Notes under the pieces: generated by a model | Databases searched by the model: none | What the model was told of the DNA's origin: nothing | The model's input: only the letters and a program-made list of their open reading frames with translations | Shown: one piece after another, positions 1-64,000 of the stretch | Layout: each line of letters starts with the position of its first letter | Position numbering within the stretch: position 1 is the stretch's first letter | From: Dyadobacter flavalbus | GTDB lineage: Bacteria > Bacteroidota > Bacteroidia > Cytophagales > Spirosomataceae | Assembly (NCBI RefSeq): GCF_006149045.1 | Contig: NZ_VBSN01000073.1 | Location: 186,001-250,000, forward strand | Length of the DNA: 64,000 nt | Direction of reading: 5' to 3' | Position numbers and translations under genes: made by a program

Positions 1-820
1 TTTCGTCCAGAACCATTCCGGCCCAGCAATTGGCGCCGCCCAGTTTTTTGTAAGAATCTTTTGACCAGGTTTCATACCCGTATTCGCCGGGAAGCGGAAT
101 GGTGCGGAAAATCCAGGCGAGCTTGCCCGTACGAACATCGAAAGCACGGATATGGCCGGGCAATGCGTCGCCGCCTTCAGAAACCGACGAACCAGTAATC
201 AGCAGATTTTTATAAATAACACCGGGCGTCGTGTTGCGGATGTTGAAATTGTTCAGGTCGTAACCGTACGTTTCCTTGTCGCCAAGCCCTTCATGAAAAT
301 CGACTTCGCCGTTTTTTCCAAAACTTTCAACCCGTTTTCCGGTCGCAGCATGGATTGCAAAAAGGGAAGAACCGGCGGTATAAAGAATTCTTTTATCTTT
401 TCCCTCAGACCAGTAAACAACGCCGCGCACCGGATGAAACCTCGGCCTTTTGCCTTCAAACGGATCAAATTTCCATAGTTCTTTTCCGGTTGCTGCTTCA
501 ATGGCAAATACTTTCAACTTCGGCGTGGTGCCGTACAGAATGCCGTCGATAATAATGGGCTGACATTGCATGTCCATGCCTCTTTCATCGGTATTTTTGT
601 TTTCACCGGTATCGTAAGTCCAGGCGAGTTTCAGGTTTTTAACATTTTCTTTATTGATCTGTTTCAAAGGCGAATACCGGTTGCCGGCATTGTTGCCGCC
701 GTATACCGGCCAGTCCTGATCCGGCTCCGGAAGTGCTTGCTTCCTGTTTGCGAAAGTCCATGCGCAGATCAGGAAAAGTAACGACAGATAAAAGATATTT
801 TTCAAGGGTTTAGAAATCAT
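1..820 (-). CDS. PQQ-dependent aldose (glucose-type) dehydrogenase, N-terminal part
   Basis: The gene runs off the left edge, so only about 273 N-terminal residues are visible. I chose the ATG at 820 because it is followed by a hydrophobic signal segment (KNIFYLSLLFLICAWTFA) and then DWPVYGGNNAGNRYSPLKQI, the opening of quinoprotein beta-propeller dehydrogenases. Further propeller repeats read AIEAATGKELWKF, AIHAATGKRVESF and AFDVRTGKLAWIF, with NTTPGV and WAGMVLDE in between, as in membrane or periplasmic PQQ glucose dehydrogenases. Enzymes of this family oxidise aldoses to aldonolactones in the periplasm. The gene lies downstream of a SusC/SusD pair and of three sugar-acid dehydratase-like genes, so a role in making or using aldonates fits. 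The substrate and the catalytic C-terminal part cannot be seen. Confidence 0.82.
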   Translation of the reverse strand, partial: MISKPLKNIFYLSLLFLICAWTFANRKQALPEPDQDWPVYGGNNAGNRYSPLKQINKENVKNLKLAWTYDTGENKNTDERGMDMQCQPIIIDGILYGTTPKLKVFAIEAATGKELWKFDPFEGKRPRFHPVRGVVYWSEGKDKRILYTAGSSLFAIHAATGKRVESFGKNGEVDFHEGLGDKETYGYDLNNFNIRNTTPGVIYKNLLITGSSVSEGGDALPGHIRAFDVRTGKLAWIFRTIPLPGEYGYETWSKDSYKKLGGANCWAGMVLDE

Positions 821-903
821 ATTTAAAGTAAATGGATCTTGCTGATGAAAATAAAATCCTTACCTATCCGGAAAGTGAAAAACCTTATTATGATAAAATG
901 CAA

Positions 904-944
904 CGTTCCGGGCATTTCATGTCTGGCATAAAACGTCCGGAACG
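904..944 (-). terminator. possible terminator after susD1
   Basis: Arms CGTTCCGG (904-911) and CCGGAACG (937-944) can pair just past the susD1 stop on the minus strand, with a smaller inner hairpin and a short T-rich stretch after them. It is weak because the loop is long and the T run is only four bases. Confidence 0.3.
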
Positions 945-952
945 CAGGCTTA

Positions 953-2431
953 TCAATTCAGATTCGGGTTCAGGGATGTGTCGGAATAAGGCAGCGGAAA
1001 CCAGTAATTGGCTTTGGTAATGGCGCGTATCGGCTGAAGATCGTCCGGACTTTTGTTGGCGTTGGCTTCTTCCACTTTTTCCAGACGGACCAGATCAAAC
1101 CAGCGCGTTCTTTCGCAGGCAAATTCCCACGCACGTTCCTGCACTACTTCATCGGCAAATTTGGCAGCAGTAAGCCCGTCGGCGGCAGACAACGGCTTGG
1201 TTCCGGCAGCGCGGCCTCTGAGCCGGACCTGGTTCAGCGCATCGTACGCAGCCTGATCCGGACCGCCGGTACCGCGGGCTTTGGCTTCGGCATAAATGGT
1301 CAGCACATGTGCATAGCGCATCATTACAGACGGCAGTGAAGCCTGATACGTGGAAATATCGCCTTTGATATACCATTTTTTATAATAAGGATGCTTTGTC
1401 AGACTTTTTTGCCAAGGAATTTTAGTCCCTGAAAGTCCGAATTCGGTGCGGAACGTCGCATCTTTTCTTGGGCCTTCGGGAAAACTGTTGAAGAAATTCA
1501 GCTCGGCATACATATCGTCCCAGCCGCCTTCTTCTCCCGGCATGGTCGTCAAGCCATACGTGGAGTTGCCGGAATCACCGCTTGTAAAACCGTTGATCTG
1601 GAACACAGCCTCGGCTGTTCCCGTTGAAGCCGGATCATTTTCAAAAACGGCAGCAAATGTCGGAAGCAGCTGAAATCCGTACGCAGCTTTGTTATCGATG
1701 ACTTCTTTGGCTTTTGCAGCTGCAAGATCATATTTGTCCGTTTGTTTCAGCGGCCATCCGGCCATCGTCAGGTATACATCGGCAAGATATGCTTTTGCAG
1801 AACCTTTGTTCGGACGTCCTGGATCGCGTTTGGTATTCGGAAGATTGGTTTCGGCCACTTTCAGATCGGAGACAATCAATTCATAAACCTGCTCGGGCGT
1901 AGACTTTCCGATGCTTAATAAATCGGCAGAATATTCACCTGCGAGCACCAATGGGATATTGCCCCAGAAACGCGTAAGCCAGTAATAAGAAAATGCACGT
2001 ATAAAATGCGCTTCTCCGACTATAATATCAATGGCCGCTTTGTCACCGACTGTTTTTTCATAATTGTTGATCACGTTATTTGCGCCCTGAATGGCCTTGT
2101 AGCAGCCGTTGTAAACCGCATTGGAACGCTGGTTTGTCGTAGAAACATTGAACTGGTCAAACTCGCGCCAGTCGGCCTTGTTGCTCGCGGGATGTGTCGT
2201 CACATCATCGCTGCCCAGCGTGGCGGCATTGGCGGAAGGATGTATGAATCCTCTCGACCATTGCGAAGCAAGTCCTTTGTAAGCACCCGTCAGCGCGGAT
2301 TCAAGTCCGTCCTGTGTGGATAAAACATTATTTCCGTACAGCAGTCCGGTGGTATCTTCTTCCAGATAATCTTTGCAGCTCGCCCCGGAAAGCAGCAATG
2401 CGGCAAGCAGGAATGTGTTTAGTTTTTTCAT
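953..2431 (-). CDS. SusD/RagB-family outer-membrane lipoprotein (SusD1)
   Basis: The 492-residue protein is a surface glycan-binding partner of a SusC transporter. It begins with a type II signal ending LLLSGASC, so Cys19 is the likely lipidated residue. It continues with KDYLEEDTTG and with the tetratricopeptide-like helical part typical of SusD (for example IVGEAHFIRAFSYYWLTRFW and YLADVYLTMAGW). The C-terminus shows the family signature WEFACERTRWFDLVRLEK and ends in SLNPNLN. It follows SusC1 on the same strand after a 200-bp gap filled with short repeats, an unusually wide gap for a SusC/SusD pair. The ligand cannot be read from sequence; neighbouring dehydratases point to sugar acids or their oligomers. 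Confidence 0.93.
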   Translation of the reverse strand: MKKLNTFLLAALLLSGASCKDYLEEDTTGLLYGNNVLSTQDGLESALTGAYKGLASQWSRGFIHPSANAATLGSDDVTTHPASNKADWREFDQFNVSTTNQRSNAVYNGCYKAIQGANNVINNYEKTVGDKAAIDIIVGEAHFIRAFSYYWLTRFWGNIPLVLAGEYSADLLSIGKSTPEQVYELIVSDLKVAETNLPNTKRDPGRPNKGSAKAYLADVYLTMAGWPLKQTDKYDLAAAKAKEVIDNKAAYGFQLLPTFAAVFENDPASTGTAEAVFQINGFTSGDSGNSTYGLTTMPGEEGGWDDMYAELNFFNSFPEGPRKDATFRTEFGLSGTKIPWQKSLTKHPYYKKWYIKGDISTYQASLPSVMMRYAHVLTIYAEAKARGTGGPDQAAYDALNQVRLRGRAAGTKPLSAADGLTAAKFADEVVQERAWEFACERTRWFDLVRLEKVEEANANKSPDDLQPIRAITKANYWFPLPYSDTSLNPNLN

Positions 2432-2439
2432 TTTATGCT

Positions 2440-2642
2440 AAATGTGAAATGTCAGATGTGAAATATTGGTCATGAAGTTGTCATGGGTTGTCATGTTAGT
2501 TGGTTGTTTGTTGGGGACTGATCATGAAGTTGTCATGAAGTTGTCATGGATTGTCATGTTTTGTCAGATGATGGTTGGCTGTTTTTGCTGATTAATTGCT
2601 AAAAGCTAGAAGCTAATGGCTAACAGCTGATCACTAAAAGCT
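2440..2642. repeat. intergenic short-repeat cluster between susC1 and susD1
   Basis: Read on the minus strand, 2440-2570 holds at least five copies of ATGACAA(C/T), several spaced by about 11 bases as ATGACAACTTC. The stretch 2597-2642 holds a second family, AGCTAA/AGCTTTTAG-like units of about seven bases. The last unit overlaps the susC1 stop codon. Both families recur elsewhere in the window (43410-43590 and 44395-44505 for the first; 20402-20455 and 40660-40690 for the second). Confidence 0.75.
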
Positions 2643-5624
2643 TAAGTTGATCCCGAGCGTATAGACTTTTGCATTCGGGTATGAGCCCCGGTCGATGCCG
2701 ATGGCGGTGTCTGTTCCGGAGCCTACATTGCTGGATTCCGGGTCCGGACCGGAATATTTGGTAATGGTAAAAAGGTTTGTGGCACTTCCGAATATTCTGA
2801 TGGCTCCTTTGTCACGCAATAGCGCACTCGGAAGATTGTAGGAAAGGCTTACGTTCTTTAACCTTACGAAACTGCCGTTTTCAAGGAACCGGCTGGATTG
2901 GGTAAACGGCTGATAGGTTTTGGTAAATGCAGGAATATCCGAATCCTCGTTGCCCGGACGGTAATAATCCCGGATTTCAGTTAACAAAAATTGACGCGCT
3001 TCACCGGAACCGGACATGGCGCCGGCACGGGTATAATTCAGCTTGTCAACTCCGAAAACGCCGTTTACAAAAACATTCAGCGTAAAAGCACCGTAAGTAA
3101 AGGTGTTGTTCCAGCCGCCGGTCACTTTCGGGAAAGCGTGGCCGATTACCTTGAAATCATCTGTTGTAATGCTGTTGTCGCCGTTTACATCTTCGTAATG
3201 CGGATCGCCCGGCACACGGCCCTGCTTGGCTGCTTCGTCGGCCTCGTTCGGTTTGAATGTTCCGAGGTAATTCAACCCCCAGTAAGAACCGAGCGGCTGG
3301 CCGGGCATCAGCATGAATTCATTGGTGATGGACATGCCGCCGCCAGCTCCTGTTCCGGTGCCGATCCTTGGAAGCCCGCCGAGATCCAGCACGTTGTTTT
3401 TCAGCGTGGAAAAATTCAGATTCGTTTCCCAGCCGAACCTGCTGCCCTGAACAGGCGTTCCGCCGATGGAGAATTCAAATCCTTTGTTCTCGATTTCACC
3501 GATGTTGCGCGTTTGTGTCCCGCCGCCGGCATAATTCGGTATGGATACATTCAGCAAAAGGTCTTTGGTATTTTTATGAAAATAATCCGCTTCCAGCCGT
3601 AACCTTCCGTTCAGGAATTCCATTTCAATACCTACATCCGTTTGCCGTGTGGTTTCCCATTTCAGATCCATGTTTCCGGCGTTGCCCTGGATGACGCCGG
3701 CCGTAATGCTGTTGTTGTTGAAGGCCACATACGTTGTGTTATAGGAAGACAGCGTAGCGTATGGATTAATCGCCTGACTTCCCGTCGAACCCCAGCTTCC
3801 TCTGAGTTTCAGGTTGCTGAAAATATTCAGGTTCTTGATAAATTCCTCTTCCGACAAGCGCCATCCGATTGCCACGGAAGGAAAAACGCTGTACCGGTTT
3901 GAAGGGCTGAACTTGGACGATCCGTCTCTCCGGATGGCAGCGGTAAGCAGATATTTGTCTTTAAACGCATAATTGACGCGTCCCAAAAGCGACAGCAAAG
4001 TCCATTTCTGAAAACCCGATGCCACGGAAGCCGCCGAATTTCCGCCGATGTTGTCATAGCCAAGCTGCGGGAAACGCAGGCCGGTGGCATTGGCCGAGAA
4101 GTTTTTGTTGGTATACTGCTGTGTTTCCAGAACGGCCACCGCATTGATCGAATGGTTTCCAAGCGTTACATTGTAGTTCAGTGAATTGGTGTTCTGAAGC
4201 GTTACCTGATCCGAGGAATAGCGACCGGCATTCGGAACATTGTTTGCAATTCTCGGACCGTTAAAATAACTGTTCTGGCCATCGAGGTAATTAACCGCAT
4301 ACTGAAGATCAAGCGTCAGACCTTTGACCGGCAACTGGTAATTCAACCCTCCGATGGCATTGACATTGAATTTGGTGGCATCATTGGACCGGTCGTATAA
4401 ATTATCCAGCGGACTTCTTGAAACGGAACCGATCGGATCTGCAAATGTCGGAAAACCGTCAGCTCCGTAAGCCGGCGTGGTCGGCGCCCATTGCAAAGCT
4501 TCGATCAGTGCGCCGCCGCCGTCCGTGTTGTGGTTCAGCGAATGTGCTCCTGAAAGATTAAACCTTAAAGCCAGTTTGTTATTCACCTGCGTGTTCAGGT
4601 TTGTGCGGAAAACCAGACGTCTGAAATTGCTGTTTTCCACGATCCCTTTCTGGTTTACATAATTCCCGGAAACCAGAAAAGTCGTTTTTTCATTGCCGCC
4701 CGTAATGGTAATCTGCTGCTGCTGACCGCGCCCCGTGCGGTAAACAAGATCCTGCCAGTCGGTGCCGCCGTTTGTTTTATAATCCGCAATCTGCGCTTCG
4801 GTAAAGGGCGGCGTCGAGCCCGTTGCCAGAGCGCGTGCGTTTACGATTTCGGCAAATTCACCGGCAGGTAAAAGGTCAAACTTTTTAATGACACTGGAAA
4901 CGCTGCCCTGACCTTCATAAGTTACTTTGATTCCACGCGCCCCTTTTTTCGTTGTGATGATGACAACGCCGTTTGCACCGCGGCTGCCGTAAATGGAAGT
5001 GGACGCGGCATCTTTCAAAACCTGAATGGATGCAATGTCATTCGGGTTCAACAAGTTATAATCTGCTCCGATGTAGCCGTCGATAACATAAAGCGGATCA
5101 TTGTTTCCAAGAACCGAGTTTGCGCCGCGGATACGAATCCTGGAATCACCGCCCGGCGAGCCGTTGGACTGCGTAACCTGCACGCCCGTGGCACGTCCCT
5201 GTAAAACCTGATCCAGACGTGTAACCGGCTGCTGCGCAAATTCTTTGGTAGAAATAACAGACAATGCACCCGTGACATCCGTTTTGCGCTGCGTTCCGTA
5301 ACCTACAACTACCAGTTCGCTCAGACTTCTGGATTCCTGCGTCAGCTGAATATCAATAACACTGCGATTATTGATCGGAACAGTCTGACTTACATAACCG
5401 ATAAAGGAAAAAACCAGCGAACCGGATGCCGGCGCATTGATCACGAAATTTCCTTCCCCGTCCGTTGCCGTTCCCTGCGAAGAGCCACTCAGCAGCACGT
5501 TGACGCCGGGAAGCGCCGCATTGTCCTGATCCGTCACCTTTCCGGTTATCCTCCCATTCTGGGCATAGGAACAGCCGATCCCAAGAAAAAGGTTGAGCAA
5601 GATTAAAATAATAAATTTTCTCAT
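2634..5624 (-). CDS. SusC/RagA-family TonB-dependent outer-membrane transporter (SusC1)
   Basis: The 996-residue protein is a TonB-dependent importer that pairs with SusD1. After a Sec signal ending near GCSYA it has the CarboxypepD_reg-like domain (GRITGKVTDQDNAALPGVNV through FSFIGYVSQT, about residues 24-95). The SusC hallmark ELVVVGYGTQRKTDVTGA follows, then the plug with RIRIRGANSV, PLYVIDG and YGSRGANGVVIITTKKG. The rest is a 22-strand-type barrel ending LGINLSF. Its N-terminal domain resembles that of SusC2 in the same locus (shared LPGVN, SGSSQGT and RSVID), which suggests the two pairs are related duplicates. It lies 181 bp downstream of the galactonate-dehydratase-like gene on the same strand. 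Confidence 0.95.
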   Translation of the reverse strand: MRKFIILILLNLFLGIGCSYAQNGRITGKVTDQDNAALPGVNVLLSGSSQGTATDGEGNFVINAPASGSLVFSFIGYVSQTVPINNRSVIDIQLTQESRSLSELVVVGYGTQRKTDVTGALSVISTKEFAQQPVTRLDQVLQGRATGVQVTQSNGSPGGDSRIRIRGANSVLGNNDPLYVIDGYIGADYNLLNPNDIASIQVLKDAASTSIYGSRGANGVVIITTKKGARGIKVTYEGQGSVSSVIKKFDLLPAGEFAEIVNARALATGSTPPFTEAQIADYKTNGGTDWQDLVYRTGRGQQQQITITGGNEKTTFLVSGNYVNQKGIVENSNFRRLVFRTNLNTQVNNKLALRFNLSGAHSLNHNTDGGGALIEALQWAPTTPAYGADGFPTFADPIGSVSRSPLDNLYDRSNDATKFNVNAIGGLNYQLPVKGLTLDLQYAVNYLDGQNSYFNGPRIANNVPNAGRYSSDQVTLQNTNSLNYNVTLGNHSINAVAVLETQQYTNKNFSANATGLRFPQLGYDNIGGNSAASVASGFQKWTLLSLLGRVNYAFKDKYLLTAAIRRDGSSKFSPSNRYSVFPSVAIGWRLSEEEFIKNLNIFSNLKLRGSWGSTGSQAINPYATLSSYNTTYVAFNNNSITAGVIQGNAGNMDLKWETTRQTDVGIEMEFLNGRLRLEADYFHKNTKDLLLNVSIPNYAGGGTQTRNIGEIENKGFEFSIGGTPVQGSRFGWETNLNFSTLKNNVLDLGGLPRIGTGTGAGGGMSITNEFMLMPGQPLGSYWGLNYLGTFKPNEADEAAKQGRVPGDPHYEDVNGDNSITTDDFKVIGHAFPKVTGGWNNTFTYGAFTLNVFVNGVFGVDKLNYTRAGAMSGSGEARQFLLTEIRDYYRPGNEDSDIPAFTKTYQPFTQSSRFLENGSFVRLKNVSLSYNLPSALLRDKGAIRIFGSATNLFTITKYSGPDPESSNVGSGTDTAIGIDRGSYPNAKVYTLGINLSF

Positions 5625-5805
5625 TTTGGAATAAATATTAAGTTACATTTTTAGTGGAAAAATTACAATTTAAATTGATTTTAAAGCGCTGTTTTGGGTT
5701 ATGCCAAAGGGTTTATCCATGATGAAAAAGCAGGTGGAACAGGGCAATGCGGGTGCAAATGCCGGGAACAGGAACTATAACTAAATGCCGTAAATCTGTA
5801 CGCTG

Positions 5806-7050
5806 TTACCAGTCGACAACGGAGCCGTCCAGCGCATTGTAGGTTTCCGGATTTTTCCAGTCATGGCCGATCATTTCCTTCATTTTGTCTTCGTCGAGTT
5901 CAATGCCGAGTCCGGGTGTTTTCGGCACCATAACGGTTCCGTCTTTCTGAAGTTTAAAGGGATTTTTCAGATAACCTTCGCCCAATGAAACCTGCTCCTG
6001 AACCAGGAAATTGGGAACGCTTGCGGCGAGCTGCAGACCGGTCGCCAGTGAAATCGGGCCCATGGGATTATGCGGTGCGATGGGAACGTAATAGGCTTCG
6101 GCCATTCCGGCAATGATCCGGCCTTCGGTGATTCCGCCTGCATGGCAAAGGTCAGGCTGTACGATACTGGCAGCGCCTTTTTCAAGAATCTCACGGAAGC
6201 CCCATTTGGTAAAAATCCGTTCTCCGGTTGCAATCGGAATGTGCGTACCGCGGGCGATATCCACCATAGTATCCACGTTCTGCGCCTGACAAGGTTCTTC
6301 CACGAACATAGGCTGATATTGTTCCAGCTCTTTGATCAGAACTTTTGAAGTCTGCTGGGAAATGGCGCCGTGAAAATCAATGGCAATGTCCATTTCCGGA
6401 CCGCCGGCTTCGCGCAGGGAAGCAAAGTTGTCTGCAGCGTATTTGATAAAGGCGGGATTTTCAACGATGTTGGCCGGGTTCTTTTTGGCAACGCCTGTTT
6501 TAATAACAGTGTAACCCTCTGCTTTCCGCTTTTTCATATCCTCCGCATTGGCTGCACGCCCGTAAACCCGCACACGGTCACGCGTTGGCCCGCCGAAAAG
6601 CTCATGAACGGGAACACCCAGCAATTTGCCTTTGATATCCCATAAAGCCTGATCAATACCGCTCAGTGCACTCGTCAGAATGGGACCGCCGCGGTAAAAA
6701 GCATGCCGGTAAATGGCCTGCCAGTGATGCACAACCTGCCTCGGATCTTTGCCGATGAGGTATGGCTCCACTTCCTGAATGGCTGTTCTGATCGTGAGCG
6801 CCCGTCCTTCCAGCAGCGGCTCCCCCAGACCGAAGATGCCGGAATCGGTATGGATTTTCAGAAATATCCAGCGCGGTTTTACCAGAAATGTTTCCAGTCT
6901 GGTGATTTTCACACTTCCGTATTCACTGAACGGCAGCGGCACAGATGCATAGGAACTTTTGGGCAAAAGCATGGAACCCATCGCAGCAACGCCGAGTACG
7001 GCCTGAATCGCTTCCCTGCGCGACATACCGGTTTTTTCAGATTTTCTCAT
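5806..7050 (-). CDS. exported D-galactonate dehydratase-like enolase-superfamily enzyme
   Basis: This 414-residue member of the mandelate racemase/enolase superfamily resembles DgoD, which dehydrates D-galactonate to 2-keto-3-deoxygalactonate. Visible active-site elements are DFHG (D225, H227), FVEEP (E251/E252), ATGER (E277) and APHNPMGP (H327). QPDLCHAGGITE and the C-terminal PGLGIELDEDKM and VVDW also match the family. It is about 30 residues longer than cytoplasmic DgoD because of an N-terminal twin-arginine signal (MSRREAIQAVLGVAAMGSML). Export would place a normally cytoplasmic step in the periplasm. It lies 99 bp downstream of another superfamily member. The exact sugar acid is not proven by sequence. 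Confidence 0.85.
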   Translation of the reverse strand: MRKSEKTGMSRREAIQAVLGVAAMGSMLLPKSSYASVPLPFSEYGSVKITRLETFLVKPRWIFLKIHTDSGIFGLGEPLLEGRALTIRTAIQEVEPYLIGKDPRQVVHHWQAIYRHAFYRGGPILTSALSGIDQALWDIKGKLLGVPVHELFGGPTRDRVRVYGRAANAEDMKKRKAEGYTVIKTGVAKKNPANIVENPAFIKYAADNFASLREAGGPEMDIAIDFHGAISQQTSKVLIKELEQYQPMFVEEPCQAQNVDTMVDIARGTHIPIATGERIFTKWGFREILEKGAASIVQPDLCHAGGITEGRIIAGMAEAYYVPIAPHNPMGPISLATGLQLAASVPNFLVQEQVSLGEGYLKNPFKLQKDGTVMVPKTPGLGIELDEDKMKEMIGHDWKNPETYNALDGSVVDW

Positions 7051-7149
7051 TTATCTAAACATTAACATGGATTTGCTGTAATGCTGTTTTGATCTGTATT
7101 CGAACACACTTATTTACCAATGGCCGTGAAGCCCGGATAATCGTGTTGG

Positions 7150-8391
7150 TTACCAGTTGTGGATGGCTCCGTCCGGGCTTTTGAGAACAGGGTGCGGGAA
7201 CCTGGTCTTTTCTTTCACTTCCATGACAAACGTGGCTTTTTTCGGATCGAATTTTACGCCCAGCCCGGGGCTGGCGTTCAGATAAAGTTTTCCGTTTTTG
7301 AAGTTGATAAAATCTTCATTGAAGTACGGCGGGCGCTCCGGCTCGCCGCCGCCCAGTTCCATCAGGCAGCGTGCCGGGCTGCTGGAACCCAGAATATGCA
7401 CCAGCGCTGCCGTTGAAAGCGGCCCGGTAAAATGCGGGATCATGCCTACATAATGCGTTTCGCACATGGAAGCAAGTTTCTTGAATTCACCTATTCCGCC
7501 GGTGTTCGGTACGGTAAAGCGGGTATAATCAATAAGGCGGTTTTCGATCAGTTCATTCGTATCCCAGCGGTCGCCAAACTGCTCTCCGACTGCTATCGGC
7601 ACTTTGGTCATGGTTCTTATGGTTTTGTAAACACCGGGGTTTTCGGATCGGACGATGTCTTCCACAAAATAAGGTTCAAGCGGTTCAAGCGCCGTGCAGA
7701 TTTTCAGCCCGTCCGTCATGTCAAACCTGGTATGCAGATCTATCGCCCACTTTCCGCCGCCTCCGACAGCAGCATCGATTCTTTTACAAAACTCAATGGT
7801 TTTTTTTACGTTGTCATAGAAGTCAAACGGTTCTTCTCCGTTTCCGCCCGTCGGCCCTATGCGGTACGCTCTCAATCCTGCTTCAATGCAGTCTCTCGCC
7901 CTTTCTTCTTCGGTTTTGGCTTTGGAAGCGCGGAAGCCCGTGGCATAACACTCGACATAATCGCGGGTAGCGCCGCCGAGCAGTTCGTATACCGGAACAT
8001 TCAATGCCTTGCCTTTAATATCCCAAAGTGCCATTTCCAACGCTCCGAGCGCATGCAGTTTTTCTCTTCCGGGCGGGTAAAACATGCCGCGGTAAACATT
8101 CTGCCAGATGTGTTCAATGCGGAACGGATCTTCGCCGATCATCATCTGTGCACACTGCTCGATCATATCTTTGGAACCTCCTTCTCCGATTCCGATGATC
8201 CCGCCGTCCGTTTCTATTTCGACGATCCCGCGTGCCTGATTAAAAAGGGGTTTGTTGTAGCCGGGCGCAGCGTAATACCGTATTTTTGTAATTTTCATTT
8301 TGGAAGCCGCCTGCGCTTTTAATGATGGCAAGCCGGACAGTATCGCAGCCGTGCCGAGTGCTGCGGATTTTAGAAAGTTTCTTCTCTGCAT
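7150..8391 (-). CDS. exported mandelate racemase/enolase-superfamily sugar-acid dehydratase-like protein
   Basis: I place the start at 8391, where MQRRNFLKSAALGTAAIL forms a clear twin-arginine signal. A longer open frame to 8505 only reads through the palindromic repeat. The 413-residue product keeps the superfamily metal ligands and bases: DLHTR (D218, H220), FVEDI (E244), AVGEQFG (E270) and IPHFTGP (H320), plus ALWDIKGKALNVPVYELLGG. The usual KxK motif of racemases is replaced by AYRIGPTGG, which argues for a dehydratase rather than a racemase. It sits between the dgoD-like gene and the LacI gene. The substrate is unknown; a sugar acid such as galactonate or gluconate fits the neighbours. 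Confidence 0.8.
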   Translation of the reverse strand: MQRRNFLKSAALGTAAILSGLPSLKAQAASKMKITKIRYYAAPGYNKPLFNQARGIVEIETDGGIIGIGEGGSKDMIEQCAQMMIGEDPFRIEHIWQNVYRGMFYPPGREKLHALGALEMALWDIKGKALNVPVYELLGGATRDYVECYATGFRASKAKTEEERARDCIEAGLRAYRIGPTGGNGEEPFDFYDNVKKTIEFCKRIDAAVGGGGKWAIDLHTRFDMTDGLKICTALEPLEPYFVEDIVRSENPGVYKTIRTMTKVPIAVGEQFGDRWDTNELIENRLIDYTRFTVPNTGGIGEFKKLASMCETHYVGMIPHFTGPLSTAALVHILGSSSPARCLMELGGGEPERPPYFNEDFINFKNGKLYLNASPGLGVKFDPKKATFVMEVKEKTRFPHPVLKSPDGAIHNW

Positions 8392-8403
8392 GGTATTTGA
8401 TAT

Positions 8404-8660
8404 GAACAGGAGGCCCCGCCGGGGCCGTGGTTTATGTATAATTGCTACAAACAGGGGGCCCCTCCGGGGCCAGGCGGCTCCGGAGGAGCCTTCTGTTTGT
8501 AGCACGTTTTGATAATGATGGTTTTAGGCTCCGGAGGAGCCACCTTTTACCAATTTCAGGTGGCTCCTCCGGAGCCGTGATCTATGTATAATTGCTCTTT
8601 GCTATAAACAGGGAGCCCCTCCGGGGCCGGGCGGCTCCGGAGGAGCCTTCTGTTTGTGGA
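8404..8660. repeat. GC-rich palindromic repeat island (two composite units)
   Basis: Two copies of a composite element lie in a 150-bp tandem duplication; the shared lead ATGTATAATTGCT starts at 8434 and 8584. The cleaner copy, 8444-8503, has outer arms GCTACAAACAG and CTGTTTGTAGC enclosing two GC-rich hairpins (GGCCCCTCCGGGGCC and GGCTCCGGAGGAGCC). The second, about 8601-8659, has slightly decayed arms. Extra single hairpins lie at 8409-8426 and 8530-8577. The same vocabulary makes up the array at 26362-26911, so this is a dispersed REP- or MITE-like family. The right-hand copy forms the 3' end of the LacI reading frame. Confidence 0.85.
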
Positions 8661-9665
8661 TGAATCGCGGGCAATGAGTTTTGCTTCCATTAAAACCTGC
8701 TTCATTTCTTCATCGGGGTTTTTCAGTTTTTTCAGAAGATAGTCTACTGCCGTTTTGCCCAGCATTTCCAAAGGCTGCCGCAGATAAGTAATCGGACAAT
8801 AGTAAAGGTCAAATACTTCTGCTTGTCCGAAACTGACAATCGCCAGATCCGACGGCACTTTCAGCCGGAGTTCATTGATGTATTTCAAACCGTTGATTGC
8901 CAGGCCGTACGTTGCGAAAATGATCGCCTCTACCTTTTGTTCCAGAGAAAGAATATCCTCAATCGCGACTTTCACTTCCTTTTCCATCGTTTCAAAACGG
9001 ACTTCTTTTAACCAGTCATCCTGAAATTCAATGCCCTTGTGCTGCAATGCCTGCCGGTAACCTCGTATGCGTTCCTGCATGTGATACATTTCAGATTTGT
9101 AGGCAATCAGTCCGATACGGGTGTAACCGCCGCTGATCAGATGGATTCCTGCGTCGTAGGAAGCCTTGTAATTATTGGTGGCCACAAAATCCGTCTGAAT
9201 ATCAGGAAAGTGCCTGTCTAGCAGAATAAACGGGATATTTTTTTCCTTCAGATACCTAATCTGGTTTCCCGAACCTTCGCAGGAAACGATGATAAAACCG
9301 TCCACTTGCCTGTTCATGAGCACCGTTATAAGATCCCAGGCTTTGTCCGCGTTTTCGTCGCAGCTTCCGATGATGACCGTATAACCATTCCGCTTGGCCT
9401 CATCTTCCACAACCCTGGCAATGTTTGCAAAAAAAGGATTGGATATGTCTGCAATAATCAGCCCGATCGTATGTGTTTTCCCACTCCGCAGACTCTTTGC
9501 CAGATGATTGGGCTGATAATTCAGTTCCCTGGCAAGTTCCCTGATCTTGCCAGCAATGGCTTCTCCTACCCGGGCTTCCTTTTCTTTCCCGTTCAGGACA
9601 TACGAAACCAGGGCTGTCGAAACGCCGGCTTTCTGGGCTATGTCTTTGAGGGAAACCTTTTTCAT
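8556..9665 (-). CDS. LacI-family transcriptional regulator with repeat-derived C-terminal tail
   Basis: The 369-residue protein has an N-terminal LacI helix-turn-helix (VSLKDIAQKAGVSTALVSYV, residues 4-23, then LNGKE). A periplasmic-binding-protein-like ligand domain follows (TIGLIIADISNPFFANIARV, VDGFIIVSCEG, FILLDRHFP, ITYLRQPLEMLGKTAVDYLL). LacI proteins usually end soon after the LIARDS motif, seen here near residue 335. In this gene another 34 residues follow, all encoded by the inserted palindromic repeat, which also supplies the stop. The start codon lies one base after the stop of the mannonate-dehydratase-like gene (TAATATG), so translation is probably coupled. It is the likely repressor of the sugar-acid locus; two operator candidates lie upstream of susC2. 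Confidence 0.92.
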   Translation of the reverse strand: MKKVSLKDIAQKAGVSTALVSYVLNGKEKEARVGEAIAGKIRELARELNYQPNHLAKSLRSGKTHTIGLIIADISNPFFANIARVVEDEAKRNGYTVIIGSCDENADKAWDLITVLMNRQVDGFIIVSCEGSGNQIRYLKEKNIPFILLDRHFPDIQTDFVATNNYKASYDAGIHLISGGYTRIGLIAYKSEMYHMQERIRGYRQALQHKGIEFQDDWLKEVRFETMEKEVKVAIEDILSLEQKVEAIIFATYGLAINGLKYINELRLKVPSDLAIVSFGQAEVFDLYYCPITYLRQPLEMLGKTAVDYLLKKLKNPDEEMKQVLMEAKLIARDSSTNRRLLRSRPAPEGLPVYSKEQLYIDHGSGGAT

Positions 9666-9666
9666 A

Positions 9667-11022
9667 TTACGGGCGGATCAGGGTTCCGTCAAATTTCCTT
9701 ACCTGCCAGTTGGATTTGGTCGTAATCGGATACTTGGCTGCTTCTTTTTCATTGATGTCCACGCCGATCCCGGGCACTTCATTGACGGACATGTAACCGT
9801 TTTTCATCGTCGGGCATCCGGAAAATACTTCGAGTGTTTTGTCATTGAACGACACCGCTTCCTGTATGCCGAAGTTCCAGACGGCCAGATCAATATGCGC
9901 ATGCGCTGCGTGTCCGACAGGCGAAACATCGCCGGGGCCGTGCCATGCCGTTCTGATGTTGAACCATTCTCCGAGCCTTGCCACTTTCATCGCCGGGGTT
10001 ACGCCTCCGATCTGGGAAACGTGAATGCGGATGTAGTCAAAATACAGGTTCACCATTGGTTCCAGGAATTCATTGATGTTGTTGAACAGCTCGCCCATGG
10101 CAATCGGAACTGAAGTGACCGCCCGCAGCTGCTTGAACCATTTCATATTTTCCGGTGAAAATGGATCTTCAATAAAAAACGGATTGTACTCTTCCAGCTG
10201 TTTGATCATATTGATGGCGTTCATCGGCTGAACCCTTTCGTGAATGTCATGCAGCAGTTCAATTTCTTCGCCGCAGCCTTTTCTGACTGCTTCAAAAAGC
10301 TTCGGAATGGATTTGAGATAGGTGTTTTCGTTCATAAAACTATCTGTGGCACCGCCGAAATTTGCGCCTCTGAAGTCCGGCTTTTCAACAGTGCTTCCGA
10401 CTGCGCCGTAACCGCCCTGCTGAATACGGATGAACTTGAACCCTCTTTCCATAATGCCCTTGACACTCTCCACGGTTTCTTCGGGCGAGTTGCCGTTGGC
10501 ATGCGTGTAGCAAGGAACGGCGAAACGGACTTTACCGCCCAGAAGCTGATATAACGACATGCCGGCACGTTTTCCCTTGATATCCCAAAGCGCCTGGTCC
10601 AGACCGCTCAGTGCATTGTTCAGAACCGGTCCGTTGCGCCAGTAAGAACTCACATACGCGCCCTGCCAGATGTCTTCAATATTATCGACGTCCTTGCCGG
10701 CACAGAATTCGTTCAGATACGTATTGATGGCCACAATGACAACGGCTGCACGCTGGGTAAAAGTAGCGCAGCCGAGTCCGTACAGACCGGGTTCGGACGT
10801 TTCTACTTTTACCACGATCAGGTTGGATCCCTGCGGTGCAGTTGCGATAGCCCGGACACTTTTGATTGTAACGGGTTTCATCGCTTTGGCATAGTTCGGG
10901 ATGCCTTTTGCCTCGCGGGCTTCTGCGGTTGATATGCCGCCGAATAATCCGAGCAAGCCTGCCGAAGTGCTCATACCCAACGCTTTCATTGTGTCGCGAC
11001 GACTGATTCCACTTTTATTCAT
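9667..11022 (-). CDS. exported mannonate dehydratase-like (ManD/RspA type) enolase-superfamily enzyme
   Basis: The 451-residue protein belongs to the ManD branch of the enolase superfamily, whose characterised members dehydrate D-mannonate or D-gluconate to 2-keto-3-deoxygluconate. Supporting motifs are LLHDIHER (D259, H261), FIEDPFSPEN (E285), AMGELFNN (E311), HVSQIGGVTPAMKVARLGEW and RTAWHGPGDVSPVGHAAHAH (H361). The N-terminus SRRDTMKALGMSTSAGLLG is a twin-arginine signal, which is unusual because ManD enzymes are normally cytoplasmic. It starts 55 bp after susD2 and its stop is coupled to the LacI start, so SusC2-SusD2-ManD-LacI reads as one transcription unit. The exact substrate is uncertain because many RspA-type proteins have low or no mannonate activity. 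Confidence 0.83.
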   Translation of the reverse strand: MNKSGISRRDTMKALGMSTSAGLLGLFGGISTAEAREAKGIPNYAKAMKPVTIKSVRAIATAPQGSNLIVVKVETSEPGLYGLGCATFTQRAAVVIVAINTYLNEFCAGKDVDNIEDIWQGAYVSSYWRNGPVLNNALSGLDQALWDIKGKRAGMSLYQLLGGKVRFAVPCYTHANGNSPEETVESVKGIMERGFKFIRIQQGGYGAVGSTVEKPDFRGANFGGATDSFMNENTYLKSIPKLFEAVRKGCGEEIELLHDIHERVQPMNAINMIKQLEEYNPFFIEDPFSPENMKWFKQLRAVTSVPIAMGELFNNINEFLEPMVNLYFDYIRIHVSQIGGVTPAMKVARLGEWFNIRTAWHGPGDVSPVGHAAHAHIDLAVWNFGIQEAVSFNDKTLEVFSGCPTMKNGYMSVNEVPGIGVDINEKEAAKYPITTKSNWQVRKFDGTLIRP

Positions 11023-11077
11023 GAACTTTTGGATTGTTAAAAGGTTAAAGATTCAGGAGTTATTTTTTACAATGGAT

Positions 11078-12619
11078 TTACTTTTTGTCCCACCATACTC
11101 TGGTGTTCAGATCATTTGGCCCCTGCCTTGCATTGGCGTCATTGACGTTCTGAAGGTTCACAATAATTTCACTGTCGGGATAAGGCATGCGGCGGATGAA
11201 GTCTTCCGTAATTTCAGCGCCGGGATACGGGTTTTTCTTCAATGCGGGATAACCGCTTCTGCGGAAATTGGCAAACAGCTCGTTCCCGTCCAGAAAAGAT
11301 GCGACCCAGTATTGCGTGTTGATCTGTTCCAATGCTTTCGTTTTGTCCAGCGGATGTGCTTTGAGATACGTTTGGATGGCCGTTTCCGGAATGGCCGCAG
11401 CCGGATCGTACAAAGCCATTTGTTCCAGGTTGGCCCGGACCCCTTTCATAAAATAATCCGCCGGATCGCCTGTAACCCAGCCGCGGACAGCCGCCTCTGC
11501 CAGTAAAAGCTGGTTCTGGGCATAAGTAACATGAAACTCGGGCGCATCCAGTTTCAGTACCGTAGACAGATTCACCTGACTGAAATCCCACAGACTTGCC
11601 ACGCCGTTTGCAGCCAATACGGTATTGATCGTTACGTCATTGTAACCCATCGGCATGCCGACCTGAACTTCCGGATCGGATGAAGCCCGTGCCGCGACCT
11701 GCTCCGGACCGCCTTTGGCACCTACATAACGCACGGCAAATACGGGCAGCCGCGGATCGTTGTTTTCCTTTAAATAATTGACAAACGGCGCTGCAAGGTA
11801 GAAGTTGGTTTTCTCGCGCGCGGCAAGGTGATTGGCAATGTAATTGTTGTAAATCGCCGTATGCCGGATCATGGAATTGTCCGCATTGCTTTCAAACAAT
11901 CCGCCGGCAACTGCTTTTGCCACGTAGGTTTTTGCCGTTGCTTCGTCCACTTTCGTGAGGCGCATGCCCGCTCTCAGCATCAGTGAATAGCCCAGTTTTT
12001 TCCATTTTGCAACATTTCCGCCATACAGAATATCCGTTGTAACCGCAGGCTGGGAAACGTCCAGCGCAGCCGAAGCTTCGTCCAGCTCTTTCAGAATATC
12101 CTTGTAAATGGCCTCCTGCGGATCGTATTTCGGTCGGATGATTTCATTGATATAGCCTTGTCCGGCTTCAAAATACGGAACGTCGCCGTAAGTATCCGTC
12201 AGGATCATGAATGCATAGGCTTTCCAGATTCTCGCCGCATGATAAATATTGGCCTGCATGGGATCGTCCTTGGTCTGCGTGGTGACGGCAACCAGCTGTT
12301 TGATCACATTTCTGTAAAAATTTACCCACACCAGCGGCGAGTTTGCATTGTTGTACTGGTTGTAATTTCCGCCTGACAACGAGCTTCCGTAAGGCGTAAC
12401 AATCTGCTGCACAATGGCAAAATTGTAGGTCAGCATGCCAAGTGTCGAAAGTCCGTCGAGGTAAGTAGTGCTGATAATGGCCTTGTTCAGAATGAGCGAC
12501 GGCGCTAGTGAAGTCGGATCAACTTTGTTGGTATTGATCTCGTCAAACCCTTTATCGCAGCCGGTAAGCAAGACCAGCAGAAACAAAACGGCCCGTATGG
12601 ATTTTAATAAAGTCTTCAT
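11078..12619 (-). CDS. SusD-like outer-membrane lipoprotein (SusD-like_2 type, SusD2)
   Basis: This 513-residue lipoprotein is the partner of SusC2. Its type II signal ends LLVLLTGC (Cys21). The mature start GFDEINTNKVDPTSLAPS is the typical opening of the SusD-like_2 family, which differs from classical SusD. Family features include YNFAIVQQIV, the helical repeat region with ARIWKAYAFMILTDTYGDVP, and the C-terminal block FANFRRSGYPALKKNPYPG. It starts 33 bp after the susC2 stop, so the two are co-transcribed. The ligand is unknown. Confidence 0.9.
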   Translation of the reverse strand: MKTLLKSIRAVLFLLVLLTGCDKGFDEINTNKVDPTSLAPSLILNKAIISTTYLDGLSTLGMLTYNFAIVQQIVTPYGSSLSGGNYNQYNNANSPLVWVNFYRNVIKQLVAVTTQTKDDPMQANIYHAARIWKAYAFMILTDTYGDVPYFEAGQGYINEIIRPKYDPQEAIYKDILKELDEASAALDVSQPAVTTDILYGGNVAKWKKLGYSLMLRAGMRLTKVDEATAKTYVAKAVAGGLFESNADNSMIRHTAIYNNYIANHLAAREKTNFYLAAPFVNYLKENNDPRLPVFAVRYVGAKGGPEQVAARASSDPEVQVGMPMGYNDVTINTVLAANGVASLWDFSQVNLSTVLKLDAPEFHVTYAQNQLLLAEAAVRGWVTGDPADYFMKGVRANLEQMALYDPAAAIPETAIQTYLKAHPLDKTKALEQINTQYWVASFLDGNELFANFRRSGYPALKKNPYPGAEITEDFIRRMPYPDSEIIVNLQNVNDANARQGPNDLNTRVWWDKK

Positions 12620-12652
12620 ATTTTTTCAGGAATTTTGAAAACGGTTTGACGG

Positions 12653-15600
12653 TCAGAATTTCACGTTCAGATTAAATCCGATGCTCCGTGTCGGCGGCAG
12701 GCCCGGCCAGAAATCAAGTCCGGTTGCATTGTCCGACGAGTTCAGCACTTCTTCCGGGTCCATGTTTTCAGTCCATTTTTTAATAATCAGCACGTTATTT
12801 GCAACGGCGCTCAGCCTTAATCCTTTGATAAAGAATTTTTCAGGAAGCAGTTTGCCGAGGTCATAGCTCAGCGTTATCTGCCGCAGTTTCCAGAAACCGG
12901 CATTGAACACAAAATCTTCATTGACGCCCAGCGGGTTAATGGATTCATAAAAGGGCTGCACAGCCGCTTTGGTCTTATTGATTTCTCCATCCGGATTGAC
13001 GCCGTTTCCGATTACAAAGCCCTCCGCCCGTCCCGGCAGCGTTCTTTTGGACAAGCCGTGGCGCATGTAATTGATGTTCCGGCCGGCGATCATTTTATGC
13101 CCCAGCTTGAAATCAATCAATGTGGAAAGCGTGATTCCTTTGTAAGTAAACGTGTTTGTGATTCCGCCAAAATATTTTGGAAGCGCATTGCCCACGTTCA
13201 TCAGCGTATTGTTCCGCAAAGGCATTCCGCTGTTTTTGTCAAAAACCTGCCTTCCTTGTTCATCCCGCAGGTATTTGAATGTATAAAGCTGGCCAAGCGG
13301 CTTGCCCACAACCATATTCAGCGTCCGGCCGCCTCCGCCGCCAACGGTTATGACCGTATCTTTTTCAGCAAGACCCAGTTTCAGTACTTTTGATGTATTG
13401 TAAGAAACATTGAAACTCACGTCCCAACGAAAATTCTTGGTGTTCACCGGCGAGCCGCTGATCAGCAGTTCAATGCCTTTGTTCATGCTGCGGCCTACAT
13501 TGATGAGCTGGGCCGTGTAAGAGGAAGCATCTGAAATCTGTGCGGCAAGAATCTGATCGTCAGTCGTTTTATGATAATACGTAAAATCAAACCCGATCTG
13601 GTTGTTGAACATTTTCATTTCCAGCCCGGCCTCGGCTTCCTTAATGCGCAACGGACGCAGGTTTTTATTAGGAACTGTCAATGCATTGATGCCGCCGACG
13701 GGCACAAGCTGGCCTGACGGATTCGGGAAAGAATTATTGTCAACCGAATAGTACAAGGCATTGGAATACGGGTTCACATTATCCGATCCCACTTCCGCAT
13801 ACGCTGCCCTCAGCTTGCCGAACGTTATCCACGCCGGCAGGTTTGTAATGGCTTGGGAAAATATAAAACTTCCCGTGACGGACGGGTAAAGAATACTGCG
13901 GTTCTGAGGTGCGAGCGTTGAAAACCAGTCATTTCGCGCGGTAACATTCAGATATAAAAACTCTTTATACGAGATTGTGGCGGCACCGTAAAGCGAATTG
14001 ATTTTCTTTTCCGAAAGACTGTAAAGCGGGTTTTTCACGCGTCCGTTCATGACCGTGTACAAGCCCGGCTGAATAAAATCCTGCACCGTTACGCTGTTGT
14101 AATCCATACGCGCATAACGCTGGTTTCCGCCGAGTGTAACGTCCAGACCGATGCTGCCGAACGTATGGTTCCCGCCCAGAATAAAGTCGAGGTTCCGTTC
14201 CGTATTCCTGCGGATATCCTGCGTGTACGAACCGTTAACATAACCGACAGGTGCTTTTGCAATCGGTGCATAACCGTTCGGAATGTTGTAATCCTGTCCG
14301 CGTACATAAAAATCCTGCGCAATGCGTCCCTGCAGATACAGCCAGTCGGTAAACTGGTATTTCATGGCCACATTGCCGAAAATGCGGTCACGGTCAATGT
14401 TTTCAAAATGGCGGCTCAGCGAGTAATACGGGTTATTTCTGACCAGAAACCTTGAAAACACAAATTCATCTCCGTTCGGCAAAGTCTGGTTCTGCTGCAA
14501 TGCTTCGAAAGGCATGGAATTCGCCAGCGTAAAAAGGACTGTTGAAATGGCAAAATCCTGTGTATCAATCTGCGGCGGGTTCGTATTTTTCTCTTTCGAA
14601 TAATTGATGTTGCCAAAAACATTGAGCTTTTTGGAGATATTCTGCGTAAAGCCCAGATTTACAATTTTCCTGTTGAACGTGTTATTCGGTAAAATTCCCC
14701 TGTTTTCAGCATTCGCAAGCGAAAGGCTAAAACCACCGTTCGGGCCGTTATTGGAAACGGTTACCGTGTTCGTCAGGTTTGTTCCCGTCCGGTAAAACTT
14801 CTTCACCCGATTGAAAACCGGTTCATACGGCCATGTTTCATTGTCAAAAAGCACTTGCGTCATGCCCGGTTCAAACTTTTCGCCAAAGCTCCAGACACCG
14901 GATGTCGGATTGGCGGTCGTCGGCCTTTTTCCGCCTTCGCCTTGCCCGTATTCATACTGGAAATCCGTAAAGTCCAGCGGCGTATCCGTTGTAAAATTGA
15001 TGTTGTAATCCACGCCGATTCCTTTTCCTGTTCCCCGGTTTTTGGTCGTGATCATAACCACGCCGTCTTTGGCACGCGAGCCGTAAAGTGCTGCCGCGGT
15101 TGCGCCTTTCAGAACGGTCATGGATTCAATGTCATCGGGATTTATGCTGGAAAGTCCGTCGCCGCCGTCCGAAGCATTCGCCGCTCTGGGCCCGTAATCG
15201 CCGCCGCCTGCATAATTGGAATTATCAATCGGAACGCCGTTTACAACAATAAGCGGACTGTTCTGGCCGCTGAACGAAGACTGGCCGCGAATACGGATCT
15301 TGGCCGTTCCGCCCGGACCGGTTGACAATGATGAAATGTTGACACCGGCCATTTTCCCCTGCAATGAACTGACGACATTGGGTGTACGGTTGGTTGAAAT
15401 CTGGTCGGCATTGACGGTGGCAGTAGCATAGCCGAGTGTTTTGGCTTCCCGTTTGATGCCCAGCGCCGTCACGACTACTTCATTCAGGTTTTTTGATTCC
15501 TGAACAAGTTCCAGATCAATAACGGATCTGGAATTGATGCTGATTGTCTGGCTGATATAACCTATAAATGAAAAAACAAGACTTGCATTAGCCGGCGCAT

Positions 15601-15790
15601 CAATGGCATATTTCCCTTCCGAATCGGTTACCGTTCCCTGTGACGAACCGCTGATCAGAATGTTAACGCCGGGCAAAGGTTCCTTGTCCTGCCCGGTTAC
15701 AATGCCTGTAATCCGGCTGTTTTGCGCGTAGGCAAATGTGCACAGCAGCGATAACAGGAAAATGATAACTGTAGAAGATTGTCTCATCAT
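12653..15790 (-). CDS. SusC/RagA-family TonB-dependent outer-membrane transporter (SusC2)
   Basis: The 1045-residue protein has a Sec signal (ending TFAYAQ), a CarboxypepD_reg-like domain (RITGIVTGQDKEPLPGVNIL through FSFIGYISQT) and the SusC linker NEVVVTALGIKREAKTLGYA. The plug shows IRIRGQSSFSGQNSPLIVVN and ALYGSRAKDGVVMITTKN, and a large barrel ends RSIGFNLNVKF. The TALGIKREAK variant in place of VGYGTQKK is common among SusC proteins paired with SusD-like_2 lipoproteins. It is the first gene of the SusC2-SusD2-ManD-LacI unit. A 565-bp upstream region carries two LacI-type operator candidates. Confidence 0.95.
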   Translation of the reverse strand: MMRQSSTVIIFLLSLLCTFAYAQNSRITGIVTGQDKEPLPGVNILISGSSQGTVTDSEGKYAIDAPANASLVFSFIGYISQTISINSRSVIDLELVQESKNLNEVVVTALGIKREAKTLGYATATVNADQISTNRTPNVVSSLQGKMAGVNISSLSTGPGGTAKIRIRGQSSFSGQNSPLIVVNGVPIDNSNYAGGGDYGPRAANASDGGDGLSSINPDDIESMTVLKGATAAALYGSRAKDGVVMITTKNRGTGKGIGVDYNINFTTDTPLDFTDFQYEYGQGEGGKRPTTANPTSGVWSFGEKFEPGMTQVLFDNETWPYEPVFNRVKKFYRTGTNLTNTVTVSNNGPNGGFSLSLANAENRGILPNNTFNRKIVNLGFTQNISKKLNVFGNINYSKEKNTNPPQIDTQDFAISTVLFTLANSMPFEALQQNQTLPNGDEFVFSRFLVRNNPYYSLSRHFENIDRDRIFGNVAMKYQFTDWLYLQGRIAQDFYVRGQDYNIPNGYAPIAKAPVGYVNGSYTQDIRRNTERNLDFILGGNHTFGSIGLDVTLGGNQRYARMDYNSVTVQDFIQPGLYTVMNGRVKNPLYSLSEKKINSLYGAATISYKEFLYLNVTARNDWFSTLAPQNRSILYPSVTGSFIFSQAITNLPAWITFGKLRAAYAEVGSDNVNPYSNALYYSVDNNSFPNPSGQLVPVGGINALTVPNKNLRPLRIKEAEAGLEMKMFNNQIGFDFTYYHKTTDDQILAAQISDASSYTAQLINVGRSMNKGIELLISGSPVNTKNFRWDVSFNVSYNTSKVLKLGLAEKDTVITVGGGGGRTLNMVVGKPLGQLYTFKYLRDEQGRQVFDKNSGMPLRNNTLMNVGNALPKYFGGITNTFTYKGITLSTLIDFKLGHKMIAGRNINYMRHGLSKRTLPGRAEGFVIGNGVNPDGEINKTKAAVQPFYESINPLGVNEDFVFNAGFWKLRQITLSYDLGKLLPEKFFIKGLRLSAVANNVLIIKKWTENMDPEEVLNSSDNATGLDFWPGLPPTRSIGFNLNVKF

Positions 15791-16066
15791 AACCCATGTA
15801 CATTAGAGATGTAAATCAAACCACACACGGAATTTCCCGCAACAATGCAGGTTAACAGCCGGAAAAACCGCCGGCCGAAAGAAAAGAATACCTTACCTGA
15901 TGCAAACGCAAATCAACACAGCGGCAAGCCGGAAATCAGCCTGCTGCCAAATAACCAACAGCTATATACGTACAAAGAAATATACCGGCAAAAATTATTT
16001 TGCCTGAAAGATACAGTTCCGGAAAGTTCAGTTGCATGCATAGGCATGCGGATGAAACCGGAGTGC

Positions 16067-16082
16067 GTTTAAACGATTAAGC
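16067..16082. promoter_or_regulatory. LacI-type operator candidate 1 for the sugar-acid locus
   Basis: GTTTAAACGATTAAGC is a near-palindrome centred on CG, as LacI-family operators are. It matches the second site at 16251-16266 (opposite strand) at 15 of 16 positions. It lies 277 bp upstream of the susC2 start. The LacI regulator of the same transcription unit is the likely binder. Confidence 0.55.
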
Positions 16083-16250
16083 GAAAATCAAACGGTCATA
16101 TGCAAAAAGCGTTTTAAGCTGAAAATCAATAACCAATGTATCAACGATCTGTTCGGAACCGGAAGAAGAAAAGTGTGAGCTGGAATATGGCTTATATCCT
16201 TAATGGAATCTTAAATATGCATATTCAAAGAATGCTTGCTTCAAATGTAG

Positions 16251-16266
16251 GTTTAATCGTTTAAAC
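16251..16266. promoter_or_regulatory. LacI-type operator candidate 2 for the sugar-acid locus
   Basis: On the minus strand this reads GTTTAAACGATTAAAC: arms GTTTAA and TTAAAC around a CG centre, with one symmetric mismatch. It is 184 bp from candidate 1. Two sites at this distance would allow repression by looping. Confidence 0.55.
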
Positions 16267-16355
16267 AACAAAACATTTGAATAAAATATTTTTATAATTT
16301 TTCACGAAATAAACATATATGCAATAAACAAGCTATTTGGCAGCAAATGCGCGAA

Positions 16356-17771
16356 TTACTTTTGATAAACAGCAAACCGCCCGTCAAAATAAACCAGATG
16401 AAAAAACGGGATTCTGGCCGTTCCCGGAGCCGGAAAATAGGACTCTGCATTAAAATCGTAATCCATCAAAATAAAATCCGCGCCTTTTTTGTATGCCCAG
16501 GTGCCAAACTTTCCGGCCGTCATATTCTTTTTCTCAGCGTATAGCTTATAATTTTCGTGCGTCAGCAAACGCGGAAACTGCTCGTATTCATTGTAAAAAA
16601 AAGTAAGCGGCACCACGCCCGTTGCTTTCCCGGGCAAATGTTTCCGGAGCTTTGCATAAGTATCCGGCAAAAAACCGAGTTTATGGTTTTTGACAATAAT
16701 CTGGACCGTACCGAAAATGCCGATGACAAAATAAGCCAGCAAAACAAGTTTCAGACCCGTATTGACAAACGGCCTGATCCTGTAAAGTTCGAAAACCAGC
16801 GCAAACATAAATGGCATAAACAGGAGAAGATACAAACCGCCATTGGCTTTGGTTATTATCCAAAAGGAGAAAAACAGAAGCAGTGAAAACAGTTTCAGTT
16901 CGGCGGGCAGTGTACGGATCAGCTTCCTTTGAACCCAGAGCAGGTAAACGAGTAAGAGCGATAGCGCAATCTGTTCCGGTGAATGAAAAAACAGGCGCGG
17001 GTAAGTCAGGATCTGGATCAGTTTGGTTTGAAAACTGAATGCAGCCTGTGTCGCCGGATCATGCCTGAACTGGTACCACCAGATTTCAAAACCGTTTTCA
17101 GCCGATAAAATATCCGTCAGATACAAAGCGCAGGTAAGACCGCTGAATATTCCGAAACAGACCGCGCTGCAGTATCTTTTTAGCAACAGCAACGTTCCGA
17201 ATCCGGCAATGACGTAAATAATACCGTTAAGATGCGACAGGAATGCGAGTCCGGCCAGAATGCCGCCGGCTGCTGTATGCATATCATTTGCTTTGCTTCT
17301 GATCAGCAGGAAAGCCCCGAAACCAAATGCCGCAAGCATCATTTCCGGACGGTTTTCGAAACTCATTTTGATCAGCAGCCGGTTGGTAAAAACCAGAATC
17401 AGAATAGCCGGCACATACCATAAATTTTCAGCAGAAACCTTTGATCTTACATAAAAGGCAAGCTCCGCCGTCATGATCAAGAAAAAAAGCAATCCGGTAA
17501 ACTGAAGAACAGGCAGATGAAAGCCGAACCAATGTATCAACAACGCCCCGACAGTCAGAAACAATTTGTGACTGACCAGAAGCTGCTTTTCCCAGCCGGC
17601 AATTCCGCGGAAGAATTCGGAACGGATCACGCCTTCTTTTTCAAGCCAGTACGATTGTTCGCCAAACCATGCATCATCGCCCGTCGGAAAACGGTGATAA
17701 TACGTTGCGGCAGTCATCAGGATACAAACAAAAAGTACGTAATACAGGCGGTTACCGGAAAAAAGGTGCAT
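16356..17771 (-). CDS. multi-pass membrane protein, GT-C glycosyltransferase-like
   Basis: The 471-residue protein has about ten hydrophobic segments. An acidic motif, FPTGDDAWFGEQSYW, lies in the first extracytoplasmic loop near residue 30. This is the position of the catalytic Asp motif of GT-C enzymes that transfer sugars from polyprenyl-phosphate donors (the PMT/ArnT family). Later segments such as LAGLAFLSHLNGIIYVIAGF also look like that family. It stands alone on the minus strand between the susC2 control region and the mechanosensitive channel gene. The donor and acceptor cannot be inferred, and the family assignment rests on topology and one motif. Confidence 0.6.
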   Translation of the reverse strand: MHLFSGNRLYYVLFVCILMTAATYYHRFPTGDDAWFGEQSYWLEKEGVIRSEFFRGIAGWEKQLLVSHKLFLTVGALLIHWFGFHLPVLQFTGLLFFLIMTAELAFYVRSKVSAENLWYVPAILILVFTNRLLIKMSFENRPEMMLAAFGFGAFLLIRSKANDMHTAAGGILAGLAFLSHLNGIIYVIAGFGTLLLLKRYCSAVCFGIFSGLTCALYLTDILSAENGFEIWWYQFRHDPATQAAFSFQTKLIQILTYPRLFFHSPEQIALSLLLVYLLWVQRKLIRTLPAELKLFSLLLFFSFWIITKANGGLYLLLFMPFMFALVFELYRIRPFVNTGLKLVLLAYFVIGIFGTVQIIVKNHKLGFLPDTYAKLRKHLPGKATGVVPLTFFYNEYEQFPRLLTHENYKLYAEKKNMTAGKFGTWAYKKGADFILMDYDFNAESYFPAPGTARIPFFHLVYFDGRFAVYQK

Positions 17772-17915
17772 GCAGCTTAACAGGTGAATATGCTTTCAAC
17801 CAAACAAGCCACAATAGTAACAATTATTCGTATAACGTTTATCGGTTACAACTTTTTATCATCCGTGTTTTTGGAAGACATCGGTTATTTGGGTTTACTT
17901 TCCGGCAAAAGCATT

Positions 17916-19346
17916 TTACATAACCTTGATTTCACTTTTTTTGAAACGGATCAGAATCTGTTCAAGAACATAACTTTTGAATGCGGTTTCGGAATAAACG
18001 TCATTGAGCCAGACCATGATTTTAAGCTCGACATTATCCGCCGAAATTGCGCTGAACAGAATCTGCCGGGGTGCTTTTTTTACAATCCCTTCTGCTTCGT
18101 CGATGATATCATTGATTATTTTTTTGGCCGCTTCCAGATCGGAATCAATGTTTATCTTGAAAACAACTTCGCTTTTCAGGCGTGCATTACTGGTTGTGTA
18201 ATTGACAAGCCGGCCTGAAAGCAGATCGCCGTTCGGGATAATGACGCTGGAACCCTGCGGCGTAAGCATCCGGCTCGAACGGATTCCGATGTCCATGACC
18301 TTTCCTTTTTTGTCGGCCAGCTCAATGTAATCGCCGATTGTAAACGGTTTTTCAAAAATAAGGATGATTCCGGAAACAAAATTATTGACGATATTCTGCA
18401 TACCCAGTCCGATTCCGACACCGAGTGCTCCCAGCAAAACCGTTATTTTATCAAGCGGAACGCCCGAAGCAGTAATTGCAAAAAGAAAACCTATAACGAT
18501 GATCACTAGCCGGATCAATGCCAGCTTGGAGCCTTTGTGTACGGATTCTTCCGTAAAACTGACCTCCGGGCCGGAGAAAAACAGACTGATATTTTTTTGC
18601 AGGTTATTGGACATCCAGAGGATCAGCGAAAAGATCAGTACATTTCCAAGCGTAAAAGTAATGCTGCCGAAATTACGCGGCTTTTCCAGGATTCCGGATA
18701 AGAAACCGAATACCGGATCAATGATATTGAGGTTGATAAAAAATACAAGCAGCCAGAGCACAACCGAAATGACCGTCATGGCTTTCTGAAAAGAAATACG
18801 CGTTTTCTGAGCATTGATCCTGGAAAATATTCCGTTGGAACATGAACTTACTTTGATCTGCAGTTCCATTGCTTCCGTGAGCACATGCACAAAAACGCCC
18901 AGACTCAGGATCTGTATCAATCCGCTTATGGCCGTAATATTAAATGTTTTGGCAAGTGTAACCCGACCCAGCGCATTCAGGAAAACGGCTGAAATATTCA
19001 GCAGAACATAAATGATCAGGATCGGTTTTATAAATCTTTCTTCCAGCTTCACTTCTTTCAGTTTCCTGTAAAACCGGATTCCGAACAGAATCGAGCCGAC
19101 ATTCAGACCAATCAGTAAAAACCGTAAAAAGAAAGATGCGTCAACGATTACGTTGCTGAAAATGACAAGCACATATAAAATCAGGACTGAAAACCACCAC
19201 ATCAGATGATTCGGCGGCAGCATCTTCAGAAAAAAGACCGTCAGCGTCATCAACAGCAAAAACTGGTTGAGTTCAATATAGATGGACGGCGCGCGGGGTT
19301 CAAACAAAGGAGTCAGGTTAAGCAGCACGATAAACGTGGCCAGCAC
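17916..19346 (-). CDS. MscS-family mechanosensitive channel, C-terminal channel part (broken gene)
   Basis: This frame encodes the membrane and channel half of a large MscS-type mechanosensitive channel. The pore helix and beta domain are clear: VLLGALGVGIGLGMQNIVNN, FVSGIILIFEKPFTIGDYIE, and SRMLTPQGSSVIIPNGDLLS. Five or more further membrane segments precede them. The frame start at 19346 is a GTG inside a membrane segment, not a natural start. The preceding 27 codons up to a TAA at 19428-19430 read sensibly (YNYSKAASAKLSREIGKLEF) and continue the frame of the upstream gene. The two pieces are therefore most likely one gene of about 795 codons with a nonsense codon, unless the base is a sequencing error. 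Confidence 0.85.
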   Translation of the reverse strand: MLATFIVLLNLTPLFEPRAPSIYIELNQFLLLMTLTVFFLKMLPPNHLMWWFSVLILYVLVIFSNVIVDASFFLRFLLIGLNVGSILFGIRFYRKLKEVKLEERFIKPILIIYVLLNISAVFLNALGRVTLAKTFNITAISGLIQILSLGVFVHVLTEAMELQIKVSSCSNGIFSRINAQKTRISFQKAMTVISVVLWLLVFFINLNIIDPVFGFLSGILEKPRNFGSITFTLGNVLIFSLILWMSNNLQKNISLFFSGPEVSFTEESVHKGSKLALIRLVIIVIGFLFAITASGVPLDKITVLLGALGVGIGLGMQNIVNNFVSGIILIFEKPFTIGDYIELADKKGKVMDIGIRSSRMLTPQGSSVIIPNGDLLSGRLVNYTTSNARLKSEVVFKINIDSDLEAAKKIINDIIDEAEGIVKKAPRQILFSAISADNVELKIMVWLNDVYSETAFKSYVLEQILIRFKKSEIKVM

Positions 19347-19427
19347 CGGCTTTGCACTGATGTAATTGAATTCAAGTTTCCCGATTTCCCGGCTGAGCTT
19401 TGCGCTGGCTGCCTTGCTGTAATTGTA

Positions 19428-19430
19428 TTA
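19428..19430 (-). other. in-frame TAA splitting the MscS-type gene
   Basis: On the minus strand the sequence reads GTT TGG GTT TAA TAC AAT TAC. The stop falls at the end of a hydrophobic segment (LLVLLCAGFFVWV) and the frame stays open and meaningful on both sides, with no shift. A single change, for example of TAT or TAC to TAA, would explain it. Confidence 0.75.
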
Positions 19431-20300
19431 AACCCAAACAAAGAACCCGGCACAAAGCAGCACAAGTAAAATACGGTTATCCCACGTGGACTGGAAAAAA
19501 TACCTCAGAATGTTGTTCTGGCCCAAATAGGAAACGCTGATCATGTTCCTGACTTTTTCCTGATTGTCGCGGACAGAGGGCTTCCAGATGTAACTCGTTT
19601 CCCTTCCGAACAAATTACGGCCGGATTCTTTCAGATAACCGTTGATGGTGGACTGAAGATCATTGGCCAGAAAGTAAACTTCGGATACGCCTGCAAGCAG
19701 ATTGCTGACTGTGTCCAGATTGGCCGTCGTGATTTTTCCGGCTTGCTGAAGTCTTTGCCTTAAATCGTAAATCTGGCCGGAATACAGCTTTTTCTGTGTC
19801 GTATCACGTTTGTTGACAGCCAGTAACGAATCCCGGCCGAACTCGATAATCTGTTCAGACATCTGCTGTAATTCCGCATTGTGCCGCGACAGCAACTTCC
19901 GCCATTGTGTTGTTTTCTGCTGCACATCGGTGAGCATAATCCGGAAATTCAGAAGATCTTTATTATTCGGAATAGCTTCTGTGTCAGCAAGTGCACGCTG
20001 TATATGCCCGACGTTCCCTTTGATGGTCTTGAGTTCCCGCCGGATATTGCCGCTGTTGTAACCTTTTGTATTGGCTGCATTGATCTGCGTGATCACCGCC
20101 TGAGCCTGTTCTATTTTAAATAAAAGCGTATCCGGAATGACAATGCCCTTTTTCACTGTTGAATCGGAACGCTGCGCATGGGCCGTGAACGAAACGGCAC
20201 ATGTAGAAAAAATCAGAAGAATCAAGAAGAAACGAAAAACCTTAAATGCAGCAAACGATTGAGTATTGGTACTTTCTTTTTTGTGTCCAGACATATTCAT
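19428..20300 (-). CDS. MscS-family mechanosensitive channel, N-terminal periplasmic part (broken gene)
   Basis: The 290-residue frame has a Sec signal (FRFFLILLIFSTCAVSFTAHA). A long helical, coiled-coil-like periplasmic domain follows (residues about 55-240, rich in Q, N and R heptad-like stretches such as TDVQQKTTQWRKLLSRHNAE). It ends in the first membrane segment, ILLVLLCAGFFVWV. This is the N-terminal architecture of large MscS/MscK-like channels, whose channel domain is found 28 codons further on in the same frame. Alone, this piece would give a periplasmic domain with one membrane anchor and no pore. The start at 20300 (MNMSGHKKES) leaves about 20 residues before the signal; an internal start is possible. 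Confidence 0.8.
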   Translation of the reverse strand: MNMSGHKKESTNTQSFAAFKVFRFFLILLIFSTCAVSFTAHAQRSDSTVKKGIVIPDTLLFKIEQAQAVITQINAANTKGYNSGNIRRELKTIKGNVGHIQRALADTEAIPNNKDLLNFRIMLTDVQQKTTQWRKLLSRHNAELQQMSEQIIEFGRDSLLAVNKRDTTQKKLYSGQIYDLRQRLQQAGKITTANLDTVSNLLAGVSEVYFLANDLQSTINGYLKESGRNLFGRETSYIWKPSVRDNQEKVRNMISVSYLGQNNILRYFFQSTWDNRILLVLLCAGFFVWV

Positions 20301-20401
20301 TTATTTTCATCGCAGGGATGTGCTTCAAATTAATGTCTGAATCTGCAAAAATTTCATACCAGAATACGTTTTAACTGCATCTCAGCCAATAGGCAGCTTT
20401 G

Positions 20402-20455
20402 ATATGGCTGTTAGCTGTTAGCTTTTAGCAGTTAGCTTTTAGCTGCTGGCTACTG
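20402..20455. repeat. short degenerate TTAGCTN repeat cluster
   Basis: The stretch repeats units of about seven bases such as GCTGTTAGCTGTTAGC and TTTTAGCAGTTAGC. The same vocabulary appears at 2597-2642 and at 40660-40690. It occupies part of the 260-bp gap between the channel gene and the next small gene, where I see nothing else. Confidence 0.6.
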
Positions 20456-20559
20456 ATTTTTACCTTTTTTAAAAATTGGTAATTGGATTTGAGTTAAAAA
20501 GTGTAATAACGAAACGCTTTATACGCTTTTTCAAAATACTTGTGAAACAGTGAATCCTT

Positions 20560-20796
20560 TCAGACCAGGGTTATGCCACTGAGGTCTTTGGTTCCTTTTT
20601 CAGGATCTGTTTTGTATTCAAAATGCAGTTTCTTGCCGGTTTCGTCGGCTTCTTCCAGCAGTTCGAAAACACGGCGCTCGCCGAGCATCAGCAGTGCCTG
20701 AAACAGAACACCGGCGTAAGTACTTTCTTCACTCCCCGGCCCTTTTTCTTTTGCAAGATCATTATAATGTCCGAACAATTCTTTTCCTTTTCCCAT
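20560..20796 (-). CDS. small conserved-looking protein of unknown function
   Basis: I do not recognise this 78-residue protein. It has no signal peptide or membrane segment, so it is probably cytoplasmic. It looks helical in the first two thirds (FGHYNDLAKEKG, YAGVLFQALLMLGERRVFEL) and ends in a short beta-like stretch (HFEYKTDP to SGITLV). Natural codon use and a clean ATG at 20796 support a real gene. It stands alone, divergent from the DUF4468-like gene. Confidence 0.55.
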   Translation of the reverse strand: MGKGKELFGHYNDLAKEKGPGSEESTYAGVLFQALLMLGERRVFELLEEADETGKKLHFEYKTDPEKGTKDLSGITLV

Positions 20797-20910
20797 GATG
20801 GTGTAACTGGTTTGCTGAAAAAGTTTGGTTAAGGGGGTAACTACTCGTAATTACTGCCATTTTTTACAGGATATTGCCTGGTGCTGTAATTGGTGCGCGC
20901 AACAAACTTC

Positions 20911-21516
20911 ATGCTGCTTCCCGCTTTTATCCTTACCTTTAAGCTTCAAATTACGATCCCGATATTGAAATACATCGCATTACTTCTGCTGCTTTTAAGC
21001 TTTTACAATGGTTTCGGACAAGATGGCCTGTTGCCGCTTGACAAGGACAAAAATGTTTATTACGCCGATCTGGGAAAAGTGGAAAAGCCACGTGCTGCCA
21101 TTTATAAAAGTGTTCAGAACTGGATTTCCGCCACTTTCGGAAATTACGAAAATGCAGTCAAGCAGGATGATCCGCAAGCCGGGATGCTTGTCCTGAGCAG
21201 CTACGTGCCGGTTTCTGGTTCTTCGTACGAATATGTAAGGTTTAATCTTGCCATTGATTGTGAGGATAACAGGTATCAGGCCAGAATCGACAGGCTGGAC
21301 GGCATTTCGAGGTTACACAGCCCGGAAAGGCTTGGGATTAAAAACAACGATCTGGTTACGGCGAAAGAACAGGCCGTAAAAACAGAAAATAACCGTAAAA
21401 ACCGCGCGGAAGCAGAAGAAGCGCTGAAAACGGCAAAAGCAGATAATGATGCCGTTAATGCAGCGATGTTCAAGCTGCTTGCAAGCCTGAAACAGGCAAT
21501 TACCGCCGGCGAATAG
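20911..21516 (+). CDS. secreted DUF4468-like protein
   Basis: I prefer the ATG at 20911 over an upstream TTG at 20890. The product is about 201 residues with a hydrophobic signal (LKYIALLLLLLSFYNGFG) followed by Q and the mature domain. The mature part begins PLDKDKNVYYADLGKVEKP and contains IYKSVQNWISATFGNYENAV and YEYVRFNLAIDCEDNRYQAR. This layout fits the DUF4468/TBP-like periplasmic domain of Bacteroidota. The C-terminal 45 residues are a charged helix (ENNRKNRAEAEEALKTAKAD). The function is unknown. It converges on the SGNH hydrolase gene 22 bp away. Confidence 0.65.
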   Translation: MLLPAFILTFKLQITIPILKYIALLLLLLSFYNGFGQDGLLPLDKDKNVYYADLGKVEKPRAAIYKSVQNWISATFGNYENAVKQDDPQAGMLVLSSYVPVSGSSYEYVRFNLAIDCEDNRYQARIDRLDGISRLHSPERLGIKNNDLVTAKEQAVKTENNRKNRAEAEEALKTAKADNDAVNAAMFKLLASLKQAITAGE

Positions 21517-21538
21517 TATAATGATTTTCTGAAAACGG

Positions 21539-22396
21539 TTATTTCAGCCCTTTCCACTTTTCTGCAAGCTTCTCTGCAATGATTGCATAACCTTTGTCGG
21601 ACGGATGCAGCCCGTCATAAGTCATGTTGACTGCTTCGGGCGGGTAAGGATATTCGTCTTTTTCGGGGTCAAAAGGAATATTGGTATATTCAGGATAGGT
21701 ATAATTTGTGTATTCGCCGGGCGCCGGACCGCCGGACGCCGGACCGCCGGACGCCGGATCTTTCAGTCTTTTAAAATGGACCATATTTTCCAGCGTGATC
21801 CCGCTTTCGTGATACAGGTCCAGAACAGGGTATTTTTCAAATTTTCCGATTTCCATAATTGCATTGGCAAATTGTTCCAGCGTCTGCCCGTTTTTCGGTT
21901 TATACGAGCCGTATGCATTGTTTTTGGCGCCATTGATGTAAACAAAATCGCCGCGCTGCATGGGCGTAATCAGTATTACGCTGGCTTTCTTATTCAGCTT
22001 TTTCAGTTTATCCGTAATGACACGAAATGAGCCATAAACAGTTCCGGTACCGGTTTGCTGCTCATAATCAGAAATCGTGCCGAGCTTTTTGCCCTGCCAC
22101 CAGTCGTTTGTACCCAGAAAAACGGTATACACATCGGCTTTTACCAACCCGAGTTCATTGATTTTATCGGCAATATTCACCGACGTCCACCCATTATGGC
22201 CCTGATTGATATAACTGACAAACGGATATTTTTCAGAAATCAGCGTCATATACCCTTTGGTAATGCGGTTTCCGGTTTCATTCTGATGATCGTTGAGGTA
22301 AGTAATGGAATCGCCGATGGCAACCCAGGAAATTTTACGCGGACCGGCGCCGGCCATCAATAAAAGCAAGGCAAAAAACAGCAGAAATTTCTTCAT
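21539..22396 (-). CDS. secreted SGNH/GDSL-family hydrolase
   Basis: The 285-residue protein has a Sec signal (FLLFFALLLLMAGA) and the SGNH blocks of this esterase/lipase fold. Block I is VAIGDSIT (nucleophile Ser30), followed by NQGHNGWTS, then VFLGTNDWW, and block V is DGLHPSDKGY near residue 265, supplying Asp and His. Members act as carbohydrate esterases, acetylesterases or lipases; the substrate cannot be read. Near residue 215 there is an in-frame 15-base tandem repeat encoding PASGGPASGGPAPG, probably a flexible surface loop of variable length. Confidence 0.85.
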   Translation of the reverse strand: MKKFLLFFALLLLMAGAGPRKISWVAIGDSITYLNDHQNETGNRITKGYMTLISEKYPFVSYINQGHNGWTSVNIADKINELGLVKADVYTVFLGTNDWWQGKKLGTISDYEQQTGTGTVYGSFRVITDKLKKLNKKASVILITPMQRGDFVYINGAKNNAYGSYKPKNGQTLEQFANAIMEIGKFEKYPVLDLYHESGITLENMVHFKRLKDPASGGPASGGPAPGEYTNYTYPEYTNIPFDPEKDEYPYPPEAVNMTYDGLHPSDKGYAIIAEKLAEKWKGLK

Positions 22397-22470
22397 CAGG
22401 GTTCAGGTTATTTTTGTCCCAATATAAGAATTCCGACGGATTACTGTCATGAATAAATAGCATAAAAAAT

Positions 22471-22513
22471 GGCAGTGAACTTTCCATAGCCGGGCTATCA
22501 AAAGTTCACTGCC
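22471..22513 (-). terminator. rho-independent terminator of purL
   Basis: Perfect 13-base arms GGCAGTGAACTTT and AAAGTTCACTGCC enclose an inner ATAGC/GCTAT hairpin. On the minus strand the hairpin is followed by ATTTTTTATG. It lies 22 bp past the purL stop. Confidence 0.85.
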
Positions 22514-22534
22514 AACTGTTACAAATCTATTCAA

Positions 22535-25500
22535 TTACTTTTCCAGATTCTCAATCCATTTTCTGGCGTTCACAAATGCTTCCATCCAGGGTGAAACCTC
22601 GTCTTTTCTTCCTTCCGGATAGTTGGCCCAATGCCATTGGAAAAGCGATCTTTCGATGTGCGGCATCATCACAAGGTGCCTTCCGGTTTCGTCACAAAGC
22701 ATGGCCGTATTAAAGCCGGAGCCGTTCGGACAAGCCGGATATGTTTCATAGCCGTATTTGGCAACGATTTTATAGCGGTTTTCAGTAAATGGAAATTCGA
22801 ATCGGCCTTCACCGTGCGAAACCCAGACGCCCAGCGTGCTGCCTGCCAGCGTGGAAAGCATCACCGATTTATTTTCCTGAATGGTCAGCGAAGTGAAAAT
22901 ACTTTCGTGCTTGCCGCTTTTGTTGTGCAGCATTTTAGGCTTTTCTTCATGATCGCCGTTAATCAGCCCCAATTCTATAAATAACTGACAGCCGTTGCAG
23001 ATGCCGACAGACAAGGTATCATCGCGTTTAAAGAAGTTTTCAAGCGCAATTTTTGCTTTTTCATTGTAAAGAAATGCGCCCGCCCAGCCTTTCGCAGAAC
23101 CCAGCACATCCGAATTGGAAAATCCGCCCACGGCCCCGATAAACTGAATATCTTCCAGCGTTTCCCGGCCTGTAATGAGATCCGTCATATGCACGTCTTT
23201 CACGTCAAAACCGGCCAGATACATTGCATTCGCCAGTTCCCTTTCGGAATTACTGCCTTTTTCACGCAATATGGCTGCTTTCGGCCTTGGTTTTGAATGA
23301 TCGATTTCCGGTTTTTTCCCGTCGAAATGTACAGGGAAATTGTAGCGCAGCAGCTGGAATTTATAATTATCATAGCGTTCTTTCGCCAGTTTCGGGCCGC
23401 TTTGCCTGCAATCCAGCAGATACGAAGTTTTGAACCAGACGTCGCGCAGCTGATCAATGTCAAAATCCCATGTTCCGGCTGCATCTTTTACAACCAGCGT
23501 AGCGGCCATATTTACGGTTCCGATTTTGTGAAAAGCAACCCCGTTTGCAGCCAGAAATTCCTCGGCAGATTCGTCTGCCTGAAAAACGATTCCGTTGTTT
23601 TCAGCAAAAAGTTTCTCAACAATATCCTGATCGCCAAATGCGGAAAGATCAATGGAAGCGCCCAGATCGCGGTCTGCAAAACACATTTCAAGCAAAGTCG
23701 TAATCAGCCCGCCGCTGCCGATGTCGTGCCCGGCCTGTATTTTTCCGCTTTTGATCAGTTCCTGAATCGTGTTGAATGCCGTTTTGAATGTATTCGCATC
23801 CAGCATGTCCGGCGTTTCAGAACCGATTTTGTTTAAAATCTGTGCAAATGACGAACCGCCCAGTTTGTAACGGTCTCCGGAGAGATTAATATAGTAAATG
23901 GCACCGCCGGTTTTACGCAAAACCGGTTCCACCACAGCCGTAATGTCATCGCAATGCCCGGCCGCTGAAATAATGACGGTACCCGGCGCAATCACTTCCG
24001 CATCTTTGTATTTCTGCTTCATCGAAAGCGAATCTTTTCCCGTAGGAATATTGATTCCCAAACTAATAGCAAATTCTGAACACGCTTTTACGGCCTTGTA
24101 CAAACGCGCATCCTCGCCTTCATTTTTACACGCCCACATCCAGTTGGCAGAAAGCGAAACGCTTGTGATACCGTCTTTTAAAGGAGCCCATACAATGTTG
24201 GAAAGTGCTTCGGCAATCGCGTTACGGCTTCCGGCAGCGGGGTCAATCAAAGCAGAAAGCGGCGCATGGCCTACAGAAGTCGCAATCCCGTCAACTCCCT
24301 GAAAGTCCAGCGCCATAACGCCGACGTTGTTCAAAGGCAACTGAAGCGGGCCGGCACATTGCTGCTTGGCAACACGTCCGCCCACGCAGCGGTCTACTTT
24401 ATTCGTAAGCCAGTCTTTACTGGCAACGGCTTCCAGCTGCAGCAATTGTTCCAGGTATTCATGAAGCTTTGCAACGTCATAAGCAACCGGCTCATACTTT
24501 CTTTCAACTGTTTTGTCCTGCATCACCACTTTCGGCGAACTTCCGAACATATCGTCCAGTTCAAGGTCCATCGGACGCGCGCCCGTTCTGGCCGATTCAA
24601 AAGTAAAGCGGTGATCGCCCGTTACGTCGCCGACTGTATACATCGGCGCTCTTTCCCGGTCCGCAATTTTCTGTAAAGTTTCCAGGTTTTCCCTGCCGAT
24701 CACAATTCCCATGCGTTCCTGGGATTCGTTACCGATGATTTCCTTGGCAGAAAGCGTCGGATCGCCGACGGGCAGTTTATCCAGATCAATTTTCCCGCCC
24801 GTTTCTTCCACCAGTTCAGAAAGGCAGTTCAAATGTCCGCCTGCACCGTGATCGTGAATGGAAATAATCGTATTGTTATCGCTTTCCACCATGCCGCGAA
24901 CCGCATTGGCGACGCGTTTCTGCATTTCAGGATTGGAACGCTGCACGGCATTCAGCTCGATGCCGGAACCAAAAGCACCGGTATCCGCAGAAGATACGGC
25001 TGCTCCGCCCATTCCGATCCGGTAATTCTCACCGCCAAGCACCACGATTTTGTCATCGGCCTGCGGCTTGTCTTTTTTCGCCTGATCTGCTTTTCCGTAC
25101 CCGATTCCGCCGGCCTGCATAATCACTTTGTCGTAACCCAACTTGCGGCCTTCTTCTTCATGCTCAAAAGTAAGTACGGAACCCACGATCAGCGGCTGAC
25201 CGAATTTATTTCCAAAATCAGTAGCGCCGTTGGAAGCCTTGATCAGAATGTCCATTGGCGTCTGATAAAGCCATTTTCTTTCTTCCACGCCTTTTTCCCA
25301 CGGACGGTTTTCTTCCAGACGCGAAAGTGCAGTCATATAAACAGCCGTTCCGGCCAATGGAATGGAACCTTGTCCGCCGGCGAGCCGGTCGCGGATTTCT
25401 CCGCCGGAACCCGTTGCCGCTCCGTTGAAAGGCTCCACGGTGGTAGGGAAATTATGTGTTTCCGCTTTCAGCGAGATAACGGATTCAAAATCTTTGATTT

Positions 25501-26200
25501 CGTAATATTCAGGAACATCGGGCCTTTTCGGCGCAAACTGATGCACAACCGGACCTTTTACAAAAGCAACATTGTCTTTATACGCAGATACAATTCCGTT
25601 AGGATTTGTTTCGGAAGTTTTGCGGATCATTTTGAAAAGAGAAACCGGCTGTTCCTCGCCGTCGATGACAAAAGTGCCGTTAAAAATCTTGTGGCGGCAA
25701 TGTTCCGAATTGACCTGAGAAAAACCGAAAACTTCCGAATCGGTCAATTTGCGGCCCAGTTTTTCAGCCAGTTTGTTCAGATAATCCACTTCCTCATCAC
25801 TCAGCGAAAGTCCTTCCTGCTTGTTATACGCAGCAATATCGCTGATTTCCAGTACAGGTTCCGGCTGAATGCGGATCGTATAAATATCCTGATCAAGCTC
25901 GGTGTATTTCTGCGAAAGCATGGGGTCAAAACCGTCAAAGCCGGCTTCTACCCTTTTGAACTCTTCAATCCGGACAATGCCCTGAATGTCCATATTCTGC
26001 GTTATTTCAACAGCATTAGTACTCCACGGCGTAATCATGGCAGCACGCGGACCTACAAAGGAATCTGTAATGACCGCTTCTTCCATGCGTTGTGCGCCGC
26101 CAAAAAGCCAGCTTAGTTTTGAAATATCGGAGTCTGTAAGTATGCGCTCTGTTTGTAGGGCAAAAACAGTATTGTGATCGTCGGCGAAGAAATAAATCAT
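22535..26200 (-). CDS. purL: phosphoribosylformylglycinamidine synthase (FGAM synthase, large PurL)
   Basis: This 1221-residue single-chain enzyme converts FGAR, ATP and glutamine to FGAM in purine synthesis. Domains in order are the N-terminal PurS-like part, the linker with DYLNKLAEKLGRKLTDSEVF, and two AIR-synthase-like halves (VNSEHCRHKIFNGTF, AETHNFPTTVEPFNGAATGS, IPTGKDSLSMKQKYKD). The C-terminal glutaminase domain carries the nucleophile in SVGICNGCQLFIELGLI and a catalytic region in MMPHIERSLFQWHWANYPEG. The length matches the large type of proteobacteria and many Bacteroidota. The gene has its own terminator and stands alone. It starts at 26200, just downstream of the 214-bp tandem repeat array. 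Confidence 0.97.
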   Translation of the reverse strand: MIYFFADDHNTVFALQTERILTDSDISKLSWLFGGAQRMEEAVITDSFVGPRAAMITPWSTNAVEITQNMDIQGIVRIEEFKRVEAGFDGFDPMLSQKYTELDQDIYTIRIQPEPVLEISDIAAYNKQEGLSLSDEEVDYLNKLAEKLGRKLTDSEVFGFSQVNSEHCRHKIFNGTFVIDGEEQPVSLFKMIRKTSETNPNGIVSAYKDNVAFVKGPVVHQFAPKRPDVPEYYEIKDFESVISLKAETHNFPTTVEPFNGAATGSGGEIRDRLAGGQGSIPLAGTAVYMTALSRLEENRPWEKGVEERKWLYQTPMDILIKASNGATDFGNKFGQPLIVGSVLTFEHEEEGRKLGYDKVIMQAGGIGYGKADQAKKDKPQADDKIVVLGGENYRIGMGGAAVSSADTGAFGSGIELNAVQRSNPEMQKRVANAVRGMVESDNNTIISIHDHGAGGHLNCLSELVEETGGKIDLDKLPVGDPTLSAKEIIGNESQERMGIVIGRENLETLQKIADRERAPMYTVGDVTGDHRFTFESARTGARPMDLELDDMFGSSPKVVMQDKTVERKYEPVAYDVAKLHEYLEQLLQLEAVASKDWLTNKVDRCVGGRVAKQQCAGPLQLPLNNVGVMALDFQGVDGIATSVGHAPLSALIDPAAGSRNAIAEALSNIVWAPLKDGITSVSLSANWMWACKNEGEDARLYKAVKACSEFAISLGINIPTGKDSLSMKQKYKDAEVIAPGTVIISAAGHCDDITAVVEPVLRKTGGAIYYINLSGDRYKLGGSSFAQILNKIGSETPDMLDANTFKTAFNTIQELIKSGKIQAGHDIGSGGLITTLLEMCFADRDLGASIDLSAFGDQDIVEKLFAENNGIVFQADESAEEFLAANGVAFHKIGTVNMAATLVVKDAAGTWDFDIDQLRDVWFKTSYLLDCRQSGPKLAKERYDNYKFQLLRYNFPVHFDGKKPEIDHSKPRPKAAILREKGSNSERELANAMYLAGFDVKDVHMTDLITGRETLEDIQFIGAVGGFSNSDVLGSAKGWAGAFLYNEKAKIALENFFKRDDTLSVGICNGCQLFIELGLINGDHEEKPKMLHNKSGKHESIFTSLTIQENKSVMLSTLAGSTLGVWVSHGEGRFEFPFTENRYKIVAKYGYETYPACPNGSGFNTAMLCDETGRHLVMMPHIERSLFQWHWANYPEGRKDEVSPWMEAFVNARKWIENLEK

Positions 26201-26361
26201 GGTATCGTTTTATGGTGCAAAGGTAATTTAAAAATTCCTTGATGCCCATCGGAAGATGAAAATTGCTCTGTTTTGGTAACAGCCGCCGGCTACATTGTTG
26301 TTCCTGAACGCGGTGAATAAATTTTTGGAAACAGATTTGACATGTTAAAAAGAAAGCTGTT
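26201..26361. other. purL upstream region
   Basis: This is the non-coding leader of purL up to the repeat array. I see no purine riboswitch core or other structured leader in it. Confidence 0.5.
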
Positions 26362-26911
26362 GGCTCCGGAGGAGCCTTCTGGCATCCACAATTCAATCAA
26401 GGAGGCCCCGCCGGGGCCAATGAACATCGTGTACATTTTCGTGCTACAAACAGGGAGCCGCTCGGCGGCTTTGCCGGATGCAATTTTTATAGGCAGAACT
26501 AAACAAAAAGACACCGGCGCATAGCTCCGGAGGAGCTTTCTGTTTCTAGAAAAAAGCATAGCAATGAATTTTTTTGGCTCCGGAGGAGCCTTCTGGCATC
26601 CACAATTCAATCAAGGATACCCCGCCGGAGCCAATGAACATCGTGTACATTTTCGTGCTACAAACAGGGAGCCGCTCGGCGGCTTTGCCGGATGCAATTT
26701 CCCATGGGCAGAACTGAACAATAAAACACCAACGCATAGCTCCAGAGGAGCTTTCTGTTTCTAGAAAAAAGCATAGCAACGATTTTTTTGGCTCCGGAGG
26801 AGCCTTCTGGCAGCAACAATTCAATCAAGGAGGCCCCGCCGGGGCCAATGAACATTGTGTGCATTTACGTGCTACAAACAGGGAGCCGCTCCGCGGCTTT
26901 GCCGGATGCGA
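26362..26911. repeat. 214-bp tandem repeat array of palindromic elements
   Basis: Landmarks recur at exactly 214-bp steps: GGCTCCGGAGGAGCC starts at 26362, 26576 and 26790, and GCTACAAACA starts at 26443, 26657 and 26871. This gives two full units and a partial third. Each unit holds the hairpins GGCTCCGGAGGAGCC, GGCCCCGCCGGGGCC (altered in unit two), GCCGCTCGGCGGC and AGCTCCGGAGGAGCT. The sequence family is the one seen at 8404-8660. Units differ by scattered substitutions, so the duplication is not brand new. Open frames across it on both strands are by-products of the repeats. Confidence 0.9.
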
Positions 26912-27009
26912 TTTCACAAAAAAATACATATCAGCATTGTTAAACCATATTATCATTAAACAAATAAAGTAACTTGCCCGAAGTATAATCCTCAACCCCA
27001 AATAGCCAT

Positions 27010-27474
27010 ATGAAGTCCAAAATCCTTGCCTGCTGTGCTTTAATGACAATGATGACGTCATGCAGTGATAAAAAAACGACAACGGACGAAACGGCATTGC
27101 CGTCCATTACGGGCACGTGGGAACTGGTTTCCAGCCGGGTTATTGCCAAAGGTGACACGACGGTTACTTACCCGGTTGAAGGTCAGGAAATGATCAAGAT
27201 GTTTGCCGGAAATCACTTTTCCTTTCTGAAACATGACACCAAGCAGGGAAAAGGAGATTCGGCCGTTTTTGATGCAGGCGGCGGTACGTATGAGCTGAAA
27301 GGCGAGGATTATTCGGAACATCTGCAATACTGCAATTACCGTGAATGGGAAAATCGGGACTTTCATTTCAAGCTGCGGACGAAAGGAGATTCATTGATCC
27401 AGTCCGGCATTGAAAAGATCGACAGCCTGAACATCAATCAGGAGATTCTTGAAATTTATGTAAAAAAGGAATAA
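27010..27474 (+). CDS. small lipoprotein with lipocalin-like domain
   Basis: The 154-residue protein has a type II signal ending MTMMTSC (Cys18). After a polar linker comes a beta-rich domain opening SITGTWELVSSRVI, the usual start of lipocalin-like (DUF4488-type) domains in Bacteroidota. Later strands include NHFSFLKHD, GGTYELKGEDYSEHLQY and LEIYVKKE. The molecule bound, if any, is unknown. It stands alone on the plus strand after the repeat array. Confidence 0.7.
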   Translation: MKSKILACCALMTMMTSCSDKKTTTDETALPSITGTWELVSSRVIAKGDTTVTYPVEGQEMIKMFAGNHFSFLKHDTKQGKGDSAVFDAGGGTYELKGEDYSEHLQYCNYREWENRDFHFKLRTKGDSLIQSGIEKIDSLNINQEILEIYVKKE

Positions 27475-27615
27475 AATAAGAAGTCGTGTATATTGCTGTT
27501 TTTGTAATTTCTGCTTCTGTTGTTATTGTTTAGGCATGCAATTCTTATCTTGTTCCAAGCGTAAGATTTTTCCTGAACAGTAAACTCATAGATACCAAAG
27601 CAATCGATTAACTTA

Positions 27616-29172
27616 ATGGAATTAAAAACAGAACGTCCGGAACAACTTAACCTTTTTACGCCGGATCATGAAAGAAGTTTGAACACAGCCATTACGCGCA
27701 ACAAAAAAACAGTAAAAGATAAATCATTCCCGGATTTCAAACCCGTACATAACATCCCGTGGATTCAGGTTGCCAAAGATGCACCTTATTTTATAACTGA
27801 AAACGGCGAAGACTGGACGCCGGTCGGACAAAATGACGCGATCACCTGGCCTGATTTTGCAGGACTTTTCAGACGTAAAAATTTACAGCAGGTGGAAGGT
27901 CATCTGGCGTGGCTTGCGGGGCACGGCGTAACGTGCCTGCGGCTGATGCTGGAATATGCACAGGGCGAAAGCCGTTATTTTGAAAAACCCGCCGGCACGT
28001 TTTCAAAAAATATGGTGGCATTATGGGACGACCTGTTCCTGCTTTGTGCAAAGTATAATATGCGGATTCTGCTAACGCCGGTGGATACTTTCTGGATGTG
28101 GATCCGCTGGAAACATCATCCGTACAATGCGGCAAACGGCGGTCCATGCAAAAAACGTTCGGAATGGCTTTTATGTGAAGGCACCTTAAAAGCCGTTAAA
28201 AACAGGCTCAGTTTCGTTGCCGAAAGATGGGGCGGCAGCGGCGTTCTGTTTGCGTGGGACCTTTGGAATGAAATTCATCCGGCACATGCCAGCGGCCGAA
28301 CGGACGTTTTCAGCGATTTTGTGGGCGAGCTCAGCCGGCACTTGCGCGAAACAGAAATGCGGCTTTACGGACGCTGCCATCCGCAGACCGTATCGCTTTT
28401 CGGGCCGGTACTGAACGAGCAGCCTGCCGTTGCAGACGTTATTTTCCGGCATCCGCTGCTTGATTTTGCAAGCACGCATTTTTATGATGCCGCTACGATT
28501 GACAATCCGAAAGATACGGTGGCATCGGCCATTTGTACCGGAAGGCTCGTTCGGGAAGCGCTGGAACATTTGCCAAAAAACAGACCTTTTTTCGATAGTG
28601 AACACGGTCCGATCCATGCATTCAAAGACAAGCACATTACTTTTCCGGCTTATTTTGATGATGAATATTTCCGTCATATCCAATGGGCGCATCTTGCTTC
28701 AGGCGCAGCAGGCGGCGGTATGCGTTGGCCAAACCGGCATCCGCACTGCCTGACACACGGCATGCGTGCTGCGCAGAAAAACATGGCGGAATTCACCAAA
28801 TTGATCGAATGGCAAAATTTCAGACGTAGAAACCTGAATCATGAAGTGAAGTCTAGGCATCCGGCATTTGCCGTTTTTGCATGCGCCGATAGCCGGCAGG
28901 CGGTTGTATGGCTGCTCCGGACGGATATTAACAAAAAGGTGACCAGAACGTTACACATCCTGAATGAACGGGCAAATCCGCTGGATACTGAAGTCAATAT
29001 TCCCGGCATGGAAGCCGGCACTTATTCCATTACAAGCTGGGATACACGAGCCGGACAAACGATCCGATCCGAAACTTTGGAACTGAAATCAGCGGGAGAT
29101 CTCATTTTCAGTATTTCCGGAATTGCCATGGATGTTGCCGTCGCAGTAAGGCGTATAACGCAGGAAATGTAA
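27616..29172 (+). CDS. GH5-like (clan GH-A) glycoside hydrolase without signal peptide
   Basis: The 518-residue protein is a TIM-barrel hydrolase resembling GH5 and related mannanase/cellulase-like families. The acid/base is seen in FAWDLWNEIHP (E219) and the likely nucleophile in FFDSEHGPIH (E329). Other barrel landmarks are GVTCLRLMLEY, RILLTPVDTFWMW and DFASTHFYDA. The last 110 residues form a beta-rich C-terminal domain. No signal peptide is visible, so the enzyme may act in the cytoplasm on imported oligosaccharides. It converges on nagB with a shared terminator between them. The exact family and substrate are not certain. Confidence 0.75.
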   Translation: MELKTERPEQLNLFTPDHERSLNTAITRNKKTVKDKSFPDFKPVHNIPWIQVAKDAPYFITENGEDWTPVGQNDAITWPDFAGLFRRKNLQQVEGHLAWLAGHGVTCLRLMLEYAQGESRYFEKPAGTFSKNMVALWDDLFLLCAKYNMRILLTPVDTFWMWIRWKHHPYNAANGGPCKKRSEWLLCEGTLKAVKNRLSFVAERWGGSGVLFAWDLWNEIHPAHASGRTDVFSDFVGELSRHLRETEMRLYGRCHPQTVSLFGPVLNEQPAVADVIFRHPLLDFASTHFYDAATIDNPKDTVASAICTGRLVREALEHLPKNRPFFDSEHGPIHAFKDKHITFPAYFDDEYFRHIQWAHLASGAAGGGMRWPNRHPHCLTHGMRAAQKNMAEFTKLIEWQNFRRRNLNHEVKSRHPAFAVFACADSRQAVVWLLRTDINKKVTRTLHILNERANPLDTEVNIPGMEAGTYSITSWDTRAGQTIRSETLELKSAGDLIFSISGIAMDVAVAVRRITQEM

Positions 29173-29197
29173 TTTGGCAGTTTGTGAAATACGATCC

Positions 29198-29255
29198 GGC
29201 TTTGCAGGCATTTGAACATTATTAAATCCTGAAATGCTCAAATGCCGCAAAGGCC
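29198..29255. terminator. bidirectional terminator between the GH5-like gene and nagB
   Basis: Long near-perfect arms (GGCTTTGCAGGCATTTGA at 29198-29215 and TCAAATGCCGCAAAGGCC at 29238-29255) lie between the two convergent stops. A GATTTTTC run follows on the plus strand. On the minus side the run is weaker. Confidence 0.75.
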
Positions 29256-29274
29256 GATTTTTCAGTTACATTTT

Positions 29275-30039
29275 TCAGAATGTAACTACTTCATCCGGTT
29301 TAGATTTCAGATAAATTTCAGCAGAACTGTTATCCAGAAAACACGTGCAATTCGGGTGCATCTGCAGAATACTTGCCGGAAATTCGTTGCTTACATTTTG
29401 CAGCAGGCTATCGCTTACAGCCTGCGCTTTACGCTCATCGGGAACTGAACAGATAATGTGTTCCGATTTCATGATCTGCTTGACCGACATGCTGATTGCC
29501 TGTGCGGGCACGTCTTCAAGCGATTCAAACCAGCCTTCGTTCATTTGCTGCCGGCGGCAAGGCTCGTCCAGATTGACGACAAGATAAGGTTGCTCCGTGT
29601 CAAAATCAGCCGGCGGATCATTAAACGCCAAATGCCCGTTTTCACCGATTCCGACAAGCGCAACGTCAATCGGATGTTCTGAAATCAGTTTGTTCAGACG
29701 TTTGATTTCTGTTTCAGGCTCAGCTTCGCCGTCAATCAGAAAAACTTCATTTAACGGAGGGACATTTTCAAGAAAACGTTCTTTCAAATACTTCCGGAAA
29801 CTGGCAGGATGCGTTACGGGCAAACCAATGTATTCGTCCAGATGAAACATCGTTACTTTCGACCAGTCAATATTTTCTTCCTTTAAAAGCTGACGGATTG
29901 TTTCAAACTGGCTTGTGCCTGTTGCCAGAATAATATTGGCTTTTCCTTTTTCCGAAATAGTGCGGCGAATCAAATCTGCGGCTTCAATTCCTGCGGCCTG
30001 GCCCAATTCCAGACTGTTGTTCGAGATGACAATTTTCAT
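29275..30039 (-). CDS. nagB: glucosamine-6-phosphate deaminase
   Basis: The 254-residue protein matches NagB, which converts glucosamine-6-phosphate to fructose-6-phosphate and ammonia in the cytoplasm. Visible family motifs are IILATGTSQFETI (phosphate loop), TMFHLDEYIGLP (catalytic Asp region), VALVGIGENGHLAFNDPP (catalytic His region) and an ISMSVKQIMKSEHIICSVP stretch. Length and layout are normal for the short NagB form. It lies 33 bp after the GH109 gene and is the last gene of the SusC3-SusD3-GH109-NagB unit, which it links to amino-sugar catabolism. Paralogues that act on galactosamine-6-phosphate (AgaS/AgaI-type) exist, so the exact isomer is open. Confidence 0.88.
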   Translation of the reverse strand: MKIVISNNSLELGQAAGIEAADLIRRTISEKGKANIILATGTSQFETIRQLLKEENIDWSKVTMFHLDEYIGLPVTHPASFRKYLKERFLENVPPLNEVFLIDGEAEPETEIKRLNKLISEHPIDVALVGIGENGHLAFNDPPADFDTEQPYLVVNLDEPCRRQQMNEGWFESLEDVPAQAISMSVKQIMKSEHIICSVPDERKAQAVSDSLLQNVSNEFPASILQMHPNCTCFLDNSSAEIYLKSKPDEVVTF

Positions 30040-30072
30040 TCAATTCAATTTAATAATTAAAACTTAGGCTTT

Positions 30073-31491
30073 TTACGCCTTAACAAGTGTATTTCCTCCT
30101 TTTTTAAGTTCAATATCAACCGGCGTATTCGTTTTCCATGCGCCGGAAGTAAAATCGGGAACGTCAATGGAATTCGAACGATTGGCAACCGACCATTCAC
30201 TCAGCGGCGCGATGACACTCCACGAAGCCGCATCGTACACATCCTGATCCAGCGGAAGCCCGTTGCGCAGACAGTCAATCAAACGCCAGTCCATTAAAAA
30301 ATCCATACCGCCGTGCCCGCCTACTTTTTTGGCCAGCTCGCCTATTCTGGTCACAATTTCAGGCTGATACTTTTTTTCAAGAACTTTGTATTCCTCTTCC
30401 GAAATCCAATCATGGCCATGTGAAATCCTCCCGGGCAGCGGGTATTTCTGGGCCGTTCCTTTTGTGCCGCTGATAAGGTGAATACGCGAGTACGGCCGGG
30501 GCGAAGTAACGTCGTGCTGCAGCATGATCGTCTTGCCTTTGTTGGTCCGGATCGTCGTCGTATTCATGTTGCCGCGGAAGCTCTTTCCTTCAAATTCCTT
30601 GAAAGCCGGATCGCTCTTCGCCATTTCATTTGCCTTGGCAGCAAGCATGAAATCGTTGCTGGCCGTGGAAACAAGGTATTCCATTTTGTCGCCGCGGTTG
30701 ATGTTCAGCACCTGACAAACCGGCCCAAGTCCGTGCGTCGGATACAGATTCCCGTTTTTCTGGTTTTCCCGTAATCGCCACAGATCATACCTTTTGGTCT
30801 TATCAAAAAAGGATTCATAAATGTCATGGATATATGCGCCTTCCACATGCACGATTTCTCCGAAAAACCCCTGGCGCGCCATGTTCAGCGTAAGCAGTTC
30901 AAAGAAATCATAGCAGCAGTTTTCCAGCATCATGCAATGCTTTTTGGTACGTTCGGAAGTTTCAACAAGTTTCCAGCAGTCTTCCACCGTTGTGGCAATG
31001 GGAATTTCGCAGGCGACGTGCTTGCCGTGTTCCATGGCATAAAGCGCCATCGGCGCATGCAGGTTCCAGGGCGTACAAATGTAGATCAGATCAATGTCGT
31101 CGCGTTCGCAGATTTTTTTCCATTCGTCAGCATGGCCGGAATAAAGCTGCGGTTTGTGCGAAGTTCCTTCAAAAGTTTTCCCGGCTGCAATTGCATTTTC
31201 CTCCCGGATATCGCATAATGCCTTTACTTCCACATTATCCAGATGAACAATCCGTTTGATGGCGCCTCCGCCTCTGTTGCCCAAACCGATGTAAGCCATA
31301 CGTACGGTATCTACTTTTGGCGCCGCATAGCCCGACATGTTGAAAGTCTGGCGATGCGCTGTTTCTGCCTGTTTTTTGATGGCCGGAAGTTGTGAAGCTG
31401 CTTTGCCCGTTGTACAGCCCTGCTGGAAAATGCCTCCCGCCAGGCCGGTCCCGCCCAGCGCGGTAAGTTTTAAAAATGCTCTTTTATTCAT
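30073..31491 (-). CDS. GH109-type NAD-dependent glycosidase (alpha-N-acetylgalactosaminidase family)
   Basis: The 472-residue protein has the Gfo/Idh/MocA fold with the NAD site MAYIGLGNRGGGAIKR and the second-domain landmarks of GH109: CTPWNLHAPMALYAMEHGKH, MMLENCCYDFF, NLYPTHGLGPVCQVLNINRG, LQHDVTSPRPYSR and GGHGGMDFLMDW. Characterised GH109 enzymes remove alpha-linked N-acetylgalactosamine by an NAD-dependent elimination. The N-terminus NKRAFLKLTALGGTGLAGG is Tat-like (KR variant) and ends in a possible lipobox (FQQGC), so the enzyme is exported and perhaps membrane-anchored. It lies between susD3 and nagB. Other Gfo/Idh/MocA reactions cannot be fully excluded. Confidence 0.85.
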   Translation of the reverse strand: MNKRAFLKLTALGGTGLAGGIFQQGCTTGKAASQLPAIKKQAETAHRQTFNMSGYAAPKVDTVRMAYIGLGNRGGGAIKRIVHLDNVEVKALCDIREENAIAAGKTFEGTSHKPQLYSGHADEWKKICERDDIDLIYICTPWNLHAPMALYAMEHGKHVACEIPIATTVEDCWKLVETSERTKKHCMMLENCCYDFFELLTLNMARQGFFGEIVHVEGAYIHDIYESFFDKTKRYDLWRLRENQKNGNLYPTHGLGPVCQVLNINRGDKMEYLVSTASNDFMLAAKANEMAKSDPAFKEFEGKSFRGNMNTTTIRTNKGKTIMLQHDVTSPRPYSRIHLISGTKGTAQKYPLPGRISHGHDWISEEEYKVLEKKYQPEIVTRIGELAKKVGGHGGMDFLMDWRLIDCLRNGLPLDQDVYDAASWSVIAPLSEWSVANRSNSIDVPDFTSGAWKTNTPVDIELKKGGNTLVKA

Positions 31492-31552
31492 TGCTGGTTC
31501 GTTTTATTGAAGCCGGAAAAGGATAGTTTGTCCGGCCGGAAAATTTAAATTA

Positions 31553-33322
31553 CTATTCAATGGTCGTAAGCGGCGCAATATTCAGTTCAGCTCCGTTATA
31601 GCCTGCATTCTGATTGATCACACCTTGCGTATTGGCCGTAATCACCAGCGACGGAATGGGCCAGAGTACATGAAAAGGCGCCATATTCGCGGTGTTACCC
31701 AAAAGCTGGATTTTCTTTTCGTACGTATTATTGTATTTCATTACCCGGTCAAAATAGAAGTTTTTGGTACTGAAATTGCTTAAACTATATCCGCCCAGAT
31801 TCGATTTGGCCATGATGTATGAGATTCTCACCAGTTCCGAATGGCGGGGCTCTTCTGCGAACAGTTCGCGGGCGCGTTCATCCAGAATAAAATGGATATT
31901 TACATCGGCGGCTGTAACCGGCAAAGCTTTTGCGCGTTCCCTTACTTTGTTAATGTCCGCAGCGGCCAGCGCAAATTGTCCTTTCCAGTAATACGCTTCG
32001 GCCCTTAAAAGATATGTTTCGGCCAGACGGAAAATATACCAGTCGCCGTTGCCGCCCACGGGTATGGCTTTCGGGTCGTCCATCGGATTGTACATGATGT
32101 AATGCGGAATGGCGTACACGTGCTTGAAAGTATCCACTTGCGCGGCCAGAAATTTTGTATTCACCGGTTTGCCGAAATCGACTGATGCCGGATTGTTGTA
32201 TTTCAGTTCGTCAATATCCACCCAGTTGATATCGCTTCTTCTCAAATCCGGCGTAACGCGCCAGTTTACGCCCTTGTAAGTCCAGATATCGTACTGATAA
32301 TAACCCGTCAGCCGGATATTGGCGTTTCCTCTTCCCAGCGAATCGTACATCGGCCCGCTCGCCACCATGCCGGGCTTTCCCTGACTGTCCAGCACCTGCG
32401 GCTGAAACCATTGTGGGTTGTACAAACGCATCGTATAAAGGCCGGCAGACCTTGCGCCGGGCGGCGCTTCGTAACGGTCAATGGAGGCAAGAATGGTTTC
32501 GGTATTCTGCGTGCTGCTGAAATTTTTGGAACGGTGCAAATCCCAGATCAGGTTACGCTGCGGTTTGGAGGCATCAATCCCGAAGCGCTGTGTCATCAGG
32601 GCATAAGGTCCTGAAATTACATTGTTTGCAGCTTCTATGGCTTTGTCAAATTCCAGATTGGCTAGGTAAATTTTCGCAAGCAAATGATTTCCCGCACCTT
32701 TAGAAACCGCGCCGGCTTTGGCCGTAACCGGCAGCCACTGAACCGCATATTCCAGGTCGGATTGTATTTTCTTTAAAATGGCTTCCCGGCTGTGCGTCTG
32801 GAAATCCAGCTTTGCGCCTTCGATTTCCTTGCTGATAAACGGAACGTCGCCATAGGAATTCACGAGCCGGTAATACCAGTAAGCCCGGTGCCAGTATGCT
32901 TCCGCCAGGATGCCGTTACGTTCTTCTTCAGATGCCCATTTAATATGATCGATCCTGGAAATCAGCACATTGGTATTTTTGATAGAAGTATAAATCTGCG
33001 TAAACATGGCCAGAAAACGGTAATACTGGTCTGTATTCGGCGTAAGATTGTAGAAATCCAGCTGCGACCACGGCGAAGCAAGGTCCGAAGCCGCAAATTC
33101 CATCGTCAGGTTGGGCATCGTTCCTGTATTTTCGTTTTTAAGGTCTTTTCGCATCGTTATGATCAGCGACTCAAAACCGGATTTTTCGGTAAAAACGTTT
33201 TCAGGACTGAAAAAGGAAAGCGGCTCGGGTTTCAGCCAATCTTTGTTACAGGAAGTCAATGCAACCAAGAGTATAAAGTATGCTGCAGATAGTGGTCTGA
33301 GGAATTTCATGTTTCTTTTCAT
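31553..33322 (-). CDS. SusD/RagB-family outer-membrane lipoprotein (SusD3)
   Basis: The 589-residue lipoprotein has a type II signal ending LVALTSC (Cys25). The SusD opening NKDWLKPEPLSFFSPENVFT follows, then helical repeats such as NGILAEAYWHRAYWYYRLVN and FRLAETYLLRAEAYYWKGQF. The C-terminal domain holds FILDERARELFAEEPRHSEL. It starts 18 bp after the susC3 stop, so the pair is co-transcribed, and it is followed by GH109 and NagB. Binding of amino-sugar-containing glycans is a reasonable inference from that context. Confidence 0.93.
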   Translation of the reverse strand: MKRNMKFLRPLSAAYFILLVALTSCNKDWLKPEPLSFFSPENVFTEKSGFESLIITMRKDLKNENTGTMPNLTMEFAASDLASPWSQLDFYNLTPNTDQYYRFLAMFTQIYTSIKNTNVLISRIDHIKWASEEERNGILAEAYWHRAYWYYRLVNSYGDVPFISKEIEGAKLDFQTHSREAILKKIQSDLEYAVQWLPVTAKAGAVSKGAGNHLLAKIYLANLEFDKAIEAANNVISGPYALMTQRFGIDASKPQRNLIWDLHRSKNFSSTQNTETILASIDRYEAPPGARSAGLYTMRLYNPQWFQPQVLDSQGKPGMVASGPMYDSLGRGNANIRLTGYYQYDIWTYKGVNWRVTPDLRRSDINWVDIDELKYNNPASVDFGKPVNTKFLAAQVDTFKHVYAIPHYIMYNPMDDPKAIPVGGNGDWYIFRLAETYLLRAEAYYWKGQFALAAADINKVRERAKALPVTAADVNIHFILDERARELFAEEPRHSELVRISYIMAKSNLGGYSLSNFSTKNFYFDRVMKYNNTYEKKIQLLGNTANMAPFHVLWPIPSLVITANTQGVINQNAGYNGAELNIAPLTTIE

Positions 33323-33340
33323 TTTGGGTTACGCTCCTGA

Positions 33341-36300
33341 TTACAGTGACAAGGTGAGTCCGATGGTAAAATTCCGCGGCATCGGCACATTATTTCCGGC
33401 ATTGTCCCACGCTTCCGGGTCCCAGCCAGGCCATTTGTTGAAGCTGTACAGATTCCTGACGGAAGCAAAAACACGCATATTGTTCATTTTCAATCTTGTC
33501 ATCAGTTCCGACGGCAATGCATATGCAATGTTCACATCCTGAATCCGGACAAAAGAAAGCGGTTTGTAAACCTTGATCCCGCCGCCAAAAACGTTGGTAT
33601 TCGTATTCAGGCGCGGAAATTCATTAATTGGGTTTTCAGGTGTCCAGTAAGGAAAATCGTTGGTGTTCCTTCTGTCATATGTATCCGACCCGCCTGTTCG
33701 CAGCCCTTCGGCAAACGGTGCAATGTGGCCCAGTTCACTTCTCAGGAAAACGGAGGCCGAGAAGTTTTTGAAAAAAGTAAATTCATTCCGAAGCCCGAGC
33801 CGGAACCTTGGCTGACGGTAACCGATGAACATTTTATCCAGAAGTGCCTCGTATTTCCCGTTTCCATCCACGTCTGTTGCTTTAAAATCGCCCGGTTCCA
33901 GCTTGTAAACGGCGGCGGCATCTTTTTCACTCGTCTGCCAGATTCCGGTTACGTCATAATTCCAGACCCTGTCCAGCGCCTGTCCGGGAAACCATTCATT
34001 GGTGTAATCCGGAAGTTCCGTTCTGACCGCATTGCCGTCGATGGTTTCTTCTTTATAATCTCCAAACAGCCTTTTGATTTTATTCCGGTTGAATGAAAAC
34101 ACCAGACTGGAACGCCAGCTGAAATTTTTCATTTCCGTATTGACGGTATTGACGGTCATTTCAAAACCCTTGTTCCCGAGCTGGCCAAGGTTGGAAACGA
34201 TGTTCCTGAATCCTGTAATTTCCGGAAGCAGGCGGTTCATCAGCAAATTGGAAGTCGTCATGTCATAATATTCCATGCTGAGGTCCACACGGTTTTTCAG
34301 TACGCTCAGGTCCATGCCCAAATTAATGGATTCTGTTCTTTCCCAAACCAGGTTCGGGTTAGCCAGCGTATTCGGATACACGCCCACCTGTACATTGGAA
34401 CCATCGTAATACTGCGTGGAATACATTTGCGCAATGGCCGAATAAGCGCCGATATCGCGGTTCCCGTTCACTCCGTACGATAACCGCAGTTTCATCTGAC
34501 TTACAAAATCAAGGTTAAAAAACTTTTCTTCCGAGATTTTCCATGCCAGCGCGACGGCCGGAAACACAGCTCTCGGCTGCTTTGTACCGAATGCTGAAAA
34601 CCCGTCTCTTCGCAGGGAAGCCGTTAACAGATATTTGTCCAGCAGCGTATAATTCAGCCGGACCATGGCGGCATCGCCGGTCAGCTGTGTGTCATTGGTG
34701 TAAACAGTCGGACTTGTTCCGTACTGAAGGCCGTGAAAACCGAGGTTCTGATTGGGTACAAAAGACTGGTTTGTGATCGTCGATGCCCATGCCCGGTTTC
34801 TTTCCGAACTGTACAGCAGCGTCAGGTCAAAAAGATGAATCCCGAATTCCTTGTTCCAGTGCAGCAGATTATCCAGAATCCATTCGTAAGTGGAAGCATC
34901 ATCACGCGTGGCGTACCCGTTTGAACGCGAAGCACCTCCCGCCAACGTTGCCGCAGACCAGAAATTATAATCTTTTATGGCTTCGTAGCGCGGCTGAAAC
35001 GATAGTTTGTAATCCATACCGAAAGGCAGTTTCAGTTTGGCGTAAACGGAAGCAAAAAGCGTGTTGACTTTTTTAAAGCGATCCTGACCGTAATAATCGA
35101 TCAGCGGGCTGGCTGCGGCGGCAAAACTGTTTGGGTACCAGGACGCACTTCCGTCCTCATCGAACAGGGAGCCATACGGGCTCATCAGATACATCTGCGC
35201 GAGATTGGCCGTTACGGTGCTTTCATCGCGGTCTGCAAACTGGGTATTGACGCCGACATTCAGCCAGTCCGTCACTTTGAAATCCACATTCAACCGGGAA
35301 CGGATCGTGGAAAACTTGTCACCGCGGATCAGTCCTTCGTTGTTCTGATAGCCCAGCGACCAGTAATACGTAACGTTTTTTGACCCGCCGCCGATGCTGA
35401 CATCGTAATTCTGCCGGATGCCTTTCCGGATTACTTCATTATACCAGTCCACCGTTTTGCCAGCCAGATAATTTTCCGTTTCAATCGGGAAAAACCGTAA
35501 GCGTCCGAGCCATTCCTGTGTGTTATCGGTCTGCGGATTGTTGCTGGCGTTTCTCCATTGGTCCAGCGTTACGCCGGCAGGAAGCTGCGCCGGATTGTCA
35601 TAATAAAATTTCGGGTTGTTCGGATTGGTTGCGCGGAGCAAATCCCTTCTGAACGTAAGATAACCCTGCGCGTCAAAGGGCTTGAAATCGTTTGTCGTTT
35701 CCGTCATGCCGACGTTTGCAGAAAAGTTGATAACCGGCTTGCCTACCGTTCCTTTTTTGGTCGTAATCAAAATGACACCGCCGGCTGCTCTTGCGCCGAA
35801 CACGGCTGCCGAACTCGCATCTTTCAGAATATCGATTGTTTCAATGTCAGCCGGATTGATATCGGAAATACTGCCGTTGAAAATAACCCCGTCCATGACG
35901 ACCATCGGATTCGTGGAAGCGTTCAGTGATTTCGGCCCTCTGATCTGAAGAGAACTTCCGCCGGCAGCGCTCGTACTCTGATTGGCATTAAAACCGGCAA
36001 CGGTACCCGTCAGCATGTCGGTAAGCTGCGTCATCGGCTGATTTTTGAACGTTTTGGCATCCAGCCGGATCACCGCGCCCGTCAGATCGCTTTTTTTCAT
36101 CGTTCCATACCCGACCACAACCAGTTCGTCCAGCGCGTTTACATTGGATTCCAGCGCGATATCAATGGTCGTTTTGGTCCCGACATACATCTCTTTCTGA
36201 GCGTAACCCACAAAGCTGAACGAAAGCGTATCTTTCATGCCGCACTGAATCGTGTAATGGCCTTCTGCGTTAGTAGTTGTTCCGCGCTGCGTACCTTTAA

Positions 36301-36460
36301 CAATAACGGTCACGCCCGGCAGGCCGGTTTTCGACAGACTGTCCAGTACATTCCCGCTGATTTCTTTCTGTTCCTGGCCATAAAGCAAGCCGGAACACGA
36401 CAGAAACAAGAGCATAAGCAAGGCTTTGGGAAACCTCGTGATTGGTAGTTGAGGAATCAT
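33341..36460 (-). CDS. SusC/RagA-family TonB-dependent outer-membrane transporter (SusC3)
   Basis: The 1039-residue protein has a Sec signal (LLMLLFLSCSGLLYG). A CarboxypepD_reg-like domain follows (EISGNVLDSLSKTGLPGVTV through FSFVGYAQKE), then the SusC linker DELVVVGYGTMKKSDLTGAV. The plug shows LQIRGPKSLNASTNPMVVMD and FGARAAGGVILITTKKG, and the barrel ends FTIGLTLSL. It is the first gene of the amino-sugar operon, and a divergent LacI gene starts 354 bp away across a shared control region. Confidence 0.95.
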   Translation of the reverse strand: MIPQLPITRFPKALLMLLFLSCSGLLYGQEQKEISGNVLDSLSKTGLPGVTVIVKGTQRGTTTNAEGHYTIQCGMKDTLSFSFVGYAQKEMYVGTKTTIDIALESNVNALDELVVVGYGTMKKSDLTGAVIRLDAKTFKNQPMTQLTDMLTGTVAGFNANQSTSAAGGSSLQIRGPKSLNASTNPMVVMDGVIFNGSISDINPADIETIDILKDASSAAVFGARAAGGVILITTKKGTVGKPVINFSANVGMTETTNDFKPFDAQGYLTFRRDLLRATNPNNPKFYYDNPAQLPAGVTLDQWRNASNNPQTDNTQEWLGRLRFFPIETENYLAGKTVDWYNEVIRKGIRQNYDVSIGGGSKNVTYYWSLGYQNNEGLIRGDKFSTIRSRLNVDFKVTDWLNVGVNTQFADRDESTVTANLAQMYLMSPYGSLFDEDGSASWYPNSFAAAASPLIDYYGQDRFKKVNTLFASVYAKLKLPFGMDYKLSFQPRYEAIKDYNFWSAATLAGGASRSNGYATRDDASTYEWILDNLLHWNKEFGIHLFDLTLLYSSERNRAWASTITNQSFVPNQNLGFHGLQYGTSPTVYTNDTQLTGDAAMVRLNYTLLDKYLLTASLRRDGFSAFGTKQPRAVFPAVALAWKISEEKFFNLDFVSQMKLRLSYGVNGNRDIGAYSAIAQMYSTQYYDGSNVQVGVYPNTLANPNLVWERTESINLGMDLSVLKNRVDLSMEYYDMTTSNLLMNRLLPEITGFRNIVSNLGQLGNKGFEMTVNTVNTEMKNFSWRSSLVFSFNRNKIKRLFGDYKEETIDGNAVRTELPDYTNEWFPGQALDRVWNYDVTGIWQTSEKDAAAVYKLEPGDFKATDVDGNGKYEALLDKMFIGYRQPRFRLGLRNEFTFFKNFSASVFLRSELGHIAPFAEGLRTGGSDTYDRRNTNDFPYWTPENPINEFPRLNTNTNVFGGGIKVYKPLSFVRIQDVNIAYALPSELMTRLKMNNMRVFASVRNLYSFNKWPGWDPEAWDNAGNNVPMPRNFTIGLTLSL

Positions 36461-36660
36461 ATGGTATGGTTTAGGTGAGTGGAAATACTTGCTGCTGAAA
36501 CTTGTTTTGCCCGTTTTTATACCGTTATTATATTCCGCAAACTCGGATCGCAGGAATACAACCGAACAGTGTTTTAAACATAAGGCGGAAGTATATTCTG
36601 TATAAAAACAATTTTACAAGGAATTAACATAGCTTCCTTATCAAATGCGGAAAATAGTAG

Positions 36661-36686
36661 CGTAAACGTTACCGGTAACGTTTACG
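36661..36686. promoter_or_regulatory. perfect 26-bp palindrome, likely LacI operator
   Basis: The sequence is CGTAAACGTTACC followed immediately by its exact reverse complement, centred on CCGG. It lies between the divergent susC3 and lacI genes, 200 bp from susC3 and 127 bp from lacI. The AACGTT steps and CG centre are typical of LacI-family operators. Confidence 0.8.
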
Positions 36687-36813
36687 ATGCCGGACAAGCC
36701 AGTATTTTGAAGTGCGGGAATTATTAATTATTATTCAGAACAGGCCATTGCGTTAACTAAATAGCAATTTACACGGCGAATTAATTTTCAGCGTTATACC
36801 GGATTCAGACTTT

Positions 36814-37842
36814 ATGCGCAAGAGATATACGACAATAAAAGACATTGCAAAAGCACTGAATATTTCAGTGGCAACCGTTTCGCGTGCATTGCGGGACAAA
36901 TATGACGTGAGTGCGGAAACAAGGCAAAGCGTGCTGAAAATTGCGGAAGAACTGAACTATAAACCCAACTTCAATGCAACCGGGCTCGTTCAGCGGAGCA
37001 CGCATAATATCGGGGTGATCATTCCCGGCATTACCAATTATTACTTTTCCACAGTCATAACCGGGATTCAGGAAATGGCTCGTGAAAATGACTTCAACAT
37101 TATCTTATACATCACGAACGACTCGCCGGAAACAGAGATCAAAATTGCAAAGAATCTTTCTGCAAGCAGTCTGGACGGGATTCTGGCCTGTGTTTCGGCA
37201 CATTCCGATGATTGTTCCCATTTTCAGGAAATGATCGAAGACGGCCTGCCCGTCGTCTTTTTCGATCGTGTTGCCAAATCCGTTGAAACGTCAAAAGTCA
37301 TGCAGGACGACTATAACGGCGCTTTTGCAGCGGTTGAACATCTGATCAGCTGCGGTTACAAGAAAATCGCGCACATCACAGGCACAAAAGAACTGTCACT
37401 GACGGAAAACAGGCTGAAAGGATATCATCACGCACTGGAAAAACACGGTTTGCCGGTGATTTCTGCATTTACAATTCATTCAGGCTTTTCGCAAAAAGAT
37501 GGTGAAAGCGATACAAATGCTTTATTTGAGAATAAATCCAACACACCTGACGCCATTTTTGCTGTAAATGACCGAAAAGGAGTCGGCGCCATCATCGCGT
37601 TGAAAAAAAGAAACATTCAGGTCGGCAGGGAAGTCGGCGTTATCGGCTTTACAAATGACCCGATTTCCGAAATTATTTCTCCTACCCTTTCCACCGTTGC
37701 CGAGCCGGCATTGGAAATCGGAAAAATCAGTTGCGGGTTACTGCTGAAACATATCAGAAAAAGCAGCTTTCCCGCAGAACAGGTTATACTTTCAGGTGAA
37801 CTGATTGCAAGGGATTCGACGCGAAGATATCAACTGCCATGA
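36814..37842 (+). CDS. LacI-family transcriptional regulator of the amino-sugar locus
   Basis: The 342-residue protein has the N-terminal LacI headpiece (TTIKDIAKALNISVATVSRA, residues 5-24, then LRDKYDVSAETRQSVLKIAE). The hinge region NYKPNFNATGLVQRS and the sugar-binding domain follow (IGVIIPGITNYYFSTVITGI, VFFDRV, GYKKIAHITGT, DAIFAVNDRKGVGA). It ends LIARDSTRRYQLP, a normal LacI ending with only a few residues after the RDS motif. It is divergent from SusC3-SusD3-GH109-NagB with a perfect palindrome between, so it probably controls that operon and itself. LacI control differs from the HTCS or ECF-sigma control usual for SusC/SusD loci. Confidence 0.94.
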   Translation: MRKRYTTIKDIAKALNISVATVSRALRDKYDVSAETRQSVLKIAEELNYKPNFNATGLVQRSTHNIGVIIPGITNYYFSTVITGIQEMARENDFNIILYITNDSPETEIKIAKNLSASSLDGILACVSAHSDDCSHFQEMIEDGLPVVFFDRVAKSVETSKVMQDDYNGAFAAVEHLISCGYKKIAHITGTKELSLTENRLKGYHHALEKHGLPVISAFTIHSGFSQKDGESDTNALFENKSNTPDAIFAVNDRKGVGAIIALKKRNIQVGREVGVIGFTNDPISEIISPTLSTVAEPALEIGKISCGLLLKHIRKSSFPAEQVILSGELIARDSTRRYQLP

Positions 37843-37965
37843 ACGCAGGGTTTGTGCAAGCGGAAAAAACACCGATGGCTTTCCAGTTTTTTATTAAATA
37901 TTCAGTAAAACTGAAGCAACGCACCAAGGACTGATTCCAGCTTTCCCGGACGTTTTAGATCCTTT

Positions 37966-38082
37966 TTATTCCGTTCTGTTAACTACGGCTTTGGCAGCAT
38001 TTTCTTTTAAGCGACTGCCTGCAAAAAACATAGCAGAAAATGCAGCAACAATCCAGGCGGATAATTTTGAGCTTGGTTTCAT
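37966..38082 (-). CDS. short signal-peptide ORF, probable truncated copy of the downstream lipoprotein gene
   Basis: This 38-codon frame reads MKPSSKLSAWIVAAFSAMFF and on to KAVVNRTE before a TAA. Its signal-like start resembles that of the lipoprotein gene at 38297-39076 (MKLNTNLSTSIVAASFSALL). The DNA upstream is also alike: both starts are preceded by AATCATTT, and both have ATGAATGATCAAACGA about 95-105 bp upstream. I read it as a truncated duplicate with its promoter. A small secreted peptide is an alternative. Confidence 0.45.
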   Translation of the reverse strand: MKPSSKLSAWIVAAFSAMFFAGSRLKENAAKAVVNRTE

Positions 38083-38221
38083 TAAAAACAAATGATTCAG
38101 GTTGAAAAAATAATTGATTTCCTAAATCAATATCTGTAAAACGGACTTTAACAATAGCATGATCAAATGGCTTGTTATGAATGATCAAACGATTAATGAA
38201 GGTTGTTTCTGACTGGATTAT

Positions 38222-38264
38222 TTATTAAAAATCCTTCTGCACAAACGGCAGAGGATTTTTAATA
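38222..38264. terminator. bidirectional terminator
   Basis: Arms of 18-19 bases (TTATTAAAAATCCTTCTGC and GCAGAGGATTTTTAATAA) with a single bulge surround a short loop. They lie 33 bp past the stop of the minus-strand lipoprotein gene at 38297. The T-rich inner arms make it usable in both directions. Confidence 0.7.
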
Positions 38265-38296
38265 AGATGTAAAAAAAGCACTTTCAGTAACTTGAA

Positions 38297-39076
38297 TTAC
38301 TGCACCTGAACTACTGCAAAAGGAGCAACAAAAACGTTAACATAAGCATTTCCGGCTACATTCCCGGACGAAGGATGATGGCTTATGATATTTACTTTGG
38401 CAGTTGATTCCTCGGCAGTAAATACAACGCTTTGCTTTACCCACTGCTCGGATGTACCGGACAAGTTGGTAACCTTGATGGCCTGACTTGCATTTGAACT
38501 GGCCTTTGTGAAAATATTACAAATAACCTTCTCTGAAAGCAGTGATGGAACGCCGTTTTCCAATGCACTGTTTGCTGAAACGTAATAAGTTAATTCATAC
38601 TTTTTACCCGGTTTTAAATTCTTTAACTGACTGATTGCAATACCCGTTACGTTATGCGTAGAATTGGTTTTCAAAGTAACAAATGTCGAATAACCATTTA
38701 CTGGCGAGGATAAAGTACCAATTGCCCACGGTGTTTCCCGGTTTCCGCCCAATGCGCGCGTACTGGAAGTTCCGTATCCGTAACTGCCATCAATAGACCA
38801 GCCGACTGGCATATAACTTGCGCCGGAGCCGGGCTGGCTTCCATCCGGAAGCGCTGTGGATTTCAGGTACTCGGCTAGTACCTGACCGGTATTGCCCGTA
38901 TTAAAAAGTGAACCCGTTGCCGCGCCCGTCTTCATGCTGGCACCTGATTTCAGGTTTTCATTTTCAGGCTGTAAAGCCTGAAAATCTTCCTGTGAACAGC
39001 TGCTCATAAACAGCAGGGCCGAAAAGCTGGCAGCAACAATTGAAGTGGATAAATTAGTGTTTAATTTCATTGGCAT
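38297..39076 (-). CDS. secreted lipoprotein with beta-rich C-terminal domain, function unknown
   Basis: The frame starts at 39076 (MPMKLN); the second Met at 39070 is the likelier start by comparison with the short copy at 37966-38082. A type II signal ends LLFMSSC. After a flexible region come GWSIDGSYGYGTSSTRALGG and FVTLKTNSTHNVTGIAISQL, then KNLKPGKKYELTYYVSANSA and a last beta block ending FAVVQVQ. The pattern recalls carbohydrate-binding jelly-roll modules (CBM4/9-like), but I cannot name a family. It stands alone and has its own terminator. Confidence 0.65.
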   Translation of the reverse strand: MPMKLNTNLSTSIVAASFSALLFMSSCSQEDFQALQPENENLKSGASMKTGAATGSLFNTGNTGQVLAEYLKSTALPDGSQPGSGASYMPVGWSIDGSYGYGTSSTRALGGNRETPWAIGTLSSPVNGYSTFVTLKTNSTHNVTGIAISQLKNLKPGKKYELTYYVSANSALENGVPSLLSEKVICNIFTKASSNASQAIKVTNLSGTSEQWVKQSVVFTAEESTAKVNIISHHPSSGNVAGNAYVNVFVAPFAVVQVQ

Positions 39077-39552
39077 TAAATGATTTTAGAGTTAAAAATG
39101 TATTTAACGTCAGTAAATCAACAGCAATAAAATCAATTGCAACAATGCTGTTAACAAGCGGCTAGCCATGAATGATCAAACGAATATTTTTATCTTTTCC
39201 GGACGAAATAATATATAAAATAAGACCATTTACATAGTATTTACTGTTGATTGAAATAGGTGTGAAATGTAAAAAGTCAGAAGTAAAATGTGAAAGTTTT
39301 TTTAATTAGAAAGTATTTTTAATCAGTGATTACTTGTACAAATGTGTAGTTGTTTACTTCTGTATTTTTCAGGCTATTTATTATTTTAATTTGCTTATAT
39401 GTGAATAAATTTATTTTAATTATTAGGCTTTTAAATTTTGTAATAATGGATTAGTAATTAGTGCTGATTACGAATTCAGAATGAAAACCAATCCAAAGCA
39501 GTCCGCAACTATTTTTTGATCAACATGTAGGAAATTTCATTTTCAACATTTA
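39077..39552. other. AT-rich intergenic stretch
   Basis: No gene is apparent. The element ATGAATGATCAAACGA at 39169-39184, upstream of the lipoprotein gene, also occurs at 38174-38189 upstream of its short copy. Around 39256-39298 there are loose AAATGTGAAA-like repeats, similar to 2435-2465 and 40620-40650. Confidence 0.5.
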
Positions 39553-39569
39553 ACTTTGAAATGCAAAGT
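39553..39569. promoter_or_regulatory. inverted repeat ACTTTG-N5-CAAAGT upstream of the membrane protein/regulator operon
   Basis: The sequence ACTTTGAAATGCAAAGT has perfect six-base arms and ends 7 bp before the ATG at 39577. The same 17 bases occur again at 40513-40529. It is a good candidate operator for the winged-helix protein encoded in the operon. Confidence 0.65.
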
Positions 39570-39576
39570 ACTTTTT

Positions 39577-40194
39577 ATGAAAACAGAGCAGGAGTATATC
39601 AGGGATTTGACAGAGATCCGTTCCATGATGGAGCGGTCCACCAAGTTTTTGTCTTTAACGGGCTGGTCTGGCATCATGGCCGGGATCTATGCGCTGATCG
39701 GCGCTTACATCGCTTTTAAGCTGCTGCATTTCAATAGTCAGGAAATAATTCTGAACACAAAGCAACTGCCGGAAAATGGACCGGAATTGGTTATTCTGGC
39801 ATTGACCGTTTTGTTTTTAGCTGTTGGAACCGCCGTTTTTCTGTCTTTTAGAAAGTCGAGGCAGCGAGGTGAGCAGCTGTGGAATGCAGCGGCGCGCAGA
39901 ATGGTCATTAATATGGCGATTCCGTTGTTTGCAGGCGGGGTTTTTATCCTGATCCTGTTTTCAAAAGGGATTCTGAATCTGATTGCGCCGTCCATGCTGA
40001 TTTTTTACGGGCTGGCACTTCTGAACGCCGGTAAATTCACTTTCGGAGAAATGCGCGATCTGGGAATCATCCAGATTATACTGGGACTTGCAGCTGCTTA
40101 TTTTACGATGTACGGATTGGTTTTCTGGGCGGTTGGATTTGGAGTAATGCACATCGGTTATGGTATTTATATGCACGTAAGGTACGAGAAGTGA
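39577..40194 (+). CDS. small multi-pass membrane protein
   Basis: The start at 39577 (MKTEQEYIRDLTEIRSMMER) is preferred over an in-frame ATG seven codons upstream that lies inside the inverted repeat. The 205-residue product has a cytoplasmic-looking helical N-terminus and about five or six membrane segments (for example WSGIMAGIYALIGAYIAF, LVILALTVLFLAVGTAVFLS and IQIILGLAAAYFTMYGLVFW). I do not know the function. Its stop overlaps the start of the regulator gene (GTGA), so the two are translated together; such pairs often form a membrane sensor or partner with its regulator. Confidence 0.75.
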   Translation: MKTEQEYIRDLTEIRSMMERSTKFLSLTGWSGIMAGIYALIGAYIAFKLLHFNSQEIILNTKQLPENGPELVILALTVLFLAVGTAVFLSFRKSRQRGEQLWNAAARRMVINMAIPLFAGGVFILILFSKGILNLIAPSMLIFYGLALLNAGKFTFGEMRDLGIIQIILGLAAAYFTMYGLVFWAVGFGVMHIGYGIYMHVRYEK

Positions 40195-40490
40195 AAACAA
40201 TCATCAACGCGTTAAATAAAGCATTTGAAAGCAGGGTAAGGCTCGGCATCATGTCGGCACTTATAGTCAATGACACGCTGGACTTCAATAACTTAAAGGA
40301 ATATCTGGAAGTGACGGACGGAAATCTGGCCAGCCATCTGAAAGCATTGGAAAAGGAAGAGTATGTTGCCGTTACAAAATCGTTTATCGGCCGCAAGCCC
40401 AACACGCAATACGTCGTAACCAAACAGGGAAAACAGGCTTTTGAAGAACACATTACCGCACTGGAAGATCTGATCAAAAGCCAGCGGTAA
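40191..40490 (+). CDS. winged-helix transcriptional regulator (ArsR/MarR-like, HTH_34 type)
   Basis: The 99-residue protein starts with GTG at 40191, overlapping the previous stop by four bases. The winged helix is seen in ESRVRLGIMSALIVNDTLDF, NNLKEYLEVTDGNLASHLKA (recognition helix) and LEKEEYVAVTKSFIGRKPNT (wing), then QYVVTKQGKQAFEEHITALE. Single-domain regulators of this kind in Bacteroidota are usually paired with small membrane proteins, as here. The inverted repeat ACTTTG-N5-CAAAGT found before the operon and again just after it is the likely binding site. Confidence 0.88.
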   Translation: MKTIINALNKAFESRVRLGIMSALIVNDTLDFNNLKEYLEVTDGNLASHLKALEKEEYVAVTKSFIGRKPNTQYVVTKQGKQAFEEHITALEDLIKSQR

Positions 40491-40512
40491 AGCTATATTT
40501 TTTTATTCATTC

Positions 40513-40529
40513 ACTTTGAAATGCAAAGT
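40513..40529. promoter_or_regulatory. second copy of inverted repeat ACTTTG-N5-CAAAGT
   Basis: It is identical to 39553-39569, including the CACTTTT-like flank and a nearby ATGAAAACA. The ATG here (40540) opens a frame of only eight codons (MKTNYDTS) before TGA. The next real gene, DUF4153, starts about 200 bp further on, so the site may control that gene or be the relic of a lost one. Confidence 0.6.
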
Positions 40530-40574
40530 ACTTTTAGATATGAAAACAAATTATGATACTTCTTGAAATGCGAG

Positions 40575-40692
40575 CGGTTAGCTCTGGGTAAAAGGAGGAA
40601 AGGAAGATGGAGGAAAGGAAAAATGTAAAAAGTTAAATGTGAGAAGTTAAAAGTTACAGCTAATAGCTAATAGCCATCAGCTAACAGCAAAA
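40575..40692. repeat. low-complexity and AGCTAA repeat stretch
   Basis: A purine-rich part (AAAGGAGGAAAGGAAGATGG and similar) is followed by AAATGT/AAAGTT-like units and then AGCTAATAGCTAATAGCC. The AGCTAA family also occurs at 2597-2642 and 20402-20455. It fills the gap between the second inverted repeat and the DUF4153 gene. Confidence 0.6.
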
Positions 40693-40733
40693 TAAAACTA
40701 ACAAATTATACACGAATCAAACAATTAATAAAA

Positions 40734-41978
40734 ATGAAAGAGGAAATTATTGACAATATTCAGAATCCCAGACGGCTGGAAGCATTGTACCGGGAAAATA
40801 AAATGGCGTTCAGAAGTGCGTTTAATGTCATTTATCAGGAAATCAAGGAAAATGCAACGGCTCAGATCTGGAATGAACGGCTGAACTTTGAGCGTAATGA
40901 CATTTCCTGGGGCACAAACACGGAGCTTGTTGTTGTAATTATCGCTTCATTTCTGGCGGGTTTGATTGCCAAAATCCCGGATTTTACGGCAATTGATCCT
41001 GAATTCTTTTATCCGAGAAACATTGCATTTATCGTTTTTCCGTTGCTCGCGGCTTACTTTATCTGGAAGCAAAAAGTGGAATTCAAAAAAATCGTTGTTA
41101 TTTCCATAACGTTCCTGATTGCTGCCATTTACATCAACTTGCTTCCCGACAACCGTAAAAGCGATACGCTGGTTTTAGCCTGCATGCATCTTGCGTTGTT
41201 TTTATGGACGGTTCTGGGCTATGCTTATGTCGGCGGCAAACTGCACAATTACCAAAAACGGCTGGATTTCCTGCGGTACAATGGCGATCTGATCGTCATG
41301 ACGGCTATTTTTCTTTTGGCTGGTGGTTTGATGGCCGCAATTACGGTCGGGCTGTTTTCGCTGATTGATGTTAAAATTGAAGAGCTTTATTTTCAGTATG
41401 TCGGAATCTGGGGACTTTCGGCCGCTCCGATTCTGGGAACGTACCTTGTTCAGACCAATCCGCAGCTCGTCGGCAAAGTTGCTCCCATTATCGCCAAAGT
41501 TTTTACGCCGCTGGCTTTGGTAACGCTAGTCGTTTACTTGATAGCAGTGATTTACACCGGAAAAGACCCGTACAATGACAGAGATTTCCTGATCATTTTC
41601 AATCTTCTTTTGGTCGGCGTCATGGCGCTTATCCTTTTTTCCATTATTGAAACTTCAAAAAATGCAGGAAGCAAAATTGAAACGCTTTTGCTGCTTGGGC
41701 TTGCGGTGATGACCATTGTAATCAACGGAATCGCGCTTTCGGCCATTGTTTTCAGAATTTCAGAATGGGGAATTACACCGAATCGGCTGGCGGTTCTTGG
41801 AAGCAATTTGCTGATGCTCACCAATTTGTTAATGGTGACTTACAGACTTTTTCGATCCGTAAATAACCCGCGCGAAGTTGAGAAAGTGGAAAAAAGCATT
41901 GCCTTGTTTCTGCCCGTTTACAGCATATGGACCATTCTGGTGACGTTTGTTTTTCCGATTCTTTTCAGTTTTAAGTAA
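40734..41978 (+). CDS. DUF4153-family membrane protein
   Basis: The 414-residue protein has a soluble N-terminal segment of about 60 residues (NPRRLEALYRENKMAFRSAF) and some ten to twelve membrane segments, such as LVVVIIASFLAGLIAKIP and FIVFPLLAAYFIW. Between them are family-like stretches (YVGGKLHNYQKRLDFLRYNG, YFQYVGIWGLSAAPILGTYL). DUF4153 has no firmly known biochemical role. It lies downstream of the membrane protein/regulator operon and of a second copy of that operon's inverted repeat, so it may belong to the same regulon. Confidence 0.82.
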   Translation: MKEEIIDNIQNPRRLEALYRENKMAFRSAFNVIYQEIKENATAQIWNERLNFERNDISWGTNTELVVVIIASFLAGLIAKIPDFTAIDPEFFYPRNIAFIVFPLLAAYFIWKQKVEFKKIVVISITFLIAAIYINLLPDNRKSDTLVLACMHLALFLWTVLGYAYVGGKLHNYQKRLDFLRYNGDLIVMTAIFLLAGGLMAAITVGLFSLIDVKIEELYFQYVGIWGLSAAPILGTYLVQTNPQLVGKVAPIIAKVFTPLALVTLVVYLIAVIYTGKDPYNDRDFLIIFNLLLVGVMALILFSIIETSKNAGSKIETLLLLGLAVMTIVINGIALSAIVFRISEWGITPNRLAVLGSNLLMLTNLLMVTYRLFRSVNNPREVEKVEKSIALFLPVYSIWTILVTFVFPILFSFK

Positions 41979-42035
41979 AGAAATTCAATAAATATAGCTG
42001 AGTTGTAGCTTGATTTTTCATTTAAACAGAAAACA

Positions 42036-42108
42036 TGGAGAGGTCACTGCGAACGTTATTCAAGTACGCTTTGTCAAGCCTCGGGACTTTCGTCCGTATG
42101 CCTCTCCA
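42036..42108 (-). ncRNA. structured 73-nt element, copy 1 (downstream of the 100-codon ORF)
   Basis: Read on the minus strand it begins TGGAGAGGCATACGG and ends CGCAGTGACCTCTCCA. The outer GGAGAGG/CCTCTCC arms can close a stem, and GGAC-GAAA-GTCC forms a hairpin with a GNRA loop. Copy 2 at 42456-42529 has the same ends. The two flank one small gene at 20 and 25 bp. No known RNA family is recognised, and an RNA role is an inference. Confidence 0.45.
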
Positions 42109-42127
42109 AAACCTTTGTTTAACTTCA

Positions 42128-42430
42128 TTATTTAGAAATAACCTGCTTTTCCCTTTCGATTTGTTCAAAGCTTTCCCAAAGAAGTTTCAAATCAAAAAGA
42201 GCGGATTTTTCAACTTTATTAAATGAAATATCCGAATGATAAAGCGCCAGATCGTGAATCAGTTTCAAGGAACGCGAAAATTCCATAACGCCATGCGAAA
42301 GTACAAGTTCTAGAAAATCCGCTTGTGATTGCGTGAAATTGAATCTAGGATTTGACACCGAATGGGAATTAATCTTTTTGTCAACCGAGTAATCATTTAA
42401 ATCAGCATTTGAACCAATTGGTGTTCGCAT
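42128..42430 (-). CDS. 100-residue orphan protein flanked by structured repeats
   Basis: I do not recognise this protein. It opens MRTPIGSNADLNDYSVDKKI and has a mostly helical C-terminal two thirds (TQSQADFLELVLSHGVMEFS, FDLKLLWESFEQIEREKQVI). There is no signal or membrane segment. Its base composition is AT-rich like the surrounding intergenic DNA. The gene lies exactly between two direct copies of a 73-nt element, like a cassette. No partner gene is adjacent. Confidence 0.5.
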   Translation of the reverse strand: MRTPIGSNADLNDYSVDKKINSHSVSNPRFNFTQSQADFLELVLSHGVMEFSRSLKLIHDLALYHSDISFNKVEKSALFDLKLLWESFEQIEREKQVISK

Positions 42431-42455
42431 TTTAGTAAATTAAAATGAATGAAAA

Positions 42456-42529
42456 TGGAGAGGTCACTGCGAACTTAAACTTAGCTAGGCTATGATCGGT
42501 TCCGGAACTTTCACCCGTATGCCTCTCCA
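42456..42529 (-). ncRNA. structured 73-nt element, copy 2 (leader of the 100-codon ORF)
   Basis: On the minus strand it begins TGGAGAGGCATACGGG and ends TTCGCAGTGACCTCTCCA, 25 bp before the ATG at 42430. The terminal stem is unchanged from copy 1, while the GAAA-capped hairpin arms change from GGAC/GTCC to GGGT/GTTC, which can still pair by wobble. The middle 20 or so bases differ. Confidence 0.45.
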
Positions 42530-42827
42530 AGAGCATATTTCGAATCGATCAATTAACATAAAAGACAGCATATAATAAATTTTAAGTTCGCGTGGCAAAT
42601 ATAGGATTTAATTCTAATCAGAAATAAGCTGTTGTAAAATGATGCGGTTGTAAAGTACCCGTTTGTTGCAGCTTCATTATTTGGTGTAAAAAATCGGCGC
42701 TTTACTTGAAAACATTTTTCTGATTTCGGACAAATATTCCGGCGTTTGTTGCCTTTACTTGAAAATGGAATTTATACCTGAACATTGATCTGCAAATTCT
42801 TTCCGATTTGGAATTTTATTCAAAAAA
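42530..42827. other. AT-rich intergenic stretch before the DUF4256 gene
   Basis: I see no gene, strong hairpin or operator here. Confidence 0.4.
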
Positions 42828-43403
42828 ATGAACGCCATGAAAACCGGTAAAAAGCAATTATCCGCAGAAGCATCCGAAGAACTGCTCAGAACCCTGAAAT
42901 CACGATTTGAAAAGAACATGAACCGCCATAAAGGCGCAGACTGGGAAAAAGTGCAGGCAAAACTGGAAGCAAATCCTGAAAAACTTTGGTCGCTCGATGA
43001 AATGGAAATTACTGGCGGCGAGCCGGATGTCATTGATTTTGATAAGGATACAAATGAATTCCTATTTTGTGATTGTTCGGCAGAAACACCGAAAGACCGC
43101 CGGAGTTTTTGCTACGACCATGAAGCGCTGGAAGCCAGAAAAGCAAACAAACCGGAAAACAGCGCCGTAAATAGCGCTACGGAAATGGGCGTGGAACTGT
43201 TGACCGAAGCGCAATATCAGCAGTTGCAGCAACTCGGAAATTTTGATACGAAAACATCAAGCTGGCTGAAAACCCCCGCTGAAATCCGCAAACTGGGCGG
43301 CGCAATATTCGGCGACCGCCGCTTCGGAAGAGTCTTCATTTACCACAACGGCGCCGATTCCTACTACGCCGCCCGAGGCTTCCGCGCTACACTAAAAGTC
43401 TAA
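42828..43403 (+). CDS. DUF4256 domain-containing protein
   Basis: The 191-residue protein matches DUF4256 over most of its length: LLRTLKSRFEKNMNRHKGAD, WEKVQAKLEANPEKLWSLDE, MEITGGEPDVIDFDKDTNEF, FCDCSAETPKDRRSFCYDHE and FGDRRFGRVFIYHNGADSYY. Three Cys residues sit in the FCDCSAET and SFCYDHEA stretches. The function is unknown, and the protein is cytoplasmic. The alternative start at the second Met (42837) is equally possible. It precedes the AlkD-like gene, separated by the TGACAAC repeats. Confidence 0.85.
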   Translation: MNAMKTGKKQLSAEASEELLRTLKSRFEKNMNRHKGADWEKVQAKLEANPEKLWSLDEMEITGGEPDVIDFDKDTNEFLFCDCSAETPKDRRSFCYDHEALEARKANKPENSAVNSATEMGVELLTEAQYQQLQQLGNFDTKTSSWLKTPAEIRKLGGAIFGDRRFGRVFIYHNGADSYYAARGFRATLKV

Positions 43404-43409
43404 ATATTC

Positions 43410-43590
43410 AAAAAACAACAAATGACAACAAACGACTAAAAACAACAACAAATGACTAAAAATGACCAACCATGACAACTTGTAACTAACTATGCAAATC
43501 CATGACCAAAAATAACAACCCAGGACAACAAATGACCATAACTGACAACACATGACCAAACATGACAACCCCTGACCAAAAATGACAACA
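43410..43590. repeat. TGACAAC/TGACNA repeat cluster before the AlkD-like gene
   Basis: More than ten units of the type AAATGACAACA, AATGACTAAAA or CATGACCAAA follow each other with spacing of about 9-11 bases. The last unit (ATGACAACA at 43582) provides the ATG of the AlkD-like gene. The same family lies on the other side of that gene at 44395-44505 and, on the opposite strand, at 2440-2570. Confidence 0.8.
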
Positions 43591-44274
43591 TTAAAGAAAA
43601 CCCTTTCCCAACTCGAAGCACTTGGCAGTGAAAAAATGCGCGAGTTCAACAAAAAACATGGCGTGGGAAATAATCAGTTTGGCGTCAAAATGGGCGATAT
43701 CCGGACATTGGCAAAAAAGATCAAAACCAATCATCCGCTGGCACTGGAACTTTGGAATACCGGAAATATTGACGCACGGTTTCTGGCTATTTTACTGATT
43801 GATCCGAAGCAATTATCAACGGACGAAATAAGCGAAATGGTAAAATCCGAGCGATTTACACACGTTGCCGATTGGCTATATACGTACGTCATCAAATTGC
43901 ACTCCGACAATGAAACACTCCGGAAAGAATGGATGCATTCGGAAGATCCGATGTGTGCCCGCGCGGGTTGGAGCCTGACAAGCGGATGCGTTGCCAGAAA
44001 CCCGGATATACTGAATTTACCTGCGCTGCTGGACAGAATAGAAACCGAAATGCCAAATGCTGCACCCGAAGCACAATGGACCATGAATTCAACGCTTGCG
44101 CAAATCGGCATCCGCTTTCCCGAATACCGCGCCCGCGCACTTGGCATCGGCGAAAAGCTGGGAATTTACCGTGACTTCCCCGTATCCAAAGGCTGCACCT
44201 CCCCTTTCGCCCCAATCTGGATCAACGAAATGGTACGAAGGCAGGAATTAGAAAAAGCATCTGAAAATAAATAA
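43582..44274 (+). CDS. AlkD-like DNA alkylation repair protein
   Basis: The 230-residue protein is an all-helical HEAT-like repeat protein of the DNA alkylation repair family, whose AlkD members excise N3- and N7-alkylated purines. Family-like stretches are FGVKMGDIRTLAKKIKTNHP, NIDARFLAILLIDPKQLS, FTHVADWLYTYVIK, CARAGWSLTSGCVARNPDIL and APEAQWTMNSTLAQIGIRFP. The ATG at 43582 is the last unit of the upstream TGACAAC repeat; the codons after it (TTLKKTLSQLEALGSEKMRE) already fit the family, so this start is plausible. Many proteins of this family lack measured glycosylase activity. Confidence 0.82.
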   Translation: MTTLKKTLSQLEALGSEKMREFNKKHGVGNNQFGVKMGDIRTLAKKIKTNHPLALELWNTGNIDARFLAILLIDPKQLSTDEISEMVKSERFTHVADWLYTYVIKLHSDNETLRKEWMHSEDPMCARAGWSLTSGCVARNPDILNLPALLDRIETEMPNAAPEAQWTMNSTLAQIGIRFPEYRARALGIGEKLGIYRDFPVSKGCTSPFAPIWINEMVRRQELEKASENK

Positions 44275-44394
44275 AGTTAAACCCAGCAAACTCAAATTAA
44301 AAGCAATTTCATTGAATGCTATGTTTCAAGTCAAAAGTTACTTTCCCTAACCTAAAATAACCGCAAAACAAAAACCATCCGCCTCCCCCCAACA

Positions 44395-44505
44395 AATGAC
44401 AAAGAATGACAATAAATAACTACAATTGACAAAGAATGAAAATAAATTGCCAAAAATGACAATCAATGACTACAAATGACAAAAAATGACTATAAATCAC
44501 AAAAC
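44395..44505. repeat. TGACAA/TGACTA repeat cluster after the AlkD-like gene
   Basis: About ten units such as AAATGACAAAG, AATGACAATA and AATGACTACAA are present. They fill most of the gap between the convergent AlkD-like and gamma-glutamyltransferase genes. Confidence 0.75.
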
Positions 44506-44516
44506 CCCACCCATCA

Positions 44517-46274
44517 TTAATACCCCGCCGACTGACCGTCTTTCCGCATTTCCGAAGCGCCGTGATAAACCTTGTTGACACTATCGACCTGAATTGCCTG
44601 ATACCCGCCAAAAAAGTCTTTATCGGTGAGTTTATGGCCTTTTGCCCGGAGCTTTTCTCTGGTTTCTGCCGGAATGCCGCTTTCCAGTGCGAGCAATCCG
44701 CCTGTTGTCATCGTGGTGCCAATAGGTTCGCTGCTGCCCGAATGACTGAATCGCGCGGCATCTCCGGCCTGCTGTACATTCATGCCAAAATCGATCATAT
44801 TGCATAAAACCTGCAAATGACCCTGCGGCTGCATGGCACCGCCCATCACGCCAAAGCTCAGAAATGGTTTGCCGTCTTTCATGACAAATCCGGGAATGAT
44901 GGTATTAAAAGGCCGCTTGCCCGGCGCGTACACATTGGCATGTCCGGGTTTTAGACTGAAACTGGTGCCGCGGTTGTGAAACACAAATCCAAGTCCGTCC
45001 GGTACCATGCCGCTGCCGAATTCCAGCATATTGCTCTGGATCAACGATACAATATTTCCATCTTTATCCGCAACGGTGAGGTAAATTGTATCTCCTTCTT
45101 TTAAAGCAAGTTCTCCCGAATCGTACCGTTCCGCAGCGGCTGTTTTACTGATCAGTTTTCTTCTCTGCGCTGCATACTCCTTGGAAACAAGCTGCTTGAC
45201 CGGAATTTTGGAAAACTGCGGATCAGCATAATAACGGGCACGATCTTCAAAAGCAAGCTTTTTGGCTTCAATAAGCAAATGCAGGTATTCCGCGCTGTTA
45301 TGGCCCATGCTTTTCAGATCATAGCCTTCCACGATGTTCAGCATCTGAAGAACCGAAATCCCTTGTCCGTTCGGCGGAAGTTCGTACACATCAAATCCCC
45401 TGTAATTGGTTGAAACAGGCTCGACCCAAGTACTTTTTGTTGCGGCCAGATCCTCTTTCCGGATGAGTATTCCCGTTTTTCGTGCATAGGAATCCATTGC
45501 CGTTGCAATTTCTCCTTTATAAAAAGCATCACGTCCGCCTTTCCCGATTTTTTCATAGGTAGCGGCCAGATCCGAATTTTTAAAGATTTCTCCTTCTTTC
45601 GGCGCGTGGCCATTGATTAAAAACGTCTTTTTGAAATTATCAAACTCGCCGATTAAACTTTTCTGCGCATCCAGCCGGACAAAAGCCTGATTCCAGGAAA
45701 AGGCAATTACTTCGGGCACCGGCGCGCCTTCCCGGGCAAACGTGATGCCCGGCGCAAGGATTTTTTTCATCGGCAACTTGCCAAAACGTTTGTGCAGTTC
45801 AAACCAGCCATCCACCGTTCCCGGCACCGATACGGACAATGGCCCGTAAAGCGGAATCTGCTTTTTATCTTTCAACTGCTCTTTCAGCATGGCAAACGAC
45901 TGTCCGGCTGCCGACCTTCCGCTCGCGTTCAACCCGTACAGTTTCTGATCTTTTGCCGACCATACGATTGCAAACAAATCACCGCCGATTCCGCAGTTGT
46001 TTGGCTCGATAACACCTAACGCTGCATTGGCGGCAATGGCGGCATCCACCGCAGAACCGCCTTCTTTTAAAATATCCAGTGCAACCTGTGTGGCAAGCGG
46101 ATGACTTGTCGCAGCCATGCCGTGCTGCGCAATGACGGCACTTCTTCCGGTGAAGTTCGGGCCGCTGAGGCGATCTCCTTTTCCGGTCGTCTGCGCAACG
46201 GCAACACCGGAAATTTGAAGTAAAATGGATATTGTACAGCAAGCAAAAAAGCCGCTCCGTTTATTTGAAAACAT
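44517..46274 (-). CDS. ggt: gamma-glutamyltransferase (glutathione hydrolase)
   Basis: The 585-residue precursor has a Sec signal (CCTISILLQISGVAVAQ), so it is periplasmic. It cleaves gamma-glutamyl bonds of glutathione and similar compounds and transfers the group to water or amino acids. Family motifs are SHPLATQVALDILKEGGSAV, NNCGIGGDLFAIVW and NASGRSA. The autocleavage site lies before Thr396 in KEGDTIYLTVADKDGN, splitting large and small subunits. The C-terminal part shows FGSGMVPDGLGFVFHNRG and FGVMGGAMQPQGHLQVL. Length is normal. It is divergent from the FtsX-type permease gene with a 238-bp gap. Confidence 0.93.
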   Translation of the reverse strand: MFSNKRSGFFACCTISILLQISGVAVAQTTGKGDRLSGPNFTGRSAVIAQHGMAATSHPLATQVALDILKEGGSAVDAAIAANAALGVIEPNNCGIGGDLFAIVWSAKDQKLYGLNASGRSAAGQSFAMLKEQLKDKKQIPLYGPLSVSVPGTVDGWFELHKRFGKLPMKKILAPGITFAREGAPVPEVIAFSWNQAFVRLDAQKSLIGEFDNFKKTFLINGHAPKEGEIFKNSDLAATYEKIGKGGRDAFYKGEIATAMDSYARKTGILIRKEDLAATKSTWVEPVSTNYRGFDVYELPPNGQGISVLQMLNIVEGYDLKSMGHNSAEYLHLLIEAKKLAFEDRARYYADPQFSKIPVKQLVSKEYAAQRRKLISKTAAAERYDSGELALKEGDTIYLTVADKDGNIVSLIQSNMLEFGSGMVPDGLGFVFHNRGTSFSLKPGHANVYAPGKRPFNTIIPGFVMKDGKPFLSFGVMGGAMQPQGHLQVLCNMIDFGMNVQQAGDAARFSHSGSSEPIGTTMTTGGLLALESGIPAETREKLRAKGHKLTDKDFFGGYQAIQVDSVNKVYHGASEMRKDGQSAGY

Positions 46275-46512
46275 CGTTAATCAGTTACTCTGTCAATATA
46301 AAGCAAAAATCTGCCATTCAGATCAAGATAGCGATTTTTTCCTATTTAACACCTTATGGGAAACCTTTACAATTTGTCCGCTGCTGTCCGGCATTGTCCG
46401 AAATCGAACAGGTTTATTTCTGAAAAATGCCTTCAATGACGTTTAAACAAGGAATGGAAAAATGGTATGATATTTACCCCGACTTCGTTTGCCACGTTTA
46501 TCATCAGAACTT

Positions 46513-48936
46513 ATGCTACGGAGCTATATCACCATTGCCTGGCGGAACCTCGTCCGCTACAAAGGCTACACGTTCATCAATGTTTTCGGGCTGGCCATTG
46601 CGATTGCCTGCTGTCTGGTTATTTTCCTTTTCGTGCAGGACGAACTGCGTTTTGACAAGTTTCATACGAAAGCAAAACAAATTCACCGGATTATCAATCA
46701 CCGGAGTTCGGATGGCGTACAAATGGTGATGGCGCGCACGCCGCCTGCTTATGGCCCTGCTCTGGAACGTACCTTTCCGGAAGTTTTTCAAAGTACCCGG
46801 ATTTTTGGTTTTGGAAACAAAGAACTGGTTGCTTACGGAAACAGAAAGTTTTTTGAAACCGGTATCCTGCTTGCGGATTCCACTTTTTTCGAGCTGTTTT
46901 CATTTCCGCTGACCCGCGGCAACGCAAGCCAGGTGCTTAAAGCGCCGGATGCCATTGTGATTTCGGAAACGATGGCGGGAAAGTATTTCGGAAATCAGGA
47001 CCCGCTCGGCAAACAGCTTGTGCTGGACGGCTCCTACAAATTCCGGGTAACGGGCATCATGCGCGATATGCCCGCACAATCGCATCTGAAAGCAAGCTTT
47101 ATCGGATCGTTTGATGCGCTGCGTGAAATTGTAAGTGCGGAACGCCTTCAAAGCTGGGGCTGGCAGCAGTTTTATACTTACATCACGCTGTCGGAAGGAA
47201 GCGATCCTGCAAAGCTGAACGCCAAACTGCCGGCTTTTCTGGCGCAGCATGCCAAAGAGGAAGCCAGTCAGCAAAACTCACACGACCGTTATCAGCTTCA
47301 GGCGCTTACGGATATTCATTTGCGCTCATCCGACATTGAATACGACATTGTAGAGAAAGGAAACATCCAATACATTTATGCATTTTCGCTTGTCGCTGTA
47401 TTTACGCTGCTTATTGCCTGCTTCAACTTTATGAACCTGAGCACCGCACGTTCTGCACGCAGGGCCAGGGAAGTCAGCATGCGCAAGGCAATCGGGGCGC
47501 AGCGAATCCAGCTGATCGGGCAATTTCTGGGTGAATCCATTCTGCAGACCGGCATGGCGCTTGTGCTTGCGTTATTGCTGACTGCCATCGTAATGCCCAC
47601 GCTGAATAACTGGACCGGAAAAACGCTTTTGCCCAGTTCACTGTTTACATTGCCACTTTTATTTGGGCTTTTCGGATTTACGCTGTTGATCGGGCTGCTT
47701 GCCGGAAGTTACCCCGCATTTTTCCTGTCAGGCTTCAAGCCGCTGCATGTGCTGAAAGGCATGGTCATAACCGGAAATTCGGCGGCATTCCTGCGGCGGA
47801 ATCTGGTTGTTATACAGTTTGTCGTTTCCATTATGCTCATGATCGGAGCCGGTGTTGTGTTTTATCAGGTCCGATATATTCAGGAAAAAAACCTGGGTTT
47901 TTCGAATGAACAGCTTATTACGGTGCCGATCCGCAATACAACCATGCTTCAGAATCTGGAAACGATCAAAGCGGAACTCAGGCAAAATCCATCCATTCTG
48001 AATGCAACTGCCTGCTACGGCGTTCCGGGCGGCCAGTTTGCGGGTGACGGCATTTCAATTCCGGGCCGTACTGAAGAATTTTCAAGCAATATGTTTCTTG
48101 TCGATGAAGACTATATTCCGACCCTAGGCATGACGATGGCAGCCGGACGTAATTTTTCAAAATCATTCGGTAACGACGCCCGTGAAGCATTCATCCTGAA
48201 CGAAACGGCCGTTCGTGAACTGGGCTGGGGCAAACCCGAAAATGCCATTGGTAAAACGGTAAACTGGCGCCAATGGCAACCGGCCACTCCCGCCGACTCC
48301 ATCAAGCGGGGCAAAGTAATCGGAGTTGTGAAGGATTTCAATTACAAAACCATTCACCAGAAAATTGAGCCTATGGTGCTGCAGATTGTTCCGGCGGAGT
48401 TCTCGCAAGTTGTTGTCCGAATCCGGCCGGAGGCTTCCAGGTCTGCACTGGCTGTGCTGGCCGACAAATGGCAGGCGGCAGCCAGTGAATGGCCGTTTGA
48501 ATATACTTTCCTCGACGAGCAGTTTGCAGCGCAATACAAGTCGGAGCAGATTTTCAGCAAGGTTTTCGGGCTGTTTACCTTTCTTTCCATTTTTATCACC
48601 TGCCTGGGCTTGTTTGGACTTGCCACATTTACCGCCGAGCAGCGTACCAAGGAAATCGGCGTCCGCAAGGTTTTGGGCGCCAGCGTAGCAAGTATTGTCG
48701 CGCTGCTTTCAAAAGACTTCCTGATGCTGGTTTTGATTGCGCTTGTAATTGCCTCGCCGGTTGCGTGGTATGCCATGAATTACTGGCTGGAAGGATTTGC
48801 TTACAGAATCGAAATTCAATGGTGGATGTTTGTGCTGGTCGGCTCGCTTGCCATTGCCATTGCCTTTTTTACGGTTTTTTTCCAGAGTGTAAAAGCGGCC
48901 TTGCTGAACCCGGTAAAAAGTTTGAGAAGTGAGTAA
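46513..48936 (+). CDS. FtsX/MacB-type ABC transporter permease
   Basis: I choose the ATG at 46513 (MLRSYITIAWRNLVRYKGYT), the usual start of this family, over an upstream frame start at 46489. The 807-residue protein has a first membrane segment (FINVFGLAIAIACCLVIFLF), a periplasmic MacB-like domain, an FtsX block of three segments near residue 290, a second periplasmic domain and a final FtsX block (FTAEQRTKEIGVRKVLGASV, then three segments). Families like this export macrolides, lipoproteins or antimicrobial peptides with a partner ATPase; no ATPase gene is nearby. It converges on the AraC gene with only 14 bp between. Confidence 0.92.
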   Translation: MLRSYITIAWRNLVRYKGYTFINVFGLAIAIACCLVIFLFVQDELRFDKFHTKAKQIHRIINHRSSDGVQMVMARTPPAYGPALERTFPEVFQSTRIFGFGNKELVAYGNRKFFETGILLADSTFFELFSFPLTRGNASQVLKAPDAIVISETMAGKYFGNQDPLGKQLVLDGSYKFRVTGIMRDMPAQSHLKASFIGSFDALREIVSAERLQSWGWQQFYTYITLSEGSDPAKLNAKLPAFLAQHAKEEASQQNSHDRYQLQALTDIHLRSSDIEYDIVEKGNIQYIYAFSLVAVFTLLIACFNFMNLSTARSARRAREVSMRKAIGAQRIQLIGQFLGESILQTGMALVLALLLTAIVMPTLNNWTGKTLLPSSLFTLPLLFGLFGFTLLIGLLAGSYPAFFLSGFKPLHVLKGMVITGNSAAFLRRNLVVIQFVVSIMLMIGAGVVFYQVRYIQEKNLGFSNEQLITVPIRNTTMLQNLETIKAELRQNPSILNATACYGVPGGQFAGDGISIPGRTEEFSSNMFLVDEDYIPTLGMTMAAGRNFSKSFGNDAREAFILNETAVRELGWGKPENAIGKTVNWRQWQPATPADSIKRGKVIGVVKDFNYKTIHQKIEPMVLQIVPAEFSQVVVRIRPEASRSALAVLADKWQAAASEWPFEYTFLDEQFAAQYKSEQIFSKVFGLFTFLSIFITCLGLFGLATFTAEQRTKEIGVRKVLGASVASIVALLSKDFLMLVLIALVIASPVAWYAMNYWLEGFAYRIEIQWWMFVLVGSLAIAIAFFTVFFQSVKAALLNPVKSLRSE

Positions 48937-48950
48937 CAGCGTGTTTGGCT

Positions 48951-49763
48951 TTAATCACCGGCAGGAAGCTGTGTCGGGGCAAGACCGTACTTCTTTTTGA
49001 AAGCAAAGGAAAAATGAGACAAGTCTTCAAAGCCGACTTCAAGATAAACCTCGGCTGGTTTTCTTTTCCTGGCTAAAAGATAATAATGTGCCAGTTCAAG
49101 CCTTTTTTCCGTAAGCCATTTTTGAGGCGTTGTGTTAAAATTCTTTTTAAAATCCCTGTTGAAAGTAGACAGGCTCCGTCCTGTAAGGTAACTTAATTTA
49201 TGGAGCGGCATATTGAACATGAAATTCCGCTCCATAAAACTGATCAAATCAATTTTTCCCGGATCATCGAAATTTGCCAGAACACTGTCAACGGTTTTGT
49301 CAATTTCTCTCAGGATTGTGATGGCTTCGGTAATTTTCAGCGATGCGATGCTTTCCGGAAATTCGCCATTCAGGTTAAAGTAAGGTATCAGGGAATTCAG
49401 GCAACTTTCCAGCAATGGATGATTGTTGAAACTGAATATTTTCTGTGCCTGTACAATACTTTTACCAACCTCCATTTTATCGTAATACCGTTTAAGCCTT
49501 TCGGTTCCCAAATGCATGACAACCGTTTTGTGAGGCTGTCCGTTTTTAGGATAATTAACAATGGTTGCAAGCTGATTTCTGGGGATTAAAAATATGTCAC
49601 CTGCCTTGAAGTAATAAGTGGCATCCGCCTGAATGATTTTGGTCTCGCCTGAAATAAACCAGATCAGCATGTGATCATCAAACATCAGATCCGATTTAAA
49701 CAGTTTGTCGTCGTAGCTGGAAAGCTTTATTTCCTTTGTCAGATACTTTGAAATATGTTCCAT
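48951..49763 (-). CDS. AraC-family transcriptional regulator
   Basis: The 270-residue protein has an N-terminal cupin-like sensor part (HMLIWFISGETKIIQADATY, YYFKAGDIFLIPRNQLATIV). The C-terminal AraC/XylS double helix-turn-helix reads MPLHKLSYLTGRSLSTFNRD, FKKNFNTTPQKWLTEKRLEL and VYLEVGFEDLSHFSFAFKKK. It is 96 bp downstream of the SDR gene on the same strand and may control that gene or itself. The ligand is unknown. Confidence 0.93.
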   Translation of the reverse strand: MEHISKYLTKEIKLSSYDDKLFKSDLMFDDHMLIWFISGETKIIQADATYYFKAGDIFLIPRNQLATIVNYPKNGQPHKTVVMHLGTERLKRYYDKMEVGKSIVQAQKIFSFNNHPLLESCLNSLIPYFNLNGEFPESIASLKITEAITILREIDKTVDSVLANFDDPGKIDLISFMERNFMFNMPLHKLSYLTGRSLSTFNRDFKKNFNTTPQKWLTEKRLELAHYYLLARKRKPAEVYLEVGFEDLSHFSFAFKKKYGLAPTQLPAGD

Positions 49764-49859
49764 ACCATTCCGTTACAAAATTTATCCGTTGCAAATATGC
49801 ATCATTCAGCACAATATTTATCTTGCCAAACCGGCGTACGCCAATGATTTATACAATGT

Positions 49860-50891
49860 TTATGACTGCGCCGCAACGACTTCTGCCCCGAAGGTAATAC
49901 CTGTAATCTGCTCGCTCCATTCCCATAGTTTTCTGGCATTTGTTTTATCAAGAGAATACAGTTTTACACCGCGCTGACTTTCAGAACCAATGTTCCCGGT
50001 ATTTTCAATATTCAGTTCAGCAACATCTGCATCTTCGCAATAAACGCCTCCGATATGATCGAGCATGGGACTTGCAGCACACCAGACCGTTGTGGCTGCA
50101 CCCTGAGCAACTGTTTTTAATGACGCTGCCACTTTGGGCAAAAGACTCCCTTCAGAATCCAGAAAGCCCATTTGCTGAAATAATTCCAGCGAAGCTTCTC
50201 TTCCCAGTTCCGTTCCATGTATGGAACCGGGATGTACTGAATAGGCCCTTATATTAAATGCTTTACCAAAATTGTCCAGTTCCATTGCAAACAAGTTACT
50301 GGCTGTTTTTGATTGTCCGTAAGCTTGCAGCGTTTCGTATTCGCGGTACAGAAAATTGGGATCTTCAAAGTTGAACGGAGCCATGTGATGGCCGAGCGAT
50401 GAAACGTTTATAACTCTTGCGCCGTTAGCCTTTTTCAATGCGGGCCACAACCTGGCCGTAAGGTGGAATTGTCCCAGGTAATTTGTAGCCAGTTGTGATT
50501 CGATGCCCCGATTGTCCCTGCGCAAAGGCACCCACATGATGCCTGCATTATTGATCAGCAAATGCAGCGGCCGGCCCGAAGCCAGAAATGCTTCTGCAAA
50601 CGCATCAATGGATTCCGGGTTCATGAAATCGATGTTTCCCGGTTCAACGTTCGGGATACCTTCCAGGTTTTTCCGCGCCTTTTCCATGTCCCTTGCCGCA
50701 ACAATTACGGTCGCTCCTGCGGATGCAAGCACTTTTACAGTTTCGAGGCCGATACCCGCATTGCCGCCGGTTACAATTGCTATTTTGCCAGCAAGATCAA
50801 TGCCCTGAATTACATCGCTCGCTGTGGATTCTGCACTGAAACCTGAACCAATTGGCTGCTGCAAGGCTCCATTGTAATTATTTTGTTCCAT
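49860..50891 (-). CDS. short-chain dehydrogenase/reductase (SDR)
   Basis: The 343-residue protein is an NAD(P)-dependent oxidoreductase. The Rossmann motif is KIAIVTGGNAGIGLETVKVL, followed by ATVIVAARD. The structural Asn motif is LHLLINNAGIM and the catalytic Ser lies in ARVINVSSLGHHMA. The active-site YxxxK lies in LQAYGQSKTASNLF, and SVHPGSI follows. A 40-residue C-terminal extension (LYSLDKTNARKLWEWSEQIT) is typical of retinol-dehydrogenase/WWOX-like SDRs. The substrate cannot be read. It lies upstream of the AraC gene on the same strand. Confidence 0.92.
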   Translation of the reverse strand: MEQNNYNGALQQPIGSGFSAESTASDVIQGIDLAGKIAIVTGGNAGIGLETVKVLASAGATVIVAARDMEKARKNLEGIPNVEPGNIDFMNPESIDAFAEAFLASGRPLHLLINNAGIMWVPLRRDNRGIESQLATNYLGQFHLTARLWPALKKANGARVINVSSLGHHMAPFNFEDPNFLYREYETLQAYGQSKTASNLFAMELDNFGKAFNIRAYSVHPGSIHGTELGREASLELFQQMGFLDSEGSLLPKVAASLKTVAQGAATTVWCAASPMLDHIGGVYCEDADVAELNIENTGNIGSESQRGVKLYSLDKTNARKLWEWSEQITGITFGAEVVAAQS

Positions 50892-51043
50892 GTCATTTTT
50901 GTTTAAAAGTGATGGAACAAAATTAGCTGAACAGCAAGCCTCGTATTTTGTTCAGCATGTCAATTTACTTTGTTCAGCAAGTCAGCATAAAGATGTTTCA
51001 GCATGTATTGTGAACCTGACTTGATCAGTCTTTCAAAAAACTT

Positions 51044-51075
51044 CCAGTGTACCGTTAAACATAACGGTACACTGG
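51044..51075 (-). terminator. terminator of the YceI-family gene
   Basis: Perfect 14-base arms (CCAGTGTACCGTTA and TAACGGTACACTGG) with an AACA loop lie 4 bp past the stop at 51080. On the minus strand the hairpin is followed by AAGTTTTTTG. Confidence 0.88.
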
Positions 51076-51079
51076 CATT

Positions 51080-51613
51080 CTACGCCTGCTTTGCAAGCTG
51101 GATATTGGCAATCATTTTGATTTTCTCGCCCAGAGCCAGTCCGCCCGTTTCTGTCAATGCATTGAAAGTAACATTGAAATCCTTGCGGTCAATGGTTCCG
51201 GTTACCTCAAAACCTACTTTGATATTTCCATAGGAATCTCTTTCAGTACCGCCGTACTCGGCTTCCAGCTCCACTTCCTTCGTAATTCCTTTGATGGTCA
51301 GATTGCCGATTAATTTATACAAATCCGTTTTAACCTTTGTAAATGAAGTGGAAACAAATGTGAACTGCGGATAAGTATCTGCTTCAAAAAAGTCGGCATT
51401 TCTCAAATGTTCGTCCCGTGCGGGCTGGCCGGTATCGACACTGTTGACATCAATCGCAAATTCTACTTTTGCATTTTCAAACTGATCCTCTTCGGTCACA
51501 ACTTTCCCGCTGAATGATTTGAACGATCCGGTTACGGTGGAAATAACCAGATGCTTCACCTTGAACAATACTTCTGAATGGAACGGGTCGACATTCCAGA
51601 TGATCTTTGACAT
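51080..51613 (-). CDS. YceI-family protein
   Basis: The 177-residue protein is a lipocalin-like beta-barrel of the YceI family, which binds long isoprenoid or fatty compounds. It opens SKIIWNVDPFHSEVLFKVKH and continues GSFKSFSGKVVTE, VDTGQPARDEHLRNADFFEA, YPQFTFVSTSF and YKLIGNLTIKGITKEVELEA, all standard family blocks. There is no signal peptide, so it acts in the cytoplasm, unlike the E. coli namesake. It is divergent from the HxlR gene, with a 38-bp inverted repeat between them, so HxlR may control it. Confidence 0.94.
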   Translation of the reverse strand: MSKIIWNVDPFHSEVLFKVKHLVISTVTGSFKSFSGKVVTEEDQFENAKVEFAIDVNSVDTGQPARDEHLRNADFFEADTYPQFTFVSTSFTKVKTDLYKLIGNLTIKGITKEVELEAEYGGTERDSYGNIKVGFEVTGTIDRKDFNVTFNALTETGGLALGEKIKMIANIQLAKQA

Positions 51614-51762
51614 TTCTCAATAAATTTATGTTCGTACTGATTTTATGAATGAAGCCTGTTTTGCAGCCGCAAATGAAAACCGGTTTTTCAGCCTTGCGGA
51701 TTACAAATGCTCCTTTTTGTTTGACAGCACAAATTTATTTACCTTTAATATGAAAAAGATAC

Positions 51763-51800
51763 CAGTATACAAAAGCATAGTAGTATCCTGTTGTATACTG
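51763..51800. promoter_or_regulatory. inverted repeat CAGTATACAA-N18-TTGTATACTG, likely HxlR operator
   Basis: Perfect ten-base arms are separated by 18 bases. The repeat ends 21 bp before the HxlR ATG and is 150 bp upstream of the divergent YceI gene. A long dyad just before an HxlR gene is typical of autoregulation. Confidence 0.7.
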
Positions 51801-51821
51801 CAATTTTAAAAACGGACTGTC

Positions 51822-52250
51822 ATGGAAAGAAAACTTCACACCAAGGAAACCTGCAAACAAAGTGTTACCGAAATTACAGACGCCTTGTATGTACTGAATG
51901 GAAAATGGAAGCTGCCTCTGATTGTTTCACTGACAAACGGTCCCAAACGATTCAATGAAATACAAAGAGAATTGAAGAACATAACGCCGAAAGTCCTTTC
52001 CAAAGAACTACGGGAACTGGAACAAAATGAGTTTGTGATACGAAAAGTATTTGATACGGTTCCCGTTTCTGTTACTTATGAACTAACGGAATACAGCAAA
52101 TGCCTTGACGACATCATAGAAGCGCTGCGGGCATTCGGGCAGCAGCACAGAGAAAGGATTATCGGGAAAAACAAGTCATCGTCGGTACATGAACATGCAG
52201 CAGAACTTCCGGAACCGGAATATGCGGATGAGCTGGAAGTGCTGAAATAA
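51822..52250 (+). CDS. HxlR-family transcriptional regulator
   Basis: The 142-residue winged-helix protein has the HxlR core: ITDALYVLNGKWKLPLIVSL, NGPKRFNEIQRELKNITPKV, LSKELRELEQNEFVIRKVFD and VPVSVTYELTEYSKCLDDII. A cysteine near the N-terminus (TKETCKQSV, Cys11) sits where YodB/QorR-type members carry their redox- or electrophile-sensing Cys. The gene is preceded by a strong inverted repeat and is divergent from the YceI gene, with an SDR gene beyond. Control of these by an electrophile signal is an inference. Confidence 0.94.
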   Translation: MERKLHTKETCKQSVTEITDALYVLNGKWKLPLIVSLTNGPKRFNEIQRELKNITPKVLSKELRELEQNEFVIRKVFDTVPVSVTYELTEYSKCLDDIIEALRAFGQQHRERIIGKNKSSSVHEHAAELPEPEYADELEVLK

Positions 52251-52273
52251 TTTTTTCCTTAATAAATGATTGA

Positions 52274-52726
52274 TTACGAAACAATCAAATGATTCTGCAT
52301 GAGTATTTGCTGAACTTGCCCGGGCATTTGCGTCCCGATCAGCAGAAATCGTCTTTTTGACTTTTTCCTGATTTCGATGCCATTGTTGCCCGATACGGTC
52401 TGAGCAGTTCCACGCCAGGAAAACCGGATGCCCCAGCCGCCAAATTCCGCAAGCGGCGCATAGCGCCGGACGGAAACTTTCTCCATTTCCTGCCATTTGA
52501 TCAGGCGGCGGCTTCTTTGAAACGGAAGCCAGCGATAAGAAATCCCTTGCTCACTGATGACGGTTTCCAGTTGCAAAAACCATAAAAAAACAGAAACGCC
52601 GGCTACGACCCATATTCCGCCGTGACCGCGATAAAGCACCACAAACAAGCTAAAAAGCAATAATGTCCACAGCCAGGGCTGACGGAATTTCTGAATTTCG
52701 GTATAATAAACAGAATCGTTATTCAT
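52274..52726 (-). CDS. small membrane protein with PH-like C-terminal domain
   Basis: I choose the ATG at 52726 (MNNDSVYYTEIQKFRQPWLW) because the longer frame to 52783 adds unlikely residues. The roughly 150-residue product has two membrane segments (LWTLLLFSLFVVLYR and GIWVVAGVSVFLWFLQ). A beta-rich cytoplasmic part follows (ISYRWLPFQRSRRLIKWQEM, EKVSVRRYAPLAEFGGWGIR, GIEIRKKSKRRFLLIGTQ), resembling bacterial PH/DUF-type domains. Function is unknown. It converges on HxlR with 23 bp between. Confidence 0.65.
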   Translation of the reverse strand: MNNDSVYYTEIQKFRQPWLWTLLLFSLFVVLYRGHGGIWVVAGVSVFLWFLQLETVISEQGISYRWLPFQRSRRLIKWQEMEKVSVRRYAPLAEFGGWGIRFSWRGTAQTVSGNNGIEIRKKSKRRFLLIGTQMPGQVQQILMQNHLIVS

Positions 52727-53075
52727 CGTCTTATAATTTATATACATCGAGCCAAGCTCTAAAATAACCATTAACCGGCACAATCAATCTATATAAATGC
52801 ATAAAATATACATTCCACTTTTCACATTTTACTTATTACATTCAAAACAACTGAAATCAAGCTATTTCCGGTACTGCCGGAAGCACAAGACATCCTGCTT
52901 TTGACCGTCTGAAAACCGGGGCGCACCTTACATCCGAAATGGGACATGATCCTGAATCAATTTTTGAGTATTTTTGAAAATAAGGCTACATTGTAAGCCT
53001 TTGCTCATTTCCGACCGGACCTTTACAAAAGGTAATGTCACAATCTGCTTATTTAATATCTATTTAGTAAGTCTC
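52727..53075. other. AT-rich intergenic stretch
   Basis: I see no gene. A small hairpin (AAGGCT/AGCCTT, about 52982-53001) lies upstream of the glycosyltransferase start; nothing else stands out. Confidence 0.4.
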
Positions 53076-54089
53076 ATGAATAAAATTGATGTGTGTGTTT
53101 TATATTTTGGTAAACCATACCAGACCATTATTTCAATACTATCCCTACTCAAATACAGCCGCCGGCATATCAATAAAATTTACATAACCGTAGAAAAAAA
53201 ACAGCCATTTGATACATACGGTGATATCTATAAAGTAATTCATGCCATCAAGCCGATCATTGAAATTGATTTATTTTATCCGGATTATTTTTATAATCTG
53301 GATACGCTGGATTATGAAAGAGTTAAAAATGATACTCCGTACCGCTGGTCCATTCCATATCAATATGCCCTGGAAAATGCTAAAGGCAAATTCCTTTTCA
53401 TCATGCACAATGACATGGTTTTCCATAAGGACATGATTTCAGACATGCTTGCATCCTATGACGGGAATGAAAAAATGGCCGGAACCGGTTCCATCGGGCA
53501 ATGCTGGTCGTGTCCGGCGTCATTTGCAGGTCTTTGTAACGGATTTAAATTTCAGGATTACATTCCGGATCAGACGCAGGCCATTACTTTACATGAACAG
53601 TTTGATACGCCCCGGAAAGAAAAAGATATTGAAATACTGAAAGCCGGAAAAGTGCATCCGCTTCCGGAATGCAGGCTGAACGAGTATGCCTGCATGATTA
53701 ACCTGGAAATTTATAAAACCACCACATTACCGTATGCTGAAAATGTCTGTTTTGGTGGAAACTGGGGATTTACTGCAGATTTAGGTACCGGATGGTTTCA
53801 CCAGATGGTTAATCAAGGATACCAGTTTAAACATTTTATTCTTGAAGATTACGCTATTCATTCCATGTTCAATCCATTAGGGCAAGGAATTCATGCCTAT
53901 TCAAAAGCCGAAAACTATATCTTAAGTGAACGCAATGCTTTACAATATCTAAATGAAAATTTTAAAGTGGATGTATCGCTGAATCTGAAATACAGTGCTC
54001 TTTATCAATTGCGAACAACGAAGTTTTACATTAAAAAACAATTGTTAAAAGTTTATCACAAAAGCAAGATATCAAAAATTACGGGCTGA
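53076..54089 (+). CDS. GT-A-like glycosyltransferase
   Basis: The start at 53076 (MNKIDVCVLYFGKPYQTIIS) gives a 337-residue protein; the upstream 34 codons of the open frame look non-coding. It has the layout of a nucleotide-sugar GT-A enzyme: an N-terminal Rossmann-like beta-alpha start, RWSIPYQYALENAKGKFLFI, a metal-binding-like HNDMVFH (Asp113) and a C-terminal acceptor half. The gene is clearly more AT-rich than its neighbours and stands alone, which suggests it was acquired separately. The sugar and acceptor are unknown. Confidence 0.65.
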   Translation: MNKIDVCVLYFGKPYQTIISILSLLKYSRRHINKIYITVEKKQPFDTYGDIYKVIHAIKPIIEIDLFYPDYFYNLDTLDYERVKNDTPYRWSIPYQYALENAKGKFLFIMHNDMVFHKDMISDMLASYDGNEKMAGTGSIGQCWSCPASFAGLCNGFKFQDYIPDQTQAITLHEQFDTPRKEKDIEILKAGKVHPLPECRLNEYACMINLEIYKTTTLPYAENVCFGGNWGFTADLGTGWFHQMVNQGYQFKHFILEDYAIHSMFNPLGQGIHAYSKAENYILSERNALQYLNENFKVDVSLNLKYSALYQLRTTKFYIKKQLLKVYHKSKISKITG

Positions 54090-54177
54090 GAGTCTGGCTG
54101 TATATAAACTGAGAAAATTAATTTACTTACAGCTTCCATTTTTTGTCAATTTGCAGATGCCCCAAAAACCGGATTTT

Positions 54178-54336
54178 TTAGAAGTCCGGATTTAACAGCT
54201 GCTTTATGTATCCATCTTCAGGATCAGGATTTTTTGTTTTTGGCCGCCACGTTGTTCCTGCAAGCCAGTTATCATAATAGTTCAGATTCAAAAACAGGAA
54301 AGTCAGGTTATTCGGCTGAAACTGAATGCCGGACTT
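54178..54336 (-). pseudogene. 3' fragment of a coding sequence without a start
   Basis: On the minus strand 52 codons read like real protein (KSGIQFQPNNLTFLFLNLNY, then NWLAGTTWRPKTKNPDPEDG and IKQLLNPDF) before a TAA. An in-frame stop at 54337-54339 lies directly upstream and there is no ATG. I take it as the tail of a decayed gene cut off near the terminator of susD4. I do not recognise the family. Confidence 0.4.
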
Positions 54337-54350
54337 TTATTTAAATAAAA

Positions 54351-54388
54351 AAATCTTGCTCTTTACAGAATATTCAAGAGCAAGATTT
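54351..54388 (-). terminator. terminator of the susC4-susD4 operon
   Basis: Perfect 13-base arms (AAATCTTGCTCTT and AAGAGCAAGATTT) with a 12-base loop lie 30 bp past the susD4 stop. On the minus strand the hairpin is followed by a TTTTATTTAAA run. Confidence 0.85.
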
Positions 54389-54417
54389 AAGATTACTAAC
54401 CTAACTAAACTATGTTA

Positions 54418-55998
54418 TCAGTAGCCCGGATTTTGTTTCAGATTCGGGTTTTTATCAATTTCATTCTGCGGAATCGGGAACAAGGCCCGCTGCGCAGATT
54501 GCGGCCTGTGGTTAAACCATTTTTTCGTTTCATAAACCTTGAACCGGATCAGGTCCTGGCGGCGGTGTGCTTCGGCAGCGAATTCCCACCCCAGTTCATC
54601 CATAAAACGCCCGTACTGGATGTCATCGCCGCCCTGACGTTCTGTGATGGAGCCGTCCGCAGCCTGGTATCCGTAGTTGTACTTGCTTCCTTTTGCCAGA
54701 TCAGCAGCGTTTACTTTGCCTTTTGCCGGATTGTTTTTGAATGCCCTTGCCCTTACCTGTGTCACCAGCGCGGCAGCTTCTTCTGCTTTTCCGGTACGCA
54801 GCAATGCTTCTGCTTTGATCATCAGAACATCCGCGTAGCGCAGAAACGGAAAATCGTTATCCAGACTGCCCGTTGCATTCGGCTTGATCTTGTATTTGCC
54901 TATGCGATAGCCATCCGAAGATGCGGTTTTTTCCATTCCCGGAACGGATTTGGAGTACGTAATGACCACCGCGCCTGTTACAGCATTGCGCTGCGGGCCC
55001 ATGATCCAGGTTTCTGCCAGGCGGGAATCTTCTGCATCATAGGTGTCGATAAACTGAGGAACGGCACAGTTTCCGCCCCATGGACCTGCATTCATCGGGT
55101 ATACCGAGCGGCTTAGCGGATCGAGTGTTTTCATGTGGATCTGATTTCCTGTCCCGTAAATTTCATCGTAGGGAATCGCAAAAATAATTTCTTTCGAGTT
55201 GAAGTTTGTCCACGTAAAAACATCCGAATAATTGGCATCCAGTGCATATTTTCCGCTCTTGATCACTTCATCCGCCTGCTCGATTGCCTTGGCCCATTCT
55301 GGAATTCCGGTGTACACCTCGGCATTCAGGTATATTTTGGCAAGAAGCGTTTTGGCGCTCCACCGGTTCATCTGCCCGTAAGTTGTCGCTGCATTTTCGC
55401 TCAGGAGCGGCATTACTTCCGTAAGTTCTTTTACAACAAAATCGTATAATTCTTTCCGGGTGCTCTGCTTTGGAAGGTTAACATCCTTGAAGTCGGTCAC
55501 AATCGGAACGTTGCCGTGGTTATCCAGCAAAAGATAATAGGCAAATGCTCGAACGGCTCTCAGTTCTGCCTGAATGGCTTCTTTGCCGGTCGTAAGCGGT
55601 ATTTCGCCGTCTTCGATTTGAGACAAAACCCGGTTGGCCGTTGTAATGCTCCGGAAAGCACTTTGCCATGCATTTTCGGGCTGCCATTGCAGCGAAGTCC
55701 AGGTGTGCTGATGCATCCGGCGGTAAGTGCCGCCGTCATCCCATCCATTGGGCCTGACCGGCGTGATAATGGCGTCGGCAGCTTCTTCCTGAAGATCGAA
55801 ATAGCCTTGCCATCCAAGCATAAGACCGCGCAGGGAAGAATAAACAGGCGCTACAATGGCGGGAAGGTCTTTCTCGGTCGGCTGGTAATTGGTTGCCAGC
55901 ACTTCAGAGTACACTTCTTCATTCAAATCGGTACAGGACAGGGCTGCCACACTGAGCACGGAAGCCAGAACAATATATCGGGTGGATTTGTTTTTCAT
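54418..55998 (-). CDS. SusD/RagB-family outer-membrane lipoprotein (SusD4)
   Basis: The 526-residue lipoprotein has a type II signal ending SVAALSC (Cys22). The opening TDLNEEVYSEVLATNYQPTE follows, then helical repeats such as AELRAVRAFAYYLLLDNHGN and LLAKIYLNAEVYTGIPEWAK. The SusD C-terminal blocks are FLRYADVLMIKAEALLRTGK, MDELGWEFAAEAHRRQDLIR and NEIDKNPNLKQNPGY. It starts 20 bp after susC4 and ends at a strong terminator. An S9 peptidase gene upstream of susC4 hints at peptide or glycopeptide uptake, but the ligand is not known. Confidence 0.95.
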   Translation of the reverse strand: MKNKSTRYIVLASVLSVAALSCTDLNEEVYSEVLATNYQPTEKDLPAIVAPVYSSLRGLMLGWQGYFDLQEEAADAIITPVRPNGWDDGGTYRRMHQHTWTSLQWQPENAWQSAFRSITTANRVLSQIEDGEIPLTTGKEAIQAELRAVRAFAYYLLLDNHGNVPIVTDFKDVNLPKQSTRKELYDFVVKELTEVMPLLSENAATTYGQMNRWSAKTLLAKIYLNAEVYTGIPEWAKAIEQADEVIKSGKYALDANYSDVFTWTNFNSKEIIFAIPYDEIYGTGNQIHMKTLDPLSRSVYPMNAGPWGGNCAVPQFIDTYDAEDSRLAETWIMGPQRNAVTGAVVITYSKSVPGMEKTASSDGYRIGKYKIKPNATGSLDNDFPFLRYADVLMIKAEALLRTGKAEEAAALVTQVRARAFKNNPAKGKVNAADLAKGSKYNYGYQAADGSITERQGGDDIQYGRFMDELGWEFAAEAHRRQDLIRFKVYETKKWFNHRPQSAQRALFPIPQNEIDKNPNLKQNPGY

Positions 55999-56018
55999 TT
56001 CTTTCAGGATATTTGAGG

Positions 56019-59018
56019 TTAGAAATTTACGCTGAGGCCCGCGGTGAACGTGCGTGTAGTCGGATACTTGTCACGCTGGTCGCTGCCCGGAGAAAAGCCC
56101 GTAAAGGAGACTCCTTCCGGATCAATTCCCGTGTATTTGGTAAGGGTTGCCAGGTTTAGCCCCGATACAAACACGCGTGTATTTTTCATTCCTTTAACCA
56201 GATTGACAGGAAGGGTGTAGCCCAGCGTAATGTTATCAATTTTCCAGTAATCGCCTTTTTCTATATAGTTTGAAACATACACCAGATCCGTATTCAGCAC
56301 TTTTCCGTCAATCGGATCATAGGCCGTTTTAAGTATATTGTATGCCTTGTTTCTGGGATTGTTGTAAAACATGCTCTGGAAATTCAGAATGTCAAACCCG
56401 AATGCACCGCGCATGTTCAACGCCAGGTCAAAGCTCCTGAACCGGACCGAATTGTTCCATCCGACAATGTGTTTGGGAATGCCGTTTCCGTAATACTGGC
56501 GATCTTCCGGCGTTGCATTGGCAATCGGGATAATGGTTCCGTCCTTGCTTTCGACCAGCCATGCGCCGTTATCATCCACGCCAACCGACTTCCATACAAA
56601 AAAACGTCCGATTGGTTCACCCACTTTGACACGGTGTGTACTTACCTGAATAGGCTCGCCCGTATATCCGGCATCAAAAAAGTCATTGACAGCCTGGAAC
56701 TGATCGTTGGAAAGGCTTACCAGCTTGTTTCGGTTTGTAGCGTAAGTAAATCCTGTGTTCCAAACTACATTTGCTGACTGGACCGGCACCAGGTTTAAGA
56801 GCACTTCCAGACCGCTGTTCTGCATGGTACCCGCATTGATGAGCATGGAACCGGTAAGGTACGGCGGAACAGGTACCGGAAAGTCATATAGCAGATCCTT
56901 TACCTTGCGGCTGTAAAAATCTACCGAACCGCTGATCCGGTTTTTCAGAAAGCCAAAGTCTATACCGGCATTGATTTCTTCTTTTTTCTCCCAGCGCAGG
57001 TCGGGGTTGAAATTTCGCGCCGGCACAAAACCCGGAACCCATTTGCCGTTTATAAACGCACCTTCTGCACGGTCAAAATTGTAGCTGATCTGAGAAAGGT
57101 ACGGTGCGCTTGCAATGGTACCGGTAACACCGATACCCGCCCGGAGCTTGATCTCTGAAACACCTGCAAAACCTTGCATGAACCGTTCCTTACTGATCCG
57201 CCAGCCTACGGAAGCAGCAGGAAATGTTCCCCACTGGTTGTTGATACCGAAACGGGACGAACCTTCGCGGCGAACACTTGCCATAAACAGGTATTTTTCA
57301 TCAAAGCTGTAAGTCAGACGGCCGAAAAAGCCCGCCAGCTGCCATTTGTTCTTCGTACTTCCCATCGAAGCCTGTCCCTTCTGCAATGCACCGCCTGCGC
57401 CCAGGTTGTTCCAGTCGTAAGCATCCGTCGGGAAATCCCAGTTGCTGGCTGAAAAGGCTTCATAAGTAGCATCCTGCCAGCTGTATCCGCCCAGCAATGT
57501 AAACCGGTTCTTGCCGAAAGATTTGGCATAATTACCTGTTAACTCAAGCAGGTTTTCATTGTTGGCATACGTATTGCGGAACGCTGTTGCATTCTGATTG
57601 CTCAGGCGGGTAAAGGTATGCTGGAATGTTGTTGAACCTCCGTCAATATTGCTGTTCTGTACATTGGAAACCAGCAGTTTGAAGTTCAGGTCTGCCATCG
57701 GCGCGTAATCCAGACTTCCGTTCATCCGCATTTCCTTGAAAGAAGCATCATAATCGGATTCATAAATCCGGGATACCGGATTTTCGTAAAAATATCCGTC
57801 CCTTTCCTGCCATGCGCCGGTTTCTGTTTTTACGCGGTCTGTCGGGTTACGAATGATTGCCTGCCGGTAAATGTATCCGTATTCTGCGTCATTGTCAGCC
57901 GGGCTTACGGCGCCGCTTGTACGTGTGATGCGGTTGATGATCTGAAAGTTGGTTTTCAGTTTGTTGTCAAACATGGCATGGTTCAGGTCGGCGCGTCCTG
58001 TAAACCGGTTTTGTCCTGACCGCAAAAAGATGCCTTCCCAATTACGGTAATTCACTGAACCTGTAAAATTTGTGGTGCTGTTGCCGCCAAAAAAAGTCAG
58101 GTTATGGTTATGACTGACAGGCGTCTGCATGATTTCGGAAAGCCAGTCTGTATTGCCGCCGTAATCCGTGTAATCAATGCCTTCACTGATTTTCTGACGA
58201 TAGTCGTTGCCCGTCAGCAGCTCCGGCCTGCGTGCAATGGTCTGGATGTTTACATAATTGGAATATTCCACCGTTGAACGCGCATTGCTGCGATTCTTAC
58301 GTGTAGTAATCAGAATAACCCCGCCCGTTGCGCGTGTACCGTAAATGGCCGCTGCCGAACCGTCTTTCAACACATCCACAGATTCGATATCTTCCGGCGC
58401 AACCGTGTTCAGGCCGCCGGGGATACCGTCAATCAAAATCAGCGGGTCGGAATTGCCATTGATGGAATTGATGCCTCTCAGATTGATCTGCGTGTTGGAA
58501 GTAGGAGAACCGCTGGGGGTTGTAATGCGTAAACCGGCCACTTTTCCCTGCACCAGCTGCGCCGCATCCCGAACCGTTCCTTTTATGAAATCTTCCCGCT
58601 TGATGCTGGCAACCGAACTGGTTACATCGCCTTTTTTCTGTGTTCCGTAGCCGATGACCACTACTTCGGAAAGCTGCTTCTGATCCGGGGCCATTTCAAT
58701 GCTGAGTTCGCTTTGGCTGCCTACGGCTACTTCCTGGCTCGTGTAGCCAATGTAGCTCAGGATCAAAGTCGCTCCGTCGGGAACAGTCAGTTTGAATTTC
58801 CCTTCCGTATCGGTTGCCGAACCAACGGTATTGTTTCCTTTGACGATGATTGTAACGCCGGGAAGCGGACTTTTATCTTCGGCAGAGACGATTCTGCCCG
58901 AAATCTGACGTTCGGCAGCAAAAAGCGGGACTGAGATCAGGCATACCAGAAACAGGCCGTACAACAGCCTGCAAGGCACCTTCCGGATTAAATTGGATAG
59001 TTGTCTGTTCATATACAT
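56019..59018 (-). CDS. SusC/RagA-family TonB-dependent outer-membrane transporter (SusC4)
   Basis: The 999-residue protein has a Sec signal (LLYGLFLVCLISVPLFAA). A CarboxypepD_reg-like domain follows (QISGRIVSAEDKSPLPGVTI through LSYIGYTSQE), then the SusC linker SEVVVIGYGTQKKGDVTSSV. The plug shows INLRGINSINGNSDPLILID and IYGTRATGGVILITTRKN, and the barrel ends TFTAGLSVNF. A start at the second Met (59012, MNRQLSNL) is also possible. It forms an operon with SusD4, and the S9 peptidase gene lies 241 bp upstream on the same strand. Confidence 0.95.
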   Translation of the reverse strand: MYMNRQLSNLIRKVPCRLLYGLFLVCLISVPLFAAERQISGRIVSAEDKSPLPGVTIIVKGNNTVGSATDTEGKFKLTVPDGATLILSYIGYTSQEVAVGSQSELSIEMAPDQKQLSEVVVIGYGTQKKGDVTSSVASIKREDFIKGTVRDAAQLVQGKVAGLRITTPSGSPTSNTQINLRGINSINGNSDPLILIDGIPGGLNTVAPEDIESVDVLKDGSAAAIYGTRATGGVILITTRKNRSNARSTVEYSNYVNIQTIARRPELLTGNDYRQKISEGIDYTDYGGNTDWLSEIMQTPVSHNHNLTFFGGNSTTNFTGSVNYRNWEGIFLRSGQNRFTGRADLNHAMFDNKLKTNFQIINRITRTSGAVSPADNDAEYGYIYRQAIIRNPTDRVKTETGAWQERDGYFYENPVSRIYESDYDASFKEMRMNGSLDYAPMADLNFKLLVSNVQNSNIDGGSTTFQHTFTRLSNQNATAFRNTYANNENLLELTGNYAKSFGKNRFTLLGGYSWQDATYEAFSASNWDFPTDAYDWNNLGAGGALQKGQASMGSTKNKWQLAGFFGRLTYSFDEKYLFMASVRREGSSRFGINNQWGTFPAASVGWRISKERFMQGFAGVSEIKLRAGIGVTGTIASAPYLSQISYNFDRAEGAFINGKWVPGFVPARNFNPDLRWEKKEEINAGIDFGFLKNRISGSVDFYSRKVKDLLYDFPVPVPPYLTGSMLINAGTMQNSGLEVLLNLVPVQSANVVWNTGFTYATNRNKLVSLSNDQFQAVNDFFDAGYTGEPIQVSTHRVKVGEPIGRFFVWKSVGVDDNGAWLVESKDGTIIPIANATPEDRQYYGNGIPKHIVGWNNSVRFRSFDLALNMRGAFGFDILNFQSMFYNNPRNKAYNILKTAYDPIDGKVLNTDLVYVSNYIEKGDYWKIDNITLGYTLPVNLVKGMKNTRVFVSGLNLATLTKYTGIDPEGVSFTGFSPGSDQRDKYPTTRTFTAGLSVNF

Positions 59019-59259
59019 TGGATTAGATGGTGGTGAAATGATCAGGAAAGTTCTTTTTCAGGATAGGCTTAGAAAGAATTCTGCAAATGCATGTTGAGAC
59101 TCTTACATGCCGGTTTTATCGTAAGTAATCGGACAATGATTTTCTTTGTTTAAGCCAAAAGCATTTTTTCTGCTCTGTCCGGATTGCCGCAAGTACAAAC
59201 CTTTTCCTCCGGCAAGTACATGCGTATTGTCGTCAGTCACTGCTCAAAAAAACGGTCTG

Positions 59260-61557
59260 TTATTGTGTTACCGATACTTTGTTCCGGTTTGGTGGATTTA
59301 CTTCCAGTAATTTACTGACAAAAAAGTCCCGTTTCTTGCGCCTTCCGTAAGTTCCGCCATCGCTGTGGCCCATGCCGGGTATAACCAGCAATTCAAAATC
59401 CTTGTTTGCCCTGATGAGCGCATCCGCCACGCGGTACGTCGATTCCGGCGGTACGTTTTGGTCCGCTTCGCCAACAATCAGCAGCAAATCGCCTTGGAGT
59501 TTCGCAGCATTGGTTACATTCGACTGCTCTTCATAATGCTTGCCGACCGGATAGCCCATCCATTGTTCATTCCACCATTGTTTGTCCACACGGTTGTCAT
59601 GACAGCCACATGCAGAAACTGCAGCATCATAAAACCCGGAATGAAAAAGCAGTGCACCCAGTGCGTTCTGGCCTCCGGCGGAAGTGCCGTAAACGCCTAC
59701 TTTCGTGGAGTCCATATAAGGGTATTTGGCAGCCAGCGTTTTCATCCATGCAATGCGGTCCGAGAAACCGGCATCGGCCAGATTTTTCCAGCATACATCA
59801 TGAAATGCTTTTGACCGGTTTGCCGTTCCCATTCCGTCCATCTGTACTACGATAAAGCCCAGTTCGGCCAGGCTTTGCATTTCGCCATAATGCCGGAATG
59901 CTTTCGGAACAAAAGAGTCATGCGGACCGGCATAAATGTTTTCAATGATCGGGTACTTTCTGCCGGGATCAAACGTGCTGGGACGGTACACAATTCCCCA
60001 GATATCGGTTTTCCCGTCCCGGCCTTTTGCGGTAAATATTTCCGGCAATTCGAAGCCGAGGGAAAGGTACTGCGAAATGTCGGCCTGTTCCAGTTTCATC
60101 ACCAGCGATGCATCGGCGGTTTTACGGAGTTCCATGACAGGCGGAACTTCCATTGTAGAATACGTATCGATGTAGAAACTCCGGTCCGGTGAAAATGCCA
60201 GGGAATGCATGGCTTTTGCATGGCTTGTTAATTTGACCAGACCGGTTCCGTCGAATCGGATGCGGTAATAATGGATATGATAAGGATCTTCGTCCGGGTT
60301 CATTCCGCTGGCACGGAACCAGATTTCACGTTTTACAACATCCACGCTGTCAACATCCCGTACCACCCAGTCTCCTTTTGTAATCTGATTTTTGATCTTT
60401 CCGGTTTGTTCATCCACCAGATACAAATGCCGCCAGCCGTCCTTTTCAGAAGACCAGATAATCTCATGTTCCCTGGCGAGGTAATGTGTATAAATCTGGT
60501 TCTGATAGATGAATGTACCGGTCTTTTCATCAATAATATGCTTTGTACTGCCATTTGCTGCATTGACCTCAATAACCCGGAAGCGCTGATGTCCGCGGTC
60601 TACTTTTTCGTAAGTAAAATGCATGTTATCTCCGTTCCGCCACCTGATTACAGGCGTATCGAAAAAATTGATCACTTCCGACTGTACTTTCACCAGGGCT
60701 TTTGTTTTTACATTCAGCACAAACATTTCGTAACTCGTAAACTCGTCACCGGGCTGTGCATAGTCATGTTCCTTCACCACGCCGCGGGTGGTATTGGGAA
60801 GCGAAGAAAGCACATAACTGACTTTCCTTTCCTGCTGTTCGTCAATGCGGTAGCAAACGATAAATGCCCCGTCCGGCGACCAGCTCAGTTCGCCGAATGG
60901 ACGAAGCGGGTTGCCTTCATACGTAAGCTGCTGCGGATTTTTTCCCTTGGAATCACTCAGGTAAATGTTGCCGTTTTTTACCGACGCCTTCAGTTTTTTA
61001 TCAGGAGACAGGCTGTCCGCACGAAAAGGCTGCCATCTGCTTAATTGTTTTGTCCAGCCCCGTTCAACAGGTTTTTCAATACCTGGTTTTTCCACCGTCC
61101 TGGCGGTATGAAGTCTGGTGTCATATGCATACCATTTTCCTCCGGCTTGTATGAAAACCGTGTTTTTGTCCGGATCGAAGCGCATATCCTGAAGCATTAG
61201 CCTCGTGGAACTGAAAATCGTATCCGCCGCCGTTGACAAGGCCTTTGCTACTTTGTCATTATCAATGGCCTTGGTCTTTTTTGCTGTCAGCGGGTCCACG
61301 TACAGGTATTCTGTAAGACTGTCTTTAAGGATATTTTTATACCAGAATGACTTTCCATCCGCCTGCCAGACCGGATTGATACCCGTTTTCAGCACGGTAC
61401 CTTTTGAAAGAGAATCCATCAGCTCCATATGTTTGTATGCACTGGAAATCTGCTCACGGGTAGGCTTATACGCCGGCAACTGAGCAAAGGTTGTATGAAA
61501 CAACAAAGTGCATGCAATCAACATACCCGGCATGTGCCTGTTAAAAAAGGAGTTCAT
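59260..61557 (-). CDS. S9-family serine peptidase (DPP4/prolyl-oligopeptidase type)
   Basis: I choose the ATG at 61557 (MNSFFNRHMPGMLIACTLLF) because it directly precedes a Sec signal; the frame is open 13 codons further. The 765-residue enzyme has an N-terminal beta-propeller (GELSWSPDGAFIVCYRIDEQ, VVRDVDSVDVVKREIWFRAS) and a C-terminal alpha/beta-hydrolase domain. The catalytic Ser is in GVYGTSAGGQNALG (S626), Asp in LLIVGEADQNVPPEST (D699) and His in IPGMGHSDGG (H731). Family members release dipeptides or cut after proline in short peptides. It lies upstream of SusC4-SusD4 on the same strand with a 241-bp gap. Confidence 0.92.
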   Translation of the reverse strand: MNSFFNRHMPGMLIACTLLFHTTFAQLPAYKPTREQISSAYKHMELMDSLSKGTVLKTGINPVWQADGKSFWYKNILKDSLTEYLYVDPLTAKKTKAIDNDKVAKALSTAADTIFSSTRLMLQDMRFDPDKNTVFIQAGGKWYAYDTRLHTARTVEKPGIEKPVERGWTKQLSRWQPFRADSLSPDKKLKASVKNGNIYLSDSKGKNPQQLTYEGNPLRPFGELSWSPDGAFIVCYRIDEQQERKVSYVLSSLPNTTRGVVKEHDYAQPGDEFTSYEMFVLNVKTKALVKVQSEVINFFDTPVIRWRNGDNMHFTYEKVDRGHQRFRVIEVNAANGSTKHIIDEKTGTFIYQNQIYTHYLAREHEIIWSSEKDGWRHLYLVDEQTGKIKNQITKGDWVVRDVDSVDVVKREIWFRASGMNPDEDPYHIHYYRIRFDGTGLVKLTSHAKAMHSLAFSPDRSFYIDTYSTMEVPPVMELRKTADASLVMKLEQADISQYLSLGFELPEIFTAKGRDGKTDIWGIVYRPSTFDPGRKYPIIENIYAGPHDSFVPKAFRHYGEMQSLAELGFIVVQMDGMGTANRSKAFHDVCWKNLADAGFSDRIAWMKTLAAKYPYMDSTKVGVYGTSAGGQNALGALLFHSGFYDAAVSACGCHDNRVDKQWWNEQWMGYPVGKHYEEQSNVTNAAKLQGDLLLIVGEADQNVPPESTYRVADALIRANKDFELLVIPGMGHSDGGTYGRRKKRDFFVSKLLEVNPPNRNKVSVTQ

Positions 61558-62030
61558 TTTCTGTATTTTGTAGTAGCAAAATAAATATGATTTCACTTCA
61601 GCCTAATTCCTGCATATGATGCTGAGCATTTCAAATAGTATGATTATAATCCTAATTAATCTGGCATTTATTTATTTGTAAAACTAGGCGTAATTGAAAT
61701 CATAAACTTGCTTAGAATTATCGCTTTCTTTACAAATATTAACTTATATCCGTCTTTGCTTCTGCATAATTGAACAGAGTACATATAATATTTGCCAAAA
61801 AACAAAAAATGTAAAATAGTTTAAACAGATCTGGCTGGGTTACTGCCGTTATGAAGCTAGCCGAATCCAGGTTTTCGGGGACAAACTCCATATGCAGGGT
61901 CAATGTTCAGATGACGCTTGAATTCACCGGGTCATGAACAGGTTTGGTCAAGAGTGGATTGTATGCTGGAATCAGACGACAGGTCTACATTCATTCCCAG
62001 TTTGTTTCTTCTCACTCCTGCATTTCCACT
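61558..62030. other. AT-rich intergenic stretch
   Basis: No coding pattern, tRNA cloverleaf or tmRNA feature could be established. The last 100 bases before 62031 are less AT-rich and end at a plus-strand-usable terminator. They might be the remains of a transcribed element. Confidence 0.4.
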
Positions 62031-62063
62031 AAAAAACCGCTCCGGCGTCCGAAGCGGCTTTTT
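62031..62063. terminator. bidirectional terminator
   Basis: The hairpin CCGCTCCG/CGAAGCGG (62037-62044 and 62050-62057, one mismatch) is flanked by AAAAAA on the left and TTTTT on the right. It lies 29 bp past the stop of the minus-strand gene at 62092. Confidence 0.8.
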
Positions 62064-62091
62064 ACACCATTTTTATCACGAATCTTCAAGG

Positions 62092-62601
62092 TCAATTGGA
62101 ATCGGAATTGTCTTTTTTGTTTTTCCGTTTCTTCTTTGATTTGGTATCCGACATATCGGATTTCTCTGTGCTGCCGCTACCCGCGTTTTCATTCAGGTTA
62201 CTTTGTGCTGAATTCATTTCGGTGCTGGTAGCGGTATTACCGGTGGTGGTGCTACCCTGTGCATTGCTGTTGCTCTGCGTTGCCGGATTGGTACTGAACG
62301 GGCTACCATTCTGCTGTCCTGTCGGATTGATGGCATTATTCGTAGTACGGTTATTGACCGTATCCGAAGGGTTCTGCGTGCTGCTTTGTGTTGCCTGGCC
62401 GGCATTACTCCAGCCATTGTTACGCTGTCCCGAAGGATTGATGGCGTTGTTGGTAGTGCTGTTTTGTGTTTCTGTGTTCCCCTGCTGGGTTGTGGTGCTT
62501 GTTCCTTGGCTCTGGCTGGACTGATTGGTGGTACTTTGTGCGTAAACCGTTCCACCTGCTGTCAAGATCAATGCTGTGATTACTGTTGTTATTTTCCTCA
62601 T
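62092..62601 (-). CDS. secreted low-complexity Ser/Thr/Asn/Gln-rich protein
   Basis: The 169-residue protein has a Sec signal (TTVITALILTAGGTVYA). The rest is almost wholly disordered-looking sequence rich in S, T, N, Q and G. Two diverged repeats of about 41 residues contain TTNNAINPSGQRNNG and TTNNAINPTGQQNGS. The last 25 residues are highly charged, with a lysine-rich patch (TKSKKKRKNKKDNSD). No known domain is seen. It has its own terminator. Its role is unknown; low-complexity exported proteins like this are often surface or matrix components. Confidence 0.7.
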   Translation of the reverse strand: MRKITTVITALILTAGGTVYAQSTTNQSSQSQGTSTTTQQGNTETQNSTTNNAINPSGQRNNGWSNAGQATQSSTQNPSDTVNNRTTNNAINPTGQQNGSPFSTNPATQSNSNAQGSTTTGNTATSTEMNSAQSNLNENAGSGSTEKSDMSDTKSKKKRKNKKDNSDSN

Positions 62602-62927
62602 GGTATTTAAATGTTGATGAATGCTTCAGATGTATCAATTTCCGTTCCAGAGCACTGCTGACATCGCTGCATCTGATTAAAAACTAAACCGGGCGGATTT
62701 GATCATTCAACTGTATGCTGCGGAAATCGGATGACCGTTAACCTGTTTTTACCTATCCAGCAGGATTTTGCACCGTTTCCAAAACGAACTTTTTTTTACG
62801 GAAACAGAATGAACGCTTTTTCCTTTTTCCTCAGATATTCTTTGCGGATGACGCACCGACAACGCACTTCCGGGCTACAACACTAAACGTACAGGAAAGG
62901 AAAGACACCGGATATGTAATGCAGGAA
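62602..62927. other. intergenic stretch
   Basis: No gene, clear operator or terminator was found between the low-complexity protein gene and the GAF remnant. Confidence 0.4.
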
Positions 62928-63377
62928 TTATACCAATGCCCTTCTGTCATTCTGATTGTTCATGAACTGCCGGTCGAAGAGGTATGGCCGCAGCGTAACC
63001 CGGTCTTCCGCCAACGGGTACAAGACGGCAATCCGGGTTTGAAACTGTCCATGTAAAACAGTCGATATCACATGATCCAGGTCGGATTTGGATTTAACAC
63101 CGGTAATGTCGTTTGAAAATCTGAGCATGAGCTGCTGCTCGGCCCGACGGCGCGGAATGTCTTTGTTGGCCATCATGTTGCCTATCGCAATTGCAATCTG
63201 CGAGCAGATACCCTGCAAGATCGGAATGTTGATTTCATCAATGCTCAGCCAGAGCAGACCAATGTTGCTATTGTCAATCAAGGTCACAATGGGATGCATA
63301 AAGTGTATTAATGACTTGATCCGCTCAGAAAACAAAACGATCAGGTCATTCTTGTCGCGCACTTTGGAATGCAGCAA
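62928..63377 (-). pseudogene. GAF-domain regulator remnant
   Basis: The 149-codon frame lacks an ATG (it opens with TTG, and upstream codons reach a TAA near 63450). It encodes the end of one GAF domain (IGLLWLSIDEINIPILQGIC, SQIAIAIGNMMANKDIPRRR) and the linker plus start of a second (AEQQLMLRFSNDITGVKSKS, DLDHVISTVL). This arrangement is seen in the multi-GAF, sigma-54-interacting or histidine-kinase regulators of Cytophagales, which are several times longer. No effector domain follows, so this is probably a fragment of a decayed gene. A short stand-alone GAF protein is less likely. Confidence 0.6.
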
Positions 63378-63540
63378 ATAGCAATCAGGTATCTGTTTCA
63401 GAATGCCTTGTATACAGGTACCTGCAGTTGCCTTGCTTGCTTATTTTCCGATACATTACCTATTTCATCCTGAATAACAATCAGTTAAATGCACTCAGGT
63501 ACAAAATGGATACAAAAGTTGAAAATTTATTGATTTTTGT

Positions 63541-63663
63541 TTAAAATTCAGTCGAACGATTCTTCATGGTCGTCCGCCCTTCTAGATCAACCTGTCGCCC
63601 GTTGTTAAACTGTTCGGAAATTCCAAATAGTTTCGTTGTCAAACCATCGCATATCAAAGACAT
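63541..63663 (-). CDS. possible 40-residue ORF downstream of the toxin fragment
   Basis: An ATG at 63663 opens a frame reading MSLICDGLTTKLFGISEQFN and ending TMKNRSTEF. It lies about 100 bp downstream of the toxin-like gene on the same strand, where an immunity gene would be expected, but it is far too short to be a typical one. It could be a remnant or chance. Confidence 0.2.
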   Translation of the reverse strand: MSLICDGLTTKLFGISEQFNNGRQVDLEGRTTMKNRSTEF

Positions 63664-63743
63664 TTCCTGCAAAGTGAGATATGTGCTGTACTAGAAATTT
63701 GCTTTGTAATAGCAGAAAACAATAAAGTATAAAATAGACCTGC

Positions 63744-63765
63744 AGCCCACTAACCCTAGTGGGCT
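63744..63765 (-). terminator. hairpin at the stop of the toxin-like gene
   Basis: Perfect nine-base arms (AGCCCACTA and TAGTGGGCT) with a four-base loop overlap the TAG stop of the toxin-like gene. The sequence after it on the minus strand is only moderately T-rich (CTATTTTATAC). Confidence 0.55.
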
Positions 63766-64000
63766 ATGAGAGGCATTTTAAATTATGTGAATCCTCAGGA
63801 CCAGAATTGTAGGTCCCATCGAACTTATATTCACCAACGTGTCTCCCTGCCGAATCATGATACTCAAACATGCCATGCGCATGATCTATTGAAATGTATA
63901 TTGCCCTTCCATGACGATCGATAAAACTAAAAATCTTTCGAGCTGCCCCGCATAACTCACGCTCCTTAGAAGACATCTGCTCCTCATACTTGTAATAGTT
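63764..64000 (-). CDS. C-terminal end of a probable polymorphic toxin (colicin E3-type RNase-like)
   Basis: The frame is open through the right edge; the visible 78 codons begin NYYKYEEQMSSKERELCGAA and end EDSHNLKCLS. The segment YISIDHAHGMFEYHDSAGRH followed by VGEYKFDG resembles the compact C-terminal cytotoxic RNase domain of colicin E3 and related polymorphic toxins (pattern Y.xD.xHG.xE.xD.xG.H.GE). The preceding charged stretch fits the junction between a long Rhs or other carrier and its toxin tip. An ATG at 63976 is internal and probably not a start. No adjacent full-length immunity gene is seen downstream. The assignment rests on pattern similarity over about 50 residues. Confidence 0.5.
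   Translation of the reverse strand, partial: NYYKYEEQMSSKERELCGAARKIFSFIDRHGRAIYISIDHAHGMFEYHDSAGRHVGEYKFDGTYNSGPEDSHNLKCLS

Follow-up and report, generated by a model that had tools for sequence, protein, structure and literature searches.

Element copies and gene at the Dyadobacter flavalbus locus

The window analyzed here, a stretch of 64,000 nt from Dyadobacter flavalbus, carries on its minus strand a gene of 100 codons situated between two copies of a structured element. The features read at this locus are the following:

42037-42107 (71 nt), minus: element copy 1, located 3' of the gene
42128-42430, minus: target gene of 100 codons, between copies 1 and 2
42423-42428, minus: A1'' (GCGAAC) at the gene start, overlapping the ATG at 42428-42430; 6 bp with A1'
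42457-42528 (72 nt), minus: element copy 2, the putative C4-like RNA of the window unit
42522-42528 with 42457-42463, minus: closing stem (P1) of copy 2
42503-42517, minus: tetraloop hairpin (P2) of copy 2
42489-42492 with 42482-42485, minus: P3 of copy 2, weak, 4 bp
42469-42479, minus: A1' of copy 2
42546-42551, minus: leader arm A3 (TGATCG); in the predicted fold it pairs with CGATCA at 42493-42498 of the element
42581-42591, minus: A1 (GCGAACTTAAA), close to the transcript's predicted 5' end; 11 bp with A1' of copy 2
42596-42603, minus: promoter-like box TATATTTG, Bacteroidota-type -7, read in the sequence 4 nt 5' of A1

The first-pass annotation had described two direct copies on the minus strand with left ends 420 bp apart, sharing both ends and an inner hairpin capped by GAAA, and all of this was confirmed, the ends GGAGAGGCATACGG and CGCAGTGACCTCTCC being exact in each copy. 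One of the two gaps between gene and copies was also correctly given (20 nt), but the other is 26 nt instead of 25. The change from GGAC/GTCC to GGGT/GTTC in the arms of the inner hairpin does keep pairing, as had been observed, but does so via G-U pairs and is weak when taken alone; strong covariation was found elsewhere, namely in the closing stem between genera, in the leader arms and in the arm at the start codon. A 14-mer search allowing up to 3 mismatches returned 7 occurrences against approximately 3 expected by chance, with exact matches at the two copies only. Copy 2, a row in both covariance models built (R1 and R2), scored 73.8 bits with R1 and 69.2 bits with R2, and copy 1, a row of R1, scored 73.6 and 50.8 bits, respectively.

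Copy 1 has neither a leader nor a gene of its own, and the 130 nt preceding it contained no promoter-like box. An equivalent of this copy (91% identity) was found at the same place in one further genome, G025, and a terminator-like hairpin was absent after the ORF both in the window unit and in its G025 counterpart. Copy 1 is probably a remnant or a recombination junction, located where most units have a terminator. The pairing at the gene start spans 6 bp in the window unit, compared with 11 bp for the pairing at the 5' end, and the third hairpin is weak; this unit may be partly decayed. Ten neighboring proteins were scanned, and they were either ordinary chromosomal proteins or had no family, with no phage gene and no integrase among them.

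Anatomy and distribution of the unit in Dyadobacter

Initially called an orphan, the gene turned out to have relatives encoded in 28 of 48 genomes of the same genus (E ≤ 0.1). In a species-level collection, relatives of the protein were found at 36 loci, all of them from Dyadobacter, and within the order the protein was encoded in 14 of 291 genomes (11 of Dyadobacter and 3 of a single genus from another family). Further copies of the element in other genomes, as well as conserved pairs in the covariance search, were looked for and found: as a DNA query the element had matches in 33 of the 48 same-genus genomes at E ≤ 1, the weakest of which are noise, and the R1 model detected it at 63 places in 27 of them at E ≤ 0.01. 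In Dyadobacter genomes the relatives of the gene are normally accompanied by one element, located upstream, and a second copy just 3' of the gene was seen only in the genome of the window (G000) and in G025. Since the flanking pair was found in just these two genomes, the two-copy cassette is regarded as a local accident. The proposal of a leader and tail RNA pair acting on the gene was close to right for the upstream leader, whose helices covary, but not for the tail, present in two genomes only.

The real unit is composed of a putative promoter, a 5' leader, the element, a start codon and a small ORF, in most cases with a terminator; that the structure includes the upstream flank as well as the start codon had been overlooked, as had the parallel with phage C4. 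A total of 58 rows were extracted, 51 of which had the promoter-like box or a one- to two-base variant of it, and the remaining 7 were dropped (2 false, 2 corresponding to copy 1 in the window and its G025 equivalent, and 3 without a box). The order was a TATATTTG-type box, 4-5 nt, A1 (GCAAACTT), A2, A3, the element, a linker and a start codon overlapping A1'' (ATGCAAACTTC). The spacing from box to A1 was 4 or 5 nt in 50 of the 51 boxed rows, and the distance from the end of the element to the start codon was 26-32 nt in 48 of the 51 units, the other 3 being unread by the script. A terminator-like hairpin followed by a T run was found after the ORF in 40 of the 51 units and was absent in 11. 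The box resembles the Bacteroidota consensus, and we take it to be a putative promoter.

The element folds into a closing stem, a tetraloop hairpin and a third hairpin, followed by the single strand A1'. The leader arms A1, A2 and A3 complement segments of the element in nested order, and are mutually exclusive with the third hairpin and with the pairing at the start codon. When the first strand of the closing stem was left open, RNAfold predicted the A1:A1' pairing, which was also recognized on visual inspection in almost every one of the 51 units.

Many leaders contain a reading frame running through the element (RPKWPWRGIRVQVP-like; 42457-42590 in the window, and homologues), probably a by-product of RNA conservation. 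A conserved upstream peptide was considered and, by eye, rejected: variation in the loop follows GNRA, a pattern of the RNA, and in L024 the frame is interrupted by a stop. Two units, L015 and L018, have an intact leader and element together with a truncated ORF, and thus represent RNA-only copies. Another one, L076 (G020 C3:1777300-1779100), combines the leader arms of one subfamily with the element of another, leaving A2 unpaired (by eye), a chimera that suggests recombination between units.

The ORF encodes at least 88 aa in 45 of the 51 units. From approximately codon 37 onwards, third codon positions were 2.1-2.7 times as variable as first positions, indicating a real protein under selection, and in the first ~36 codons this ratio was 0.8-1.3. 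Two hairpins were considered at the start of the ORF: the first was paired in 283 of 315 cells, above all 1000 permutations (mean 275), and the second in 215 of 225 cells, a value attained in 85 of 1000 permutations. AlphaFold predicted three helices over residues 34-99 (mean pLDDT 72) and an unstructured N-terminus. The Dyadobacter protein had no Pfam or PHROGs match and no relative in viral contigs; its comparison with solved structures gave a single, unconvincing match (E 1.4), and the search with the predicted fold gave no significant match (best E 1.8).

Among the 51 units, flanks were alike in just 28 upstream and 22 downstream pairs; being mostly unrelated, they indicate that the units are dispersed. 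Some units had a flank on only one side in common with units of other genomes (L012, for example, resembles L070 in its upstream flank, and L016 and L069 in its downstream flank), as if units were rearrangement sites. This one-sided sharing, and the two direct copies in the window, would fit a pair of recombination sites moving the gene as a cassette, as had been suggested for the locus. Such a reading is nonetheless extremely improbable: the flanking pair is restricted to 2 genomes, where the downstream copy has no promoter-like box or leader, the structure reaches the leader and the start codon and covaries with both, and there was no integrase among the 10 scanned neighbors. An integron attC site or gene cassette was discarded as well, as a second recombination-type site occurs in 2 genomes only.

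Three-way complementarity and divergent members of the family

In order to describe the pairing between A1, A1' and A1'', 50 of the 51 boxed Dyadobacter units were counted; the A1'' row of L005 was one base off register and was counted as a failure. At positions 0-8 of A1:A1', 48-50 of the 50 units were paired (0-2 failures per position), with up to 4 pair types, and at positions 0-9 of A1'':A1' the pairing was kept in 46-50 of the 50 units (0-4 failures each), with 2-4 pair types at several positions. Changes at a given position occur jointly in all three segments (GC/AT at position 2 and TA/GC/AT at position 6), which implies two alternative partners for A1', one at the transcript's 5' end and the other at the gene start. 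With G-U allowed, all 10 positions were paired in 42 of the 50 units at the start and in 32 of 50 at the 5' end. Besides the window unit, the start pairing was limited to 6 bp in L014 and L019. No downstream partner was seen for the A2 and A3 arms.

Because related Dyadobacter copies are not independent, divergent members matter most. The R1 model reached five other genera of the family (222 genomes), four of which were confirmed by the stem or by a strong R2 score; in the fifth, G101, the R2 score was 30.8 bits. Among these loci, L147 and L148 are contained entirely in contigs that also belong to the viral collection (where they are listed as L183 and L164, respectively), hence the DNA is treated there as provirus. 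A motif pattern matched 52 loci in viral contigs, and 20 of 390 genomes of the order, compared with 2 of 390 for a reversed control pattern. A filter demanding a closing stem of at least 5 pairs left 23 rows of 58 loci, from which 2 were rejected by eye and 1 was a duplicate, so that 18 of the 52 viral loci and 2 loci from genome G138 were kept. Further motif scans yielded 80 loci, and another 15 that were all already in the set; R2 detected 1 in the 80 loci, and in another 33 loci from these scans it gave two weak matches and nothing strong. One locus among the 20 pattern-matched genomes, L209, lacks the closing stem and scored 17.3 bits with R2. The pattern matches L162 and L178 look like other RNAs (by eye) and were rejected. 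In a phylum-wide draw, R2 matched 3 of 394 other genomes, and the RNA is consequently sparse outside the Spirosomataceae.

Divergent closing stems have other sequences and yet are paired (GGCCGG/CCGGCC, AGGCAGG/CCTGCCT and ACGACGG/CCGTCGT). In an alignment of 31 sequences, both-sided changes were found at 6 of the 7 pairs of the closing stem and 95.9% of its cells were paired, stem counts that are inflated because viral members were picked by motif and stem filter, a filter that does not favor A1. Covariation over the whole structure in the 31 sequences was 0.457, compared with 0.167 in shuffled alignments (0 of 500 reached the observed value) and 0.06-0.19 for slid partners. Pairing in the third hairpin was lower, at just 66-70% of cells. 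The GNRA hairpin and the GTGACC core were strongly conserved; viral rows had been chosen by motif, but R1, which was not so chosen, agrees.

The complementarity was maintained in most of the 21 divergent units (18 viral loci and 3 from other genera, including a few close relatives among themselves). Watson-Crick runs of at least 8 between A1' and its own gene start were found in 17 of 21 units, compared with 9 of 420 swapped pairs, and runs of at least 9 in 15 of 21, compared with 0 of 420. Upstream, A1' showed a run of at least 8 in 12 of 20 units and in 6 of 400 swapped pairs. Downstream runs were of just 4-7 in L164, L189, L207 and L146. Among members outside the 21, L271, L242 and L243 had downstream runs of 11, 10 and 10, respectively, and L244 had a run of 12 upstream and just 4 downstream. 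As judged from these alignments, the pairing is well supported. In L242 (near position 1602; genome G332, from another family) the start codon reads ACG and A1'' is intact, which would correspond either to a non-standard start or to a decayed gene.

Copies within one genome tended to differ in A1': decamers were equal in 2 of 72 pairs, compared with 7.2 expected (P = 0.014; 64 rows, 2 of them spurious, covering 62 of the 63 Dyadobacter R1 matches). This would suit insulated specificities, although the same pattern could arise if old paralogues were inherited. Two units with different A1' (L179 and L203) were also observed on a single viral contig, IMGVR_UViG_3300027891_000600.

The ORFs downstream of divergent elements encode 30-144 aa in most units and 192-244 aa in six. 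Ten of these proteins, from viral contigs and other genera, were scanned against Pfam: Bro-N was found in L165 and L181, P22_AR_N in L170, and nothing above the cut-off in the other 7. Both are families of phage antirepressors, and PHROGs names the L170 protein anti-repressor Ant. The proteins of L190, L193 and L207 are Bro-N-like by eye. A tblastn search of the L190 protein against named phages matched 1137 records, all below 60% identity and including phage genes annotated as antirepressor, and no Bacteroidota phage was present among the 20 matches listed. In the antirepressor-like genes of L165, L181, L190, L193 and L207, a short hairpin was seen by eye soon after the start codon; it is GGCAGTANNCTGCC-like, although the paired letters differ in L165.

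Comparison with phage C4 RNA and proposed function

The C4 RNA of phages P1 and P7 (RF01695, with a1/b1 as RF03163) has an anatomy resembling that of the new unit: a promoter, upstream targets, a three-hairpin RNA of 72-77 nt and, downstream, a target located where a small gene begins. In the P1 record the order is the a1 and b1 targets, C4 RNA (77 nt), the a2 and b2 targets, icd and ant, and the Rfam alignment of P1 c4 shows a closing stem of 17 bp, one hairpin with UUCG, another hairpin with its loop, and a single-stranded segment. According to PMC5320573, C4 has three stems with loops a' and b' and is processed by RNase P to ~77 nt. The C4-type fold was present in the new family as judged by pair counts (closing stem, tetraloop hairpin, third hairpin and a single-stranded b' before the closing strand, here A1'), as were complementary targets upstream and downstream in one predicted transcript, the exceptions named above aside. 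An antirepressor family lies directly downstream in 3 of the 10 scanned proteins from viral contigs and other genera, and the Dyadobacter gene had no such match. There are differences as well. The tetraloop is GNRA in the new element and UUCG in C4, the closing stem has 6-11 bp instead of 17 bp, and the Bacteroidota target overlaps the start codon itself. Moreover, the Bacteroidota upstream arms are nested for pairing in cis, unlike the a1/b1 order of P1, visual inspection of Bacteroidota units revealed no a2-like target downstream, and the new family comes from Bacteroidota instead of Proteobacteria.

The RF01695 model, which finds P1 itself with 68.8 bits, had no match in the D. flavalbus genome (E ≤ 10), the window, 6 Dyadobacter loci or 8 viral loci, and P1 c4 was matched by neither R1 nor R2. 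Given that no match was obtained in either direction, homology or common descent with C4 is unproven. When the window and the same 6 Dyadobacter and 8 viral loci were scanned against Rfam, only tRNAs reached the cut-offs; for the element itself, tRNA and tmRNA were discarded, none being found. No earlier account of a Bacteroidota or Dyadobacter version was present among the papers listed in searches of an open-access library. The sar antisense RNA of phage P22 is transcribed from the opposite strand, unlike the Bacteroidota RNA, which is on the same strand, upstream and in one predicted transcript. Type III toxin-antitoxin systems (ToxIN-like) consist of tandem short RNA repeats followed by an endoRNase of the ToxN fold; they were discarded here on the basis of one element per unit except in 2 genomes, no Pfam match and a predicted three-helix protein. 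Antisense pairing that hinders initiation of an antirepressor would be a likeness shared with sar, which is described as repressing the antirepressor in this way (PMC12197685). C4 is placed under Proteobacteria and phages in the table of Weinberg 2010. Chromosomes of A. baumannii are reported to carry C4-derived copies, whose Group 1 sRNAs have a processed form beginning GGW (PMC5320573). As described there, Group 1 resembles the Dyadobacter units in its many chromosomal copies differing in the target-specifying loop; most Bacteroidota units, in contrast, still have the promoter box and the target in one piece with the small ORF, and the Dyadobacter RNA belongs to another RNA family in another phylum.

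On the basis of its sequence features, we consider the element to be a likely counterpart, in Bacteroidota, of the C4 antisense RNA of P1 and P7, dispersed in Dyadobacter as small stand-alone units; within the limits of sequence evidence, it appears to work as C4 does. The sequences directly show the anatomy of the unit, a closing stem and a three-way complementarity that both covary, and antirepressors downstream in some viral contigs; excision, action in trans, repression and the role of the protein would follow by analogy with C4. A single promoter would give rise to a transcript with 5' leader, element and small ORF, in which the element would fold into a closed three-hairpin domain of ~72 nt. 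The single-stranded segment A1', placed like b' of C4 before the last strand of the stem, is complementary to the start-codon region A1'' of the ORF. The domain may be excised at the GG of the closing stem, a step carried out in C4 by RNase P. Once mature, the RNA would pair with the start region in other transcript copies and block initiation. In the unprocessed transcript, the leader arms A1, A2 and A3 (like a1/b1 of C4) would pair with the same segment; as they would compete with the start-codon pairing, we propose that new transcripts are translatable until the antisense RNA accumulates. In viruses, early genes such as antirepressors would be held back, and in Dyadobacter the unit, which stands alone as a small transcription unit and is dispersed, often in several copies, would restrain a small helical protein.

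Two other explanations were weighed. The element could stay in the mRNA as a leader switch acting only in cis, in which a ligand, a protein or folding kinetics picks between leader pairing, leaving the start free, and start pairing, blocking it, in the manner of a riboswitch or an autoregulated leader. The nested leader arms, exclusive with the third hairpin and the start pairing, and the strong conservation of the GNRA hairpin and GTGACC core would agree with it. We nevertheless regard this switch as unlikely: the downstream genes are diverse (unknown small proteins, Bro-N, P22_AR_N), unlike those of a metabolite switch, A1' varies yet keeps the match to its target, as expected for antisense specificity, and the anatomy fits C4, described in PMC5320573 as an RNA that is excised. 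Alternatively, the ORF could encode a growth inhibitor silenced by the antisense RNA, resulting in addiction or abortive infection, a toxin-antitoxin or defense role compatible with the C4-like reading; an RNA-protein defense module had also been among the first-pass proposals. In its favor, the units are small and have a promoter box of their own (with a terminator-like hairpin in 40 of 51), icd, which C4 targets in P1, carries the annotation of a cell division inhibitor, and A1' tends to differ among copies of the same genome. This role is improbable, however, as the protein has no family or structure match, the ORF is decayed in L015 and L018 despite an intact leader, and the A1' differences could simply reflect inherited paralogues.

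If the element is indeed a counterpart of C4, this RNA would represent C4-type antisense logic in Bacteroidota with a different RNA fold, in viral contigs and in dispersed chromosomal units. Ribosomes of this class are reported in PMC9976891 not to use Shine-Dalgarno pairing, and the position of A1'' suggests start-codon targeting in a class that does without it. We would venture, with little confidence, that Dyadobacter has repurposed a phage immunity RNA into self-contained modules insulated from each other, each of which would produce an antisense RNA of distinct specificity and silence its own small protein, as well as any incoming phage with a matching early-gene start, and would thereby provide a specificity-coded superinfection immunity. 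The family may offer a route to predicting lysis-lysogeny control in Bacteroidota phages, and its natural set of paralogous antisense RNAs would be a test bed for the evolution of insulated specificities.
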